NCBI GenBank assembly: GCA_022701275.1
Contig: CP031740.1
Coordinates: 4,537,001-4,601,000 of the forward strand
Direction of reading: 5' to 3'
DNA: 64,000 bases
From: Microcoleus vaginatus PCC 9802
GTDB lineage: Bacteria > Cyanobacteriota > Cyanobacteriia > Cyanobacteriales > Microcoleaceae
In this document: positions 1 through 64,000 of the stretch, piece after piece
Position numbering within the stretch: position 1 is the first letter of the stretch
How the letters are laid out: each line of letters begins with the position of its first letter
Translations under genes and position numbers: made by a program
The notes under the pieces: generated by a model
Told to the model about the DNA's origin: nothing
Database searches by the model: none
The model's input: only the letters and a program-made list of their open reading frames with translations

Positions 1-1270
1 AGTTTCTGGCCGGGAGTCGGACGATCGCCCGCCAAATTAAACCGGCGGCAATTAATGCCAATCCTGTCAGCCAAATTTCCCTCTCCACCCAGAAAGCCAG
101 AAACAGACAATTCCCCAAACCCACCCAAGCCAACCACTGCGGATAAAGCCTTTCGGCGGGGGAAAGTTGCAGCGCGGCGAGGTTGGTGATAGCGTAATAT
201 ATCAAAACACTAAAAGCACTGAACGACCAAGTGGTTTTGACATCGCCGACGAGGATTAAAAGTGCGATCGTAACTTCCACCACCACCACAGCCACGTAGG
301 GAGTTGTCCCCGAAGGATTCAGCCGCGCCAAGACTCTCGGCATATCCAAGCGCCGCCCCATCGCCAGCCAGATGCGCGAGAGCCCTAAAATTAAGTTCAG
401 CAAGACTCCCAACATAGCGGTAATTGCGCCGACGGCTAGCAGTTGAGAAACTCCTCGAATTGGGAAACTGCGGGCGATGACTTCCAGGGGTGCAGTCGTA
501 CCGCCTGTTTGTAAAGACAATTTATCGCCTCCCGGGGCGCCCGCGATAACTATTGCTACCCCCACGTAAAGCATCATTGTCAGCACCAAAGTAAAAATTA
601 TGGCTTTAGGAATCGTTTCCCTGGGTTCCCGCACTTCCTCGCTCATTGTGGTGATGCGGGCGTAACCGCTATAAGCGACAAACATCAGGGCGGTGGCTTG
701 GAGGATGGAGCCGATCGAGCTATCATTCTGTAGGGCGGGCATTTCCCACCTTACCTCTGGCAAACCGACAGCAACAAACACCGCTAAGGATAGAAGTGTA
801 ACTGAGACTATGGCAGTATTGGCAATATTCGATCGCCTAATTCCCGTCAATACAATTAAAGTGAGAACGGCGAGGGCGACTAAAGCTGTTAGGATCAGGT
901 AAGTGCGATCGGCTACACCAAAGGCATTTAAAAAATACCCCGCAAAACCTAAAGCAGCAGTAGCCGCAGAAGCCGTTTTCGCCAACAGAAACATCCAGCC
1001 CGCAGTGAACCCCAGCCAAGGATTGAGATATTTGTAGCCATATTCATAAGTACCGCCGCTAACAGGATGATTTGCCGCTAATTGAGCGCTGTTAAGACCA
1101 TTGCAAACAGCCACTAAAGCCGCAATACCTACAGCCAAAATCACTCCCGGCCCTGCAACTTCCGCCGCAATCCCGATACTCACAAATACTCCGGTACCGA
1201 GGATTGAGCCCAAGCCCATGAGAGTTGCGCCGAAAACACCTAACTCTCGCTTAAGAAGCGGTGAAGACAT
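1..1270 (-). CDS. APC-family amino acid permease, C-terminus cut by window edge
   Basis: The minus-strand frame opens at an ATG (1268-1270) and stays open to base 1, giving about 423 codons. The protein begins MSSPLLKRELGVFGATLMGL, followed by LGSILGTGVFVSIG, the glycine-rich broken helix 1 (GxG) that binds the substrate backbone in APC-superfamily transporters. Long hydrophobic segments follow, with a YEYGYKYLNPWLGFTAGW stretch typical of amino acid permeases. It should be an inner-membrane uptake system for amino acids or related amines; the substrate cannot be read from the sequence. It lies 386 bp downstream of pstB on the same strand, too far for a confident operon. The C-terminal part is outside the window. 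Confidence 0.9.
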   Translation of the reverse strand, partial: MSSPLLKRELGVFGATLMGLGSILGTGVFVSIGIAAEVAGPGVILAVGIAALVAVCNGLNSAQLAANHPVSGGTYEYGYKYLNPWLGFTAGWMFLLAKTASAATAALGFAGYFLNAFGVADRTYLILTALVALAVLTLIVLTGIRRSNIANTAIVSVTLLSLAVFVAVGLPEVRWEMPALQNDSSIGSILQATALMFVAYSGYARITTMSEEVREPRETIPKAIIFTLVLTMMLYVGVAIVIAGAPGGDKLSLQTGGTTAPLEVIARSFPIRGVSQLLAVGAITAMLGVLLNLILGLSRIWLAMGRRLDMPRVLARLNPSGTTPYVAVVVVEVTIALLILVGDVKTTWSFSAFSVLIYYAITNLAALQLSPAERLYPQWLAWVGLGNCLFLAFWVEREIWLTGLALIAAGLIWRAIVRLPARN

Positions 1271-1656
1271 AAATATAGCGGTTTTCTGTTCAGTGCCATA
1301 CTGATATTAGGTTATATCTAGTAATATTTGCAAGAATTCCGGCAGGGGTCTAAACCCCCGCCTCAAAAATCAAGTCCCCAGCTAGGAGGACTGAAATACT
1401 TATTGAGAATGTTGCCCAATCTGAGTTAACATTAATATCAATTCCGCTTGCATTGGAATGATTAAACCGCAGAGTACGCAGAGAACGCAGAGTTCGAGAA
1501 CAGAGAGAGAGAGATGAATAATTCCGATGCTAACGGATTTGATATAACTCAAATACTATTACTATTTCCTAGTGTTCTTAAGAGGACTTTAACTGTGAGA
1601 CAGGGACTTAATCCTGTCGGAATATAGCGGCTGAGAGAAAGGAAAGAACCCTGGTA
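1271..1656. other. Gene-free spacer with repeats
   Basis: No plausible gene is seen. The spacer holds a double-hairpin repeat (1337-1395) and a short CGCAGAG-rich direct repeat at about 1468-1495 of a kind scattered through cyanobacterial spacers. Its role is unknown. Confidence 0.6.
1337..1395. repeat. Dispersed double-hairpin intergenic repeat, copy 1
   Basis: The unit starts TTCCGGCAGGGGT, has a GGGGT/ACCCCC hairpin, then CCTCAAA and an AAGTCC...GGACTGAA hairpin. The same layout occurs at 13217-13274 and, inverted, at 13330-13385. It lies in a spacer and carries no coding frame. Confidence 0.7.
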
Positions 1657-2508
1657 TTAACCGAAACGGCCTTGAATGTAATCTCTCGTACTCGAATTGC
1701 CCGCAGAAGTAAAAATCTTACTTGTCGGCCCAAATTCAACCAGGCGGCCGATGCGACTTTCATCAGTATTAAAAAATGCCGTGTAATCAGAAACGCGAGC
1801 AGCCTGCTGCATATTGTGCGTCACAATCACAACAGTTAACTGCTGCCGCAGAGTCTGAAATAACTCCTCAATCTTCATCGTTGAAATCGGATCTAGAGCA
1901 GAACAAGGTTCATCCATCAGCAAAATTTTGGGCTTCACAGCCAAAGCGCGAGCAATACAAAGTCGCTGCTGCTGTCCCCCCGAAATCCCCTGAGCCGATT
2001 TCTTCAAATCGTCTTTGACTTCATTCCAAAGCGCCGCACTTTTGAGTGCAGATTCCACAATTTCATCTAATTCTGCTTTGCTTTTGCGACCAAAAATTCT
2101 CACCCCGTAAGCAATATTATCGTAGATGCTCAGCGGAAAAGGATTTGGTCTTTGAAACACCATCCCGATTTGGCGGCGCAAACTATTAATGTTTACTTTC
2201 TGGCTGTAAATATCCTGTCCAAAAAACTCTACTTTTCCTTTAATTTGAACCTTTCCCTCCAATTCACCAATCCGGTTGAGAGCTTTGAGAAAGGTAGATT
2301 TGCCGCAACCTGAAGGACCAATAATCGCCGTAATTTGCGGGTGAGGGATATTCATCGATAAATTTTCTAAGACTTTGTGAGTTCCGTAATAAAAACTCAA
2401 GTCCTGAACCCGCAGTGCTGGCATTGCATTGAGGTCAATTTCCGGGGTGGCATTCTCTGGGAATTTATCTGTATAGTTTTCGGCTTTCAAGTTAGCTTTA
2501 GGTTTCAT
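1657..2508 (-). CDS. pstB: Phosphate ABC transporter ATP-binding protein PstB
   Basis: The 283-residue protein is the ATPase of the high-affinity phosphate importer and works on the cytoplasmic side of PstC/PstA. Walker A GPSGCGKST is at about residues 64-72, the ABC signature is SGGQQQRLCIARAL, and Walker B is ILLMDEPCSALDP followed by the switch histidine in VIVTHNMQQA. It is slightly longer than typical PstB because of about 30 extra N-terminal residues. The chosen ATG has AGGGA five bases upstream, so the extension is probably real. It is the last pst gene, 56 bp after pstA. No phoU is visible in the window. Confidence 0.97.
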   Translation of the reverse strand: MKPKANLKAENYTDKFPENATPEIDLNAMPALRVQDLSFYYGTHKVLENLSMNIPHPQITAIIGPSGCGKSTFLKALNRIGELEGKVQIKGKVEFFGQDIYSQKVNINSLRRQIGMVFQRPNPFPLSIYDNIAYGVRIFGRKSKAELDEIVESALKSAALWNEVKDDLKKSAQGISGGQQQRLCIARALAVKPKILLMDEPCSALDPISTMKIEELFQTLRQQLTVVIVTHNMQQAARVSDYTAFFNTDESRIGRLVEFGPTSKIFTSAGNSSTRDYIQGRFG

Positions 2509-2564
2509 TATTTCCCTGGTTATATTGTTAATATTTGACTGAAAAATGGACTTGAGTTATTGAT

Positions 2565-3545
2565 TTATCGATTTTGCAAGCGTTTCCGAGTTACTGTACG
2601 GGATGCGACGCTAGCAATCAAAACCATGCCCAAAAGCACAGAGGCAGCAGTCCACGCCAATTCGTTCTGCTCTTTGTAGGGAGAGCTGGCGTAGCTATAT
2701 ATTAATACTGACATAGAAGGAGTCGGAGTCAGCAGTGTCTCGGGAATTTCTTTGAGTTTTGAGATGGTTTCTGCACCTATGGGGGACTGCATTATCTCGC
2801 CCAATTTATCAACTAAAGGAGGCCAAAACTGACTCGACAAAGCCGTTACAATCAATGGGGCGGTTTCGCCTGCGGCCCGGGAAGCAGCGAGTAAAATACC
2901 TGTGGTAATAGTTGGGAGTGCTGAGGGAATAATAATCCGAAAAATAGTTTGAAAACGTCCGCCTCCTAAACCCGCAGAAGCGAGACGGTAAGAAGTAGGC
3001 ACTAATTTTAATGCTTGTTCTGTTGTCAGAGCAACAACTGGAAGCATGATGATGCCGAGGGCAAAACCGCCTGCTAATGATGAAAATGCTTTGGTGGTAA
3101 CGACAATTAGGGCGTAGGAAAAGACGCCAACGACGATCGAGGGAACGCTGCTGAGAATGACGGTGATAAAGCGAATACTATTGGCCATCGCTTTGTTTTC
3201 TCTACCAAACTCAGACAAAAATATTCCCGTCATTACGCCGATAGGCACGCTGATCAATGTCGCAATTCCCACCATTAAAGCAGTGCCGAGAATGGCATTG
3301 GCAAAGCCGTTGGGCTGGTCTTCAACTCCGACGGGTGCGGGCAGAGATACTAGCACTTCCCAGCTCAAATGTGTAAGTCCTTCACCCAATATTTTGTACA
3401 GAATAGCGAACAAAGGTAGCACGGCAAGAGCTGTGAGAAAGCAGGCAATAAGTGTCATTCCCCGGCTGAACAAAGTTCTGCTCAGTGACAGGGGGTTGTA
3501 GATTTCTGCATCCAGAATAGTGTTTGATTTTTGTGCTTGAGTCAT
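2565..3545 (-). CDS. pstA: Phosphate ABC transporter permease PstA
   Basis: This 326-residue integral membrane protein is one of the two permease subunits of the Pst importer. Six hydrophobic segments are visible, and the cytoplasmic EAA-type loop is ASAGLGGGRFQTIFRIIIPSA, the site that docks on PstB. The start lies only 2 bp after the pstC stop, so the two are almost certainly translated from one message. Length and order (pstC-pstA-pstB) match the family. The 58 residues between the penultimate and last membrane segments, which include LTPTPSMSVLIYSYA, are also normal for cyanobacterial PstA. Confidence 0.97.
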   Translation of the reverse strand: MTQAQKSNTILDAEIYNPLSLSRTLFSRGMTLIACFLTALAVLPLFAILYKILGEGLTHLSWEVLVSLPAPVGVEDQPNGFANAILGTALMVGIATLISVPIGVMTGIFLSEFGRENKAMANSIRFITVILSSVPSIVVGVFSYALIVVTTKAFSSLAGGFALGIIMLPVVALTTEQALKLVPTSYRLASAGLGGGRFQTIFRIIIPSALPTITTGILLAASRAAGETAPLIVTALSSQFWPPLVDKLGEIMQSPIGAETISKLKEIPETLLTPTPSMSVLIYSYASSPYKEQNELAWTAASVLLGMVLIASVASRTVTRKRLQNR

Positions 3546-3547
3546 TT

Positions 3548-4549
3548 TTAATTTTTAGCTCCCTTAACGCCCATTAGCTTAACCAGCAATACTGCCACTG
3601 CATTCACCAACAGAGTGATGACAAATAGAATCAAGGCTAAATACATCAAAGCGCCAATGTGCAGCGGTTCGAGAGCTTCCCGAAATTGACTTGCCAAAAC
3701 CGCAGGAATTGAGTAGCTGGGAGCTAGCAGGGATTGGTTTATTTGAATCGAGTTGCCAATCACCATTGTGACGGCCATTGTTTCGCCTAAAGCGCGTCCC
3801 AATGCCAAGATTGTAGCGCCGATAATCCCTGAACTAGCTGCTGGTAATAACAGCTTAAATATTGTTTCCCAGCGGGTAGCCCCGAGGGACATCGAAGCAC
3901 TTCGCAAATCTACTGGAACAGATAGCAATACATCGCGACTGATGGCGGCTACTGTGGGCAGAATCATAATTGATAACAGTATTCCAGCCGGCAGCATTCC
4001 CGGACCTAAAGGTTCGCTGCTGAACAAAGGAAACCAACTGAAATTATCAAACAATGACTGCTGCAATGGCAACAAAAAGGGAATCAAAACAAAGATTCCC
4101 CAAAGGCCAACTATCACGCTGGGAATAGCCGAGATTAATTCAACCATGAATCCCAAGGGCGATCGCACCCAAGGGGGTAAGAAGTTCTCGCTAGTAACTA
4201 TAGCTACTGACAGCCCTAAAGGAAGTGCGATGATTATGGCGATCGCAGAACTAATCACAGTGCCGTAAATAAAAGGCAAGGCCCCAAACTGCAACTCGCC
4301 GATATCCCACTTGGGATTCCACAAGAAGGAGAGCCCAAAATTGCTAATAGCTGGCCAAGCATCTTTAAAAATTATCGCGCTTATCCAGAACAGCGTGCCC
4401 GCTGTCGCTAAGGCAAAAGCCCATACAAACATTGTAAATCCTGACTCGATCCATAAACCTTCACCAGAAGTATCTGTCAAGTCTAAGGCTGTGTTTATTT
4501 CGGGCGATTTCCGAGTCACTTTTTTACGTTTTTTGGAAGGATTTGTCAT
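3548..4549 (-). CDS. pstC: Phosphate ABC transporter permease PstC
   Basis: This 333-residue membrane protein is the partner permease of PstA. A basic cytoplasmic N-terminus (KKRKKVTRKS) precedes six hydrophobic segments. The EAA-like loop SASMSLGATRWETIFKLLLP marks the contact with PstB. It follows pstS by 275 bp and precedes pstA by 2 bp. The pstS-pstC gap holds a GAAA-loop hairpin that could lower expression of the permease genes relative to the binding protein; that effect is inference. Confidence 0.97.
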   Translation of the reverse strand: MTNPSKKRKKVTRKSPEINTALDLTDTSGEGLWIESGFTMFVWAFALATAGTLFWISAIIFKDAWPAISNFGLSFLWNPKWDIGELQFGALPFIYGTVISSAIAIIIALPLGLSVAIVTSENFLPPWVRSPLGFMVELISAIPSVIVGLWGIFVLIPFLLPLQQSLFDNFSWFPLFSSEPLGPGMLPAGILLSIMILPTVAAISRDVLLSVPVDLRSASMSLGATRWETIFKLLLPAASSGIIGATILALGRALGETMAVTMVIGNSIQINQSLLAPSYSIPAVLASQFREALEPLHIGALMYLALILFVITLLVNAVAVLLVKLMGVKGAKN

Positions 4550-4727
4550 GCCGGAATTATTGCGTAAAAAGCGAAATATTTGTTTGAGAACTAATTCTAA
4601 TTAGCTGGCAGGGTGCGCTGCACGTTACACCAGTAAATGTAGCGCACGTTAGCCTGAGAAGTTATGAGTTTTGAGTCATACAGCAGATTCCACGTTTATC
4701 AAGTACAACCGAGAGCGATCGCTCCCC

Positions 4728-4758
4728 GTAGGGACACGGCGAAAGCCTTTGTCCCTAC
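4728..4758. repeat. GAAA-tetraloop hairpin between pstS and pstC
   Basis: GTAGGGACA (4728-4736) pairs with TGTCCCTAC (4750-4758), and inside it GGC-GAAA-GCC forms a tetraloop hairpin. No T-run follows on either strand, so it does not look like a simple terminator. It resembles dispersed palindromes found in cyanobacterial spacers. Its position between the binding-protein and permease genes would suit mRNA processing or 3'-end protection of a pstS-only transcript. Confidence 0.6.
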
Positions 4759-4824
4759 ACTTCATAAAGCTGGAATACGCTATATATTTAACTCTTAACT
4801 CCTAACTTCCTGCGATCGCCCTAA

Positions 4825-5853
4825 TTAACCTCTGGCAACCACACTCTGATTCACTGTTTGAACCACTTTTTGAGCTGTCGCTGAAGGAATTTGAGTAAAC
4901 TCTAGCTGTTTGTTGATACCTTGACCTGTAGTCATCACCCAATTAACCATCTTTTTAATAGCCTCTGCTTTCGCAGCAGGATACTGTTTGTAGATTAACA
5001 GCCAAGTCAAACCAACAATCGGATAACCGTCGTTAGGATTGCCTTCTACTAAGCGGAAGTCTGCGGGGAATGTTTCCCCTGCTAAAGCTTTCTCTGCTTC
5101 AGCCAAACTAGGATCTACAAACCTACCAGCTTTATTTTGAATAAACGCTGTTTGGAGATTGTTTTGCCGAGCATAAGTATCTTGAACGTAGCCGATCGCA
5201 CCCGCTGTATTTTTCACCAAAGCAGCTACGCCGGGGTTTCCTTGACCGCTGACAGGGCTTCCGGGCCAACTCGGCTGAGCGGCAGCTTTGATGCTGCTAC
5301 CAGTTGCCTGCAAGTGGTTAGCAAAAATAAACGTTGTACCGCTGCTGTCTGCGCGTACAGCTACTCGAATTGCAGTATTTGGCAAGCCTTTAGCTTGTCC
5401 AGAAATTCCCGCTATTTTAGGATCGTTCCAGCGGGTAATTTTGCCTTCAAAGATGCCGTTCATGGCATCCTTATTTAGCCTCAGATTGGTCACTCCGGGC
5501 AAGTTGTAGACAACTGCAACAGCGCCGCCAGCAGTCGGAACCGCCATGACGCCGCGCTTTACTTCGGCTATTTGCGCCGCAGTCATCAGCGCGTCGCTGC
5601 CTGCGAAATCAACAGTCCCTGCAATTAATGCTTTGATACCAGCACCGCTGCCAGTTCCTTCGTAGTTTACAGTAATTTGATTGGCACTTCTCATCTGAGA
5701 AAAGTAGCGATCGTAAAGAGGTTTAGGGAAAGTTGCTCCCGAACCGTTTAGTGTGACAGCAGCTACAGCAGAAGTAATCAACGAGAGCGAAAATGCTGCT
5801 ACCGCTAGCGTAACTATAAAAGCACGCCGCCAACGTGCTGTGAAGAAAGTCAT
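4825..5853 (-). CDS. pstS: Periplasmic phosphate-binding protein PstS
   Basis: This is the substrate-binding protein of the Pst importer. The start at 5853 is preferred because GAGGA lies nine bases upstream and because the protein then begins MTFFTARWRRAFIVTLAV, a normal signal peptide ending near VAAVTLNG. An in-frame ATG at 5940 would add 29 residues with no ribosome site and would run into the promoter repeat. The mature protein begins with the family motif NGSGATFPKPLYDRYF, and later shows the phosphate-contacting RADSSGTTFIF. It is about 342 residues, as expected. It is first in the operon, downstream of two Pho boxes, so induction by phosphate starvation through SphS/SphR is expected. 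Confidence 0.96.
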   Translation of the reverse strand: MTFFTARWRRAFIVTLAVAAFSLSLITSAVAAVTLNGSGATFPKPLYDRYFSQMRSANQITVNYEGTGSGAGIKALIAGTVDFAGSDALMTAAQIAEVKRGVMAVPTAGGAVAVVYNLPGVTNLRLNKDAMNGIFEGKITRWNDPKIAGISGQAKGLPNTAIRVAVRADSSGTTFIFANHLQATGSSIKAAAQPSWPGSPVSGQGNPGVAALVKNTAGAIGYVQDTYARQNNLQTAFIQNKAGRFVDPSLAEAEKALAGETFPADFRLVEGNPNDGYPIVGLTWLLIYKQYPAAKAEAIKKMVNWVMTTGQGINKQLEFTQIPSATAQKVVQTVNQSVVARG

Positions 5854-5947
5854 AATTTTCGTCCTCAATATTGATAGCAGGCTTTGGGAATCCCCTACAT
5901 AGGATAGACTGAAATCCCTAAGTAAAAACCTAGAAAACAATAAACTT

Positions 5948-5977
5948 GTTTTAAATTATGGTTAACATTAGATTAAG
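5948..5977 (-). promoter_or_regulatory. Pho box 1 (SphR/PhoB-type site)
   Basis: Read on the minus strand the site is CTTAATCT-3 nt-GTTAACCA-3 nt-TTTAAAAC. Three 8-bp direct repeats with a TTAA core are separated by 3 bp. This matches the cyanobacterial Pho box (pyrimidine-TTAA-pyrimidine-pyrimidine-T/A repeats with 3-bp spacers). It lies about 95 bp upstream of the pstS start. Confidence 0.82.
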
Positions 5978-6016
5978 TTTTTCCTAACTAATAAAAGACG
6001 CAAAAACAATAAGCTT

Positions 6017-6046
6017 GTTTTAAATTATGGTTAACATTAGATTAAG
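6017..6046 (-). promoter_or_regulatory. Pho box 2, duplicate of box 1
   Basis: The same three 8-bp repeats occur exactly 69 bp further upstream. The copied segment is 47 bp long (5934-5980 and 6003-6049) with a single mismatch (5944 A, 6013 G). The tight conservation compared with the differing 22 bases between the copies suggests a recent duplication or selection on the site. Confidence 0.78.
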
Positions 6047-6209
6047 TTTGTGAGGGTTAGGTGCAGCGAGTTCTATTGGAGTTATTGCGCGTATGATTGA
6101 TGCTCGAAATAGGCGATCGCCGTAAAAAATTATTTTTCCGATCGCACTCGGCTAATTTCATACTTCGGCGGGCGATTTACAGCGCAGGTAGGGCGGATTT
6201 ATAAAAAAG

Positions 6210-7652
6210 CTAGGAAAGTGCGATCGCCACTTCATAAATTTTACCGTTTTTCTTAATTTTAAATGTTTTGCATGACTGCAAAAAATTAATCACCTTGCTG
6301 CCCAAATTCAGCGATTGCAGTTTTTTAGTAATTGGTTGATTGTATAACTTATTAAATTCGCTGGCAACCTGGCTAATCGGAATATAGCTCCCGGGAGATT
6401 GAGCAGTTAATCCTCTGATAATTTTGACTAGAGATGCTTCCAGGGCAGCAGAGGAATGAGTTTTTGAAGGGGAGGTTTTTTTTGCGAGCGCCACTTGATG
6501 TTTCTGGTCGATTAATTTTACTTGAAAAACCTCAGATTCCGACTGCAAATATTTGATTAAACTGGATTTTTCACCCAAAAACTTTTTCACAACTAAATCA
6601 GCATGAGATTGATACTTAGCCAAAAAATCTTTTTTAATTTTTACCAGAGGAATAGCATCCTCTTTCAAGTCAAGTTTGGCAGTTTCAATTATTTCTACAA
6701 GTATTTTTTTTAAAACATCCAGCGACTCAATAGCATTTGAATTGAGAGCAGGTATTATTTCTGGCAAATTTTGCTCCGCAACATTTTGATTAACAGCAAC
6801 GGTCGCCAAAGATGCTTCAGACACCGGGGTAACTTCGTTTTGTACTGACTGCGACAGTGCTGCTGCAGGGGAAGTTGTAGAATTGAAAGCAACAGTTCGG
6901 CGCTCTTGAAAAAGCTCAGCCACAGTAGAAAAACGAGCGATTCGCTCATCAATAGATTTGTGTTCAGCTTTCAACAACTCTGCAACTTGATTAGCCAATT
7001 CCTCAAAACTAGGGATTTCCAGTTCCCTCTCACAAGAATAATGATGAGTATCACCAGTCAGAGGATTTTCTACAGACAACACAGCATTTTGCCGTCGCAC
7101 CCGAAACACAGTCACTCCCTGATTTTGCAACTGATTGCAAAGATGATTTAACAAACCATCCGAAGAACAGACAAACACTTGTCGCACATCCCGATATCGG
7201 TATAAAATAGCAGCGCCAAAAGCAATCATCTTACCATCAGCACTATTAGCACCGCCCGGAACGTGAATCAGTTCGTAACCGCGATCGTAAAGTTCAGCAT
7301 CCAACTTGCCGATACTCGGGTTTTTCCAGCTAGCAAAAGCAATTTTAACTTGCAGGGGATAGTCGCACAAACCGGCTAAAAATTGTTCTGTATTAACCTT
7401 AAGTTTCAGATTTTCGGCATCCAACAGCAAAATCGCAATCCCGCCGGACTCTGTGGTGGTTGCAGGGGCGATTTCCTTCGGGATAGCTTCGCTTAACCGT
7501 GTTTCGGTGCATTTGCGACTGAAAGACTGCGGACTCAACCGCTCAAAAAATTGTTTGCGGCAAGCTTTGCAAAGATACCGCTGGTGCCCGTTGGGACGGC
7601 CGTTTTTACGAACTTGGTCAGATTCGCATCTTGGACATTTCATGTAACCCAT
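6210..7652 (-). CDS. Zinc ribbon-NYN (LabA-like) protein with LOTUS domains
   Basis: The protein of about 480 residues has three parts. At the N-terminus CPRC...CKAC (about residues 5-30) forms a zinc ribbon of the IS1/InsA type. Next comes an NYN/PIN-like domain: ILLLDAENL, a GGANSADGKMIAFGAA stretch and VFVCSSDGLLNHL carry acidic residues expected of a metal-dependent nuclease of the LabA/DUF88 family. The C-terminal third contains two winged-helix segments. The last one (LVKIIRGLTAQ ... GKIYEVA) fits an OST-HTH/LOTUS domain well, and the one before it less clearly. LOTUS domains bind RNA, so an RNA-directed nuclease or regulator is likely. The start at 7652 (MGYMKCPRC) is chosen over 7679 because it begins just before the zinc ribbon. 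It stands alone between pstS and ubiD. Confidence 0.85.
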   Translation of the reverse strand: MGYMKCPRCESDQVRKNGRPNGHQRYLCKACRKQFFERLSPQSFSRKCTETRLSEAIPKEIAPATTTESGGIAILLLDAENLKLKVNTEQFLAGLCDYPLQVKIAFASWKNPSIGKLDAELYDRGYELIHVPGGANSADGKMIAFGAAILYRYRDVRQVFVCSSDGLLNHLCNQLQNQGVTVFRVRRQNAVLSVENPLTGDTHHYSCERELEIPSFEELANQVAELLKAEHKSIDERIARFSTVAELFQERRTVAFNSTTSPAAALSQSVQNEVTPVSEASLATVAVNQNVAEQNLPEIIPALNSNAIESLDVLKKILVEIIETAKLDLKEDAIPLVKIKKDFLAKYQSHADLVVKKFLGEKSSLIKYLQSESEVFQVKLIDQKHQVALAKKTSPSKTHSSAALEASLVKIIRGLTAQSPGSYIPISQVASEFNKLYNQPITKKLQSLNLGSKVINFLQSCKTFKIKKNGKIYEVAIALS

Positions 7653-7703
7653 TATGCAGCCTACTCCCGAACCGAACAAGGCATTACCTATCTTCTTCTT
7701 TCT

Positions 7704-7743
7704 CTTCCTTCGCGCCCTTGGCGTCTTCGCGGTTCGTTAAATA
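7704..7743. repeat. Dispersed spacer repeat (TTCGCGGTTCGTTAAATA type), copy 1
   Basis: CTTCCTTCGCG...GCGTCTTCGCGGTTCGTTAAATA recurs with small changes at 43397-43436 and 52925-52964, always in spacers. The function is unknown. Confidence 0.65.
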
Positions 7744-7827
7744 CGTATCTTTTGAGCGGTTCAGGAGTAACTTGTGGCAGTCGATCGGCTCATAATAACA
7801 AAAGAACGTTAACAATTCTTAAAAAAA

Positions 7828-9336
7828 ATGGCTAGAGACTTGCGGGGATTCCTAAAACTACTCGAAGAACGGGGACAACTGCGCCGGATTAGCGCTTTAG
7901 TCGATTCCGACCTCGAAATTGCCGAAATTTCCAACCAAATGCTGCAAAAAGGCGGCCCCGGATTGCTGTTTGAAAACGTCAAAGGCGCAGATTTCCCCGT
8001 TGCGATTAACCTGTTGGGTACGGAACAGCGCGTTTGCTGGGCGATGAACATGGAAAAGCCGATCGAACTAGAAGAGCTCGGCAAAAAACTGGGAATGCTG
8101 CAACAGCCAAAACCGCCGAAAAAGATTTCCCAAGCCATAGAATTCGGCAAAGTGCTGTTTGACGTAGTGAAAGCCAAACCGGGCCGAGACTTTTTCCCAG
8201 CTTGTCAGCAAGTGGTATTTGAGGGAGAAGGGGTGGATTTGAACAAAATCCCGATGATTCGCCCTTATACGGGAGATGCGGGCAAAATTATCACCCTGGG
8301 TTTGGTAATTACCAAAGATTGCGAAACGGGTACGCCGAATGTGGGGGTTTATCGGTTGCAGTTGCAGTCAAAAAACACGATGACTGTACACTGGTTATCG
8401 GTGCGGGGCGGCGCGCGGCACTTGCGGAAAGCGGCGCAGGCTGGTAAAAAGTTGGAAGTTGCGATCGCCCTGGGAGTCGATCCCCTGATTATTCTCGCTG
8501 CAGCAACCCCAATTCCTGTAGATTTATCGGAATGGTTATTTGCGGGACTTTACGGCGGTTCCGGCGTGCAATTGGCGAAGTGCAAAACCGTAGATTTGGA
8601 AGTACCGGCGGACTCGGAAATTGTGTTAGAAGGAACGATTACGCCGGGGGAAGTTCTGCCCGACGGGCCCTTCGGGGATCACATGGGTTATTACGGCGGC
8701 GTGGAAGATTCGCCGTTGGTGCGGTTCCACTGCATGACGCACCGGAAAGACCCGATTTATCTGACCACATTTAGCGGGCGGCCGCCGAAAGAAGAAGCAA
8801 TGATGGCGATCGCGCTTAACCGTATTTATACCCCTATTTTGCGGCAGCAAGTATCGGAAATTGTCGATTTCTTCTTACCGATGGAAGCCCTGAGTTATAA
8901 AGCGGCAATTATCTCGATTGATAAAGCATATCCCGGTCAAGCGCGCAGGGCTGCTTTAGCATTTTGGAGTGCATTACCGCAGTTTACTTACACTAAGTTT
9001 GTGATTGTTGTGGATAAAAGTATCAACATTCGCGACCCGCGTCAAGTAGTTTGGGCAATTAGTTCTAAAGTCGATCCTGTTCGGGATGTATTTATTCTCC
9101 CGAATACGCCTTTTGATACGTTAGATTTTGCCAGTGAAAAGATTGGTTTGGGAGGCAGAATGGGGATTGATGCTACTACGAAGATGCCGCCGGAAACCGA
9201 TCACGAATGGGGTGAAGTTTTGGAATCCGACCCGGATGTGGCGGCGATGGTAGAAAGGCGTTGGGCCGAGTATGGTTTGGCAGATTTGAATTTGGGAGAA
9301 GTCGATCCGAATTTGTTTGGATATGAGATGAGGTAG
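7828..9336 (+). CDS. ubiD: UbiD-family prenylated-FMN decarboxylase
   Basis: The 502-residue protein matches UbiD (3-octaprenyl-4-hydroxybenzoate carboxy-lyase) along its whole length. Visible family landmarks are NVGVYRLQ, HWLSVRGGARH and GPFGDHMGYYGG, which hold the prenyl-FMN/metal pocket and the catalytic Arg-Glu pair. In cyanobacteria this enzyme decarboxylates the prenylated hydroxybenzoate on the way to plastoquinone. The ATG at 7828 begins MARDLRGFLKLLEERGQLRR, the normal N-terminus. It is monocistronic, followed by a good terminator at 9365. No ubiX is seen nearby. Confidence 0.93.
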   Translation: MARDLRGFLKLLEERGQLRRISALVDSDLEIAEISNQMLQKGGPGLLFENVKGADFPVAINLLGTEQRVCWAMNMEKPIELEELGKKLGMLQQPKPPKKISQAIEFGKVLFDVVKAKPGRDFFPACQQVVFEGEGVDLNKIPMIRPYTGDAGKIITLGLVITKDCETGTPNVGVYRLQLQSKNTMTVHWLSVRGGARHLRKAAQAGKKLEVAIALGVDPLIILAAATPIPVDLSEWLFAGLYGGSGVQLAKCKTVDLEVPADSEIVLEGTITPGEVLPDGPFGDHMGYYGGVEDSPLVRFHCMTHRKDPIYLTTFSGRPPKEEAMMAIALNRIYTPILRQQVSEIVDFFLPMEALSYKAAIISIDKAYPGQARRAALAFWSALPQFTYTKFVIVVDKSINIRDPRQVVWAISSKVDPVRDVFILPNTPFDTLDFASEKIGLGGRMGIDATTKMPPETDHEWGEVLESDPDVAAMVERRWAEYGLADLNLGEVDPNLFGYEMR

Positions 9337-9364
9337 GAAAGGAACCGTAAAGGCGCAGAGGATG

Positions 9365-9391
9365 AAGGGAGAGAATTTCTCCCTTTTTTTT
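9365..9391 (+). terminator. Rho-independent terminator after ubiD
   Basis: AAGGGAGA and TCTCCCTT form an 8-bp stem around a 5-base loop, directly followed by a run of T. Confidence 0.85.
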
Positions 9392-9512
9392 CTGGAGTTT
9401 GATAAACTGGATTTACGCATTTTAAGGTAATTCTCTCATTCTGAGCGAAGCGAAGAATCTGGGTCGATGCTTCGTTGATAGGACTAAAGCCAAAAATTAA
9501 AGAGGAGGAGGC

Positions 9513-9536
9513 ATGAGTAAATTAATATGCACGTGA
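9513..9536 (+). other. Seven-codon leader ORF overlapping the higB start
   Basis: ATG AGT AAA TTA ATA TGC ACG TGA sits directly behind the strongest ribosome site in the region (AGGAGGAGG, 9503-9511). The toxin ATG (9527) lies inside it in another frame. Ribosomes loaded at the strong site would end seven bases past the toxin start, so translational coupling is possible. It may equally be chance. Confidence 0.35.
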
Positions 9537-9814
9537 TCACCCGCAAACGGCTGAATGAGTTTACTAAACTTCATCCAGATACAACAAATGCCTTGGTTCA
9601 GTGGTACAAACTGGTCAAACAAAATGAATTTGCGACCTTCGTTGAACTCCGTGAACTATTTCCATCTGCCGATCAAGTCGGGAAATTGACAGTCTTCAAT
9701 ATAGGAGGGAATAAAGTTCGACTCATTGCTGCTATTCATTACAATCGGAAGAAAGTCTACATTCGGGCGGTATTAACTCACTCAGAATACGATGAAGAGA
9801 GGTGGAAAGAATGA
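9527..9814 (+). CDS. higB: HigB-type toxin (RelE-fold mRNA interferase)
   Basis: The 95-residue protein starts MHVITRKRLNEFTKLHPD and carries the core VGKLTVFNIGGNKVRLIAAI followed by KKVYIRAVLTHSEYD, the standard layout of the HigB toxin family, which cleaves ribosome-bound mRNA. The toxin gene precedes its antitoxin gene, as is normal for higBA. Its stop overlaps the antitoxin start (ATGA), implying coupled translation. The start is fixed by the family N-terminus MHVI, although the strongest ribosome site feeds a short leader frame instead. Confidence 0.9.
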   Translation: MHVITRKRLNEFTKLHPDTTNALVQWYKLVKQNEFATFVELRELFPSADQVGKLTVFNIGGNKVRLIAAIHYNRKKVYIRAVLTHSEYDEERWKE

Positions 9815-10047
9815 TGCAAAGTCTTAATCTGGATCAAACAATTGCTGCTTGGTCATCCATTGCTAAAACGGTTTTTGTCCCTCACACCGAACAGGAATAC
9901 GAGCGTTTAGTCGAACTATTAGATAGCCTTATAGATCAAGTGGGCGAGGATGAAAGTCATCCCCTGGCTTCGATGATGGACGTTATTGGTGTTTTAATCG
10001 AAAACTATGAAGCTGAACATATTCCTGAATTAGAAGAGGTTGGGTAA
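9811..10047 (+). CDS. Short HigA-like antitoxin without a visible HTH
   Basis: The start at 9811 overlaps the toxin stop by four bases and has GAGGTG seven bases upstream. A GTG at 9802 is the alternative. The 78 residues contain TEQEYERLVELLDSLIDQVGEDESHPLASMMDVIGVLIENYEAEHIPE, which matches the N-terminal toxin-binding part of HigA-2-like antitoxins. The usual DNA-binding HTH that follows this part in longer relatives is missing; the frame stops after EEVG. It may bind toxin but not DNA, or it may be a truncated gene. Confidence 0.8.
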   Translation: MMQSLNLDQTIAAWSSIAKTVFVPHTEQEYERLVELLDSLIDQVGEDESHPLASMMDVIGVLIENYEAEHIPELEEVG

Positions 10048-10051
10048 CTCA

Positions 10052-10177
10052 CTATTCCGCTTTGACCCACAAAGCCATGAAGTTTACATTTTCGCAGGCG
10101 ACGAATTGCAAATCATTGTCTTCCTGTATGAAAACTGGAGTTTTGTAGATGAAGCGATGCGCCAAAAATTTGAGTGA
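10052..10177 (+). pseudogene. Remnant of a small cyanobacterial protein (DUF6888-like)
   Basis: An open stretch without a start codon reads LFRFDPQSHEVYIFAGDELQ followed by IIVFLYENWSFVDEAMRQKFE and a stop. The RFD...VYIFAGDE pattern is like the C-terminal half of small cyanobacterial DUF6888-type proteins. The N-terminal half is absent and the upstream bases belong to the antitoxin. This is probably a deletion relic; the family call is from memory of the pattern and is tentative. Confidence 0.35.
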
Positions 10178-10209
10178 GAAATTGGAAACAATCGCTCTAG
10201 CAGCAACAG

Positions 10210-12510
10210 CTACTCCGTCTCCCGAAGTTGCTGAAGCATTGCTTGCGTTGTTGGATGCTGGGAAAGTTGCGAGTCTTGACCCGGTGATATCGCCTGCTGG
10301 AGACAAGCAATGAAATTGCTCCAAATAGTTTGAGTGTTGGGATGCTCCTCTCCCAATCGGTTAGACAAGATTTCTAATGCTCGTAGATACAAAGGTTCCG
10401 CCTCCGGGTAGCGCCCCATTGCATAGTACAGCCCTGCCAGATTGTTCAAACTCCCTGCCGTATCGGGATGGTCGGCTCCGAGGTACTGTTCACAGATAGC
10501 GAGCGAGCGCACATACAAAGGTTCCGCCTCTGGGTAGCGCCCCATTGACTCGTACAGCGCTGCCAGATTGTTCAAAGTCGTTGCCGTATGGGGATGGTCG
10601 GCTCCGAGGTACTGTTCACAGATAGCGAGCGAGCGCACTAACAAGGGTTCCGCCTCTGGGTAGCGCCCCATTGCCTGGTACAGCATTGCCAGATTGTTCA
10701 AACTCATTGCCGTATTGGGATGGTCGGCTCCGAGGTACTGTTCTCTGATAGCGAGCGATCGCACTAACAAAGGTTCCGCCTCTGGGTAGCGCCCCATTGA
10801 CTGGTACAACAATGCCAGATAGTTCAAACTCGATGCCGTATGCGGATGGTCGGCTCCGAGGTACTGTTCTTCGATCGCTCGCGAGCGCACTAACAAGGGT
10901 TCCGCCTCTGGGTAGCGCCCCATTGACTCGTACAGCGCTCCCAGATAGTTCAAACTCATTGCCGTATGCGGATGGTCGGCTCCGAGGTACTGTTCTTCGA
11001 TCGCTCGCGAGCGCACTAACAAGGGTTCCGCCTCTGGGTAGCGCCCCATTGCCTTGTACAGCATTGCCAGATTCTTCAAACTCATTGCCGTATGGGGATG
11101 GTCGGCTCCGAGGTACTGTTCACAGATAGCGAGCGAGCGCACTAACAAGGGTTCCGCTTCTGGGTAGCGCCCCATTGACTCGTACAGCGCTGCCAGATTG
11201 TTCAAACCCAATGCCGTATAGGGATGGTCGGCTCCGTAGCGTTCCTCCGTCATCTGCAGGCAAGCTTTCAACCATTTCTCCGCCTCTGCCCACAAACTCT
11301 GGCTCTGGGCAACCCACGCTAAGACCGTGAAAAACCACATAGCATCAGTGCTATCTTCCAGCAAATGCGACCATTGCTCCGCCACCACCGCCAAATGGGG
11401 CAGCACCTGTTTCAACCGTTCCTGCACCTCCAGCGTCACCGTCTGCGGAATCGTCTTCGTCACCGATGTCAACACCACAGCAAAGCTTCTCCGCAAATTC
11501 TCCGCATCCGCCCGTTCCTGCAACTTGGTCGCAAAAAACTCTCGAATCAACGCATGAAGTTGATAGCGTACCTGCACCTGCCGAAACTCAGCCGCATCGG
11601 AGGTTTCATCCTCCACCAGCGACAGCAAACTCTGTTCCAGCAGTTCGTAATCCCGACAATCCTCCAAATCCTCCTCATCCCAATCCGGCAAACACTCGGT
11701 TACCAACTTCCAAGGAATCGGAGCCAGAGCAAACACGCTCAGCAGACACCCCAGCGTGCGCGCCGGAGGCTTCAACTCCGCCCAACTCAACTCAAAAGCT
11801 GCCGCCACTCCGCGCCTAGCCGTCATCCCAGCTTCCGCCTCCTGCAATGCCCGCGCTTCCAATCGCTGACTCTGCAACCGTTGCAGCACTGTTGCCAAGG
11901 GCAGCCTCTCCTTGCGTCGCAGATAGCGCCCCACCAGTTCGATGCCCAAAGGCAAATAATCCAACCACTGACAAAGCGCTTCAGCATCTTCAAGCTGGGC
12001 ATCAATATTTAAACCCAGTCGGTTTCCCGGCAAATCCCCTGCCGTCAGCCGCAGCAAGTTTAGCGCCGCCTCTGGTTTCAACACTTTTAACGGCAAACAC
12101 CCCACAGGCGACGGCACAATTTGTCGCGCTGTCAGCAACACTTTAAAGCGGGGATTTCTAGGCAGCAACGGCTGCACCGCCCGGTAATCATTGACATCAT
12201 CCAATACCAGCAGAGCATTCCCAGAGGTTTGTTTTGCCCACTCTTCGTAGCAAAACTGCAACCGTTCCTCCAGATTGTCGAGAGTATCCGGCGGCTGAAT
12301 TCCCATTCGCAGCGCTTTTTGCAACACCTGTGGCGCTAAATCGTTGTCCCGGACAAACAGCCACCAAATCCCCGCTGGATAGGTGTTGCAGTCGCGGTGA
12401 AATGTTGCATACTGCCATGCCAATTCTGTCTTGCCGATGCCGCCCATTCCCGACGCAGCGGCAATGGCAACGCGGCTTCCATCCTGCAACAATCCGTGCA
12501 ACTGCTGCAT
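10210..12510 (-). CDS. NB-ARC ATPase with C-terminal TPR repeats (STAND protein)
   Basis: From the first ATG the protein has 766 residues. Walker A is GMGGIGKTELAW (about residues 22-33) and Walker B ALLVLDDVND, followed by an NB-ARC helical region and an all-helical linker. The C-terminal third is seven near-identical 42-residue TPR units (GRYPEAEPLLVRSLAI core). STAND proteins of this layout sense a ligand with the repeats and switch by ATP-driven oligomerisation; many bacterial ones act in defence. The frame is open about 43 codons upstream of this ATG and encodes PSELGSKNFVGRDEE, the conserved lead-in to NB-ARC, but has no ATG, GTG or TTG there. The true N-terminus may come by -1 frameshifting from the upstream gene (fused length 966). 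Confidence 0.9.
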   Translation of the reverse strand: MQQLHGLLQDGSRVAIAAASGMGGIGKTELAWQYATFHRDCNTYPAGIWWLFVRDNDLAPQVLQKALRMGIQPPDTLDNLEERLQFCYEEWAKQTSGNALLVLDDVNDYRAVQPLLPRNPRFKVLLTARQIVPSPVGCLPLKVLKPEAALNLLRLTAGDLPGNRLGLNIDAQLEDAEALCQWLDYLPLGIELVGRYLRRKERLPLATVLQRLQSQRLEARALQEAEAGMTARRGVAAAFELSWAELKPPARTLGCLLSVFALAPIPWKLVTECLPDWDEEDLEDCRDYELLEQSLLSLVEDETSDAAEFRQVQVRYQLHALIREFFATKLQERADAENLRRSFAVVLTSVTKTIPQTVTLEVQERLKQVLPHLAVVAEQWSHLLEDSTDAMWFFTVLAWVAQSQSLWAEAEKWLKACLQMTEERYGADHPYTALGLNNLAALYESMGRYPEAEPLLVRSLAICEQYLGADHPHTAMSLKNLAMLYKAMGRYPEAEPLLVRSRAIEEQYLGADHPHTAMSLNYLGALYESMGRYPEAEPLLVRSRAIEEQYLGADHPHTASSLNYLALLYQSMGRYPEAEPLLVRSLAIREQYLGADHPNTAMSLNNLAMLYQAMGRYPEAEPLLVRSLAICEQYLGADHPHTATTLNNLAALYESMGRYPEAEPLYVRSLAICEQYLGADHPDTAGSLNNLAGLYYAMGRYPEAEPLYLRALEILSNRLGEEHPNTQTIWSNFIACLQQAISPGQDSQLSQHPTTQAMLQQLRETE
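10351..11232 (-). repeat. Seven 126-bp tandem repeats encoding 42-residue TPR units
   Basis: Each unit encodes ADHPxTAxSLNNLAxLYxxM followed by GRYPEAEPLLVRSLAICEQYLG. Neighbouring units are almost identical in DNA, which points to recent unit duplication or gene conversion in the sensor part of the protein. Confidence 0.92.
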
Positions 12511-12585
12511 TTCCTCATCCCGTCCGACAAAGTTTTTGGAACCGAGTTCGGAGGGAATATCGTATAGTTGGTAAAAACTTGTGAA

Positions 12586-12627
12586 ACCTGGATTGGGTGT
12601 TTTTCGCTCCAGGTCTAGGACTTTTTT
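12586..12627 (-). promoter_or_regulatory. Candidate programmed -1 ribosomal frameshift signal
   Basis: On the minus strand the upstream gene reads GCA AAA AAG TCC TAG. The heptamer A AAA AAG (12621-12627) is the canonical bacterial slippery sequence, as in dnaX. After a 6-nt spacer comes a perfect 7-bp stem, ACCTGGA (12608-12614) with TCCAGGT (12586-12592), around a 15-nt loop; it can grow by one G-T and one A-T pair. A -1 slip places ribosomes exactly in the NB-ARC frame. A weak AAGG lies about seven bases before the heptamer. Confidence 0.65.
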
Positions 12628-13109
12628 GCTAATACCTTAGACCATTTCCAAAACGTTGGGAAATGCTGCTGTAAAAAATTCTCTGTATCGAATTCTCCCT
12701 CTATGGAAATTCCTAAAAACGGCGGAATGCTTGAGATTACGCCTTTAAGTTTCGCGGCTGCTGTCGGCCCCGGTTCGTTCAGCTTGTCCCGGATCTGCCA
12801 CACAATCTGAAGCACTTCATCGGGATACTGTCGCTGCACTTCAATTTGCCCAATTTCTTCGACAACCTGGGCAACAATAACCTCAGCTTCCTGTTCGGGA
12901 ATTTCCACTGTTTTCGTTTGCTGAGCGAGAATCTGCCAATACTCCTTCTCGTACTCCCGGATTTTCGGCTTAATTTTTTCTTGCAACCGCTGCTCAGCTT
13001 GGATTTGTGGTAGTCCTGTTGTCAGGATAGCTTCTTGCTCTAAAGCGTGTTGCTGGTCTCGCAGAGATTTCAGGTTTTTTTCAAGTTGAGACAGACGATC
13101 GATCGGCAT
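12615..13109 (-). CDS. Helical N-terminal partner of the NB-ARC protein
   Basis: The 164-residue protein begins MPIDRLSQLEKNLKSLRDQQ, a likely coiled coil, and continues with EYWQILAQQTKTVEIPEQEA and a region ending in FDTENFLQQHFPTFWKWSKV. I know similar sequences from cyanobacteria, placed directly before NB-ARC/TPR domains, and take it as an effector or coupling domain; no enzyme motif is visible. The start at 13109 has GGAG eight bases upstream. A longer frame to 13298 would include a spacer repeat and is not believed. Its stop lies inside the extended NB-ARC frame, just after the slippery heptamer. Confidence 0.82.
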   Translation of the reverse strand: MPIDRLSQLEKNLKSLRDQQHALEQEAILTTGLPQIQAEQRLQEKIKPKIREYEKEYWQILAQQTKTVEIPEQEAEVIVAQVVEEIGQIEVQRQYPDEVLQIVWQIRDKLNEPGPTAAAKLKGVISSIPPFLGISIEGEFDTENFLQQHFPTFWKWSKVLAKKS

Positions 13110-13216
13110 TGATTTAACTCCGGCAGACTGAACAACTCCTGACTTTAGTCTACAACCGGAAAATTCCAATATACGCATTAATGCGATCGAACTGATATCT
13201 TGCATTTTTTGCCAGA

Positions 13217-13385
13217 TTCCGGCAGGGGTTGAAACCCCTGCCTCAAAGCGAAAGTCCACGCTTTTTGGACTGAAGAAAGGAGTGATTAAAAATTTCAAAA
13301 AAAGGATTGAAGCGGAGCTTGATCGCCTTTTCAGTCGTCTTTAGACGACTTGAGCTTTGAGGCGGGGGTTTCAACCCCCGACGGA
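13217..13385. repeat. Inverted pair of double-hairpin repeats (MITE/REPIN-like)
   Basis: The left unit (13217-13274) and right unit (13330-13385) are inverted copies of the element at 1337-1395. Each has a GGGGTTgAAACCCC-type hairpin, CCTCAAAGC, and a second AGTCC/GGACT-type hairpin. The inverted pair with a 55-bp centre looks like a non-autonomous palindromic element inserted between the HTH genes and the NB-ARC partner gene. Confidence 0.7.
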
Positions 13386-13423
13386 CTGTTGCAAGAAGTG
13401 CAAAAACTAAATCACAAATCAGT

Positions 13424-13636
13424 TTACCGTTCCAAAACCTCAACCAAGTCTTCCACCATCACATCGAAGACTTCAGCAAGTTTCTGCAAAGCCATGTAGT
13501 CCACGGTTGCCATTTTGGGAGCTTGGGCGTATGTTTTAACCGTGCTGTAGGGAATTCCCGTTCTGTCAGAGACTTCTTTCAGCGTCCAACCCTTTTCCTC
13601 AGCTAGTTCTCGAACTCGCAACCGTATTAACCCCAT
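13424..13636 (-). CDS. Small XRE/Cro-type HTH regulator, tandem copy 1
   Basis: The 70-residue protein is almost wholly a Cro/C1-type helix-turn-helix: MGLIRLRVRELAEEKGWTLK, then EVSDRTGIPYSTVKTYAQ as the recognition region, and a C-terminal DYMALQKLAEVFDVMVEDLV helix pair. It is likely a dimeric DNA-binding repressor. It is the nearest of three tandem copies (233-bp period) to the NB-ARC operon and on the same strand. Control of that operon is plausible but not shown. Confidence 0.85.
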   Translation of the reverse strand: MGLIRLRVRELAEEKGWTLKEVSDRTGIPYSTVKTYAQAPKMATVDYMALQKLAEVFDVMVEDLVEVLER

Positions 13637-13656
13637 CTTCCCGCTGACAAATCAGT

Positions 13657-13869
13657 TTATTGTTCCAAAATCTCAACTAAATCTTCGATCGCAATATCGA
13701 ACGCACGAGCCATCTTGTCGAAAGCTGTGTAGTCAACGGTAGCCATGCCTGGAGAATTGGCATAGGTAACGATCGTGGTATAGGGAATACCTGTTCTTTT
13801 GGAGACTTCTGTTAGATTCCAACCCTTTTCTTGAGCAAATTCTCGAACTCGCAGCCTAATTCGTCCCCT
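13657..13869 (-). pseudogene. HTH tandem copy 2, start codon lost
   Basis: The 70-codon frame is intact and clearly homologous (RLRVREFAQEKGWNLTEVSK then RTGIPYTTIVTYANSP), but the start codon position reads AGG instead of ATG. No ATG, GTG or TTG occurs between the upstream in-frame TGA and this point. The only internal ATGs would delete the helix-turn-helix. It has diverged more than copies 1 and 3, as expected for an untranslated copy. Confidence 0.75.
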
Positions 13870-13889
13870 ATTCCCAGCAAAAAATCAGC

Positions 13890-14102
13890 CTACTCTTCCA
13901 AAATCTCCACTAAATCTTCGATCGCAATATCGAACACGCGAGCCATTTTGTTTAAAGCTGTGTAATCTACCGTTGCCAGCTTGGGAGAATGGGCATAGCT
14001 TCTAACCGTACTGTAAGGAATGCCCGATCGCTCAGAAACTTCTTTAAGCGTCCAACCCTTTTCCTCAGCTAGTTCTCGAACCCGCAACCGAATTAGACCC
14101 AT
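13890..14102 (-). CDS. Small XRE/Cro-type HTH regulator, tandem copy 3
   Basis: This 70-residue protein shares its first 21 residues with copy 1 (MGLIRLRVRELAEEKGWTLK...) and differs mainly in the recognition helix (SERSGIPYSTVRSYAH) and C-terminal half (ALNKMARVFDIAIEDLVEIL). The two live copies may therefore bind related but different sites and could heterodimerise. It is the first gene of the minus-strand run. The upstream spacer (14103-14232) has an AT-rich stretch and two HIP1 octamers. Confidence 0.85.
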   Translation of the reverse strand: MGLIRLRVRELAEEKGWTLKEVSERSGIPYSTVRSYAHSPKLATVDYTALNKMARVFDIAIEDLVEILEE

Positions 14103-14232
14103 CTTGCACTTGACAGTCGATACGAACGTATCATAAAATTAATATTATCAAATTAGCGATCGCCCTCCGACCTGATAAATCAAGAGCGATCGCCTTTCAT
14201 TCACCACCCACAAAAGTGGGAAGGATTTTCCT

Positions 14233-14475
14233 ATGATACCAAAACAACCGACATATCGCGATCGACTTCAACCTTGGCATCTAATTCGCCACCTCCCCAA
14301 CTGTCAGCGGTTAACAGTCGCCCGTTTCGCCCGCCGCCGTGATGCCGAATCTTACCTAAATGCACTGCGCCGCTTAATGCCCGCAGTCCCGCATACAATT
14401 GTGTTCGTAAATGCGGTGTCTGTGTTGGATGAAAACAGCGTTCCAATTCCGATGCAATTGCCGATCGAAGTTTAA
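14233..14475 (+). CDS. Small conserved cyanobacterial protein
   Basis: This 80-residue basic protein reads RDRLQPWHLIRHLPNCQRLT, then VARFARRRDAESYLNALRRLMP. The pattern PWxxIRxLPNxQRxxVxRFxxRxDAExxLxxLRxLxP is one I recognise from short uncharacterised cyanobacterial proteins; it resembles a single alpha/beta ferredoxin-like fold. No catalytic motif is visible. It lies head to head with the HTH genes, 130 bp away. Confidence 0.7.
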   Translation: MIPKQPTYRDRLQPWHLIRHLPNCQRLTVARFARRRDAESYLNALRRLMPAVPHTIVFVNAVSVLDENSVPIPMQLPIEV

Positions 14476-14604
14476 TTGTTGAAAAGTGCGATCGCCCTTC
14501 CACAAATAGGAATTATTCTATTTGACAGGAAGTGCGATCGCCCCTAATTTTCCCAAAACAACATTGCTAAACTATAAATAGAGTTGAGTCAAGGAGTCAC
14601 ATCA

Positions 14605-15393
14605 ATGCCATCTCCCTTTCCTGGTATGGACCCGTATTTAGAGCATCCCGACTTTTGGCCAGCCCTACATCACTTGTTAATTAGTGAAATTTTTAGATTT
14701 TTGTCTCCCCAACTTCGTCCTAAGTATTTAGTCTCATTGGAAGTAAGAATCTATGAAACCGCTGACGACAATTTATCAATTGGCATTCCTGATGTAAACG
14801 TAATTCAGCCAAGAACCACAACCGAATTAATAACATCAAACGTAGCCGTTGCAGCGCCACCAACACAACCCTTGACAGTAAATATTCCCATGCCCTACCA
14901 GGTTCGGGAAGGCTATTTAGAAATTAGAGAAAGAGGAAACCAAGAATTAATCACCCTGATTGAAATCCTCTCGCCTAGCAATAAGCGCACAGGAAAAGGA
15001 CGACAAATGTACGAAGAAAAGCGAGAAGAAATTTTAGGTAGCCGCACTCATTTAATTGAAATAGATTTATTGCGGCGCGGTCAAAAAATGCCAGTTATTG
15101 GCAATGACATTGAAAGCCACTATAGCGTTTTGGTGTGTCGGGGAAATCGCCGTCCCCGAGCAGATTTGTACGCTTTTAACGTGCAGAACCCGCTGCCTGC
15201 CTTTCCTTTACCACTGCGATCGGGCGATACCGAACCTATAATCAATTTGCAGGAATTATTCACTCAAATTTACGAGATAGCAAGTTACGACCTGAAGATA
15301 GATTATCGCAACTGGGAAGTCATACCACCGCTGTCAGAAGCCGATACAATTTGGGCAGATGCTTGGTTGCGCGATCGAGGATTGCGAGATTGA
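14605..15393 (+). CDS. DUF4058 family protein
   Basis: The 262-residue protein starts MPSPFPGMDPYLEHPDFWP, the hallmark N-terminus of DUF4058, and contains LITLIEILSPSNKR and GRQMYEEKREEILGSRTHLI further on. The ATG at 14605 is chosen because AAGGAG lies eight bases upstream; a TTG at 14584 would add seven residues. The function is unknown. The family is very common and often multi-copy in large filamentous cyanobacterial genomes. It appears monocistronic. Confidence 0.9.
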   Translation: MPSPFPGMDPYLEHPDFWPALHHLLISEIFRFLSPQLRPKYLVSLEVRIYETADDNLSIGIPDVNVIQPRTTTELITSNVAVAAPPTQPLTVNIPMPYQVREGYLEIRERGNQELITLIEILSPSNKRTGKGRQMYEEKREEILGSRTHLIEIDLLRRGQKMPVIGNDIESHYSVLVCRGNRRPRADLYAFNVQNPLPAFPLPLRSGDTEPIINLQELFTQIYEIASYDLKIDYRNWEVIPPLSEADTIWADAWLRDRGLRD

Positions 15394-15492
15394 TTTGGGG
15401 TGCAGCCATCCTCTTAGTCTGCGGAGGCAGACTTCGTTTTTGTAGAAGCGATTTCACTCGCAGAATGACTTAATTCTCAAATTGCTTGACAG

Positions 15493-16191
15493 CTAAACAT
15501 CTTGACTTTGCATCAACCGCTGCTTCAAACGCGCCGGATCTCCCCGATCGACCACTTCGCCCTTTTCCAACAAAAAAGCCCCATCACAATAATTCAACTC
15601 ATCCAAACGGTGAGTCACCCACAAAGCCGTAATCCCGCGATTTTTCACCAACCGCTGCACCGCAGCCACCAAATCCAACTGAGAATCAGGATCTAACAAA
15701 GCCGTCGGTTCATCTAACAGCAGAATTTCGCAGTGACGGGCGATCGCCCCAGCCAGGGCAATTCGCTGCTTTTGGCCCCCACTCAAAGCATAAATCGGCC
15801 GCCGCTGCAACTCCAGCAAATTCACAGCCTCCAAAGCCTCCGCCACCCTCTCCCGCACCTGAAGGTTAGAAAGCTTTTCCTCCACCAAACCAAAAGCCAC
15901 ATCCGCACCCACCGTCGGCATCACCAATTGGTGATCCGGGTTTTGGAACACAAAACCCACTCGCCCGCCCAGGTCAATTTCCCCCGACTGGGGGTGCAGC
16001 AGCCCAGCCATCAGCCTCAACAGCGTAGACTTGCCGCTGCCGTTAGTGCCCAAAAGCATCCAAAACTCGCCCTTAGGTACATCCAGAGAGCAACCTTGCA
16101 ACACTCGATCGCCCGACGGCCAGCAAAAACCCAAATCCCGCACAGCAACGGCTGACTGGCTCATATCGGCACCAACACCCCCAGCCCTCAT
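15493..16191 (-). CDS. ECF-type (CbiO-like) ABC transporter ATPase
   Basis: The 232-residue ATPase has Walker A GTNGSGKSTLL, Q-loop VFQNPDHQLVMPTV, signature LSGGQKQRIALAGA, Walker B ILLLDEPTALLDP and switch WVTHRLDEL. The NPDHQ form of the Q-loop is typical of energy-coupling-factor ATPases for vitamins and metal ions. No T or S component is nearby, so the substrate is open. The start overlaps the stop of the upstream gene (ATGA) with GGGAG close by, implying coupled translation. A second ATG at 16164 is possible. Confidence 0.88.
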   Translation of the reverse strand: MRAGGVGADMSQSAVAVRDLGFCWPSGDRVLQGCSLDVPKGEFWMLLGTNGSGKSTLLRLMAGLLHPQSGEIDLGGRVGFVFQNPDHQLVMPTVGADVAFGLVEEKLSNLQVRERVAEALEAVNLLELQRRPIYALSGGQKQRIALAGAIARHCEILLLDEPTALLDPDSQLDLVAAVQRLVKNRGITALWVTHRLDELNYCDGAFLLEKGEVVDRGDPARLKQRLMQSQDV

Positions 16192-16457
16192 TCTGCTCCC
16201 ATCGAGACAAAGCCAGGGGATCTGCCTGTAGATGACGCCCCCGATTTCTGAGAAACCACCACCCCAGAAATCTCGCTGCTGAGCACAGCTACCTTTTTCT
16301 CAGGATTTTTCTCGCAAGTTAGTTCCAAAATTTGCGGTTGGGAGTTGCGAATCGCCTCTAAGACCTGCTGGTAAACAGTATCAGCGTCCTCCTGCAACTT
16401 CCGCTGCACCGACAGCGATACGGGCGTGTTCTTCACAATGATGTCAATGCTGAACAT
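16188..16457 (-). CDS. UPF0367 family protein
   Basis: The 89-residue protein contains SVQRKLQEDADTVYQQVLEA, ILELTCEKNPEKKVAVLSSE and ISGVVVS, the conserved features of the small cyanobacterial/plastid UPF0367 family of unknown function. The last 17 residues are a variable Ser/Gly-rich tail. Its stop overlaps the start of the ECF ATPase, so the two form an operon. Confidence 0.85.
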   Translation of the reverse strand: MFSIDIIVKNTPVSLSVQRKLQEDADTVYQQVLEAIRNSQPQILELTCEKNPEKKVAVLSSEISGVVVSQKSGASSTGRSPGFVSMGAE

Positions 16458-16874
16458 ATAGTCTTAAAAACCTAAATCTGGAGCTCTATCCTCAGTATAT
16501 ATATAGGACTTACCCAAGGAAACGCAGTTTCTTAGAAAAATAAGAGGTTGAGGCCGATATATCTACTAAGCCACCGGGCTTCTGACCCAAAGCGCAGACA
16601 CTCCTATATAGTAGAAGTTCCCCAATGCAGGGCAAGGACTTCGGCGACTTCGAGGGCTTCGGGGACTTCGGCGACTTCGGAAAAATCAAGAGCCGGAAGT
16701 TTTTTAAGAAAAACTTGCTCTTGTAAAGAATTACCTCTATAATCGTTAATACGGTAAAGAAAAGTAAACTCTGTTCATAATCCAAGTTGTTTTCTGCTAA
16801 GCAGAGGCAACGGTTAGAGACTAATGACTAGAGGCAGATCCGTTGTAATTATATCCATTTGGAGATTTGCGTAA
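16458..16874. other. Spacer upstream of psbD, with 9-bp tandem repeat
   Basis: This divergent spacer must hold the promoters of the UPF0367 operon and of psbD. A ribosome site GGAG lies 11 bases before the psbD ATG. Apart from a 9-bp tandem repeat (16637-16680) no gene or clear promoter elements could be fixed by eye. Confidence 0.6.
16637..16680. repeat. Five 9-bp tandem repeats (GACTTCGGC)
   Basis: GACTTCGGC-GACTTCGAG-GGCTTCGGG-GACTTCGGC-GACTTCGG is a short tandem array in the psbD upstream spacer. No function can be assigned. Confidence 0.85.
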
Positions 16875-17933
16875 ATGACAATCGCAGTCGGACGCGCCCA
16901 GACCGAAAGAGGCATCTTTGATGTACTCGACGACTGGCTCAAACGCGATCGCTTCGTCTTCGTAGGCTGGTCTGGCATCCTGCTATTCCCCTGCGCCTAC
17001 CTAGCCATCGGTGGCTGGTTAACAGGCACCACCTTCGTCACATCCTGGTACACCCACGGTTTGGCAAGTTCCTACCTCGAAGGAGCCAACTTCCTCACCG
17101 TAGCAGTCTCAACCCCAGCCAACAGCCTCGGACACTCCCTGCTGTTCCTGTGGGGCCCCGAAGCACAGTGGGACTTCACCCGCTGGTTCCAACTCGGCGG
17201 CCTGTGGACATTCGTAGCCCTCCACGGCGCTTTCGCATTGATCGGCTTTTGCCTGCGTCAGATTGAAATCGCTCGTTTGGTAGGCATCCGCCCCTACAAC
17301 GCCTTAGCATTCACCGGCCCCATCGCCGTGTTTGTTTCGGTGTTCCTGCTTTACCCCTTGGGTCAATCAGGCTGGTTCTTCGCCCCCAGTTTCGGCGTCG
17401 CAGCAATTTTCCGCTTTTTGTTATTCCTGCAAGGCTTCCACAACTGGACGCTCAACCCGTTCCACATGATGGGCGTTGCAGGCATCTTGGGCGGCGCGCT
17501 GTTGTGCGCTATCCACGGTGCAACCGTAGAAAACACCTTGTTTGAAGACGGCGAAGGCTCAAACACCTTCCGCGCCTTCAACCCAACTCAGTCAGAAGAA
17601 ACCTACTCGATGGTTACAGCTAACCGCTTTTGGTCGCAAATCTTCGGAATTGCCTTCTCCAACAAGCGCTGGTTGCACTTCTTCATGCTGTTCGTACCTG
17701 TCACAGGCTTGTGGATGAGCTCCATTGGCATTGTCGGTTTAGCATTAAACCTGCGCGCCTATGACTTCGTATCACAAGAATTGCGCGCTGCTGAAGATCC
17801 TGAGTTTGAAACGTTCTACACTAAGAACATTCTGCTTAACGAAGGCATTCGTGCTTGGATGGCTCCTACGGACCAACCCCACGAAAACTACATCTTCCCT
17901 GAAGAAGTTCTGCCTCGCGGTAACGCTCTGTAA
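16875..17933 (+). CDS. psbD: Photosystem II D2 protein, stand-alone copy
   Basis: The 352-residue protein is D2, the reaction-centre subunit of photosystem II in the thylakoid membrane that binds QA. Tyr160 (TyrD) and His189 next to it, His197 (P680 ligand), and His214 and His268 (non-haem iron ligands) are all in place by count. Family length and both termini are normal. Unlike the psbD-psbC operon copy, no psbC start overlaps the end; a strong terminator follows at 18008. This is therefore the monocistronic psbD2-type gene, often the high-light or stress-responsive copy. Confidence 0.97.
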
Positions 17934-18007
17934 TCAGGGCGAAATACCAAAAATTCCAACATTTTAAAAGGGTAAGATAAAGCAGTTTAGGCTTTACCCT
18001 TAATGCT

Positions 18008-18045
18008 CAAAAAGCTCCCGCCACCAGGCAGGAGCTTTTTGTTTC
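18008..18045 (+). terminator. Rho-independent terminator after psbD
   Basis: CAAAAAGCTCC and GGAGCTTTTTG form an 11-bp stem around a 12-base loop, ending in TTTTTGTTT. A weaker GGGTAA/TTACCC hairpin lies just before it (about 17970-17999). Confidence 0.9.
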
Positions 18046-18504
18046 CAGGATTCGATCGAATTAGCGCCCTAAAAAAAGTTGATTTTGTACAAAAACCAAC
18101 TCTGCCTGTAGCTAGAACAACTTGTGTCTTTATATCTGGTGAACTCTCCTATCTGGCAAGAAATCGAGCGGCCTTTCCCCGCCGCCAGAGTTGCAAAGCA
18201 CCTGATAACCGCAGAGCCCGGATTCTGAAAAAAATATAGGCAAATGGCTGAAACTGCGATCGCCCGCTTGCTGTAGAGATCGATCAAAGACCTTGCTGCT
18301 GCAGTAATTTCACCCAATCTTGCAAAAATCTCAATTTGCATCCCCCCACTTCTAATTCCTTGTGTTATTCTAATAATTGTGACTACTGGAATGATACTCA
18401 GAACGCAAGTTCTTCTGGTAACGCTGGCAATGGCTAGCGCACAAATCATCACCTTAAATCTTGTATTTAGGTGATGTGCGTTCCAATATTAAGCCATTTA
18501 GCTA
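18046..18504. other. Gene-free stretch with a hairpin
   Basis: No convincing gene is seen in 460 bases. ATCACCT(T)AAAT and ATTTAGGTGAT (about 18448-18475) form an 11-bp hairpin with one bulge and loop CTTGT. It could belong to the structured element that follows. Confidence 0.5.
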
Positions 18505-18774
18505 AACCTGGAGGTGATGCCCATGATAGAAAGTAGTAAACGCATGGGTCATCAGATTGGAAACTACCGGCTGTGCGCCGGGGCCGCTCACTAGCAGTCA
18601 GCCGTCGTCTCCAACTGGAAACGACTTCCACGGGGAACCAGGCTGAGCTAGGGATTCTCCCGGCAGTCAGGTTCTAATCTGAAGACCCGCTAGACCGCTC
18701 TCACCTCAAATAGTGTTAAATCTTGAGTATTAAAACTTGAGACTAAACGCTATTGGTGAGAGCGGATAGTTTTT
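18505..18774 (+). ncRNA. Candidate structured RNA or leader upstream of the pterin dehydratase
   Basis: The stretch is GC-rich, non-coding in all frames and full of nested complementarity. TGATGCCCATG pairs with CATGGGTCATCA (one bulge), then CCGG-7-CCGG, GCT-CACT-AGC inside GGC...GCC, GTCGT-12-ACGAC, and finally a long stem CCGCTCTCACC (18695-18705) with GGTGAGAGCGG (18755-18765). That last stem continues, after a TCA bulge, through AATAGTGTT/AACGCTATT, and is followed by TAGTTTTT. The 3' hairpin resembles a terminator. It could be a free small RNA or a cis-regulatory leader of the gene at 18836. It matches no RNA family I can name with confidence. Confidence 0.45.
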
Positions 18775-18835
18775 GGTCAGGATTTCTACAAGTGGGCAGT
18801 TAATCTGCCATTGCTAATCCCAAAGAAAAAAAATT

Positions 18836-19117
18836 ATGGCTGAGCTAATTAACAATACTGAAATTAAAGAGCGCGCCAGTCAATTGTCAGGTTGGACAAT
18901 TGAAGGTAAACAACTGCGCTCTACCCGTTTATTTAAAGATTTTATCGAAGCGATCGCCTTTGTGAATAAGTTGGTCGCCCCCTCAGAAGCCGCAGCACAT
19001 CACCCAGACATAGAAATCTCCTACAACAAAGTTACAGTTAACTTGACAACTCACGATGCCGGAGGCTTAACTGAGAAAGACTTTGCGCTAGCCCAAGAGA
19101 TTTCTACCCTAGATTAA
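18836..19117 (+). CDS. Pterin-4a-carbinolamine dehydratase
   Basis: The 93-residue protein has the family signature AAAHHPDIEISYNKVTVNLT plus a downstream THD, with the catalytic histidines in the HHP motif. The enzyme (PCD/DCoH, phhB) dehydrates 4a-hydroxytetrahydropterin. In cyanobacteria without phenylalanine hydroxylase a role in pterin or molybdopterin recycling has been proposed. Length and termini are normal. It is the first gene after the structured element and may be regulated by it. Confidence 0.93.
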   Translation: MAELINNTEIKERASQLSGWTIEGKQLRSTRLFKDFIEAIAFVNKLVAPSEAAAHHPDIEISYNKVTVNLTTHDAGGLTEKDFALAQEISTLD

Positions 19118-19276
19118 AAGACTTCCCGTTGGCCCAACAAGAGCGACTGCATCTAGCGCCAGTCGCAGATCGCGGAAAGCTCGCAAATAAAAATCGACTG
19201 GGGGTTAAAATCGGGTGTGAAAAAGTCGAGAGGCCCAACGTTCAATGTATAAAAGGCTATTCCCCATCATCCGACC

Positions 19277-20926
19277 ATGATCGTATTTGAAAAGCCAGAG
19301 TTCAAGAACGAATCTGCCGCAGAAAAAACCGATCTGATAGAAAAGCTTTTAGATATTGGCGCGGCTCTGTCGAGCGCCCAAGATTTGGGCGAATTGTTAA
19401 ACTTAATTTTATCCAAAAGTAGAGAAATTACCTACAGCGATGCTGGCAGTGTTTACTTAGTAGATCACAGCGACGAAACACCTAAGCTGCTGTTCAAGGT
19501 AGCGCAAAACGGTTCTAAACCCAGCCTGTCGTTTAAGGAGTTTGCCCTGCCGCTGACAGACAAAAGCTTGGCGGGATACGTGGCAATTACAGGTCAAAGT
19601 TTGAACCTGTCTGATGCTTATGACTTACCCCCGGGCGTACCCTACCGGCTAGATACCAGTTTTGACAGGGATATTAATTACCGCACTTGCTCGGTAATGG
19701 TACTGCCGATGCAAAACCGACAGGGGGAGACAATAGGGGTACTGCAACTGATCAACCGCAAAACAAAGGCAGATACGGTGCTGACAGCAGAAAATGCCTG
19801 GGAATCGACGCAGCAGTATTCGGAGTGGGAAGAAAGGATAGTTCGATCGCTCGCCTCTCAAGCAGCAATCTCGATCGAGCGCAATCAACTCCAAGACAGC
19901 ATAGAATATTTGTTCGAGGGCTTCGTCAAAGCCTCGGTGCAAGTCATAGAAGCCAGAGACCCCTGTACCTACGGCCATTCAGAACGAGTAGCAGCCCTGA
20001 CAGTACGCCTTTCAGAAGAAGTAAACACCGTCAGCAGCGGACTACTGCGCTCTATTTACTTTAACAACCGCCAAATTCAAGAACTTCGCTACGCCGCCCT
20101 GCTGCACGATTTTGGCAAAATTGGAGTGCCCGAAGCAGTTTTGACCAAACAGAAAAAGCTCTACCCCGCACAGCTAGAAATCATTCGCCACCGCTTTGGC
20201 TTAGCTCAACGGACGATGGAAATGGAATGCGTCCAGTCTAAATATAAATACTTGCTGGAGCATTCAGCCTACCGAAAACACCCGAGCCAGGAGCCAGAGT
20301 GCGCTCAATGCCAGGAAATCGAACAGCTAGACACTAAGCTAGCAGAGGCGAAAACCAGATTAGCAGAATACTGGGAAGTGCTGCTAGAGGCAAACGAGCC
20401 TCACATTTTGGCCGCAGAACCCCTAGCTCAACTGCGAGAAATTTCTCGACAAACTTACAGAGATATAGATGGGGCAAAGAAACCCCTGCTGAACCCAGAC
20501 GAGATCGTGCAATTGATGGTGTCGAGGGGCAACCTGACGCAGGAAGAACGATCGGCAATAGAATTTCACGTAACTCACACTTACGAGTTTCTGAAACAAA
20601 TTCCTTGGACAAAGGATTTGAAAAATGTTCCAGACATTGCCTACGGACATCACGAAAAACTAGACGGCACAGGCTATCCGCGAGGCCTAAACAAGTCAGA
20701 AATTCCAATTCAAGCGCAATTGATGACGATCGCCGATATTTACGACGCCCTGACAGCAGGCGATAGACCCTACAAGCGAGCCCTGCGTACAGAGGCAGCG
20801 ATGAAAATTTTGCGGCAAGAAGCAGCTCACAACAAAATTAACGCCGATTTGTTAGAACTGTTCGATCACCGCCAAGTCTTTAGCGTCCTTGGACACAGCT
20901 TGAGTGTTAAAGTCGAATCAGCCTAG
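19277..20926 (+). CDS. GAF and HD-GYP domain protein (cyclic-di-GMP phosphodiesterase)
   Basis: The 549-residue soluble protein has a GAF sensor domain (about residues 25-195, ending SLASQAAISIERNQL) and an HD-GYP domain. The HD motif is LLHDFGKIGVPEAVLTK near residue 275 and the GYP motif HHEKLDGTGYPRG near residue 459; an early TYGHSERV supplies further metal-binding histidines. Between the HD and GYP motifs is an insert of roughly 110 residues containing HPSQEPECAQCQE, with a possible CxxC. It should hydrolyse cyclic-di-GMP under control of the GAF ligand. It is monocistronic. Confidence 0.92.
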   Translation: MIVFEKPEFKNESAAEKTDLIEKLLDIGAALSSAQDLGELLNLILSKSREITYSDAGSVYLVDHSDETPKLLFKVAQNGSKPSLSFKEFALPLTDKSLAGYVAITGQSLNLSDAYDLPPGVPYRLDTSFDRDINYRTCSVMVLPMQNRQGETIGVLQLINRKTKADTVLTAENAWESTQQYSEWEERIVRSLASQAAISIERNQLQDSIEYLFEGFVKASVQVIEARDPCTYGHSERVAALTVRLSEEVNTVSSGLLRSIYFNNRQIQELRYAALLHDFGKIGVPEAVLTKQKKLYPAQLEIIRHRFGLAQRTMEMECVQSKYKYLLEHSAYRKHPSQEPECAQCQEIEQLDTKLAEAKTRLAEYWEVLLEANEPHILAAEPLAQLREISRQTYRDIDGAKKPLLNPDEIVQLMVSRGNLTQEERSAIEFHVTHTYEFLKQIPWTKDLKNVPDIAYGHHEKLDGTGYPRGLNKSEIPIQAQLMTIADIYDALTAGDRPYKRALRTEAAMKILRQEAAHNKINADLLELFDHRQVFSVLGHSLSVKVESA

Positions 20927-21218
20927 ACGAGTCGGGCGTGCTGTGCTAAAAAGTAAATAGGCGATCGGGCGCTATCAAGTGTCATCAGTAAAATCAATCG
21001 ATAGCCCAAGCTGGGTCTGGTTTTGACGCCGTTGACTACAGGTTAAAAAACAGGCTCTCTGCAGCCGTCAGTAACATCTATCTACTCGGTCAGCCCGAAA
21101 GAATCAAAAGAAAAAGTGAATTTTAGGTCTCTTTTTAGAGTATGCTAGTTGAGCAACGACTGACCACATAGAAGACTAGAAAAGTTTCTCTGTAATCGGT
21201 GTGAGGATGAGAGTGAAT

Positions 21219-23435
21219 ATGTCGAAATTTTTGTGGAGTTACTTACTAATCAGCCCAGCAGTCTTAGGAGCTACCCTAGTAGTTTCTTCGAGCGCGATGG
21301 CAGCAGACGCCCAGCAGGCTGCTGATGCGCTCAATCCCGCTGTCGCAAAAGCTGAAACCGCTGAAACCTCCGAAGCGAAACTAAATGCTTTAGCTGCTGT
21401 TTCCGAAACAACTGCAGCCTCCGAGCCAGTAGAAGAAATTTCCGAAGCCGCTGGCGGCGAAACTCAGGCAGCGACTGCAGATGGGACCACGGCTGCAACT
21501 GAAAATGCGATCGTCGGAGCCAACGCAGCCCCTGCTGAGGCAAATCCCCAAGCGGCATCACAACCTACAAGTGAATCTTTAGCCGCAGTTGAGCCAACCG
21601 TCGCTCAACCAGTAGAAAATGCGGCCCCGGCAGCCCAACTAGAAATTCCAGCCCCGGCAGCTACCGCTCTCCCAGAGCAAATCGGTGCAGTTCAATTAGA
21701 AACTCCAGCCCCGGCAGTGGCAGAGTCGGCAGAACAAAGTTTGCCAAAACCGGCTGAATCTTTAGCCCAAACTGCCGCACCGCAAGAGCAAAACCCAGCC
21801 GCCACATTAGAACAGCTCAACCAGTACACCAGCGAAGGTGCTGCCGGTGGCGAAACTGAAGGTCAAGTTACCTCAGTATCTCAACTTTCCGACGTGCGGC
21901 CCACAGACTGGGCCTTCCAAGCACTGCAATCCCTAGTCGAGCGCTACGGCTGTATTGCCGGTTATCCCGACGGCACCTTCCGCGGCAACCGCGCAATGAC
22001 TCGCTACGAATTCGCAGCCGGTTTAAATGCTTGCTTAGACAAGGTGAGTGAGCTAATTAGAGGCGGCACGGGCAACTTCGCTACGAGAGATGACTTGGCA
22101 GCCCTCCAACGGCTCCAAGAAGAATTTGCAGCGGAACTGGCAACCCTGCGCGGTCGCGTCGATGCTTTGGAAGCTCGGACAGCCGAACTCGAAGCAAACC
22201 AATTCTCCACCACTACCAAGCTGACTGGGGAAGCAATTTTTGCCCTCACCGACGACTTTAGTAACTTTACTGGCGGTATTAACGTGCCGGGCATAAAGGG
22301 CAGAAGAGTCGGCAGCAACAACAACGAAGCTGTCTTCCAACAGCGGGTACGTCTCAATTTAAACACTAGCTTCACCGGCAGAGACTTGCTCCTGACGAGG
22401 CTTCAGGTAGGCAACGGTCAACGCTTGAACGTAGGGTTTACCAACGAAGGCACTCAAACTTGGAATTTTGTCGGCAATACCGACAACGCTGTTGCGCTAG
22501 ACACCTTGCTGTACAAGTTCCCCGTCGGTCAGCGACTGAACGTAACCCTTGCAGCCAACGGTGTTGTGTGGGACGACATTCTGCCGACTGTCAACCCTTA
22601 CTTTGAAGACTTTGACGGCGGCAACGGGTCATTGAGCACATTTGGACAGCGGAACCCGATTTATCGCTTAGGTGGCGGTGCAGGTATCGGCTTTGACTAT
22701 GCCTTCGGCGGCAGGGGCTTGCTGGGCGGCGTGTTCGGCCCGACTTCTCTGTCCTTCGGTTATTTGGCGTCAAATGCAGCAAATCCTAGCAAGGGTGCAG
22801 GCTTGACGAACGGCGACTACACAGCGATGGGTCAGTTGACTTTTACCCCCGGACGCAACTTGCAAGTTGCTTTCAACTACAACCACGGTTACTTTGGCAG
22901 AGGTAACTTTGGGTTTGACAACGGTTTCGGGAACAGCGTCGAAGGCGGTTTCACCGGTACCGGCCAGGCTAATTCTCTGGGCTTGTTGAGTTCGGGCTTT
23001 GACTTCGGTGACGGCAATGAGTTCCGCGCTCGCAAAGTTGTCACCAACTCCTACGGCGCTCAGGCTTCGTTGCGGCTGAGCCCGAGGTTTATCATTGGCG
23101 GCTGGGGTGGTTTAACCCATGCTCGCATTCTCGGCCTCGGCGATGCGAGAATTTGGAATTACGCTGTCACCTTGGCTTTGCCAGATTTAGGGAAAGAAGG
23201 CAACTTGCTAGGGTTCGTGGTAGGTCGCGAGCCTTACTTGGATAAACTTGAGGTTCCGAGGGATTTGCGGGGCTTCACAAATGACCAGTCGTGGCACGTT
23301 GAAGGGTTCTACAAGTTTCAGCTCTCGGACAACATTTCTGTTACTCCGGGCGTGATTTGGGTGACGAATCCCGATCAAAATCGCAGTAATGATGACATCA
23401 TCATTGGTACTCTGAGAACTACTTTCACGTTCTAA
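21219..23435 (+). CDS. SLH-domain outer-membrane porin (OprB/iron-uptake porin family)
   Basis: The start at 21219 gives MSKFLWSYLLISPAVLGATL, a signal peptide cleaved near AMAADAQ; GTG 21201 and ATG 21207 are upstream alternatives with poorer ribosome sites. A 180-residue Ala/Glu/Pro-rich linker follows, unusually long for the family. Then comes one SLH domain (VSQLSDVRPTDWAFQALQSL ... GYPDGTFRGNRAMTRYEFAA), which anchors to pyruvylated peptidoglycan polymers, a short coiled coil, and a C-terminal beta-barrel of the OprB type ending in FTF. It is a major cyanobacterial outer-membrane channel for small solutes or inorganic ions. Confidence 0.93.
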   Translation: MSKFLWSYLLISPAVLGATLVVSSSAMAADAQQAADALNPAVAKAETAETSEAKLNALAAVSETTAASEPVEEISEAAGGETQAATADGTTAATENAIVGANAAPAEANPQAASQPTSESLAAVEPTVAQPVENAAPAAQLEIPAPAATALPEQIGAVQLETPAPAVAESAEQSLPKPAESLAQTAAPQEQNPAATLEQLNQYTSEGAAGGETEGQVTSVSQLSDVRPTDWAFQALQSLVERYGCIAGYPDGTFRGNRAMTRYEFAAGLNACLDKVSELIRGGTGNFATRDDLAALQRLQEEFAAELATLRGRVDALEARTAELEANQFSTTTKLTGEAIFALTDDFSNFTGGINVPGIKGRRVGSNNNEAVFQQRVRLNLNTSFTGRDLLLTRLQVGNGQRLNVGFTNEGTQTWNFVGNTDNAVALDTLLYKFPVGQRLNVTLAANGVVWDDILPTVNPYFEDFDGGNGSLSTFGQRNPIYRLGGGAGIGFDYAFGGRGLLGGVFGPTSLSFGYLASNAANPSKGAGLTNGDYTAMGQLTFTPGRNLQVAFNYNHGYFGRGNFGFDNGFGNSVEGGFTGTGQANSLGLLSSGFDFGDGNEFRARKVVTNSYGAQASLRLSPRFIIGGWGGLTHARILGLGDARIWNYAVTLALPDLGKEGNLLGFVVGREPYLDKLEVPRDLRGFTNDQSWHVEGFYKFQLSDNISVTPGVIWVTNPDQNRSNDDIIIGTLRTTFTF

Positions 23436-23498
23436 GAGCGGGTTAGAGGAGGCAGGGGGGTCATACCCTCTCTGCTGGCAACTCTAGATGCCAAGTTT

Positions 23499-23524
23499 AG
23501 CCCTGCCTGGTGCAGGGCTTTTTT
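23499..23524 (+). terminator. Rho-independent terminator after the porin gene
   Basis: AGCCCTGC and GCAGGGCT form an 8-bp stem around CTGGT, followed by TTTTT. Confidence 0.9.
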
Positions 23525-23703
23525 GTGGGCGGGACGAATGGGGCGCCGAGCATCTATTAAAAATTAAAAAATATCCGTCATAGACGCAGAAACCCGGTTT
23601 CTTGAGGTAAGGCAGTGGTGGAAGGGGAGGGAGTCGAAACTAGAAACTGGGTTTGTTTGGTTCAGATTGCCGATCGTCCCAAGGATGAAGTGACGAAAGT
23701 CGA

Positions 23704-23732
23704 TTAAGTTCAGTGGAAAACCGGGGTATAAT
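23704..23732 (+). promoter_or_regulatory. Candidate promoter of the Rrf2-cysK unit
   Basis: TTAAGT (23704-23709) and a perfect TATAAT (23727-23732) are spaced 17 bp. The expected start, near 23739, lies about 90 bp before the Rrf2 gene. Confidence 0.5.
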
Positions 23733-23747
23733 AAAAGGTAAAGTGAG

Positions 23748-23766
23748 GAGTTAGAATTCGGAACTC
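23748..23766. promoter_or_regulatory. Inverted repeat just downstream of the promoter, possible Rrf2 operator
   Basis: GAGTT (23748-23752) and AACTC (23762-23766) flank AGAATTCGG. The centre lies about 20 bp past the predicted transcription start, where a repressor would block transcription. Autoregulation is inference. Confidence 0.35.
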
Positions 23767-23828
23767 AACATTGAGGGGAGTTTTAACATCTGACTTCGGA
23801 GTTGATAATTCTGGTATTGGAAGCAACT

Positions 23829-24269
23829 ATGGTAGAACTCTCCTGTAAAAGCGAATACGCAATCTTAGCTTTGCTGGAGCTTGCCGATTGCTACGAAGAA
23901 GGCGAGCCTCTGCAAATTCGCCAGATAGCAGCTCAGCAAAATATTCCCGATCGATATTTAGAGCAGTTGCTGGCTACTATGAGACGCTGCGGGCTGATTC
24001 GTAGCCAGCGAGGAGCTAAGGGAGGTTATATCTTGGCGAGGGAACCGTGGAAAATTACACTCCTAGAAATTATTAACTGTCTCGAAGGCTCAGAGTTCGA
24101 TCGATCTGAAAAAGACTCGCCTGCTCAAACTGTAGAAAGTGCGGTGATTTGGGAAGTTTGGCAAGAAGCCCGATCGATGGCCAACTCAGTTTTGCAAAAA
24201 TACACGCTACAGGATCTGTGCGAAAAGCGCAATGGCAGACGGCAGCTCGATATCATGTATTACATCTAG
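23829..24269 (+). CDS. Rrf2-family transcriptional regulator
   Basis: The 146-residue protein starts MVELSCKSEYAILALLELAD; the ATG at 23829 is chosen for GGAAG just upstream and the family N-terminus. The winged HTH is IRQIAAQQNIPDRYLEQLLA followed by RSQRGAKGGYILAR, both strongly conserved in Rrf2/IscR/CymR. The three-cysteine cluster that holds the Fe-S centre in IscR is not present, so a CymR-like role is more likely. cysK follows after 58 bp, and in CymR the partner is cysteine synthase itself. Control of sulfur metabolism is a reasonable guess. Confidence 0.88.
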   Translation: MVELSCKSEYAILALLELADCYEEGEPLQIRQIAAQQNIPDRYLEQLLATMRRCGLIRSQRGAKGGYILAREPWKITLLEIINCLEGSEFDRSEKDSPAQTVESAVIWEVWQEARSMANSVLQKYTLQDLCEKRNGRRQLDIMYYI

Positions 24270-24327
24270 TTAAAATATTGCCAACTAGGAATTAACATTT
24301 ACTTTCAACCACAAACTGACAAAGATT

Positions 24328-25290
24328 ATGCGTATTGCTGGCGACATTACAGAATTGGTAGGACGGACGCCTCTGGTGCAACTCAACCGCATTCCCCAAG
24401 CCGAAGGCTGCTTGGCTCGGATTGTGGTAAAACTCGAAGGCATGAATCCGGCAGCATCGGTGAAAGACCGCATCGGGGTCAGTATGGTCAATCAAGCCGA
24501 GGCCGAAGGACTCATTAGTCCAGGCAAAACGGTTTTAGTGGAACCGACTTCTGGCAATACCGGAATTGCTCTGGCAATGGTGGCGGCGGCTAAGGGCTAC
24601 CAGTTGATTTTGACGATGCCGGATACGATGAGCACGGAACGCCGATCGATGCTGCGAGCTTACGGGGCCCAACTAGAACTGACTCCCGGAATTGAGGGGA
24701 TGAGCGGCTGCATCCGCCGCGCTCAAGAGATTGTGGACACAACTCCCAATGCGTATATGTTGCAGCAGTTTCGGAATCCAGCGAACCCGCAGGTTCACCG
24801 TTCGACAACGGCTGAAGAAATTTGGGAAGATACAGACGGCGAGGTGGATTTCCTGATTTCGGGAGTCGGCACGGGCGGTACGATTACGGGTGTCGCAGAG
24901 GTGATTAAGTCGCGGAAACCCGAGTTTAAGGCGATCGCCGTTGAGCCGGCCAACAGTCAGGTACTCTCGGGCGGAAAGCCAGGGCCTCACAAAATTCAAG
25001 GTATCGGTGCTGGTTTTGTGCCGCCGGTGCTGAATGTGAATTCGATCGACGAAATTATAGTTGTTACGGATGACGAGTCGATCGCCTACAGCCGCCGCTT
25101 GGCCAGAGAAGAAGGAATTTTGTCGGGTATTTCCAGCGGTGCGGCCCTATGTGCGGCAGTGAAAGTCGCCAAGCGTCCGGAAAATGCAGGGAAATTGATA
25201 GTGATGATTCAGCCTAGCTTCGGCGAACGCTATCTCAGCACTCCCTTGTTCCAAGATCCAGAACTCAATCTGGCGATGGCCCTCAACTAG
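24328..25290 (+). CDS. cysK: Cysteine synthase (O-acetylserine sulfhydrylase)
   Basis: The 320-residue PLP enzyme joins O-acetylserine and sulfide to make cysteine. The PLP lysine is Lys46 in [22 protein letters not shown] is the phosphate/substrate loop and [12 protein letters not shown] the PLP phosphate-binding loop. The length is normal. The gene follows the Rrf2 gene on the same strand and ends in a strong terminator. The C-terminal tail is ordinary. Confidence 0.95.
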
Positions 25291-25322
25291 GCTAGCCTCC
25301 GGCCCAAGTCGCAGAAATAGAG

Positions 25323-25361
25323 AGCAGGGCGTTACAAAAGTACGCCCTGCTTTCCTTTTTG
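25323..25361. terminator. Bidirectional terminator between cysK and the GDPD gene
   Basis: AGCAGGGCGT and ACGCCCTGCT form a 10-bp stem around a 9-base loop, followed on the plus strand by TTTCCTTTTT. It lies between converging genes. Confidence 0.85.
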
Positions 25362-25382
25362 GCAACTGCTATCATCCAATGC

Positions 25383-27038
25383 CTACAAACTCACGCCTCT
25401 TAGAGAGTCTACACTTGAGAAAGGATAAAGCCGCGTCGCTGCATTAAAAGCTGTATCGGGAAAATCGGTAAACAAACCGTCTACACCTAAACGGTAAAAT
25501 TGTTCGTACTCCAAAGCTGGATTACCGCCATACTCGGAAGCCAAAAAAGTAGGAGATTCATTGCGGAAAGTGTAAGGGTGAACTAATAAGCCAGCCTGGT
25601 GAGCATCGGTTATTAAACTATTAGCGGGCTGTAATTTCTTATCTGCACCTTCCACAACTATTGTCCGCTTCCAAGGCCCTATTCCGTCCGCATAGGTTTT
25701 GATTTCTGCCAACCCTTGGGTTGTCATTAAATCGCGGTAGGTACGGCGATCGCCACTCACTACAAAATCATAAGGTTTTTTTCCAAAGTCATCCATTAAC
25801 TGCACCAGCGGCAAGTCTGTCAAGCGATTTAACTCTTTGAGATTCTCCACTTCAAAGGATTGGATAAACACGGGATCTGTGCGTTTGGTATATCCATTAG
25901 CAGACAGCACTTGCACTAACGGCTGCTCTAAAGGCAAATTAACTGACTTAAAATAAGTCGGGTGTTTTGTCTCTGGATAAATTCCAACAGTCCGTCCTTT
26001 TTCGGCACTTTTGCGCTTAGCTAAATCGATTACTTCTTGAAGTGTAGGAACCTGAAATTGACCGTCAAATGCTGTACCCCGCAACTCTGGCAACCGTTCT
26101 CGCGCCCGCAAACTTTTGATTTCTGCTAAAGTCAAATCTTCTGTAAACCAACCTTCTACTTCTTGACCGTCAATTGTCTTTTTGCGTTTGCGATCGGCAA
26201 ATTCGGGTCGTTTGGCAATATCAGTCGTCCCCGAAATTTCATTTTCGTGGCGGGCAATTAACACTCCATCTTTAGTGGAAACTACGTCAGGTTCAATGAA
26301 ATCTGCGCCCATCTCGACTGCCAATTCGTAGGCAGCTAGGGTATGTTCGGGGCGGTAGCCGCTTGCGCCGCGATGTCCGATAATTAAAGGGCGGCGGGGT
26401 AGTTCAACAAAATTGTTTTGGTTAATAGCTTGTACTCCATTTATCGTTGCCAACAATGTGCCGTCTCGGAAGCTAATTGCTGTATTTGTCGCGGTGCTAG
26501 TAATCAACAAATCCGAGAATTGAAGTTGACTTTCCAAAGTCAAGCTATCGCCCGCTCCAAAATCAGTAATAATATCAGCACCCTGAGTGCTACGCAAGAA
26601 AAACGTATCATTTCCGACACCGCCAGTGAGAGTATCTACACCTTTGTCTCCACTGAGAAAATCGTTACCCTCTCCGCCTAGCAATATATCATTACCTTGA
26701 CCGCCAATTAGGCTGTCATTTCCGCCAACACCAGAGAGTGAATCATTACCAGAATTCCCATTAATTTGCTCTGAATCAACACTTCCCACAATATTGTCGT
26801 TACCGCTCAGCGCCGAAATCCCGCCCAGTATTCCTTTGAGCGAGCCAGGAGTAACGGTGAAATTGTCATCGCTATTGGTCAGTACAAAAGACTCAGATTG
26901 TAGCACTGAAGCTGTGCGAACAGCTTGAATCTCCTTGTCTTCTGATAAAGGTAGATCGGTATCTTTGAGGTTGCTGTCGATCGCTGGAACTCCACGCTCA
27001 AGGTTGGAAGCATGGATAATTTGCAGTTTAAGTGACAT
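25383..27038 (-). CDS. RTX-repeat glycerophosphodiester phosphodiesterase, exported
   Basis: The 551-residue protein has an RTX block first and the enzyme second. Residues about 80-150 hold Ca-binding nonapeptides ([31 protein letters not shown]), then [20 protein letters not shown]. From about residue 220 the GDPD domain shows [39 protein letters not shown] and a late DGLFTDFPD, the His, Glu and Asp ligands of the metal site. It should release glycerol-3-phosphate from phosphodiesters outside the cell, a phosphorus-scavenging role. There is no classical signal peptide, so type I secretion through the RTX part is likely. The first 20 residues ([19 protein letters not shown]) resemble the start of secreted calcineurin-type phosphatases. 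Confidence 0.92.
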
Positions 27039-27539
27039 GATTTTGATTTCCCTGATTGACTCAAAGATAATTACTTTGACTTTCTGTTAAGGTCACTAAA
27101 AAACTATCACGACAAGATTAAGTAATTACTATCAAATACTTAATTTTTAGTTATGCAACGGCAAAAAAAGTGATGGGGGGATTTTCAACAAGCTTGAGGT
27201 ACTCACCCGCACCAACACGCAATTAGCAATTTGCCAACCGATGAGTATAACGGATTGGAAGGATGTAATATAGCAACCGCCGTGGCGGTTAATACATAGT
27301 AATAGCAGTAGGGTGTTGCTGCGGGTGAGATTTCTCCTAATCGGATGAGATGATAATAGCGCCCACCCTACAAGAATTTTTCCTAACCGATTTGACGACT
27401 GCTATAATTTTAAAACTGAGGTTTTTTAGTTACACTTGACCTTTTTTTATATCAAGTAAATAGCTTTTGTATTAGCAAATTCTGAAACTCTTGTCAAGCA
27501 CTTTTTCGCAGATTATCCAGATTTCAAGGAAATAAGAGC
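27039..27539. other. Gene-free divergent spacer
   Basis: About 500 bases without a plausible gene. It is AT-rich near the GDPD start and holds an ACCGCC-GTGG-CGGT-like palindrome near 27280 and a second repeat-like stretch to about 27400. It should contain the promoters for the GDPD and DnaJ-domain genes; none could be fixed by eye. Confidence 0.55.
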
Positions 27540-28220
27540 GTGTCTTCCGTTACCAATCACTACAAAACCCTAAAGATTAGCCCAACCGCAACACAAGCCG
27601 AGATTAAACAAGCATACCGCCGTTTAGTCAAATTATTTCATCCAGACAGCCGCAGCGACACAGCGGGTCACGAAGAGATTGTCCGCCTCAATGCAGCCTA
27701 TGAAATATTAGGAGACGCCCAGCGCAGACAATCTTATGATCGCCAACTTTCCCAGCAAACCGAACAGCAATCACCAGTCCCACCAAACGTCAGTCGCGAG
27801 CAAACACAAACAGCACGGGACGCTGACGAACAAATGCAAAAGTGGCTGATTAAAGTATACAAACCCGTCAATAAAATGCTCAACAGCATCTTGAAGCCGC
27901 TTAAAAAGGAAATAGACGAGTTGTCCGCCGATCCGTTTGATGACGAACTGATAGAAAAGTTTCAACTTTATATCGAAACCAGCCGCGAGTATCTCAAAAA
28001 AGCTCATAACTTTTTTACATCGATGCCCAATCCATCTAATGTAGCCGGAGTTGCGGCCTATCTCTACCACAGCATCAATCAAGTCGGAGACGGAATAGAA
28101 GAATTGCACCTATTTACCCTCAATTATGACGATCGCCACTTGCACACCGGTCAAGAACTGTTTAGAATTGCCGCTAGACTGCGGCGGGAAGCGCAGGATG
28201 AATTAAAAATTAAAATTTAA
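27540..28220 (+). CDS. J-domain protein
   Basis: The 226-residue protein starts at a GTG with AAGGA upstream. Residues 1-70 are a complete J domain (YKTLKISPTATQAEIKQAYR, then the HPD motif in LFHPDSR), which stimulates an Hsp70 ATPase. There is no Gly/Phe region or zinc finger, so it is a type III J-protein. The C-terminal 130 residues (MLNSILKPLKKEIDELSADP ... GVAAYLYHSINQVGDGIEEL) are helical and I do not recognise a family; they probably select a client or site. Confidence 0.88.
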   Translation: MSSVTNHYKTLKISPTATQAEIKQAYRRLVKLFHPDSRSDTAGHEEIVRLNAAYEILGDAQRRQSYDRQLSQQTEQQSPVPPNVSREQTQTARDADEQMQKWLIKVYKPVNKMLNSILKPLKKEIDELSADPFDDELIEKFQLYIETSREYLKKAHNFFTSMPNPSNVAGVAAYLYHSINQVGDGIEELHLFTLNYDDRHLHTGQELFRIAARLRREAQDELKIKI

Positions 28221-28234
28221 AAAAGCAGATTGTT

Positions 28235-28370
28235 CTCTCTTCCCTCTTCCTTCTTCCTTCTTCCGTCTTTCTTCTTCCGTCTTTCTTCTTCCCTCTTCCT
28301 TCTTCCGTCTTTCTTCTTCCCTCTTCCTTCTTCCTTCTTGCCTCTTCCTTCTTCCTTCTTCTTTCTTTCA
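28235..28370. repeat. Polypyrimidine repeat tract between converging genes
   Basis: About 135 bases consist almost only of C and T on the plus strand, built of CTTCTTC/CTTCCTT/GTCTTTC units with a 7-bp tendency. It separates the ends of the J-domain gene and the MscS gene. Such tracts can form triplex (H-DNA) structures. Confidence 0.9.
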
Positions 28371-29867
28371 AATTCCAAAAAGAACTTGAATTCGCTTGCG
28401 AATTTTAATAAAAGGAGTTTGTTCCAGAGAGTCGCCATCTAACAATCCCAAATCTCTTAAAGCTTGCTGGCGTTCCGACAATTTTTGAGCAATCTGATCG
28501 GCTAAATTCGGTTGTTCTCTTAAAAGTTTTTGCAAATCGTGACGTTCCACCACAAACAAAATTGCATCTTCGCTAGTTTTAACAGTCGCCGTTCTCGGAG
28601 TACCCAACAGCAAAGATATTTCCCCAAAAAACTCGCCCTCGTGAAGCGTAGCAATATACTGGTCTGCTTTTTGAGAAAGAACTTCTACAGTACCTGAAAG
28701 AATAATATAAAAAGAATCACCCGGGTCATTTTCTTTACATACAACCTGTCCCGCTGGAAACAGTTGTCGGTAGCCATATTCAATTAACTGTCGCAGTTCT
28801 AAATCCGTACACTGTTCAAAATAAGTTACTCGTCGCAACAAATCTCGCAGCGTCCAATTATTAGGGGATTTAGGGCCTGGGTTTTTAGGTTCAGAAAGGG
28901 TGGAATTAGATTTTAAATCTGCTGAATGTTTGGCATTCTGCGGAAAAACTTTCCCGTTGGAATTATCGTCTTTGTTATTGTGAAAAAGTTGAGTTAACTC
29001 TTGCGGGTTTCGCAGCCACAAATCCCGCTGGGGAAAGGGAATTTCGATATTTCGGTGGCGCAATTCGTAATCTATTAAAAAATTTACCGCGCTTTTAATA
29101 GCATCGCTTTCCTGCGGCTGGTCAATCCAAACTAAAAGTTCAAAATTTAAAGCGTTATCTCCAAAACCGTGAAACCATACTTTAGGAGAAGGATGGGACA
29201 AGACATTCGATTCCATCCGCGCCGCAATTAATAGCGCTTCCGTAACTATTACTGGGTCAGATCCGTAAGCAACGCCGACGGGGATGTGGAGGCGACATCT
29301 GGGGTCTCTGTAACTCCAGTTAATAATGTTAGTTTCGACAAACTTAATATTTGGTATGATTACAAATAGACCGTCAATTGTTTTAATAATTGTAGAGCGG
29401 ATAGAAATTGTTTCTACTGTTCCTAATAACTTGTCTATTTCAATAAAGTCTCCAACTCTAATTTGGTGTTCAAATAGCAGGGTGAGACCGCTGATAAAGT
29501 TGCTGGCGAGATTTTGCAAGCCGAACCCAAAACCAATGCCGACAACCCCAGCTAAGACGGTGAGAGAAGTGAGGTTGATGCCGGAACCTTGCAGGACGAA
29601 TATACAGCCAATAGTGGCTAAAATATAGCTAATGATCGTAGAAATTGCTTCTCGACTGCCGCGATCCAATCCCATCCGAGCTAGCAGGCTGCGCTTGATT
29701 CCTTCACTGATAATCTTAGCTATAATGAAGGCAAATATAGCTAAGATTATCAGTTTGACGATCGCACTGATCGACAGATGAGTGTCCCCGATATAGAATA
29801 GCGGGGTTGTCATCGCACCCCAGAAATGTTCAAAAAAGCGATCGGCTCGTGCAGTAATCGAATTCAT
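28368..29867 (-). CDS. MscS-type channel with C-terminal cyclic-nucleotide-binding domain
   Basis: The 499-residue protein has hydrophobic segments to about residue 120, including the pore helix GVVGIGFGFGLQNLASNFISG typical of MscS, then the beta domain (RVGDFIEIDKLLGTVETISI, VIIPNIKFVETNIINWS). After a variable linker it carries a cNMP-binding domain (about residues 350-470): FPAGQVVCKENDPGDSFYII and the phosphate-binding cassette GEFFGEISLLLGTPRTATV with its Arg. Proteins of this layout are nucleotide-gated relatives of MscS rather than purely tension-gated. Its gene converges on the J-domain gene. Confidence 0.93.
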   Translation of the reverse strand: MNSITARADRFFEHFWGAMTTPLFYIGDTHLSISAIVKLIILAIFAFIIAKIISEGIKRSLLARMGLDRGSREAISTIISYILATIGCIFVLQGSGINLTSLTVLAGVVGIGFGFGLQNLASNFISGLTLLFEHQIRVGDFIEIDKLLGTVETISIRSTIIKTIDGLFVIIPNIKFVETNIINWSYRDPRCRLHIPVGVAYGSDPVIVTEALLIAARMESNVLSHPSPKVWFHGFGDNALNFELLVWIDQPQESDAIKSAVNFLIDYELRHRNIEIPFPQRDLWLRNPQELTQLFHNNKDDNSNGKVFPQNAKHSADLKSNSTLSEPKNPGPKSPNNWTLRDLLRRVTYFEQCTDLELRQLIEYGYRQLFPAGQVVCKENDPGDSFYIILSGTVEVLSQKADQYIATLHEGEFFGEISLLLGTPRTATVKTSEDAILFVVERHDLQKLLREQPNLADQIAQKLSERQQALRDLGLLDGDSLEQTPFIKIRKRIQVLFGI

Positions 29868-30306
29868 TAATATTGGGTAATGGGTAATTGGTGATTAGTT
29901 TTGAGCGCAACTGAACTGCCAACGGCTAACTATTGCAGAGCTTAGGCGAAAAACTCGAAATGTGGAGTGTCCCGTGTGGCAAAAAAGTCGATTCCCTACC
30001 CTTCGGGAACGCTTCGCGAACGAAATAGCTCAGCTTCACCCACTCTCTCAAAGACTCGTAACTGATGGGTTAGCAACTGATGGCGAAAAACGGTTTTGTA
30101 GCGGTATTTTCTGCCGGATATCTGTGTTGTGGCGTAAAAAGGGCCCTGCGGCGCGATCGAACAGCGACTTGTGGCCAATATTTGGAAAATTGGTAGAAAT
30201 TCATTTACAGCACCCTCAAATAATCGAAAAATTCCAGCAAAAATTAGTTTATCCTTAAGAAGTAAGTCCTTTACAGAACTTAACAAGCTTACCCTACTTG
30301 ACTTTT
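29868..30306. other. Gene-free spacer with palindromes
   Basis: No gene is supported. A stretch CCCTTCGGGAACGCTTCGCGAACG (about 29998-30021, two adjoining small palindromes) is a spacer-repeat type. Possible frames across it lack ribosome sites and codon structure. Confidence 0.5.
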
Positions 30307-31179
30307 ATGCAGTGCATCATCAATCGTCGGGCACAGTTTTCGGCGAGTCACCGGTACTGGCTGCCGGAGTTAAGCGAAGCCGAGAACTTTGAGCGGTTTG
30401 GCCCAACTGCCCGCGCACCGGGACACGGACATAATTACCTCCTTTACGTTTCCATGATAGGCGAACTCGACGAGTATGGCATGGTGCTCAACCTGTCTGA
30501 TGTCAAGCACGTCATCAAACGGGAAGTTATCAAGGAGCTCGATTTTTCCTACCTTAACGAAGCGTGGCCGGAATTTGAGCAGACTCTGCCAACTACGGAA
30601 AACATAGCACGGCAAATTTGGCTGCGGCTAGCCCCTCATTTGCCTGTGAGTAAAATTCAATTGTTTGAACATCCCGAACTTTGGGCTGAATATTTAGGAA
30701 ACGGAATGGAAGCTTATCTAACTTTGTCCACTCATTTTAGCGCCGCCCATCGGTTGGCTCGTCCCGATTTGAGCTTTGAAGAAAACTCGGAAATTTACGG
30801 CAAATGTGCTCGTCCCAACGGTCACGGTCACAATTATCATTTAGAAGTGACTGTTAAAGGGGAAATTGATGCGCGGACTGGGATGATTGCTGATTTGGGA
30901 GCTTTGCAAAAAGCCGTTGACGATTATGTTGTTGAACCTTTCGATCACACTTTTTTAAATAAGGATATTGCTTATTTTGAGAACGTTGTGCCGACTGCAG
31001 AGAATATTGCTGTTCGGATCGGGCAATTATTGCGATCGCCCGTTCGGGAATTGGGCGCAGAGTTGCACAAGATTAAGCTAATTGAAAGTCCGAATAATAG
31101 CTGTGAAATTTACGGCGCTGATTTAGAGGAAGTGGTGGCTGAACTTCAGCAGCCGCAAGCGATTTTAGCTGGGGTTTAG
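30307..31179 (+). CDS. Fused double 6-carboxytetrahydropterin synthase-like protein (QueD/PTPS)
   Basis: The 290-residue protein is two PTPS domains in one chain. Both halves show the zinc histidines: FSASHR with GHGHNY in the first and FSAAHR with GHGHNYHLEV in the second. The second half keeps the catalytic cysteine (YGKCARPNGHGHNY), whereas the first half has FGPTARAPGHGHNY with no cysteine at that place. The catalytic pair TENIA occurs in both (TTENIARQIW, TAENIAVRIG). The likely activity is conversion of dihydroneopterin triphosphate derivatives in queuosine or pterin synthesis, with one live and one structural site per chain. ATG 30307 is preferred over TTG 30298. Confidence 0.9.
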   Translation: MQCIINRRAQFSASHRYWLPELSEAENFERFGPTARAPGHGHNYLLYVSMIGELDEYGMVLNLSDVKHVIKREVIKELDFSYLNEAWPEFEQTLPTTENIARQIWLRLAPHLPVSKIQLFEHPELWAEYLGNGMEAYLTLSTHFSAAHRLARPDLSFEENSEIYGKCARPNGHGHNYHLEVTVKGEIDARTGMIADLGALQKAVDDYVVEPFDHTFLNKDIAYFENVVPTAENIAVRIGQLLRSPVRELGAELHKIKLIESPNNSCEIYGADLEEVVAELQQPQAILAGV

Positions 31180-31404
31180 AGTTAAAAATCGGATCGGCTG
31201 GGGCGGGTTCACCGGGATAGTTGGCTAATTGTGCAGATTGGTGAAGCCACCCCTACCAGCCTAATGATGATTCCGAGAGTTATCCAACCGCATGAGGCGC
31301 GAGAATATATTCTTTCACAAAAGTTCCACAGCCAGAATTATTGGCACTTTTCCTGAAAAGTCAGGCTGCGCGCGTATTTTGGAGATAGTAAGTCAGCATT
31401 CCTC

Positions 31405-33681
31405 ATGTCAGCTATTCTAACTGCTGAGAGTATGAGGTCGATCGCCCGATCGCTGACAACCAAGCACCAATTTCTCCTAAATGAGTTGACGTTTATGCGC
31501 GTCTCAAATGTAGCTCTCCTGACTCTGGCTGCCCTTGCATCCCACAATTTAACTGCTAATACTAGCACCAATCCTGCTGCACCTCCTATTTCTCCTCAGA
31601 CACCGCAAGCTAGCAACTTTGTTGATGCCGTAAATAATACTGAATCGCGTCGGGCTGAGTCAATTAGTGAGCCTGAGACGATCGCCCACGAACAATTTTC
31701 CCCAAATACTACCCTATCCCGTCGGGCTGAGTCAATTAGCGAGCCTGAGACGATCGCTCACGAACAATTTTTCTCAAATACTACCCTCTCCCGTCGGGCT
31801 GATTCAATTAGCGAGCCTGAGACGATCGCCCACGAACAATTTTCCCCGCGAATTGGTGTAAAATCGCCGACTGGTTTGCTGGTAGCGACCGCTCAACCCG
31901 ATTTATCTGCTAGTGCAAAAACCAAGGCGAATACTCCTGCTGCATCCGGCGATGAACTAACAAAATCTTTACAAGAAACTTGGCTGGCTAAATTAATCGA
32001 AACTGGGGTTGAGAGCAATCCTCAAGTTCGCGAGGTTGTCGCTTTTATCTCCCCGTCTAGTGGCAGTTCTGAATCGGGATACGGTTTTAATAGTACCATA
32101 ACTTTGCTCAATATTTTACTAATTCTTGGTACTGTATTTCCACCAGTGACAATTGCCTTTTTTTGGATGATGCGACGGCTGATCATCAAACACTTGGTTG
32201 CTGATGCTAATAAACGATTGCAAGGAATTGGTGTATTGGAATCAGAACTCATAAATTCTAGCCAACTGACTCAAAAGTTGAGGAATGAATTAGAAGCGCA
32301 AATGACAGCAGCTAAACAATCTATTGATTTTTTGACTAGAGAAACTGAACTTTCCAAATCTTCCGTCGAGCAAATTGAGACTCTCAAATCTCAATTTATC
32401 ATGCACCTGCAAGTTTTGCGGACAGAAGTTGACGAGAAAAAATCTCAAATTGTTCAAGAAATTTCCCAAGTTCCCGCAGTTGTTGCCAAAGAAGCTCTGA
32501 AAGTCGCACCTCAACCGCCCTTAAACACTTCCCAAAATTCGCAAACGGCATCTGTTAGCGACGAAAAGTTGATTGCTGACGATTATATCAAGCAAGCCGA
32601 AGGGCTTTATTTTCAAGGAAATTATGATGAGGCATTAGGCTGCTTAGAAAAAGCTATTTTAGCGAATAAAGATTTGGATGAGGCTTGGTATTGGCGGGGA
32701 AATGTGTTAATAAGATTGCAGCGCCCGGAAGAAGCACTCGCCTGTTACGATCAAGCACTATCGATTAAACCAGATAACTACGAAGTGTGGTATAATAAAG
32801 CGTACTTGCTGGGAAAAATGCACAGGTACGAAGAGGCGATCGCCTGTTACGAGCGAGCAAGTTTGAGCGAATCTAGAAAATACGGTTGTTGGCACAGTAT
32901 AGCCGCTTTGTTGGGTCAACTGCAGCATTACGAAGAAGCGATCGCCAGTTACGATCGCGCCCTCGCTATCAAAGCAACGGACAGCGAAATTTGGCACAAC
33001 CGAGGTGCAATGCTGGCCAAAGTACAGCAGCACGCAGCAGCAGTTGATTCTTACGATCGCGCTCTTGAACTCAATCCCAAGAGATATGAAACTTGGTACA
33101 ATCGAGGCAATATGCTGTGGAGACTGCTCCGCTACAGCGATGCTATTGATTCTTACGATCGGGCGATCGGCATCCGGCCGGATAAATACGAAGTTTGGTA
33201 CAATAGAGCCGCTGTGTTCGGAAAAATGCAGCGATATCAAGAATCGATCGAATCCTACGACAAAGCAATAGCCCTTAAACCGCAGGATTTTGAAGTGTGG
33301 CACAACCGAGGCGCAGCTTTCGACAAACTGTCGCAGCACGAAGCAGCAATTGCCTCTTACGAATCAGCAATTACCCTTAATTCCGAGTGTTACGAAGCTT
33401 GGTTTGGTAAAGGCGAATCTTTGGCCAAATTGCAGCGCCAGGAAGAAGCGATCGCAGCTTATGAAAAAGCGATTGCTATTAAGCCAGACTCCTACGATGC
33501 TTGGCGTCATCTGGGGATAGTCTTGTCTGAATTAAAGCGCTATGAGGAAGCAATGGCAGCTTACGATCGAGCTATTGCCATCAAACCAGAAAATGCCGAA
33601 GCTTGGCGCGATCGAGGCGCAATTGTATCAGAATTAAAGCACGATACAGACAAAATTGACTCCGCCGAAAAAGAGACTTAA
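31405..33681 (+). CDS. Membrane-anchored TPR protein
   Basis: The 758-residue protein has an N-terminal hydrophobic stretch (VALLTLAALASHNLTA), a low-complexity region with three copies of RRAESISEPETIAHEQF, a strong membrane segment near residues 235-258 (LNILLILGTVFPPVTIAFFW), a coiled coil (about 270-350) and about ten TPR units (392-750) of the YDEALGCLEKAI/AWYWRGNVL type. It is probably a scaffold with TPRs facing the cytoplasm. An internal ATG at 31495 would place the first hydrophobic stretch at the very N-terminus like a signal peptide; neither start has a clear ribosome site. Confidence 0.85.
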   Translation: MSAILTAESMRSIARSLTTKHQFLLNELTFMRVSNVALLTLAALASHNLTANTSTNPAAPPISPQTPQASNFVDAVNNTESRRAESISEPETIAHEQFSPNTTLSRRAESISEPETIAHEQFFSNTTLSRRADSISEPETIAHEQFSPRIGVKSPTGLLVATAQPDLSASAKTKANTPAASGDELTKSLQETWLAKLIETGVESNPQVREVVAFISPSSGSSESGYGFNSTITLLNILLILGTVFPPVTIAFFWMMRRLIIKHLVADANKRLQGIGVLESELINSSQLTQKLRNELEAQMTAAKQSIDFLTRETELSKSSVEQIETLKSQFIMHLQVLRTEVDEKKSQIVQEISQVPAVVAKEALKVAPQPPLNTSQNSQTASVSDEKLIADDYIKQAEGLYFQGNYDEALGCLEKAILANKDLDEAWYWRGNVLIRLQRPEEALACYDQALSIKPDNYEVWYNKAYLLGKMHRYEEAIACYERASLSESRKYGCWHSIAALLGQLQHYEEAIASYDRALAIKATDSEIWHNRGAMLAKVQQHAAAVDSYDRALELNPKRYETWYNRGNMLWRLLRYSDAIDSYDRAIGIRPDKYEVWYNRAAVFGKMQRYQESIESYDKAIALKPQDFEVWHNRGAAFDKLSQHEAAIASYESAITLNSECYEAWFGKGESLAKLQRQEEAIAAYEKAIAIKPDSYDAWRHLGIVLSELKRYEEAMAAYDRAIAIKPENAEAWRDRGAIVSELKHDTDKIDSAEKET
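31648..31848 (+). repeat. Three 72-bp tandem repeats inside the TPR gene
   Basis: Units begin at 31648, 31720 and 31792 (the last is 57 bp) and encode RRAESISEPETIAHEQFSPN plus TTLS. They are nearly identical in DNA and contain CGATCGC-like sites. Confidence 0.9.
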
Positions 33682-33757
33682 ACTCAGTCAAAATCCGGTT
33701 GTTCAAAATTCATAAGTGTCAGGGAATCGGGAGGCAAGCTCTAGTTTTAAGTTGGCA

Positions 33758-33871
33758 ATGGATGAGAATATGTTGCCTGTATATCGAGCTAAACTTTTGC
33801 AACCACACTCAACTTCAACTGTATTAATAGTTGGCGATGAACCATCCCTACAGTTATTGACGAGTATTTAA
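33758..33871 (+). pseudogene. Fragment of a response-regulator receiver domain
   Basis: ATG to TAA encodes 37 residues, of which HSTSTVLIVGDEPSLQLLTS matches the first strand and acidic loop of a receiver domain (VLIVDDEP), with one of the acidic residues replaced by Gly. The rest of the domain is gone. It is a likely decayed gene end, 76 bp downstream of the TPR gene. Confidence 0.4.
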
Positions 33872-33940
33872 ACCGACTTGATAGCGGACATTTAAATGCT
33901 TTTTGTCTACGGTTTGTCATCTAAATTTTTCCTCTTTTTT

Positions 33941-33966
33941 CCGTTCCGTTTGGGGCGGTTTTTTTT
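33941..33966 (+). terminator. Rho-independent terminator
   Basis: CCGTTCC-GTTT-GGGGCGG (two G-U pairs) followed by eight T. It would end transcripts from the TPR gene and the receiver fragment before the Uma2 gene. Confidence 0.75.
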
Positions 33967-34007
33967 ATGGTAAATTTATGTAAGCTGCCAACAAGGAGAA
34001 TAGTTAT

Positions 34008-34568
34008 ATGTCTGTTCAGCTTCAAAAACGGTTATTTACAGTAAAAGAATATCATTTGATGACTGAGGTTGGTATTCTCTCGGAGGGCGATCGGGTAGAA
34101 CTCATAGAAGGAGAGATTGTTAAAATGGCTGCAATTGGTACTCGTCACGCAAGTTCTGTTAAGCGTCTGATCGCTGTGTTCTCGGATTTGGAGAGAAGAC
34201 GTGCGATTATAGGTGCCCAAGACCCTATCCAGTTGACTGAGCGCACTGAACCTCAACCGGATGTTGTATTGCTGGAACCTCGCGCTGACTACTACGCCAC
34301 AGCCCATCCAGTACCGTCTGAAGTTTTGCTGTTAGTTGAGGTTTCAGATAGTACGGTTGATTATGACAGAGATGTGAAAATATCCATTTACGCTCGATCG
34401 CTCATTCAGGAAGTTTGGCTGGTAGATTTAGTTGAAAATTGTTTGGAAGTCTACCGTCAGCCAGGCCCGAACGGTTATAGTTTAATGCTCAAGTTTTGGC
34501 GCGGTCAACAAGTTGCGCCGCTGGCTTTTCCCGATTTAGAAGTGAGCGTTGATTTTATATTGGGTTAG
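34008..34568 (+). CDS. Uma2-family (DUF820) predicted endonuclease
   Basis: The 186-residue protein starts MSVQLQKRLFTVKEYHLMTE and has the PD-(D/E)XK-type core QPDVVLLEP ... LLLVEVSDSTVDYDRDVKIS, where the Asp, Glu and Lys form a nuclease-like site. It ends in AFPDLEVSVDFILG, the usual end of the family. Uma2 proteins are highly expanded in cyanobacteria, and neither their substrate nor their job is known. It has its own ribosome site (AAGGAG) and stands alone. Confidence 0.92.
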   Translation: MSVQLQKRLFTVKEYHLMTEVGILSEGDRVELIEGEIVKMAAIGTRHASSVKRLIAVFSDLERRRAIIGAQDPIQLTERTEPQPDVVLLEPRADYYATAHPVPSEVLLLVEVSDSTVDYDRDVKISIYARSLIQEVWLVDLVENCLEVYRQPGPNGYSLMLKFWRGQQVAPLAFPDLEVSVDFILG

Positions 34569-34769
34569 GGCGAGCTCGCCACTCGTAAACCTACTGCTAT
34601 CTTAACTTACAATATATTTAACAGCCCAAATCAGCGCAAGTTCTATTAGGTGGGTAATCAAGTGCTGTATAGCACTTATATAGAATTTGTGGCTAATTGA
34701 TAGCGAGAGGTTAAAGCTGAAACACAGGAATCTATAATCCTAATTAACGCTACTTTTATGCAATACTTA

Positions 34770-35906
34770 CTATTCCAAATTTCCTAAATGATAGGACGCA
34801 ATTTCTAACCTCTTCATAACATTCTCTAGGCTAGTAAGATTGCGTACTTTTTGAGCTACTCCACTAAAATTATTATCTTCTATAAGTGATTTATAGCGTT
34901 CTCCCAGTTGTTCAAGATTATTAATCTTGCCTTGTTGTAACCTGCGGGCAGTAACTACCATTACAGCTTCAAAGTAAGTAGGTATGAATAATTTTTGAGG
35001 TTTAAAAGCTTTGTTACCAATACCTTTCTGGATCACTTCAATCGTTGGGATAAATGCGTTTATTATTTGTTCTTTTGATTGGCGGGCAAGGTGCCTATTT
35101 TGGCTCATGTATTGATTAAGAAATTCTTTTAGAGAAGGCTTATAATCGTTTCCATCGAAGTAAAAAGCCAGGAATCGTAAAATAAGTTCTTGATCTTTCC
35201 CGTTTTTGTCTGGGAGACCAAATATGTCACGCCACGCTGGGTTTTTATTTAGTTGCCCTAGCAAATTATTGAGTTCGCCGTGATAGATGCAAGCACGAAT
35301 TTCCTGCGGTTTAAGGATAGTACCTCCGGTATTCAGCCTTTCAAAGATATAGTAAATACTACTTTCGTCGTTTGCATAAAGTGGCTCGACAACTGTAGCC
35401 GATACAACCGAGTCATCTAACTGGCGTCGGTATGCGTCTTTCAGTGATTTATATGTCTCCTTCTCAAATTCTGTATGAACCCCTTTCAGAGCAAACGAGT
35501 GCCGACTGTTGGGAAACTTGCCTTGATAGAAATATAAAAGGCTACGTAATCTTTGCTGACCATCAATCACCAGCAGTTTTTTTGTTTCTCGCTCTTTTGC
35601 TAAAAATATGCCGGGAACTGGAAGACCAAGCAAGAGTGATTCTATAAAACGCGATGCTTGTTTTGGTTTCCAGACATAAGCACGCTGGAACTCTGGAATA
35701 AATACGTCTTCGCTTTCCAGGCGTCTAACTAGACCCGCTACATCAAAATCAATTCGAGAAACTGCTATAGAAAATCTGGAGGGAATAATGTCCTCCTCAT
35801 CTTCCCCGCTATCATCTTCCCCGCTATCGTGAATATCGTTTTCCTGTTCCTCATCCGCTAGATGCTTTGGGGGAGATGTCTCGCTGTTTGACTCAAATGT
35901 ACTCAT
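34770..35906 (-). CDS. DUF262 (GmrS/ParB-like) domain protein
   Basis: The 378-residue protein starts MSTFESNSETS with AAGGAGG nine bases upstream. An acidic stretch (EDDSGEDEEDIIP) precedes the DUF262 domain: FIPEFQRAYVWKPKQASRFI, LLVIDGQQRLRSLLYFYQGK and RLNTGGTILKPQEIRACIYH are all family landmarks. The DGQQR motif is the nucleotide-hydrolysing centre in GmrSD-type proteins. The nuclease half (DUF1524, His-Me) is absent, so this is a stand-alone GmrS-like protein. A role in defence against modified DNA is possible but not shown. Confidence 0.9.
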   Translation of the reverse strand: MSTFESNSETSPPKHLADEEQENDIHDSGEDDSGEDEEDIIPSRFSIAVSRIDFDVAGLVRRLESEDVFIPEFQRAYVWKPKQASRFIESLLLGLPVPGIFLAKERETKKLLVIDGQQRLRSLLYFYQGKFPNSRHSFALKGVHTEFEKETYKSLKDAYRRQLDDSVVSATVVEPLYANDESSIYYIFERLNTGGTILKPQEIRACIYHGELNNLLGQLNKNPAWRDIFGLPDKNGKDQELILRFLAFYFDGNDYKPSLKEFLNQYMSQNRHLARQSKEQIINAFIPTIEVIQKGIGNKAFKPQKLFIPTYFEAVMVVTARRLQQGKINNLEQLGERYKSLIEDNNFSGVAQKVRNLTSLENVMKRLEIASYHLGNLE

Positions 35907-36028
35907 CTTGTAGCCTCCTTTCTGCCTGAGTTATTAGATATTATAGACCGATCGCTCCCCTCATCTATCTCTCAATATTAAGATTTCCTTAGTTGCTGCC
36001 GTGGCGCACAGAAATCGGTGATACAATC

Positions 36029-36117
36029 AACAGCTTAGCTAGGGGTGCCCGAATATCCGGGCTGAGAAAACACCCTTAGAACCTGAGTCTGGGTAATACC
36101 AGCGGAGGGAAGCTGTT
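36029..36117 (+). promoter_or_regulatory. TPP riboswitch (THI element) upstream of thiC
   Basis: AGGGGTGCCCG, CCGGGCTGAGAAA, ACCCTTAGAACCTGA and GGGTAATACCAGCGGAGGGAAG are the conserved THI-box blocks in order. AACAGCTT (36029-36036) pairs with AAGCTGTT (36110-36117) as the closing stem P1. It ends 17 bases before the thiC ATG, so it probably works by hiding the ribosome site rather than by termination. Confidence 0.97.
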
Positions 36118-36131
36118 TATCAAGGACATAA

Positions 36132-37508
<1,377 letters not shown>

Positions 37509-37524
37509 TTGGATTAATTCGTAG

Positions 37525-37593
37525 GGTGGGCATTGCCCACCTTACTTAATCGTAAAGCTGTTTCGTTTCTTGTGGGGCGGGCATCCTGCCCGC
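37525..37593. repeat. Two palindromic spacer repeats
   Basis: GGTGGGC-ATT-GCCCACC (37525-37541) and GCGGGCA-TCC-TGCCCGC (37577-37593) lie behind thiC. Both types (GTAGGGTGGGCATTGCCCACC) are common dispersed palindromes in cyanobacterial spacers. No T-run follows. Confidence 0.75.
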
Positions 37594-37635
37594 TCAAAAG
37601 TAGCGTGCTGATGGCGCACCTTACTTAAGGTGATA

Positions 37636-38072
37636 TTAAAAGGAGTTTCCGAAAAGGAGAATTGCGATGTTCCCTGGCAGGTACTTTTTTCTTACCAAGG
37701 AATCCAGAATTTTATCGAGATGGGGATGAGCAAAAAAAGTAGTTATTTGCTCTTTAGTTAATAGCTTATCATCTGGGTCATGCCCAAATTCTTTATTTCG
37801 CCTTTTCAATATAAAACTCTTCATCTACTCAATTTCGTCTCAACTGCACTCGCCTCGCAAACCCAGTTCCCAAGAATGAAGAGAATTGCCACCGCGAGAG
37901 TCAATTAGCCGCCTACCCTGTACTGGTAAACTAACTGAGCGTCGGGATTGATTTCGCTGCTTAAGAGGCATTCCGTTTGCAGATTCAAGGAACGAGCGGC
38001 GGATTCAAACGCTAATCTCATGCCGCCTATTTCTGAGAATAAGTCAATAAAACGGATTTTTTTCAGAGCCAT
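37636..38072 (-). pseudogene. Decayed DNA cytosine-5 methyltransferase
   Basis: From an ATG at 38072 the frame reads MALKKIRFIDLFSEIGGMRL, motif I of C5 methyltransferases (normally DLFSGIGG; here G to E), on to LLSSEINPDAQLVYQY, then stops. After a frame change the sequence resumes as RLIDSRGGNSLHSWELGLRG, a stop, and then, after another stop, MKSFILKRRNKEFGHDPDDK to the end. All pieces fit one protein whose central catalytic part, with the Pro-Cys motif, has been deleted. The only intact frame left is the last 62 codons (37636-37824). Confidence 0.75.
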
Positions 38073-38115
38073 TTAGCCGGCGGTAAAAACTCATATTTTG
38101 TACTATTTTTCAATC

Positions 38116-38159
38116 GAGGCATAGCCTCTAGATATTTATTACCAGGCAGAGCCTGGTAA
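38116..38159. repeat. Two spacer palindromes
   Basis: GAGGC-ATA-GCCTC (38116-38128) and TTACCAGGC-AGA-GCCTGGTAA (38139-38159), the latter followed by CGAG. This pair is a familiar dispersed cyanobacterial repeat type. Confidence 0.75.
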
Positions 38160-38232
38160 CGAGAAATTTTCAATTCGTAGGGTGGGTTAACGCAGCGCCA
38201 GCCTAATGCACTATTTGAGCTAAGTAAAAGAT

Positions 38233-38685
38233 TTACCTGGATATGTTAGCTTGCGCTGTATCTTGGCACGTTGAAAGAATGCGCCGATCGTTTGAGCTAA
38301 TTGTGCGAATAGAATGCAGATTTGTTAGCTGAGTATTGACTTCAACTGTTTGAATTTTTCCGGCTGAGATTGCCTTCCCGGAGAGTGTATTTCCCTGAAT
38401 TTTACCAGTGAAGCACGTAAAGTCCGATCGCGGGGCGTAGATTGCACCAACCACCCGATCGTTCTGGCGTTGAAACACAATGTAGTTTTGAAGAACTTGG
38501 TTGGGCTGTGGCGAATCTCCGTACAGGTAAATACCATCTGGCAAAGCAGCAACATTAGTCTTAGATGGATTTTGTTGTGCTTGAATCGGTTGTTGCTGAA
38601 TCCCAACACCAATTAGTGTCAGAGGACAAATAAAGGCTGTTGCCAGTAGTTTCCATTTCCTTTTAATAGATGCAGGTAAAATCAT
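38233..38685 (-). CDS. Small exported protein of unknown function
   Basis: The ATG at 38685 has AAGGAG eight bases upstream and gives a 150-residue protein with a signal peptide (KRKWKLLATAFICPLTLIGV, cleavage near IQAQQ). Mature features are LPDGIYLYGDSPQPNQVLQN, YIVFQRQNDRVVGAIYAPRS and DFTCFTGKI, an all-beta pattern seen in small periplasmic cyanobacterial proteins. Two cysteines could form a disulfide. The frame is open further upstream to 38910, but that part has no ribosome site and non-coding composition. Confidence 0.75.
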   Translation of the reverse strand: MILPASIKRKWKLLATAFICPLTLIGVGIQQQPIQAQQNPSKTNVAALPDGIYLYGDSPQPNQVLQNYIVFQRQNDRVVGAIYAPRSDFTCFTGKIQGNTLSGKAISAGKIQTVEVNTQLTNLHSIRTISSNDRRILSTCQDTAQANISR

Positions 38686-39202
38686 TACTGCTTCTCCTTG
38701 CGCGTCATCTAACATCTTAAAACAGTCTTCTCTAGTTAATATCTCACTTAGGTTATAATTTCCCTCTGCTAAAATCAGTCGATTGGTAGAGATTATGAAC
38801 CTGAAAGCTTGCACTTGTTTAGCACGGAAAACTTTATTTTCCATTGTCATCCAAGTACGTGAGCTGATTTTGATAAAATTAGAGCGGGCATAGTTTCTAA
38901 TCCCACCCAATAAAAGACCGATTTACTCTAGCAATACCAAGTTTTTTTGCTCTATATTATTCACTTTTTCCGAGTATTCTACTCTTAATTTTTCTACCCG
39001 CACGGCGTCGCAGCTTGACGGCCTAGGAGCGTATTTTTTTTGTTATTCCCTGCCTTTTTAAGTCTCGACACATGGCACTAGGACTTACCCATTGCCCATA
39101 AATATTCCCCCAGCTCTTCGTAGCAGGGACTTTAATCACTACTATTGAGAAGTAGCGACTAAAGTTGCGCCTTTGTCCTATTTTGGGAGGCAGAAGCTAG
39201 GG
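38686..39202. other. Gene-free spacer
   Basis: Over 500 bases upstream of the exported-protein gene and downstream of pyrE. The part to 38910 is formally open in the gene's frame but unlikely to be coding. Nothing else could be supported. Confidence 0.5.
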
Positions 39203-39790
39203 TTATTTTTCTGATTCAGCGATGCGCGATCGCCATTCCTTAAGATCCTGAATGGTAAAAACTGTTTCAAAGTCCAATCCAACAGAGCGATAAAACTCCG
39301 CACCACCTTGCTCTCTGTCAATCAGCGACAACACGCGATCGACTTTATAACCCGCTCCCCGCAACCTTTCCACCGCCTGCATCGCCGACTTACCCGTCGT
39401 CACCACATCCTCCAAAACCGCCACATTCGTCCCCTCTGGCAACAGCGGCCCCTCAATGTACGCCATTGTCCCGTGTCCCTTCGTCTCCTTTCTGACAATG
39501 AGCGCCGGAATCGATCGACCTTCCAGAGCCGAAACCACACTCACCGCAGTTACAATCGGGTCAGCACCCAAAGTCAAACCGCCCACAGCTTGCACATCCG
39601 ACGACAGCATCGACAACAACAAACGTCCTGTTGCCAAAGCACCTTCAGCGTGCAGCGTCACGGGTTTACAGTTAATGTAATAAGAACTTTTCTGCCCCGA
39701 AGACAGCACAAAATCGCCTTCGCGATAGGCAAACTCGCACAACAAATCTAGAAGCCGATCGCGCAACACCTTTAAATTCCCAGCATCCAT
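39203..39790 (-). CDS. pyrE: Orotate phosphoribosyltransferase
   Basis: The 195-residue enzyme attaches orotate to PRPP in pyrimidine synthesis. The PRPP-binding motif is NVAVLEDVVTTGKSAMQ, preceded by the loop lysines in IVRKETKGHG; SSGQKSSYYINCKPVTL is the N-terminal orotate site. The length is normal for the short PyrE type. It is divergent from the small exported protein gene at 39876 with an 85-bp spacer. Confidence 0.96.
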   Translation of the reverse strand: MDAGNLKVLRDRLLDLLCEFAYREGDFVLSSGQKSSYYINCKPVTLHAEGALATGRLLLSMLSSDVQAVGGLTLGADPIVTAVSVVSALEGRSIPALIVRKETKGHGTMAYIEGPLLPEGTNVAVLEDVVTTGKSAMQAVERLRGAGYKVDRVLSLIDREQGGAEFYRSVGLDFETVFTIQDLKEWRSRIAESEK

Positions 39791-39875
39791 AACTCACACC
39801 TTGTAAAAAACACAAATAATCCGTCGATAATCAGTTTATAGTGGAATCGGAATTAATTAAGGAGGCTGAAATATT

Positions 39876-40403
39876 ATGAGTCAAAAGTTAAAAAGCCTGA
39901 GCGGCGCGTTGATTCTCGCTGTCGCCTCTGCCGCAATGGCATCCGTCAAACCAGCTCAAGCACAAACAGAGCGATTTCACCCAATTGCCGACGACTTCAA
40001 CCGACAATTTTTTCAAGCTTCAGGAGACTTTTACCACAACGTTAGCTTGCAAGGTTACTTTGGCGACTATTTAGGCATCGGTTCCCCCAGCGGCGTCGTT
40101 GCCTTTCCCGAAAAAGAAATCGAGAGGGATGCCAGCCGCGTCAACGGCTTCTACCGACGAGTAATGCAGCGGCAAGTTTCCAGCGACCCGATTCTCCGCG
40201 TCCCAGATGCAGTTAATCCCTTCGATGCCTCAGTCATGGCACTACCTCCAGCTTGTCAGCTAGCACCTCAGCCAAGTGGCTGTTTCGCCACTCCCGCCGG
40301 ACTCCAAGATCAGTTTACACTTCCAGCACAGCAGGAAGGTTCACAGACTGATCCAGGGCCCGTTAGAGGACTTTATCAAGTATCGCCCCCTGGCCAAAAT
40401 TAA
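39876..40403 (+). CDS. Exported protein of unknown function
   Basis: GGAGG lies nine bases before the ATG. The 175-residue protein has a signal peptide (MSQKLKSLSGALILAVASAA, cleavage near AQAQT). The mature part begins ERFHPIADDFNRQFFQASGD and includes SLQGYFGDYLGIGSPSG, two cysteines (PPACQLAPQPSGCFATP) and a Pro/Gln-rich tail. I recognise no domain. It is probably periplasmic or cell-surface. Confidence 0.8.
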   Translation: MSQKLKSLSGALILAVASAAMASVKPAQAQTERFHPIADDFNRQFFQASGDFYHNVSLQGYFGDYLGIGSPSGVVAFPEKEIERDASRVNGFYRRVMQRQVSSDPILRVPDAVNPFDASVMALPPACQLAPQPSGCFATPAGLQDQFTLPAQQEGSQTDPGPVRGLYQVSPPGQN

Positions 40404-40430
40404 TCGATCGACAGTTGCGAGTTTTGAGCC

Positions 40431-40484
40431 GAGGCGGGTTTACTAAATCTCGGATTTGTATGAGAGAGAAAGCCTCAACCCGCC
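40431..40484. repeat. Spacer inverted repeat GGCGGGTT/AACCCGCC
   Basis: GGCGGGTT (40433-40440) and AACCCGCC (40477-40484) flank 36 bases, with GAGGC/GCCTC also available for pairing. A related stretch (GGCGGGTTCACC ... CACCCC) lies near 31203-31256. Confidence 0.6.
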
Positions 40485-40581
40485 CCAAAAACTCATGTTT
40501 TGGCAATCCTTTCGCTAAACGCGCAACTGACTTTTTTTTAACTATCGCGGTTATTTTACAGGACTAAATATTATCCAATAT

Positions 40582-41328
40582 TTATGAAACCATGCTGCCG
40601 TCAGGCATGATTGTTCCTTTCAAAATAGCTTCGCCCAGATTAGCTCCCGCCAAGTTCGCTCCCCTGAGATTTGCCCCGGTCAAATTCGCCCCTCTCAAAT
40701 CAGCTTTGCCGAGGTTTGCCCACCGGAAATCGGCAGCGCTCAACTCTGCAAAACAGAGATTTGCCCTGAAAAGATATGCTCCAGTGAAGTGAGCTTCCCC
40801 CAGGTTAGCTTTAGAGAAATTGGCTGCATAACAATGTGCTTCAATCAATTCGGCTTGAGGGAGATTTGCTTGACTGAGATTAGCACAGTTGAAGTTGGCG
40901 CCCATCGCATTAACTCGAAACATCACCGCACCGATTAAATTCGCATCTCCAAAATCGGTTTGTTGGAGATTGGCACCGCTAATGTCCGCCCCAATTAAAT
41001 TAGCACCGCCCAAATCAGATCCTCTGAGGTCAGCCGCTTGGAGGTTGGTTCCAGTTAAATTAGCTTTAATTAAATTAGTTTCGAGCAGTTGCGCTCCGGC
41101 AAGATTTGCTAAACTGAGGTTGGATTCGGCGAGGTTTGCCGCAATTAATTTAGCCTTAAACAAATCTGCTTTAAAAAGGTTAGACCGCCAAAGATGTGCA
41201 CCTCTGAGATTTGCTTCGGCGAGGTTAGCTTCGCCCAGATCCGGTTCTATATTTGGGTTGAGATTTCTCCATTCAATCCAACTAACTGCACCTTTTTTTA
41301 ACAGCGCTAAATGCTGTGTGTTTGCCAT
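40582..41328 (-). CDS. Pentapeptide-repeat protein
   Basis: Of 248 residues, nearly all after residue 30 follow the A(D/N)LxX rule (ANLRGAHLWRSNLFKADLFK ... ANLTGANLRGANLAGANLGE), which folds as a right-handed quadrilateral beta helix. No catalytic domain is attached and there is no signal peptide. Such proteins are abundant in cyanobacteria and their roles are mostly unknown. It begins 20 bp after the ccmP stop on the same strand, so the pair are probably co-transcribed. Confidence 0.93.
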   Translation of the reverse strand: MANTQHLALLKKGAVSWIEWRNLNPNIEPDLGEANLAEANLRGAHLWRSNLFKADLFKAKLIAANLAESNLSLANLAGAQLLETNLIKANLTGTNLQAADLRGSDLGGANLIGADISGANLQQTDFGDANLIGAVMFRVNAMGANFNCANLSQANLPQAELIEAHCYAANFSKANLGEAHFTGAYLFRANLCFAELSAADFRWANLGKADLRGANLTGANLRGANLAGANLGEAILKGTIMPDGSMVS

Positions 41329-41348
41329 AATTGCATCTCCTTTAACGG

Positions 41349-41993
41349 CTATTCCTTGCGACCCAAAATTGCTGGATGTTCTCGACCCGTCACGTTTTCC
41401 ACCGCCGCAATTGCTGCCTGGGAACCTGCGATAATATCTCGTTCTGCGCCGCCGAGGTAAAGCCGTCCAAAACTGCCTACAGCCTGAACCTCTAAGATGT
41501 TAATAGATGCGCCTTTTTCTGCTTCATTGGCCGCCAGCGCTGCATAAGCAGCCGGTTCTACTTCTAAGACGTAAAGCGTTTGTCCCGCCAGCAGCAACTG
41601 TCCGCGGCGGGTGCGGTTGATTAATTGTGTTTGGTGGGGGTCAATGTTGCGAATAATTTGACTGGAAATCACTCGCGGTTTGATACCTTCTTCTCTGCGG
41701 ACCCCCATGAATTCTAGAATTGCTTTGCCTGCGGCCCGCGTTTCCCCCTGCTGGCCCGAGTGTACTTCCAGAAGGCCGTACAAGCGTTCGACTATCTGCA
41801 CTCCCGGGCGCACGGAGGCAGATTTGAGGGCGACATCAGTAATTCGGTTAATTTCGATACCGGGGGAGATTTCTATCCACAGCGACGCATCCCCCGGCAG
41901 CGGCAAGAATCCGGCGGCGATGGTGCCGATGTATGCTGCGTGCTGTGGCTGCAAGTTGTCTAGAAATACGTAGCTGCGTAACTCTATTCCCAA
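41349..41993 (-). CDS. ccmP: Tandem-BMC carboxysome shell protein CcmP
   Basis: The protein carries two BMC domains. The first is [20 protein letters not shown] with [20 protein letters not shown]; the second is [20 protein letters not shown], then [20 protein letters not shown]. This is the CcmP (BMC-T) type, which forms stacked pseudohexamers with a gated pore in the beta-carboxysome shell. The family N-terminus ([13 protein letters not shown]) falls on a TTG at 41993 with GGAGA nine bases upstream. An ATG at 42038 would add 15 unusual residues and is less likely. It lies away from the main ccm operon, as is usual for ccmP. Confidence 0.9.
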
Positions 41994-42315
41994 AAGTTTT
42001 GATCTCCGTCGATCGAGTTCCAGCACTTGTCTGTGCAATATCTGAGTTTACCTTTTTTTGTCCACCACACCTTGTCTATTGTCGGGACTACCGCACTGCC
42101 TCACAACCTAGTGAGGTGCCAGATGCGCGCTTTCTAGTGCCGGAGTGCCTCCGCGAGCAATCTTTAATTTTGTGCGCCTGTTAAAAATTTGATATCAATC
42201 TGTAGTTATACGTGGAACATAACAATGTTTACTGCTAGAGGTGGATTTAACTTGGATAGCCGATCGATATAGTGATGATAGTTAAAGATTTTAGCCAACA
42301 GAGAGCATTTGAAGT
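41994..42315. other. Divergent spacer upstream of ccmP and the WGxxGxxG genes
   Basis: No gene is seen. A CCTCAC-AACCTA-GTGAGG palindrome lies near 42098-42115. The last 57 bases belong to the 437-bp tandem duplication. Confidence 0.55.
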
Positions 42316-42639
42316 ATGAAACGTTCTGATTTATCCAAAGCAATCGGTGCAGGTATTATAGCTGCTGGTTTAGCCCTAGCACCAGCTCATCTCCCTGCTT
42401 CAGCTCAGACAGATACAACTGGCGGTACAACTTCGGGTACTAACACCACTACCACCACCACAACTCCTGGTTCCGATGTCTCCAATGCTGAAACCGATCG
42501 CGATTTTGATTGGGGATGGTTGGGATTGCTCGGCTTGTCTGGCTTGTTGGGTTTGATTCCCAAAAAACGCGAAGAAAATGTCCGCTATACCACTACAACA
42601 GGCGATCGCGAGCCCGCTGCGCGCACTGACTACCGTTAA
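42316..42639 (+). CDS. WGxxGxxG-family exported protein, copy 1
   Basis: The 107-residue protein has a signal peptide (MKRSDLSKAIGAGIIAAGLA, cleavage near ASAQT), a Thr/Gly-rich linker (TGGTTSGTNTTTTTTTPGSD) and a C-terminal DFDWGWLGLLGLSGLLGLIP hydrophobic segment followed by KKREE. This is the WGxxGxxG protein layout of small cyanobacterial envelope proteins, with a membrane segment like a sorting tail. The function is unknown. Confidence 0.88.
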   Translation: MKRSDLSKAIGAGIIAAGLALAPAHLPASAQTDTTGGTTSGTNTTTTTTTPGSDVSNAETDRDFDWGWLGLLGLSGLLGLIPKKREENVRYTTTTGDREPAARTDYR

Positions 42640-42752
42640 GAATTGAGTCTTAGTGCTGTGGCCATTATGCAGGGACAGGATGTTTTAACCTGTCCGCCGA
42701 TCGATATAGTTTTGATAGTTAAAGATTTTAGCCAACAGAGAGGAGTTGAATT

Positions 42753-43076
42753 ATGAAACGTTCTGATTTATCCAAAGCAATCGGTGCAGGTATTATAGCT
42801 GCTGGTTTAGCCCTAGCACCTGCTCATCTCCCTGCTTCAGCTCAGACAGATACAACTGGCGGTACAACTTCCGGTACTAACAGCACTACAACCACCACCA
42901 CTCCTGGCTCCGATGTCTACAATGCTGAAACCGATCGCGATTTTGATTGGGGATGGTTGGGATTGCTAGGCTTGTCTGGTTTGTTGGGTTTGATTCCCCG
43001 CAAACGCGAAGAAAATGTCCGCTCTACCACTACAACGAGCGATCGCGAGCCCGCTGCGCGCACTGACTACCGCTAA
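42753..43076 (+). CDS. WGxxGxxG-family exported protein, copy 2
   Basis: This gene is nearly identical to copy 1. Changes are mild (N to S in the Thr-rich linker, S to Y before NAETDRDFD, K to R in IPRKRE, Y to S near the end). Its ribosome site GAGAGGAG is stronger. A good terminator follows at 43153, whereas copy 1 has only the shared GGACAGG hairpin, so both may be read on one transcript. Confidence 0.88.
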   Translation: MKRSDLSKAIGAGIIAAGLALAPAHLPASAQTDTTGGTTSGTNSTTTTTTPGSDVYNAETDRDFDWGWLGLLGLSGLLGLIPRKREENVRSTTTTSDREPAARTDYR

Positions 43077-43152
43077 GAATTGAGTCTTAGTGCTGTGGGC
43101 ATTATGCAGGGACAGGATGTTTTAACCTGTCCGACGATCACGAATAATCATC

Positions 43153-43180
43153 AAAAAACCTCCATCGGTGAGGTTTTTTT
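43153..43180. terminator. Terminator after the WGxxGxxG genes
   Basis: AAAAAACCTC-CATCGGT-GAGGTTTTTT is a perfect 10-bp stem ending in T on the plus strand. The A-run also makes it usable for minus-strand transcripts coming from the sensor kinase. Confidence 0.92.
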
Positions 43181-43396
43181 GTTTGAGATGATGCGCGATC
43201 GAGCGAGGATTAAATTGGTTACATCTGACCTATTGCACCATTTTGATGAACAGGCTTTCCGCCCTGTTCCACAAAGAGTGAATTTTCTCGTGGGCCATTG
43301 CTCCTAGCCAGTCAATAAAATCATTATTGAGCATGGTGCAATATTTCAGATATAACCGGACTTGAGATTATTAACTTCTTCCCTTCTTCTTCGCTT

Positions 43397-43436
43397 CTTC
43401 CTTCGCGTTCTTTGCGTCTTCACGGTTCATTAAATA
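43397..43436. repeat. Dispersed spacer repeat, copy 2
   Basis: CTTCCTTCGCGTTCTTTGCG followed by TCTTCACGGTTCATTAAATA; compare 7704-7743 and 52925-52964. Confidence 0.65.
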
Positions 43437-43461
43437 AAGACTTTTCCTACACAAAAAAACC

Positions 43462-46374
43462 TTAAAAAATATTTTCGCCAGAACGATCGAGTACCTCCCA
43501 AATCGCCTGCACCAACTTGTCGGGGTCTAAGGGCTTACAAATGTGCCGCTGGAACCCCGCAGCCATGGCCTGCTGATAGTCAATTTCTCCAGCATAAGCT
43601 GTGAGGGCGATCGCGGGAACCCGTCCCCCTTGGTCTGGCCCTAGATCCCGAACCTGCCGCAGCAACATATAACCGTCGGTGTCGGGCATTCCAATATCGC
43701 TCAACAGCAAATCCGGCACAGACTCAGTTAAAACCGCCAAGGCATCGGAGGCGTTAGCAACTGCTGTAACACTTGCCCCACAATCCTCAAGCAGAAAAAC
43801 CACCAAATCTCGCGCATCGGCATCATCATCCACCGCTAACACGCTGATACCGTTCAAATTGAAGGATTGGTCCGGGGACGCAGTTCCCGCAGGAGTGGTC
43901 TGAGATTGGATGGGCATCAGAGGTATCCTGACGGTCAAGGTTGCACCTTTTCCTTCGCCGGGACTGTCTGATTTCACCGTGCCGCCGTGGAGTTCGACGA
44001 GATGGCGGACGATCGCCAATCCTAAACCCAATCCGCCAAACTTGCGCGTCATCGTGCTGTCAGCTTGCCGGAAGTAGTCGAATACATAGGGCAGAAAATC
44101 AGGTTCGATACCTTTTCCAGTATCAGTTACAGTAATTTGGGCGTTCGTGTCCACCCGATCGAGAACGACTTGGATTTTGCCTCCTGGCGGGGTGAACTTG
44201 ACGGCATTTGACAGCAAATTCCAGACTACCTGCTGAAGTTTGCCCGCATCGCCCAACACCGGGCCGAGATTCGGTGCAAATTGAGTGCTGATTTGAATCG
44301 ACTTGACTTCGGCCGCCAGACGCACCGTTTCAATAGCAGCGCCGATCACCCCAGCTAAATCCACAGGTGCAATATTCAAGCTGACCTTGCCTTGCAGAAT
44401 CCCCGACACATCGAGCAAATCTTCGATAAGCTGGGTTTGCAGTTTGGCGTTGCGCTCGATCGTCTCTAAGGCATAACGTTGCTTTTCCGGTGTCAGAACG
44501 TTCGATCGCAGCAGCTTCGTCCAGCCCAGAATCGGGTTTAAGGGAGTCCGCAATTCGTGGGACAAAACAGCCAAAAATTCGTCTTTGACGCGGTTAGCCT
44601 GTTCTGCTTCTTCCCGCGCCTCCTTTTCCCGCGCTAGAAGGCGTTCCCGTTCGGCTTCTGCAACTTTGCGATCGGTAATGTCAGTGTTGGTGCCACACCA
44701 ACGCAGCAGCTTGTTTTGCTCGTCGCGAATCGGCACGGCGCGGGAGAGAAACCAGCGGTAAGATCCGTCTGTGCCGCGCAAGGGGAAAGTATCTTCCCAG
44801 GCTTCGCCTGTTTCAATGCAGCGCCTAAATTTTTCGACAACGCGATCGACGTGTTCCGGGTGGTGCACCTGCTGCCAGCCCCAGCCCTGCATGTCCTCTA
44901 GGGTGGTGCCAGTGTAGTCAAACCACCGCTGGTTGTACCAGAAAATCCAGCCGGTTTCATCTGTCATCCAGGCCAACTGAGCGATGTTGTCAGCTAGAGC
45001 GCGGAACCGAGCCTCGCTTTCGTGCAGATCGTGCAGGGCTCGCGCGTGCAGGATCACCGTCCAGAGGCGCGCCACCACTTCTTGCATCAGCCAAACTTCA
45101 TCGGCCCGCCAGTGCCGAACCACCTTTGATGTCACCACCAAAAGAGCCACCCAGCGCCCTTCCTGAAGGCAGGGAACATCGACCAAAGCGCGAATCGACA
45201 CGGCACCGTAGTTATCGACCAAATGCGTTGTATGGGGGTGATTAGCGATATCTGAGATGACAACTGTTTGACCTGCGATAGAGAGAGCTTTCAGTTCTGG
45301 CGTCTTAAAGTCTGAGATTTGATAGGTGCCGACGACGCTGGCAAGGTCGGACTGATGCCAGTCTTGCTGGACAATTACTAGGTCGGCTTCTAGATCGATT
45401 TCGTGCCACACGCAGCGATCGACCTTTAAATATTCTCCTAAACTTTTCATCGCTTCCCACAACATTTCTGCGGGGTTAGAGCGCTGTCGCAAGCGGACTT
45501 CGAGATCTGCGAGAAACTGCTCGTTGAGTTGGGCTTGTTTGCGATCGTGAATATCGGTATTCGTGCCGATCCACTCGACAACCTGGCCGCCTGCGTCGCG
45601 AATTGGCACGGCGCGGGACAAATGCCAGCGTTCCATTTGGTCTGCTGCCCGCCGCAGGCGCAGCTCAAGTTGATAAACTTCTCCGGTGATTAGACATTTT
45701 TCCCAGCGGGCCCAAGATTCTGCCAAATCCGAGGGCGGGACTAGAGATTCCCAGTTGTTTTGAGAGGCTTCCTGGTAAGACATTCCCAGATATTCCGACC
45801 ACTTTTGTTGATTGGTAAAACGAATTCCCCCGGCGGAGTCTACGTTCCAAATCAGGTGGGGCAGGGACTCAGCCAGGAAGCGGAAGCGGCGATCGCTTTC
45901 TGCTAAGCTTTCTTCTGCTCGTTTGCGATCGTCAATATCAATGCCGATCCCGGCCCATTGCACCACCTGGCCCCCCCTGTCTTTGACGGGCACAAGTCGC
46001 GCTAGATGCCAGCGGTAAGTACCATCAAAGCTGCGTACCCGACACTCGAATTCGTAGGCTTCCCCTGCTTCAATAGCCTTGGTGCGCGTGCCGACAACTG
46101 CTGGCACATCCTCAGGATGAAATAATTGCAGCACCGGCGCAGCCCGCGGCAATTCTGGCATCATCCCCGTGTAGCTTTTCCAGTGTTGGTTGCAAAACTC
46201 TAACCTGCCGTCGGCGGTGTTGATCCACATTAATTCCGGGACGCCATCGGCGAGAGTGCGGTAGAGATTTTCGCTTTGCCGCAGTGCTTCTTCTATTTGC
46301 CGGCGCTCGGTTTTGTCCTGCATGATTTTCAGGAAACCTTGCACCTCGCCGGCTGCGTCGCGCAGGGGCATCAC
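43462..46374 (-). CDS. Hybrid sensor histidine kinase, C-terminal part after a frameshift
   Basis: This 970-codon frame begins mid-protein (MPLRDAAGEVQGFLKIMQDK is the end of a PAS/PAC unit). It continues with two PAS units, a GAF-like domain, one more PAS, a HisKA domain (FLAVLSHELRTPLNPILGW, His phosphorylation site), a HATPase (WNLLSNAVKFTPPGG; DTGKGIE; GGLGLGLAIV) and a receiver domain (VLAVDDDADARDLV; LLLSDIGMPDTDGY with the phosphorylated Asp; ICKPLDP). Alone it would lack a natural start; GTG 46374 has no good ribosome site. With one base fewer at 46379-46381 it joins the frame at 46112-48817 as one protein of 1784 residues. Confidence 0.88.
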   Translation of the reverse strand: MMPLRDAAGEVQGFLKIMQDKTERRQIEEALRQSENLYRTLADGVPELMWINTADGRLEFCNQHWKSYTGMMPELPRAAPVLQLFHPEDVPAVVGTRTKAIEAGEAYEFECRVRSFDGTYRWHLARLVPVKDRGGQVVQWAGIGIDIDDRKRAEESLAESDRRFRFLAESLPHLIWNVDSAGGIRFTNQQKWSEYLGMSYQEASQNNWESLVPPSDLAESWARWEKCLITGEVYQLELRLRRAADQMERWHLSRAVPIRDAGGQVVEWIGTNTDIHDRKQAQLNEQFLADLEVRLRQRSNPAEMLWEAMKSLGEYLKVDRCVWHEIDLEADLVIVQQDWHQSDLASVVGTYQISDFKTPELKALSIAGQTVVISDIANHPHTTHLVDNYGAVSIRALVDVPCLQEGRWVALLVVTSKVVRHWRADEVWLMQEVVARLWTVILHARALHDLHESEARFRALADNIAQLAWMTDETGWIFWYNQRWFDYTGTTLEDMQGWGWQQVHHPEHVDRVVEKFRRCIETGEAWEDTFPLRGTDGSYRWFLSRAVPIRDEQNKLLRWCGTNTDITDRKVAEAERERLLAREKEAREEAEQANRVKDEFLAVLSHELRTPLNPILGWTKLLRSNVLTPEKQRYALETIERNAKLQTQLIEDLLDVSGILQGKVSLNIAPVDLAGVIGAAIETVRLAAEVKSIQISTQFAPNLGPVLGDAGKLQQVVWNLLSNAVKFTPPGGKIQVVLDRVDTNAQITVTDTGKGIEPDFLPYVFDYFRQADSTMTRKFGGLGLGLAIVRHLVELHGGTVKSDSPGEGKGATLTVRIPLMPIQSQTTPAGTASPDQSFNLNGISVLAVDDDADARDLVVFLLEDCGASVTAVANASDALAVLTESVPDLLLSDIGMPDTDGYMLLRQVRDLGPDQGGRVPAIALTAYAGEIDYQQAMAAGFQRHICKPLDPDKLVQAIWEVLDRSGENIF

Positions 46375-48817
46375 CAGTCCCGCTGCCCCAAAAGCGGCTG
46401 CCGTCTTTGCGGACGTGCCAGCGCTCGTTTACTGCCTTTCCCTGAGTCAGGGCGATGTGCATTTCTAGTTCCGGCTTTCCGGCTGCAGAGTCTTCTGGGG
46501 TGAAGATGAGTCGTCCGTGCTGCCCGACGATTTCAGATTCGGTATAGCCCAGCACTCTCTCCGCGCCTGCGTTCCAACTGGTAACGTGTCCGTCGAGGTC
46601 CTGGGTGAAGATGGCGTAGTCTTTGGCGCTGTCGAGAATCAACTCCAGGTGGGTTTCACGATCGCGCAGTGCAGCTTCTGCTTGTTTGCGCTGGGTAATG
46701 TTACTGGTGAAGCCTACTATTTTGGTCACTTCACCTTGCTGGTTGCGGATCAAACAGCCGCGCTCCCAAACATCGATCCAGCGCCCGTCTTCGTGCCGGA
46801 CTCGGTACTCGACTTGGTAGCGATCGCCAGTAGTCAAGAGTGATTCCCGCGTGGGCTGGAGGCGCGCCACATCGGCGGGATGGATGCGTTCTCTCCACCA
46901 CTCTGGTGTTGTCGGTGCATCGTCTGGGCGGACACCGACGATCGAGGACAGTCCCTCGGAACGGTAAACGGAGTTTGCTGCCAAATCCCACTCAAACACC
47001 AGGCCGTCGATCGCCGTTGTAGCTAATTGGAAACGGTTGTAGCTTTCTTGCAAGGCGAGTTCGGCCATTTTGCGATCGGTAATTTCCTGTACCACGATAT
47101 GAATCCCGACAATCTCTCCGCCCCTGTCTCTGAGCGGCCACCAATTGTGGAGCCAAGTGCGAACCACAGTGGGTTGATCCCTGGTTGCACCGGTGAGTTC
47201 AAAATTCCGGATCGGTTGTCCGGTATCTAGAAGGTGGCCCAACAAAGGTTCGGCTGTGTCTGCCCACTCGGGGACAATTTCGCGCAGGGTGCGGCCGGTG
47301 TGCATTTCTAGGGCCAGGCCGTTCATTTGGGCAAACCGCTGGTTGATCCGCACGAACCGCAAATCTGTGTCTAAAACGGCCAAACCCACGGGAGTTGTTT
47401 GGTAGAGCGACTCTATCTCTAGAAGTTGACGGCGCACGGTTTGCTCGCTCTCTTGCAGCGCGAGTTCTGCCTTTTTGCGATCGGTAGCATCAAATAATAC
47501 TCCGATAAACCGCACTGCTTCCCCTGCGGCGTCGTAGAGATAGCGCCCGAACGCGCTCAACCAGCGGATTTCTCCGTTGTCTGCCCGGATGATCCGGTAT
47601 TCGGGCGAGTAGAGCGATCTCGTTTGTCGAGCTGTTTTGGCTGCTTGCATGACTTGCTTTAAGTCGTCTGGATGCACGCAGTTTTCCCACACAGTCGCGC
47701 TTGCTTCGCCGGGTATCGGTTCGCAGCCCAAAATGCTGAAATGGGTCGCCGACCAAATTACTCGATGTGTTCGCACGTCAAAATCCCAGGTTGCCATGCC
47801 TGAGCCTTCGATGGCGACGCTCAAACGTTCTTCGCTTTGTTTCAAGGCAATTTCAGTTTGTTTGCGCTCGCTGATATCTGTCAGGGAACCTACGGCCCGC
47901 AGGGGATTGCCTGACTCGTCCCAAATTACTCGCCCTCTGGCTAAAACCCATTTGTAGCGCCCGTCCCGACTGCGAACGCGGTACTCGCAGCAGTAATGTG
48001 AGGTTTCTCGATGCAAGTGCTGCTGCCAAGTGCTTTGCATTATCTCCAAATCATCGGGATGAATGTAGCTCAAAAATTGGCTGAAGTCCTTGACTTCTTC
48101 GGGCCCACGTTCCAAAATCTCTAAACAGCGATCGCTCAGGATCTGGCAATTTGTTTGCAGGTTGCAATCCCAAATCCCGTCGTTGTTGCCCTGCAAGGCT
48201 AGCTGCCAGCGTTCTTCGCTTTCTCGCAAAGCTTCTTTGGTTTGATTGGCGCGATCGATTTGTACGCCGGCAACGGCAAAGTCTGCTAGGGCGACCGCGA
48301 TCTCCAAGTCTTCGGCATCGAATTGGCGATCGGAATCGTGAGATACAATCCATATTGCCCCCAGCGGTTGATTTTCTGCTTGCAGTGGCACGACTAACGC
48401 TTCGGCGATCGGCAATTCTAGCTGCTGTAAGTCGGTGAAGTATTGTTCTGGAGCGAAGTAAAGTTGCGGAGTTTGGTGCTCGATCGGCATTCCCGACAAA
48501 CGCAATTTGCGGGGTGTGTTTCTATGTTCTGCTGCTTCCCACGCTCCCGCCAAGGCTTCCCAGCGAAATATTTGTTCGGAAGTTGCATTTTCTTCTAGCA
48601 AGCAGACTCCGACGCTTCCTGCGTCGCACAAATCTTTAGCGATCGCAACCAGTGTTTTGAGCAGCCTGTCGGGTGAGGTTGCCAATTGTCTAGCCAGCGT
48701 TTGCAGCGCTCGGTTTTCTGCTTTTTGATCGTGCGATCGAGGGATGCGGCGAGACAGTTCATCGGCGATCGGAATGTCGGTTAAATTAGTTGGTGGGGTT
48801 TGCCAAGCTTCCATCAA
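46112..48817 (-). CDS. Multi-PAS sensor, N-terminal part of the frameshifted hybrid kinase
   Basis: The frame starts MMEAWQTPPTNLTDIPIADE and holds a GAF domain (about residues 40-190) and five PAS/PAC units beginning at LRESEERWQLALQGN, LKQSEERLSVAIEGS, LQESEQTVRRQLLEI, LQESYNRFQLATTAI and LRDRETHLELILDSA. In the last PAC, WHVRKDGSRFWGSG is followed by nonsense (TGDAPARRSRRG...) to a stop at 46112, while the expected LVMPLRDAAGEVQ is present one frame over. The extra base is one G of a GGG run at 46379-46381. Either a recent mutation or a sequencing error split the gene. Confidence 0.85.
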   Translation of the reverse strand: MMEAWQTPPTNLTDIPIADELSRRIPRSHDQKAENRALQTLARQLATSPDRLLKTLVAIAKDLCDAGSVGVCLLEENATSEQIFRWEALAGAWEAAEHRNTPRKLRLSGMPIEHQTPQLYFAPEQYFTDLQQLELPIAEALVVPLQAENQPLGAIWIVSHDSDRQFDAEDLEIAVALADFAVAGVQIDRANQTKEALRESEERWQLALQGNNDGIWDCNLQTNCQILSDRCLEILERGPEEVKDFSQFLSYIHPDDLEIMQSTWQQHLHRETSHYCCEYRVRSRDGRYKWVLARGRVIWDESGNPLRAVGSLTDISERKQTEIALKQSEERLSVAIEGSGMATWDFDVRTHRVIWSATHFSILGCEPIPGEASATVWENCVHPDDLKQVMQAAKTARQTRSLYSPEYRIIRADNGEIRWLSAFGRYLYDAAGEAVRFIGVLFDATDRKKAELALQESEQTVRRQLLEIESLYQTTPVGLAVLDTDLRFVRINQRFAQMNGLALEMHTGRTLREIVPEWADTAEPLLGHLLDTGQPIRNFELTGATRDQPTVVRTWLHNWWPLRDRGGEIVGIHIVVQEITDRKMAELALQESYNRFQLATTAIDGLVFEWDLAANSVYRSEGLSSIVGVRPDDAPTTPEWWRERIHPADVARLQPTRESLLTTGDRYQVEYRVRHEDGRWIDVWERGCLIRNQQGEVTKIVGFTSNITQRKQAEAALRDRETHLELILDSAKDYAIFTQDLDGHVTSWNAGAERVLGYTESEIVGQHGRLIFTPEDSAAGKPELEMHIALTQGKAVNERWHVRKDGSRFWGSGTGDAPARRSRRGARFPENHAGQNRAPANRRSTAAKRKSLPHSRRWRPGINVDQHRRRQVRVLQPTLEKLHGDDARIAAGCAGAAIISS

Positions 48818-48996
48818 TTAGTCGTCTCTACGTCTTTCGGTCTGAGCTGGCGAGCGTATATCAGCGCCCTGTTGAATCATCTGCTATAAATTATAGCATC
48901 TACCGAGAGACCGAATTAGGTATCTATCTTGGGAATTACTTTTTAGTTGTCAGGTTAGTTGATTGCCTTGGTTGCTTTTACTCTTGTCGCTACCTT

Positions 48997-49800
48997 ATGC
49001 ACAATTTTATTCCAGAATCGCGTTTTTTTCCATATCTAACTTGGACAGAAATTCAGTCTATGCCGGATAAGGAAAATACTGTGATCATTCTGCCGCTAGG
49101 TGCGCTCGAACAGCACGGCCCCCATTTGCCTTTAATTGTAGATGCGGCAATTAGCGCGGCGGTGACAGGCAAAGCGCTGGCAAAGTTAGAGGCAAATATT
49201 CCCGCGTATGCTTTGCCGCCTTTGTACTATGGCAAGTCGAACGAACACTGCCATTTCCCCGGTACAATTATGCTCAGTGCTCAGACACTTTTAGCAGTAA
49301 TCAGTGAAATTGCTGACAGTATTTATCAGGCTGGATTTCGTAAATTAGTGTTAATGAATGCTCACGGCGGACAGCCGCAGGTGATGGAAATTGCGGCGCG
49401 CGATATTCATCAAAAATATCAAGATTTTTCGGTTTTTCCGCTGTTTGTTTGGCGGGTTCCGAATGTAGCTGCTGAATTATTAACTGCGAAGGAGTTGGAG
49501 TTTGGGATTCACGCGGGTGATGCAGAAACGAGTTTGATGTTGGCAATTTTGCCGTCGCAGGTAAACATGGAACTGGCTGTTACAGAATATCCGAAAAATT
49601 TGCCGATCGACAGTTTGCTGAGTATGGAAGGCAATTTGCCTTTTGCTTGGCTGACGCGAGAGTTGACGGAAAGCGGTGTGTTGGGCGATGCGACGGCGGC
49701 AACGAAAGAAAAGGGATCTCGTATTCTCGAATCTCTCTCTGACGGCTGGGCACAAGTTATCAAAGATGTTTACAAATTTCGACAGCCGGGAAGTAATTAA
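48997..49800 (+). CDS. Creatininase-family amidohydrolase
   Basis: The 267-residue protein shows the family metal site: LPLGALEQHGPHLPLIVDA (Glu, His, Asp), KSNEHCHFPGTIMLS, LMNAHGGQP and HAGDAETSLML (final Glu). The family includes creatinine amidohydrolase and enzymes of riboflavin/F420-type pathways; in cyanobacteria the substrate is unknown. ATG 48997 fits the family N-terminus (FFPYLTWTEIQ). The frame is open upstream to 48790, but that part overlaps the kinase promoter. It is divergent from the sensor kinase. Confidence 0.9.
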   Translation: MHNFIPESRFFPYLTWTEIQSMPDKENTVIILPLGALEQHGPHLPLIVDAAISAAVTGKALAKLEANIPAYALPPLYYGKSNEHCHFPGTIMLSAQTLLAVISEIADSIYQAGFRKLVLMNAHGGQPQVMEIAARDIHQKYQDFSVFPLFVWRVPNVAAELLTAKELEFGIHAGDAETSLMLAILPSQVNMELAVTEYPKNLPIDSLLSMEGNLPFAWLTRELTESGVLGDATAATKEKGSRILESLSDGWAQVIKDVYKFRQPGSN

Positions 49801-49881
49801 AAATTAAGAATTAAAAATCAAAATTTGTTCTAATCCGTGTCAAAATGAGTCTAAGAAATTTTTTGAGTTGGAAAACTAACG

Positions 49882-50637
49882 ATGAGTGTAAATTCTAAAT
49901 TGCAGCGCGCTTTTGAGCAAGGTCGCGCCCTGAAAATTATCAGCGGTTTAAATAATTTTGATGCCGCAAACGTTGCGGCTGTCGTCAAAGCAGCGGATCT
50001 CGGCGGTGCTTCCTTTGTCGATATTGCTGCGGATCAAGATTTGGTGTTGATGGCAAAACAATTGACAAATTTGCCAATTTGTGTATCGGCTGTGGAACCG
50101 GAAAAGTTTGTGCCTGCGGTAGAAGCTGGCGCTGATTTGATTGAAATTGGCAACTTTGATGCTTTCTACGCAGTCGGTCGCCGCTTTGAAGCTGAGGAAG
50201 TTTTGCAGTTGACTCGCGAAACTCGATCGCTATTTCCCAACATCACTCTTTCTGTGACAGTTCCCCACATTTTGGCACTCGACAAACAAGTGCAGTTAGC
50301 AATTGAATTAGTCAAAGCTGGGGCTAATATCATCCAAACCGAAGGTGGTACCAGCGCTCAACCAATTCACGCCGGCACATTGGGATTAATCGAAAAAGCA
50401 GCGCCTACTTTGGCCGCAGCCTTTGAAATTTCCCGCGCCGTATCCGTCCCCGTACTCTGCGCTTCCGGTATCTCCAGCGTCACCGCACCCCTCGCTATTG
50501 GAGCTGGTGCTGCGGGCGTTGGTGTCGGTTCTGCTGTCAGCCAACTTAATAGCGAAGTGGCGATGATTGCGGCTGTTCGCAGTTTGGTTGAAGCTTTGGC
50601 TTTGGTTTCGCGATCGCACTTACCAGCTTCCATTTAA
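49882..50637 (+). CDS. ycf23: Ycf23 / DUF561 family protein
   Basis: The 251-residue protein is a predicted TIM barrel: RALKIISGLNNFDAANVAAV, GGASFVDIAADQDLV, GADLIEIGNFDAFY, ANIIQTEGGTSAQPIH and VPVLCASGISSVTAPLAIGA are the successive strand-loop motifs, with a phosphate-binding loop at the end. It is conserved in cyanobacteria and in many algal plastid genomes. The molecular role is unknown. It follows the creatininase-family gene by 81 bp and could be co-transcribed. Confidence 0.93.
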   Translation: MSVNSKLQRAFEQGRALKIISGLNNFDAANVAAVVKAADLGGASFVDIAADQDLVLMAKQLTNLPICVSAVEPEKFVPAVEAGADLIEIGNFDAFYAVGRRFEAEEVLQLTRETRSLFPNITLSVTVPHILALDKQVQLAIELVKAGANIIQTEGGTSAQPIHAGTLGLIEKAAPTLAAAFEISRAVSVPVLCASGISSVTAPLAIGAGAAGVGVGSAVSQLNSEVAMIAAVRSLVEALALVSRSHLPASI

Positions 50638-50640
50638 TTA

Positions 50641-50705
50641 AGAAGGAAGAAGGAAGAAGGAAGAAGGAAGAAGGAAGAAGGAAGAAGGAAGAAGGAAGAA
50701 GGAAG
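50641..50705. repeat. 7-bp tandem repeat GAAGGAA, about nine copies
   Basis: A pure purine tract on the plus strand with an exact 7-bp period directly behind the ycf23 stop. It uses the same unit type as the tract at 28235-28370 (opposite orientation). Polypyrimidine sequence follows to about 50778. Confidence 0.92.
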
Positions 50706-50777
50706 ATTTTTCCCATCTCCCACTCTCCCCTTCTCCCGCTCTTCCCCTCTTCCCCTCCCCCACTTTTCCACTTTTCC

Positions 50778-51440
50778 TTAATAATTGATAAACCACACGG
50801 CATAATCATCTAATAACTGATTGTTTCGGGAGATTACATCAACTGATTCTAACTCTGATAAAGGCAACATAAACTTTTGGCGATCGCCGATGCGCTGCAC
50901 TTCCACAAATATGCCTTCTTCCTGAACCACCAAATCCTCCAACCGATTAATTGTGAATCTATCAGTATAAGAAGGTTGAGTTTTTTTGAGCCTTGCATAT
51001 TCTTTTTTACTGCCGGAACCCATTGTATATTCTTCTTCCCATTCAAACTCTTCAATGCCGGTAACGTGGCAGGGTAGTTGAATATTTTGCTTGATGTAAT
51101 CTAGATATTTGACTAAATTTTTTAGGTTGAAATCAATATTTTTAGACCCCAAAATCTTGCTAATTTTAGTTTCAAATTGCTTGATATTAAAGGGGATATT
51201 TTTCTCGATATGCGCTAACATTTCTGGATCGAACCCCGATCTCAATTCCGTAACTTCCGCCAGCAGGCGCTGGAAGTCGTTTAGCGGTTTCGGTCTTCTG
51301 CCTGCTACAATGGTTTCATCAAGCTGAACTGGAGGAAGTTCGGATTGTGAAGGAAGGGATTGGCTTTGATCGGGGCGATCGTCCACTTTAGACTTGTTAA
51401 CTTTAGACTTGTTAACTTTAGGCTGGTTAAGTTTAGGCAT
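50778..51440 (-). CDS. Conserved cyanobacterial protein of unknown function
   Basis: The 220-residue soluble protein has a Lys/Ser repeat at the start (NKSKVNKSKV), a low-complexity stretch, and then a conserved-looking part: LPCHVTGIEEFEWEEEY, ARLKKTQPSYTDRFTINRLE and LPLSELESVDVISRNNQLLD followed by DYAVWFINY. I recognise the second half as a cyanobacterial family but know no function. The first 60 residues are probably disordered. It is divergent from the DUF2301 gene. Confidence 0.8.
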   Translation of the reverse strand: MPKLNQPKVNKSKVNKSKVDDRPDQSQSLPSQSELPPVQLDETIVAGRRPKPLNDFQRLLAEVTELRSGFDPEMLAHIEKNIPFNIKQFETKISKILGSKNIDFNLKNLVKYLDYIKQNIQLPCHVTGIEEFEWEEEYTMGSGSKKEYARLKKTQPSYTDRFTINRLEDLVVQEEGIFVEVQRIGDRQKFMLPLSELESVDVISRNNQLLDDYAVWFINY

Positions 51441-51520
51441 CGCTCGGTCTCGCTGGCTCGGTTTATCAATAAAGTATATCTTGGCAGAAGTACATTCGTG
51501 TCTGATAGGAGGAAGCTATT

Positions 51521-52168
51521 ATGCAACTACTGAAATCGCCTGATGAATCGCCAGTCTATCAAGGACAATTCGGCGAATTTACGATTACTCAAAACGATCG
51601 CACGGGAGTGTTGATTTACCGCGCTGGATTGGGGGTAGCGGCGCTGTGTTTTGCGATCGGCACTACTCTGGTGTTGCAACAGGGCGACAACCCGATTGCA
51701 ATCCAAGCTGTAACGCCTGTTTTTGCTTGTTTCTGGATAGCTTTAGGCGTCAGCTTAGCAACTATTCACATTTACATGATTGCGCTGCACCGAACACTAC
51801 AGGTGTTTTGGGCGATCGGCGGCGCGGCAGCATTGTTTGTCGCCCTACAAAGCAGCCAACCTCTAGCTTTAGCAGTGTACGAACATCCCGCCACGTTGTG
51901 GGGAATTGGCTTTACTTTTGCCGCCTTAAATGGCATTTATTTTAAGGAAGCATTCTGCTTTAATCGCCTCGAAACTAAGTTTTTGACTCCGGGAGTTCCT
52001 CTCTTAATTTTAGGACATATTTTCGGCTTTTTATCAGCAGAAAATGAACAACTTTTGCTAGCCGTTTGGGCGACTTTGTTTATCATCTTTGCTGTACGCA
52101 AGTTTTTTCAACCGATGCCACAGGATATCGGGGATAAAAGCGTTTTTGAGTATCTGAAACACCAATAG
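51521..52168 (+). CDS. DUF2301 integral membrane protein
   Basis: The 215-residue protein has about six hydrophobic segments and the family part GIYFKEAFCFNRLETKFLTP followed by GVPLLILGHIFG. AGGAGG lies just upstream of the ATG. It is widespread in cyanobacteria, and no transport or enzyme role is established. The C-terminal KFFQPMPQDIGDKSVFEYL is cytoplasmic by the positive-inside rule. Confidence 0.85.
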   Translation: MQLLKSPDESPVYQGQFGEFTITQNDRTGVLIYRAGLGVAALCFAIGTTLVLQQGDNPIAIQAVTPVFACFWIALGVSLATIHIYMIALHRTLQVFWAIGGAAALFVALQSSQPLALAVYEHPATLWGIGFTFAALNGIYFKEAFCFNRLETKFLTPGVPLLILGHIFGFLSAENEQLLLAVWATLFIIFAVRKFFQPMPQDIGDKSVFEYLKHQ

Positions 52169-52212
52169 TATAGAAGAAGGAAGACGGCTCTTCTTCCTTC
52201 AACATCTGCTAT

Positions 52213-52896
52213 ATGAAATTTGCAACACTGCGAAAACTCCAAATCAAAATTAGTCTAATCCGCCGCCGAGAAATGTGGGCAGTTACCAGGGAAGGCTGGG
52301 TAATTGCTCTGATGGGATTAATAATAGCAATGCTCTTAATTCTCACAAATATCCATCCGTTTTTGGCGGTAAATGCGCCAATTAAAGCAGATATATTGGT
52401 TGTCGAAGGCTGGTTGCCCGATTATGCGATCGAAAGTGCGATCGCCGAATTCAAAAAAGGCGAATACAGCCAATTAATTACCACAGGAGTTCCTTTAAGT
52501 AAAGGCTACTATCTGGCTGAATATAAAAATTATGCCGAACTGACCGCCGCGACTTGTATTGCGCTAGGATTTGATAAAAACAAATTAGTAGCAGTACCAG
52601 CGGCGAATGTTTTGAAACACCGCACGGCTGCTTCTGCGATCGCACTTCGGGATTGGTTTTCTACTTCAGGTTTAAAAGTTAACTCAATTAATCTTTATTC
52701 CTTTGGCCCTCACGCCCGCAGAAGTTGGATTGTTTTCAAAGAAGTGCTGAATCCTGAGATTAAAGTCGGGATTATAGCGGCGGAACCGCAAGATTACAAC
52801 CCACAAGAATGGTGGAAATCGAGCGAAGGTTTTCGGACAGTAATCGGAGAAATTATTGCTTATATTTATGCCCGTTTTGTAGATTGGAAAACCTAG
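52213..52896 (+). CDS. ElyC/SanA/YdcF-family (DUF218-like) protein
   Basis: The 227-residue protein has a basic N-terminus, one membrane segment (WVIALMGLIIAMLLILTNIH) and an extracytoplasmic domain with ADILVVEGWLPDYAIESAIA, LITTGVPLSKGYYLAEYKNY and a C-terminal GPHARRSWIVF. This fits the DUF218 fold, whose E. coli members SanA and ElyC affect the envelope at the level of peptidoglycan. The usual second acidic motif is less clear, so the family member is divergent. It lies 44 bp after the DUF2301 gene on the same strand. Confidence 0.75.
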   Translation: MKFATLRKLQIKISLIRRREMWAVTREGWVIALMGLIIAMLLILTNIHPFLAVNAPIKADILVVEGWLPDYAIESAIAEFKKGEYSQLITTGVPLSKGYYLAEYKNYAELTAATCIALGFDKNKLVAVPAANVLKHRTAASAIALRDWFSTSGLKVNSINLYSFGPHARRSWIVFKEVLNPEIKVGIIAAEPQDYNPQEWWKSSEGFRTVIGEIIAYIYARFVDWKT

Positions 52897-52924
52897 CCAG
52901 TAATTATCAACCTCCCTCTTAATT

Positions 52925-52964
52925 CCCTTCGCGTTCTTAGCGCCTTCGCGGTTCGTAAAAAAAT
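52925..52964. repeat. Dispersed spacer repeat, copy 3
   Basis: CCCTTCGCGTTCTTAGCGCC followed by TTCGCGGTTCGTAAAAAAAT; compare 7704-7743 and 43397-43436. Confidence 0.6.
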
Positions 52965-53076
52965 ATTTGTATAGCAGTTGTAAATCTGTAGAAAGACAGG
53001 ACAAGGCAGTGCCCTTTCCTACCATAATCACACCAAAAATGATAAAATCCTTCTCAGATAAGTTGAGGGCAACTCG

Positions 53077-54228
53077 TTGTTAGAAGAACGCGCTTACTGG
53101 TTAGCCTGGTCGCAAATTAACGGTATCGGGCCGATTTTGTTGCAAAGATTGCACCATAATTTCAATAGTCTGGCAGAAGCTTGGGCGGCAAAACCAGTAG
53201 ATTTAATGCGAATCGAAGGGTTTGGGAAGCAGATAATTGAAACCATTGTGCAAGAACGCAGTAAACTCAATCCCCAAGAATTTATCGAAAAACATCTTAT
53301 AAAAAATCCCTGTTTTTGGACGCCCGCCGATCCAGATTATCCCCGCTTATTATTGGAAATTCCAAATCCGCCACCAGTGTTGTATTATCGTGGTTTAGTT
53401 GATGTAAAAGAGAATCAAGGAATTACGCCGACAGTGGCAATGGTTGGCACTCGCAGCCCTTCGGAATACGGCAGAAGGTGGAGTCGCAAAATTAGTACGG
53501 CTTTGGCTAGAAGCGGTTTTACTGTGGTTTCGGGATTGGCTGCGGGCATTGATACAGAGTCTCATACAGGCTGTTTGGAGGCGGGAGGAAGGACTTTTGC
53601 AGTAGTGGGGACGGGAGTAGATATTGTATATCCTAAACAAAATGAGAGGTTGTGCGATCGCATTTTGCAGCAGGGATTGGTAATTAGCGAATATCCCGCC
53701 GGCACTCAACCGAATAAAACTAATTTTCCGCGCCGAAACCGCATAATCGCTGCCTTAAGCCGCGCTACAATCGTGATAGAAGCTCCGCATAAATCGGGTG
53801 CTTTAATTACTGCTTATCAAGCGAATGATTTTTGCCGGGATGTGTATGTTTTGACGGGCAGATTGGATGATGAGCGTTCTTTTGGTTGTTTGGAATTGCT
53901 GAGTAAAGGTGCTCATCCGATTCTGCCAAATAGCGATCGAATGTTAAGCGAAGACAGGTTGTTGGAAATGCTCGGCGCTATGCCAAAATTGGATAGAGCC
54001 GAGCAGTTGTCGCTATTTCCCCCAAATCCGACGGTTGAGAAGCAAGGGCCGCCGTTGGAGCCGGAATTGGCTAAGGTGTTAAGTGCGATCGTATCTGGGC
54101 CTATTTCTTTTGATACAATTGTGGAAGCAGCGGGATTAGAAGCGGGAAGAGTTTCTAGTATACTTTTGCAGTTGGAATTGTTGGGATTAGTTTCGCAGTT
54201 ACCAGGAATGCGATATCAGCGGTGCTGA
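53077..54228 (+). CDS. dprA: DNA-processing protein DprA
   Basis: The 383-residue protein protects incoming single-stranded DNA and loads RecA during natural transformation. It starts at a TTG with GAGG eight bases upstream. The order is an N-terminal SAM-like region (INGIGPILLQRL), the Rossmann-type core (AMVGTRSPSEYGRRWSRKI; VVSGLAAGIDTESHTG; PAGTQPNKTNFPRRNRIIAA) and a C-terminal winged helix (about residues 320-380, LSAIVSGPISFDTIVEAAGL). All family parts are present, so the strain may be naturally competent. Confidence 0.96.
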   Translation: MLEERAYWLAWSQINGIGPILLQRLHHNFNSLAEAWAAKPVDLMRIEGFGKQIIETIVQERSKLNPQEFIEKHLIKNPCFWTPADPDYPRLLLEIPNPPPVLYYRGLVDVKENQGITPTVAMVGTRSPSEYGRRWSRKISTALARSGFTVVSGLAAGIDTESHTGCLEAGGRTFAVVGTGVDIVYPKQNERLCDRILQQGLVISEYPAGTQPNKTNFPRRNRIIAALSRATIVIEAPHKSGALITAYQANDFCRDVYVLTGRLDDERSFGCLELLSKGAHPILPNSDRMLSEDRLLEMLGAMPKLDRAEQLSLFPPNPTVEKQGPPLEPELAKVLSAIVSGPISFDTIVEAAGLEAGRVSSILLQLELLGLVSQLPGMRYQRC

Positions 54229-54303
54229 TTTGTAAGTAATACGGTTTAGGCCATTGGTGTCAACTTAAGTCTAAAACCCTCTTTATCTCTCGTTTACCGC
54301 CGA

Positions 54304-54395
54304 GGCCAGATCCCCCTAAATCCCCCTTAAGAAGGGGGACTTTGAGAAGATTCTTGTCCCCCCCTTTTTAAGGGGGGTTAGGGGGGATCAAGGCC
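54304..54395. repeat. MITE-like palindrome
   Basis: GGCCAGATCCCCCTAAATCC at the left end is mirrored by TTAGGGGGGATCAAGGCC at the right end, with inner CCCCCTT/AAGGGGG arms. This GATCCCCCTAA-type element of about 90 bp is widely dispersed in cyanobacterial genomes. It carries no gene. Confidence 0.8.
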
Positions 54396-54489
54396 TTGAT
54401 AGTCAGCGGTTGAAACCGCATATATACAAACGAAGTCAGTCTCTAAGAGACTGAAGAATAATAAGGACTAAAGTCCTCATTACGAACCT

Positions 54490-57400
54490 TTAAATCAATC
54501 CGAAATTGACCGCACTAATACTGCTAGCAGAAACACCATTGAGAGAAGCTAAAATCTCCCCTGTTTGTGCCAACCGGATTAAAGTTGCACCGCTATCTTG
54601 ACTAATCGTCAATTGCGAGAAACTCAACCCGTTACCCAATACTAACAAATCTTTACCGACTTCAAAATCAGTAATCGTATCAGTACCGGAATTCGTAGAG
54701 AGTAGGAATTTATCTACTCCCATTCCTCCTATTAAACTATCACTTCCCAAACCGCCATTCAACAAATCATCTCCCTTACCTCCGTAAAGAATATCATTAC
54801 CATCATCGCCATTCAAAATGTCAGCACCGCGACCGGCAAACAAGGCATCATCACCGCTACTTCCCAAGATTGTATCGCTACCTTTGCCACCGAAAATAGT
54901 GTCATTCCCCAGAACTCCATCGAGGGAATCATTGCCCCTCATCCCCATCAACACATTATTCGCGCTGTCGCCAGTCAGGATATCGTCGCCATTTGTACCG
55001 AGAATTGAATTGGGAGAATTGCTGCCCAAATCTGCATCACCGCTGACAACAGGAGTTGCAATCCCAGCCGGCAATATTACAGCTTCAATTCTGCTATCTA
55101 AAGCAGTACCAGTATTGTCAGCAACTACCTGGGAAATTGGTTTATTTCCGGTACCAACTTCTTTGAAGTCTTGAGTGGTTGGGCCCAAGGCTACTTGTTG
55201 GAGGCGCGCAAGTGATTCAGGAATTGATGTTGCTGTTGGGTTGGAGACAGCCGCATCAATGCGTTGATTTACTGTTGCCATTACTGTCGCAGCTTGCGAG
55301 GTAATTTGGCTGACAGTTTGAATGTTGAAACTGGGGTCTATTTGCTGAATTTTAGTGGCAGCTTGCTGAATGATTGGTTCTAAAGCGGCTGCATTGCTGA
55401 GATTTAAGACTGTACCCGATTGAATTTGATTGGTAATTGAACTGACAACAGCCTTGACAATATCGCTATTGGCTGCACTGGAAGCACCGTCAATCAAAGC
55501 GCTGGTTTGAGTGATGAAGTTTTGGACTTTCACCATTTCTGCTAAGACTTGGACGCCACCAGGTTGGTTGTTATTGGTGGCTTCTATTGGATCTAAGCTA
55601 GTCAGGTCAACTTCAGCGGGGAGTCCAAGGGCAGCTTTGACTAAAGATTGGGCTTCTTCTGGTTCAATTCCTTTGTCGATTAAGTCGGCGACTAAGGTGG
55701 TTAGGAGGGTGACTACACTCGCATCTGGGGGTGCGGTGACGGGTGTTTCTAGGGGTAATCCGGTGGCGGTGTCAGTGCCTCCAATCGCAACTAGATTGCC
55801 TTCTGATGGGTCGATTTCTCCGTTTTTGTTGGTGTCGAAAGTCTCGAAGGGGATGTTGAGATTGAATTTACCGCCTGTGTCGGTTGTGGTGGATGGTTCG
55901 TTGGTGTCAAGGACGGCGTTTTTGTTGGCGTCGAGGAAGACAGTTGCACCGTCTATGTAGCCGTCGATTACCCAGCGATCGGTTCCGGGGTAAGTTGTTA
56001 CCGTGAAAATCTGTTCGCTACTAGCACCGTAAGAGTCTGTAGCGATTAACTTTGCCCGAAAAGGTTGCGCGCCGGTTGGGGGAGTTCCGATGAACCGGAT
56101 CTCGTTTGTCGGGGAGTCAAATTCAAGTCCGAGCCAGCTAGAGTATGGGTAGCTGTACAAAGGACTGCCATCAAGTAGAGTTAACTGGTAGGAAATCTGG
56201 TCGCCGTCGGGGTCAGTATATACATCCTTGATGGCTTGGTTAAACTCACTGTACCTCCCACCTAAACTAATCTTCTCTTCTGGCGGGCGATTGCCAACTG
56301 TAAAACTGCCTTCTGTGGCAAACTCTGAACCCGCCCAAGCAGCATCGATCGCTTGTACGCTCCAATAATATGTCCCTGGAGGCAAGTCTTTGAGTTGCCA
56401 TTGAGTGTTTTGATTGACATTCCCCAACCCAACAACTTGCCGAGTTCCATTGTTCAAAGACATGGGGGGAAGAATATCTATGCCCCCTTCCGTAGTGCCA
56501 ACTCGCAGGTTGTAGCTTAAACCGGGACTTGGAGTTTGAGCATCTGTTGCTGGGTTCCAATTAAAAGTAACATTTTGACCGTCTGGCTGGGCCGATAGCC
56601 CTGTGGGTGCGGTGGGTGGAGTGTTCGCGATCGCAGTATTGCTGCGGTACACTTGGTTGCCCAGCAAAATATCCAATTTGCCGTCACTGTCGTAGTCTCC
56701 CCAAGATCCCTGACCGTCACCAGTCACTCCAGCACTGGTATCTTCGCTAAAGCCGGTGCCAGTGTTGCGGTACACTTTGCTGTCGAGCAAGATATCGAAT
56801 TTGCCATCGTTGTCGTAGTCTCCCCAAGCTGCGGAACTACCACCGGGCAAGGCGGCAGTCGTGTCTTCGCTAAAGCCACTGCCTGTGTTCCGGTAAACTT
56901 TAGTGATGTTGCCAGAATCTGAATTACCCGCCAGCAAGATATCCAAATCGCCATCATTGTCATAGTCTCCCCAAGCAGCCGAACCATTAGAAACACCGGG
57001 CAAAGCGAAAGCTTCGCTAAAGCCGCTGCCAGTATTGCCAAACACCTTAGCTATTTTGCCTGAAACACTATCGCCCGTTAGCAGGATATCGAGTTTGCCA
57101 TCCTTGTTATAGTCCCCCCAAGCAGCCGAACCGTTGAGAACACCGGGGAGTTGGGTAGTAATATCTGCCGTCAAAACAATATCGCTCTTGCCAGTATTGC
57201 GATACAGTAAGCTTGCGTTTTCCAGCGTACTAAACGTACCGTCTGCATTTTCAGTCGTGATACTTTGTTGGGTGGCTTTCAGGATATCCAGTTTGCCGTC
57301 ATTGTTGTAGTCTCCCCATGCTGGCGAACTACTATTATTGGGACTTATGTACTCGATCGTAGATCCATTCCAGCCATCGCCATTGTTGCCGAACAATTTG

Positions 57401-60400
57401 AGACTGGATGGTGTTCCGTATTTGCCTCCGTTTGTTTGCAAGAGAAAATCTAGCTGGCTGTCGTTGTTGTAATCTCCCCAAGATGCAGCAGAAGCTGACT
57501 CCCAACTTGGGTCGCCGCTTTCAGCGGTAAAGGTACTGCCACTATTGCGGTACAGCCAAGTACCAGTGAAGTCAAAAGAGCTACCGAAGCTGCTAAGTGG
57601 CTTAGGGCGGCCCGACGCGATAAAATCCAGTTTCCCATCACCGCTGTAGTCTCCCCAACCGCTAATCGCTCCGCCGTTGAAATCATTAGAGATTTCCGTA
57701 TTGATTTTGTTGAAAGTGTAACTGCGTTCGAGATTAGTCACGCTGACATCTTGAGGATCGAAACCTGAGTACCGGGCACTGCCAAAAGAACTGCCACTGT
57801 CCGCAGATTCGTTGCTTATAGCCTCTCCAAGAATAATTTTGTAGGGACGATCGCCATCAGATTGATTATCGTTAATACCCTTGATTGTGACAGTCTGAGC
57901 TATATCCCAATTATCAGGAGTGAACTTCAGCGTCGATACAGAAACAGTTCCTTCTGCTGGGTTGTCACTGCTGACTGGGATGACAACATCAGCCATAGGT
58001 TGCTGAGTCAACACAACACTGAAATTAGCAGTGTCGCCTGCTTCTGTTGTAATCAACTCGTTTGTTGGGCCAACGACAATCTGAGGATATTGATTGTAGG
58101 GATCGGCATAAACGAACATATTGGTGAGACTGACATCAGAGGCATCTAGACCTGAGTATTTGCTGTCAGTGCTGATGGCAGGGGCGGTAACGATCGTGTA
58201 AGGTCGGTTAGCAGCAGCAGAGAAAGTACCACCCTCTCCTTTTACCGTTACCTCCTGGGGAATATTCCAGTTGTCAGGTGTAAAGGTAACTCCTGGAGTA
58301 GAGAGGCTACCTTCTGTGGGATTTTGAGGAGAAACGTTCAAACCGATCGTAACAGGAGCCGTCGGCTTGCTATTCAGTGCGAGGGTAAATTTGGCTTTGC
58401 CACCTGTTTTAGTGGTGATTAATCCGTTGGTGGGGGAGACGGTGATGCCTGGGTTAGCAGCAGTGTCAGAATCCAAATCTGAAGAACTCTCCTCAGATGG
58501 CGGTATGGTGTTACCCCTGTTAACAACAGTGGCATCCGGTGCGTTAAGGCCGTTGTAGCCACTATCCGCACTGACAGCAGGGGCACTCACAATCTGATAA
58601 GTCTGATCGCCGTCAAATACTCGATCGTCCACACCCGTTATCGTAATCGGCTGCCACTGATTCCAATTAACAGAATTGAAGGTAATCGATTCGGTTGAAA
58701 TTACTCCCTCTGCCTCATTGCTGCTACGCAAATCAATTCTCACATCTGCAGTCGGTTGCCTGGTGAGTTTGATGGTGAAAGTGTCTGTGCCACCTGCTTC
58801 TGTAGTTACTAATCCCGATGCCGGACTAATAACAATGCCAGGGCTTCCAAGTATTGGTTCTACTACAGTGCCACCACCGCCGGGTTCTACTACAGTGCCA
58901 CCACCGCCGGGTTGTGCTACAGTGCCACCACCGCCGGGTTGTGCTACAGTGCCACCACCGCCGGGTTGTGCTACAGTGCCACCACCGCCGGGTTCTACAG
59001 TGCCACCACCGCCGGGTTCTACAGTGCCACCACCGCCGGGTTGTGCTACAGTGCCACCACCGCCGGGTTGTGCTACAGTGCCACCACCGCCGGGTTGTGC
59101 TACAGTGCCACCACCGCCGGGTTCTACAGTGCCACCACCGCCGGGTTCTACAGTGCCACCACCGCCGGGTTCTACAGTGCCACCACCGCCGGGTTCTACA
59201 GTGCCACCACCGCCGGGTTCTGGTGCTAAATCGTTATCCGCGATCGCCACTGTCACCCCTGGAACCACAATCCCACTATTATACTTAGCATCCGTGCTAG
59301 TCACAGTGTGAGTGATGTTAGCGCTCTGCGCCCCTTCCACAACCGTATCGTCAACAGCTTTTACCGTAACGGTTTGAGCCTGATCCCAATTATCTGGCGT
59401 GAAAGTCAGAGGCGCGATCGTCTCAATCTGATTACCTGTTGTGAGAGTGATAGTTACAGGGGCGCTCGGCTGGGATTTGAGCACCGCACTGTAAGTACCA
59501 TTTGCACCGCCTTCTGTAGCAGTTGTTGCCGTGGGAGTAATAGAAATACCAGCGGTATCATCGTCTTTATTGGTAAGGCTAACATCCGCTACATCTCGGT
59601 TGCTGTAATCTCCATCTGTGCTAACAGTAGTCCCCGTGACAACTTTGTAGCCCATATCGCCGTCAGCAAGGCTATCATCAACCCCAGTTACTGTCACCTG
59701 TTGCGGTGCACTCCAGTTAGTCGGAGTGAAAGTTAGGGTATTAGGAGAAACTGTTCCCTCGGCAACATTATCCGTGTTCAAACCGATAGTAACATTAGCA
59801 GTCGGCTGAGTATTCAGAACCACAGTAAAGTTAGCACTAGAGCCAGCTTCGCCCGTAGTTAATCCCGCAGTTGGATTCACCGTAACTCCCGGAGTTTCAT
59901 TGTCACTGTTGGTGACTGTGACATCATCAGGATTGAGGTTATTGAAATCAGGATCGGTACTCACAGCAACAGCCGTGACAATTTTGTAAGGTTGATCGCC
60001 ATCAACTAGCAAATCGTCAACACCTGTCACCGTTACTTTTTGGGGCTCATTGTAGTTAGCGGGAGTGAAAGTTAAGCTATTAGTTGAAACGGTTCCTTCG
60101 GCAACCTTGTCACTGCTCAAACCGATCGTAACGTTAGCAGTTGGTTGAGCATCAAGTTTGACAGTAAAATCTGCCTGGCCACCAACTTCACTTGTAGTTA
60201 ATGCTGTTGGGTTAATAGTAAAGCCAGCCGTATCATCATTACTGATAGTTGTGGTAGCAGTAGCAGTGGTAATTGTCGGTGTAGAATCTAATTTCGAGGG
60301 ATTGGACAGCGTAACCTCAAGGGTTTCATTAGCTTCGATCGCTGCATCGCCTAAAACGTCCAGAGTAATGGTTTTCGATGTCTCGCCCGCTGCAAAATTA

Positions 60401-63400
60401 ATCGTACCAGTCGCAGCAGTTGCACCGGATGTGCCACCGATGTTTTTGTAGTCGCTGACGTTGCTAGCAGAACCTGCGATCGCATAATCTACTGTGCTCG
60501 CCAACTCAGTGCAACCGCTGCGGGTAACAGTAAAAGTGGCAGCAGTTGTGCCGGAGTTGCCTTCAGTAACGGTTGCAACACCAGCAGTAACCGCGTAGTC
60601 GATCGGATTAAGCAGAATTGTCACCTTGCTAGCACCCGATCCGATGCGATCGCCTGGCCCTGAGATCACTCTGTTAAATCCGGCGTAAATCTCGGAATTG
60701 ACGGGCCCCGTAGCATCAACTTGACCGTTGAGGGCGTAAAGATACGGCGAATTCAAGCTATTGTTTAGCCCGTTTTTGTTATCCCACCCAAGTTGTTCGT
60801 TGCTGACTTCTAACTCGACACTCGAAGCGTTAGTCACAAAGTTAGGCAAATTTCCTGGGGTAAGTTCTCCGCCAGGAGGTGTATTATAGTCATTGCCGAA
60901 AACGCTCATATTGCCGTTAACAATGTTCATCTCGGCATCGCGGCTTTGAGTGCTGCCATCCCCTCCATAGCCATCGTTTGACCCAGAGTCGCCCAGATTT
61001 ACCGTCCATCCTGACGGGGTTTGGTCGTATTCAACGATGAATTTGGCTTTCTTGATCTTGCCGTCAAAATTTATTTTTGCTACGGCTTCTAACCAACTGT
61101 CTGCGTTGGAGTCGGTAGGGGTATTTACTAGAGAAATAAACGGGTTTGGCCCACCAGTAATTGTGCCTGTTTTGAGGTCTATTTGGTACGGACTCAGGGT
61201 TGATGTACCAACCGGTGGTGGCGGTGGCGGTGGCGCTACATCGTTATCAGTAATCGCCACTGTCACCCCTGGAACCACAATCCCGTTATAATTCGTATCA
61301 GCGCTACTCACAATGTGAGTAAGATTAGCGCTGTGCGCGCCTTCCACACTCGTATCATTAACCGCTTTCACCGTAACGGTTTGAGGGTCATCCCAGTTAT
61401 CCGCAGTGAAAGTCAGAGGGGCGATCGCCTCTATCTGATCACCTGTTGTGAGAGTGATAGTTACAGGGTCGCTCGGCTGCGATTTCAGCACCACACTGTA
61501 GGTACCATTCGTACCGGCTTCTGTAGCAGTTGTTTCCGTAGGAGTAATAGAAACACCAGCCGTATCATCATTACTGATAGTTGTGGTAGCACTAGCAGTG
61601 GTAATTGTCGGTGTAGAATCTAATACCGAGGGATTGGAGAGCGTAACCTCAAGGGTTTCATTGGTTTCGATCGCACTGTCGCCTAAAACATCAAGAGTAA
61701 TGGTTTTCGATGTCTCGCCCGCTGCAAAATTAATCGTACCAGTCGCAGCAGTTGCACCGGATGTGCCACCGATGTTTTTGTAGTCGCTGACGTTGCTAGC
61801 AGAACCTGCGATCGCATAATCTACTGTGCTCGCCAACTCAGTGCAACCGCTGCGGGTAACAGTAAAAGTGGCAGCAGTTGTGCCGGAGTTGCCTTCAGTA
61901 ACGGTTGCAACACCAGCAGTAACCGCGTAGTCGATCGGATTAAGCAGAATTGTCACCTTGCTAGCACCCGATCCGATGCGATCGCCTGGCCCTGAGATCA
62001 CTCTGTTAAATCCGGCGTAAATCTCGGAATTGACGGGCCCCGTAGCATCAACTTGACCGTTGAGGGCGTAAAGATACGGCGAATTCAAGCTATTGTTTAG
62101 CCCGTTTTTGTTATCCCACCCAAGTTGTTCGTTGCTGACTTCTAACTCGACACTCGAAGCGTTAGTCACAAAGTTAGGCAAATTTCCTGGGGTAAGTTCT
62201 CCGCCAGGAGGTGTATTATAGTCATTGCCGAAAACGCTCATATTGCCGTTAACAATGTTCATCTCGGCATCGCGGCTTTGAGTGCTGCCATCCCCTCCAT
62301 AGCCATCGTTTGACCCAGAGTCGCCCAGATTTACCGTCCATCCTGACGGGGTTTGGTCGTATTCAACGATGAATTTGGCTTTCTTGATCTTGCCGTCAAA
62401 ATTTATTTTTGCTACGGCTTCTAACCAACTGTCTGCGTTGGAGTCGGTAGGGGTATTTACTAGAGAAATAAACGGGTTTTCCCCACCGGTAATTTCGCCT
62501 GTTTTGAGGTCTATTTGGTACGGACTCAGGGTTGAAGGTTGACCGTTAGCAGCAATAGTTAGTGTGGTTTGTTTGGTAGTACCGGCAACGCCACCGGTGA
62601 TTGTGCCAAAGTTGAAGATTGCGGTTTCGGCATTTTCAACTAGGTTGTCGGGTTTGATAGTAAATGCAACATTCTGGGTGAGTGCGTCACCTGTGGCACC
62701 TGCGGGGAATGTAATGGATGTCGGCGAAAAGGTGTAGTCTGAATTTTCGGTGGCTGTGCTACTGGGGTCGATGACAATTGGCACTGTCACGTCAGCGTCA
62801 GGAGTGGCGCTGATAGTAACGGGAATATTGACTACTGTATCGGCAGTTCCTTCAGTGCCACTGTAAGTTGCAGCCCCGAAATTTACCGCCGGGGTTGTAT
62901 TAAGCAGAATCGAGGTATTTTGAGAGTCAAAGTTCGCCGTAGCTAAATCGGATAAGCCATCTTTGTTAAAATCGCCTACAACAATACCTTGGGGACTGTC
63001 TCCCACAACAAAATTAGTGGCAGTGCCAAAGCTGCCATCGCCACTTCCAAACAAGACGGAGACATCGCCCGATGAATTGTTGGCTGTAGCTAAATCAATT
63101 TTTCCATCGGCATTGAAGTCACCACTAGCAATAGCAAGGGGTTGTGTTCCAACGCCAAAGTTGGTAGCTGCACTAAAGCTTCCTGTGCCAGTTCCTAACA
63201 GTATTGATACGTTGTTTGACCCACCTTCATTACTCGTTGCTAAGTCAGGATTATTGTCTCCGTTAAAGTCTCCTAAAGCAATGTAATTAGGGCTATTTCC
63301 AACAGTAAAGTTAGCGGCGGCGCCGAAAGTGCCATCAGCATTCTGCAACACGATGGATACGTCGCTAGAACCCGAGTTCGCTGTCGCAAAGTCTGACTTG

Positions 63401-64000
63401 CCATCCTTGTTAAAGTCGCCGACAAGCACAAAATAGGGAGTTGACCCCACGCTCAAATTAGTGGCTGTGGCAAAAGTACCATTACCATTCCCCAGCAAGA
63501 TGGAGACGTTGTTAGAGGTTTGATTGGCTGTAGCTACATCAAAATTGCCGTCGGCGTTAAAGTCTCCCACAGCTACGCCATAAGGACTTGACCCCACCCC
63601 AAAGTAAGTGGCTACACCAAAAGTGCCATCGCCATTCCCTAACAGGAGAGAAACGTCGTTAGTAGAATTATTGGCCGTAACTAAGTCAGAATTGCCGTCT
63701 TTGTTAAAGTCCTCTACAGCGACAGACCAGGTAGTGAGATCGCTTGGCGGGCTGGTGTTAAGATTAGTGGCAGCGCCAAATTTGCCAGTGCCATCTCCCA
63801 GTGCGATCGAGACGTTGCGATTAACTCCAGTGGTTGCAAAGGCTAGGTCAAGGTTGCCGTCTTTGTTAAAGTCCCCAGTCGCAACTTTACGGAGACTGTA
63901 GGTTATGGGAAAATTAGTTGCCGGATCAAAAGTAGGCAGAACATACTCGTAACCTGCTAATACTTCGGCTTCAAATACCAGCGGCGTTTCTATTTCCCCG
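54490..64000 (-). CDS. Giant Calx-beta/FG-GAP/RTX secreted protein, N-terminus cut by window edge
   Basis: The frame runs from the stop at 54490 to the right edge (over 3160 residues visible; a GTG at 63597 is not the real start, since the reading continues through GEIETPLVFEAEVLAGYEYV upstream). In protein order: FG-GAP/VCBS repeats (GDFNADGNFDVATAN; genomic 62.9-64.0 kb), a Calx-beta domain, two copies of a large module starting STLSPYQIDLKTG (60.2-62.5 kb), several Calx-beta-like repeats (SITPTATTATEGGANGTYSA), a PGGGGTV linker (58.85-59.22 kb), more repeats, a second FG-GAP block (SAAWGDYDNDGDLDILLAG; 56.6-57.7 kb), an FnIII-like domain, an EF-hand pair (DTNKNGEIDPSEG), a helical part and RTX nonapeptides (GGKGSDTILGSSGDDALF) near the end. 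It is likely a type I-secreted, Ca-binding adhesin. Confidence 0.92.
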   Translation of the reverse strand, partial: GEIETPLVFEAEVLAGYEYVLPTFDPATNFPITYSLRKVATGDFNKDGNLDLAFATTGVNRNVSIALGDGTGKFGAATNLNTSPPSDLTTWSVAVEDFNKDGNSDLVTANNSTNDVSLLLGNGDGTFGVATYFGVGSSPYGVAVGDFNADGNFDVATANQTSNNVSILLGNGNGTFATATNLSVGSTPYFVLVGDFNKDGKSDFATANSGSSDVSIVLQNADGTFGAAANFTVGNSPNYIALGDFNGDNNPDLATSNEGGSNNVSILLGTGTGSFSAATNFGVGTQPLAIASGDFNADGKIDLATANNSSGDVSVLFGSGDGSFGTATNFVVGDSPQGIVVGDFNKDGLSDLATANFDSQNTSILLNTTPAVNFGAATYSGTEGTADTVVNIPVTISATPDADVTVPIVIDPSSTATENSDYTFSPTSITFPAGATGDALTQNVAFTIKPDNLVENAETAIFNFGTITGGVAGTTKQTTLTIAANGQPSTLSPYQIDLKTGEITGGENPFISLVNTPTDSNADSWLEAVAKINFDGKIKKAKFIVEYDQTPSGWTVNLGDSGSNDGYGGDGSTQSRDAEMNIVNGNMSVFGNDYNTPPGGELTPGNLPNFVTNASSVELEVSNEQLGWDNKNGLNNSLNSPYLYALNGQVDATGPVNSEIYAGFNRVISGPGDRIGSGASKVTILLNPIDYAVTAGVATVTEGNSGTTAATFTVTRSGCTELASTVDYAIAGSASNVSDYKNIGGTSGATAATGTINFAAGETSKTITLDVLGDSAIETNETLEVTLSNPSVLDSTPTITTASATTTISNDDTAGVSITPTETTATEAGTNGTYSVVLKSQPSDPVTITLTTGDQIEAIAPLTFTADNWDDPQTVTVKAVNDTSVEGAHSANLTHIVSSADTNYNGIVVPGVTVAITDNDVAPPPPPPPVGTSTLSPYQIDLKTGTITGGPNPFISLVNTPTDSNADSWLEAVAKINFDGKIKKAKFIVEYDQTPSGWTVNLGDSGSNDGYGGDGSTQSRDAEMNIVNGNMSVFGNDYNTPPGGELTPGNLPNFVTNASSVELEVSNEQLGWDNKNGLNNSLNSPYLYALNGQVDATGPVNSEIYAGFNRVISGPGDRIGSGASKVTILLNPIDYAVTAGVATVTEGNSGTTAATFTVTRSGCTELASTVDYAIAGSASNVSDYKNIGGTSGATAATGTINFAAGETSKTITLDVLGDAAIEANETLEVTLSNPSKLDSTPTITTATATTTISNDDTAGFTINPTALTTSEVGGQADFTVKLDAQPTANVTIGLSSDKVAEGTVSTNSLTFTPANYNEPQKVTVTGVDDLLVDGDQPYKIVTAVAVSTDPDFNNLNPDDVTVTNSDNETPGVTVNPTAGLTTGEAGSSANFTVVLNTQPTANVTIGLNTDNVAEGTVSPNTLTFTPTNWSAPQQVTVTGVDDSLADGDMGYKVVTGTTVSTDGDYSNRDVADVSLTNKDDDTAGISITPTATTATEGGANGTYSAVLKSQPSAPVTITLTTGNQIETIAPLTFTPDNWDQAQTVTVKAVDDTVVEGAQSANITHTVTSTDAKYNSGIVVPGVTVAIADNDLAPEPGGGGTVEPGGGGTVEPGGGGTVEPGGGGTVEPGGGGTVAQPGGGGTVAQPGGGGTVAQPGGGGTVEPGGGGTVEPGGGGTVAQPGGGGTVAQPGGGGTVAQPGGGGTVVEPGGGGTVVEPILGSPGIVISPASGLVTTEAGGTDTFTIKLTRQPTADVRIDLRSSNEAEGVISTESITFNSVNWNQWQPITITGVDDRVFDGDQTYQIVSAPAVSADSGYNGLNAPDATVVNRGNTIPPSEESSSDLDSDTAANPGITVSPTNGLITTKTGGKAKFTLALNSKPTAPVTIGLNVSPQNPTEGSLSTPGVTFTPDNWNIPQEVTVKGEGGTFSAAANRPYTIVTAPAISTDSKYSGLDASDVSLTNMFVYADPYNQYPQIVVGPTNELITTEAGDTANFSVVLTQQPMADVVIPVSSDNPAEGTVSVSTLKFTPDNWDIAQTVTIKGINDNQSDGDRPYKIILGEAISNESADSGSSFGSARYSGFDPQDVSVTNLERSYTFNKINTEISNDFNGGAISGWGDYSGDGKLDFIASGRPKPLSSFGSSFDFTGTWLYRNSGSTFTAESGDPSWESASAASWGDYNNDSQLDFLLQTNGGKYGTPSSLKLFGNNGDGWNGSTIEYISPNNSSSPAWGDYNNDGKLDILKATQQSITTENADGTFSTLENASLLYRNTGKSDIVLTADITTQLPGVLNGSAAWGDYNKDGKLDILLTGDSVSGKIAKVFGNTGSGFSEAFALPGVSNGSAAWGDYDNDGDLDILLAGNSDSGNITKVYRNTGSGFSEDTTAALPGGSSAAWGDYDNDGKFDILLDSKVYRNTGTGFSEDTSAGVTGDGQGSWGDYDSDGKLDILLGNQVYRSNTAIANTPPTAPTGLSAQPDGQNVTFNWNPATDAQTPSPGLSYNLRVGTTEGGIDILPPMSLNNGTRQVVGLGNVNQNTQWQLKDLPPGTYYWSVQAIDAAWAGSEFATEGSFTVGNRPPEEKISLGGRYSEFNQAIKDVYTDPDGDQISYQLTLLDGSPLYSYPYSSWLGLEFDSPTNEIRFIGTPPTGAQPFRAKLIATDSYGASSEQIFTVTTYPGTDRWVIDGYIDGATVFLDANKNAVLDTNEPSTTTDTGGKFNLNIPFETFDTNKNGEIDPSEGNLVAIGGTDTATGLPLETPVTAPPDASVVTLLTTLVADLIDKGIEPEEAQSLVKAALGLPAEVDLTSLDPIEATNNNQPGGVQVLAEMVKVQNFITQTSALIDGASSAANSDIVKAVVSSITNQIQSGTVLNLSNAAALEPIIQQAATKIQQIDPSFNIQTVSQITSQAATVMATVNQRIDAAVSNPTATSIPESLARLQQVALGPTTQDFKEVGTGNKPISQVVADNTGTALDSRIEAVILPAGIATPVVSGDADLGSNSPNSILGTNGDDILTGDSANNVLMGMRGNDSLDGVLGNDTIFGGKGSDTILGSSGDDALFAGRGADILNGDDGNDILYGGKGDDLLNGGLGSDSLIGGMGVDKFLLSTNSGTDTITDFEVGKDLLVLGNGLSFSQLTISQDSGATLIRLAQTGEILASLNGVSASSISAVNFGLI
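58853..59222 (-). repeat. Minisatellite encoding 14 PGGGGTV units
   Basis: Units of 24 bp (EPGGGGTV) and 27 bp (AQPGGGGTV or VEPGGGGTV) alternate in blocks of 5, 3, 2, 3 and 1. The DNA core (CCACCACCGCCGGG on the plus strand) is unchanged in every unit. All lengths are multiples of three, so the frame holds whatever the copy number. It forms a flexible linker between Calx-beta-like blocks. Confidence 0.95.
60223..61203 (-). repeat. Internal duplication, copy nearer the C-terminus
   Basis: This segment of about 980 bp is almost identical to 61555-62535, shifted by exactly 1332 bp (444 codons). It encodes the module from STLSPYQIDLKTG to SATTTISNDDTAG. Confidence 0.92.
61555..62535 (-). repeat. 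Internal duplication, copy nearer the N-terminus
   Basis: This is the partner of 60223-61203. Differences cluster at the two ends (for example GEITGGEN against GTITGGPN, VLDSTPTITTASA against KLDSTPTITTATA), while the middle is unchanged, as expected from gene conversion or a recent duplication. Confidence 0.92.

Follow-up and report, generated by a model that had tools for sequence, protein, structure and literature searches.

An element lying between psbD (16875-17933) and the PCD gene (18836-19117) of a 6.7 Mb cyanobacterial chromosome combines a conserved structure, an open micro-ORF behind a strong Shine-Dalgarno sequence (SD), mutually exclusive helices and promoter-like and terminator motifs, and it is present as a single copy per genome. 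We read it, with a probability of roughly 60%, as a small RNA gene of the ncl0160 type, free-standing and translated, in which translation would operate a switch between three sequence elements named A, B and A'. The window referred to below is the whole stretch of DNA that was analysed, 64,000 nucleotides in length, and the features of the RNA are placed in it as follows.

18361..18371, + strand: predicted extended -10 promoter, TGTGTTATTCT, with the transcription start predicted near 18378
18447..18476, + strand: genus-specific leader hairpin, CATCACCTT...AGGTGATG, found only in close relatives, the conservation of the core beginning downstream of it
18494..18502, + strand: conserved 5' motif of the CCGYTTAGG type, here CCATTTAGC, seen in alignments
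18510..18518, + strand: SD, GGAGGTGAT, fully complementary to the 16S 3' tail, overlapping element A
18516..18525, + strand: element A, the 5' arm of the SD hairpin, GATGCCCATG, 10 pairs
18523..18594, + strand: micro-ORF, MIESSKRMGHQIGNYRLCAGAAH and stop, 23 codons, an open frame in 180 homologs
18543..18553, + strand: element B, the anti-SD arm within the ORF, CATGGGTCATC, partner of A in the truncated RNA and of A' in the full rod
18546..18688, + strand: long rod, closed by the stem GGGTC/GACCC plus YCAGATTGGAA/TTCTAATCTG, covariation in 96 sequences, consensus of 30
18684..18688, + strand: core of element A' (GACCC), the 3' arm of the closing stem of the rod
18690..18774, + strand: intrinsic terminator, a conserved stem and T-run, core stem pairs in at least 94 of 95
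18836..19117, + strand: gene for PCD (pterin-4a-carbinolamine dehydratase), a neighbour outside the RNA, here 62 nt past the T-run

The preliminary description had placed a highly structured stretch at 18447-18774, in gene-free DNA before a pterin dehydratase gene and ending in a long stem with a T-run, and these points were borne out. The interval from the end of psbD at 17933 to the start of the PCD gene at 18836 is free of genes, with a terminator-like hairpin 3' of psbD at about 18014-18043. The minimum free energy of 18447-18780 (+ strand) is -133.9 kcal/mol compared with -93.2 +/- 6.6 kcal/mol for dinucleotide shuffles (z -6.2; none of 100 shuffles as good), and the final stem, CTAGACCGCTCTCACC...GGTGAGAGCGGATAG followed by TTTTT, occupies 18690-18774. 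The extent given for the element held for a conserved core of about 18494-18774 but not for the first hairpin (18447-18476), which is confined to close relatives. The 5' arm CATCACCT of this Microcoleus-type leader hairpin could also pair with the SD (AGGTGATG), and an SD-like sequence is repeated in its 3' arm.

Comparative covariance analysis, which had been suggested as a check, showed strong covariation when 96 dereplicated cyanobacterial sequences were submitted to RNAalifold. The closing GGGTC/GACCC of the rod and the stem adjacent to it have undergone abundant compensatory change, with up to 44 double changes per pair, one rod-stem pair being GC in 41 sequences and AT in 37. Up to 48 double changes per pair were counted in the terminator stem, and further stems were CCGGCTG/CAGTCAGG and CCGGGGC/CTCCCGG. 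Judged by this covariation, the stems of the rod and of the terminator are real RNA helices. The 3' arm of the rod is strongly conserved and carries the CU-rich stretch UUCCUUCC in many homologs, and 5' of the SD the sequence TGTGYTAT recurs in most cyanobacterial homologs, which fits a promoter belonging to the RNA itself. A search of the window and 15 homologous loci against Rfam 15, also suggested as a check, assigned the RNA to no known family at the gathering threshold; at E <= 10 the stretch gave chance-level matches only, such as the plant MIR473 on the terminator hairpin, and ARAGORN detected no tRNA or tmRNA. The RNA is like 6S RNA in its long rod-like fold, its length of about 200 nt and its single copy, but it fails the RF00013 model, with no match at E <= 10, and the true 6S RNA of the genome lies elsewhere, at C1:6597021-6597208. 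The sole Rfam match of the window at gathering scores is a TPP riboswitch (RF00059; 71.3 bits) at 36031-36127 on the + strand.

Most of the cyanobacterial genomes sampled, the marine picocyanobacteria apart, carry the RNA. A DNA search found it in 90 of 99 relatives, with a core running from near 18494 to the terminator, and an independent scan with a pattern, covering one genome per species, gave at least 111 cyanobacterial loci. A covariance model built on 30 cyanobacterial sequences was run on 146 genomes sampled from across the phylum and matched 57 of them, once each; these comprised 48 of the 50 genomes of the same order and just over half of the rest of the class, and among the 146 genomes there was no match outside the class. 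Most members of one family with genomes of 1.7-2.6 Mb, presumably the picocyanobacteria, were left unmatched by the model. Plasmid and phage records contained no match to the RNA, and the ORF-start pattern was not found in viral contigs. Class-wide conservation together with covariation strongly supports the small-RNA half of the earlier proposal of a small RNA or riboswitch-like leader, in which the 23-codon ORF and the SD switch had been overlooked.

The SD was compared with the 16S tail of the same genome (GGATCACCTCCTTT). Their complementarity extends over 9-12 nt in nearly all of 180 copies of the RNA, against at most 8 nt at 42 mechanically picked control ORF starts of the window. A further two matches to 16S rRNA, both incomplete (model 9-873 and 986-1035), were noted at G000 C1:5028954-5029947 and 135018-136011, with one full copy elsewhere. 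The frame behind the SD is kept open, with 3 stop codons within the first 22 codons in the ORF frame versus 275 and 537 in the other frames of the 180 copies, which were not dereplicated for these counts. The ORF is exactly 23 codons long in 166 of the 180 and mostly 22-24 in the rest, length changes are almost always of whole codons, and the stop codons interchange (TAG 104, TAA 75, TGA 1). All 180 copies start with ATG, a count that is biased because most loci were fetched by patterns demanding ATG or xTG. There is no excess of variation at the third codon position (entropy 0.48, 0.58 and 0.57 bits by codon position in the 180 copies), so that selection is shown for the openness of the frame and not for the amino acids. 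An open frame together with RNA constraints could have a cause other than translation.

These properties recall ncl0160, a small RNA first seen in Synechocystis (Mitschke 2011) and discussed by Brenes-Alvarez (2016; PMC4734099), where homologs in 83 genomes are described with a conserved ORF of 23-25 amino acids, an RBS that is always present, mostly ATG starts, and the stops TAA 47, TAG 34 and TGA 2. Both are widespread cyanobacterial small RNAs with an ATG-initiated ORF in this range behind an RBS, in which TAA and TAG are common stops and TGA is rare. Because the descriptions fit so closely, it is very likely that the present RNA is ncl0160, an identity that comes from matching descriptions and not from sequences. 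The cyanobacterial RNA was known in outline; covariation, the A-B-A' switch and the Chloroflexota relatives described below are new as far as searched and, like the synteny, are absent from the parts of PMC4734099 available to us. In our literature search ncl0160 was named in no further paper, and queries with the peptide or SD sequence returned none, leaving the 2016 mention, given the inferred identity, as the only study found of an RNA that is also missing from Rfam.

The peptide itself is alike across cyanobacteria (M.[DE]SSK..G...SRLCAGAVL), and searches of Pfam and NCBIfam with it gave no match. Its similarity, and the recurrence of SKRMG in the peptides of Chloroflexia, would suit a functional 23-aa product whose expression is merely tuned by RNA structure. 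Synonymous change is not in excess, however, the most conserved residues are encoded by paired stretches of the RNA, and the C-terminal halves differ between the phyla; we consider a functional peptide distinctly improbable. Codons 4-5 are AGT AGT almost invariably, and for this reason two or more tandem stops stand in the +2 frame in 91% of 100 dereplicated copies, compared with 15% after synonymous randomisation; the figure is 71% in 28 Chloroflexota ORFs. A constraint at the RNA level would serve as well to explain the constancy of AGT AGT. Codons of the AGTAGTAA type (18529-18540 of the window and homologs) are almost never recoded, Chloroflexota included. The missing codon-position signature would also suit a trans-acting small RNA, base-pairing or protein-binding, whose short ORF is incidental, and so would a free-standing conserved gene with a terminator and a highly conserved 3' arm with its CU-rich stretch. 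Yet the disparity in stop codons between the frames, and a start, SD and stop position that are fixed in two phyla, are hard to account for without translation, and make an incidental ORF quite unlikely.

The helices formed by A, B and A' exclude one another: B pairs either with A or, through its GGGTC, with the GACCC of A'. Eight of the 10 pairs of element A are kept in 79-96 of 96 sequences and the other two in 61 and 66. Variation in the A:B pairs is limited to one side, so that their support comes from constancy and a shuffled control rather than from covariation. When truncated and full RNAs were folded alongside shuffled controls, an exchange of A for A' as partner, over at least 4 nt of B, was seen in 87% of the 92 cyanobacterial RNAs and in 26% of the controls, and the corresponding values for Chloroflexota were 73% and 18%. 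Computed along transcription, the median for an unpaired SD rises from 0.21 at its minimum to 0.50 in the full rod in cyanobacteria and from 0.14 to 0.34 in Chloroflexota, a predicted change in accessibility of only moderate size, which counts against the reading given next.

Our preferred reading of a translated small RNA with a switch may be envisaged in the following way. A sigma70-type promoter and a terminator, both belonging to the RNA gene itself, would delimit the transcript, and during transcription B, which is inside the micro-ORF, would pair with the SD region A and hide the SD. Once made, A' would capture B into the long rod and release A, so that a 30S subunit could bind the very strong SD and the 23 codons could be translated. 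Translation would unwind the rod along its 5' arm as far as the stop codon towards the apex, and after termination the RNA could refold. Translation would in this way be the operator of an RNA switch that exposes or hides the conserved 3' arm. Transcription and translation in the present organism, and the order of folding, are what we infer from these features, and the downstream effect would most likely be regulation in trans by the 3' arm, with read-through into PCD in some lineages. Dual-function (translated) small RNAs such as SgrS/SgrT, SR1 and RNAIII are likewise structured and have a short ORF and their own terminator. The present RNA differs from them in that its ORF shares sequence with the anti-SD arm and with the 5' side of the main fold, and in its much wider phylogenetic range.

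Recurring neighbours in cyanobacteria are psbD on the 5' side and PCD, a GAF-HD protein and an SLH porin on the 3' side, which we take to be such from sequence features and general knowledge. PCD lies within 1.5 kb downstream in about two thirds of the copies, and in several lineages its ATG is found 11-40 nt past the T-run (TTTTTGGAGAATTTTATG in L062/L073; 18 nt in L093), leaving no room for a separate PCD promoter there; in these lineages PCD is probably expressed by read-through. Leader-peptide attenuators of the trpL and ermCL type consist of a short ORF, alternative helices and a terminator, and these classic parts are all found here, as would be expected if the RNA were a cis-acting leader that attenuates transcription of PCD (elsewhere of other genes) and whose leader peptide is encoded by the micro-ORF. 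Unlike those attenuators, the RNA has no constant downstream gene: PCD is missing from the first 1.5 kb downstream of 63 of its 180 copies, where the RNA nevertheless persists, and its Chloroflexota neighbours are unrelated and often on the opposite strand. The switch helices furthermore exclude the terminator, whose stem shares no bases with the A' arm, so that no mechanism is apparent by which the switch could inactivate it. Attenuation in cis is for us an unlikely explanation. That a riboswitch for pterin or folate controls PCD, a possibility raised because this gene lies next to the RNA, is very improbable: PCD adjoins the RNA in many genomes, but the RNA is retained where PCD is absent, Chloroflexota copies have unrelated neighbours, and an Rfam riboswitch match is absent. 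The copies that lack PCD, the RNA's own promoter-like element and conserved terminator, and the location of Chloroflexota copies near other genes argue against any riboswitch-like leader of PCD. In some Microcoleus genomes (L005, L012, L013) a TnpB-like gene, by eye of the IS200/IS605 type, is inserted near the RNA.

The pattern scan of one genome per species also gave at least 6 loci in Chloroflexota, with one more copy on inspecting the matches listed, and a wider scan found the pattern in 7 of 400 genomes and its reversed control in none. At E <= 0.01 the model trained on cyanobacteria matched 28 of the 41 genomes in the class to which Herpetosiphon belongs, exactly once in each, and likewise 10 of 41 in the class that includes an Anaerolineales genome, with E-values down to 7e-11. 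Among the weak matches, with E near 0.002-0.007, L267 and possibly others lack the motif and may be false. The Chloroflexota loci have the same SD, a rod that differs in sequence, and a stop codon towards the rod apex, and their ORFs of 14-18 codons mostly start with M-x-(x)-S-S, with SSKRMG or SKRMG in several. Since the model had been trained on AGTAGT and the SD, these features are partly selected for in the Chloroflexota copies; the rod/ORF layout is not. Most A:B positions are paired in 19 of 19 aligned copies. RNAalifold of the Chloroflexota copies recovered A:B and not the rod, for which the basis is single-sequence folds and compensatory changes judged by eye. A T-run within 190 nt is found in 13 of 28 loci by a strict pattern, and Herpetosiphon has a similar 5' motif, ACCGCAAGGGATAAAGGAGG.

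That the RNA is retained as a single copy by most of the cyanobacteria sampled and also in another phylum, with a near-perfect RBS, makes a basic role likely. We propose only tentatively, and with the odds against it, that the translation-operated switch is common to Cyanobacteriota and Chloroflexota and that the micro-ORF exists so that the ribosome flips the fold. If this were true, the switch could for example detect mature 30S subunits that are free and make a regulatory 3' arm accessible, and the RNA would stand for a class of regulator that is both new and ancient. The two phyla have built the A-B-A' layout from different sequences, and mutants of it can be tested directly; with the covariance model, the RNA could be annotated in many genomes. 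As for the Chloroflexota neighbours, a LysM-like lipoprotein gene is often found 5' of the RNA in Chloroflexia, and in three Anaerolineales copies (L117, L171, L205) genes for the B12-binding subunit of methylmalonyl-CoA mutase and a MeaB-like GTPase lie directly 3' of it. In L217 and other Herpetosiphon loci, as judged by eye, the RNA adjoins a stretch that resembles 5S rRNA and is on the opposite strand.
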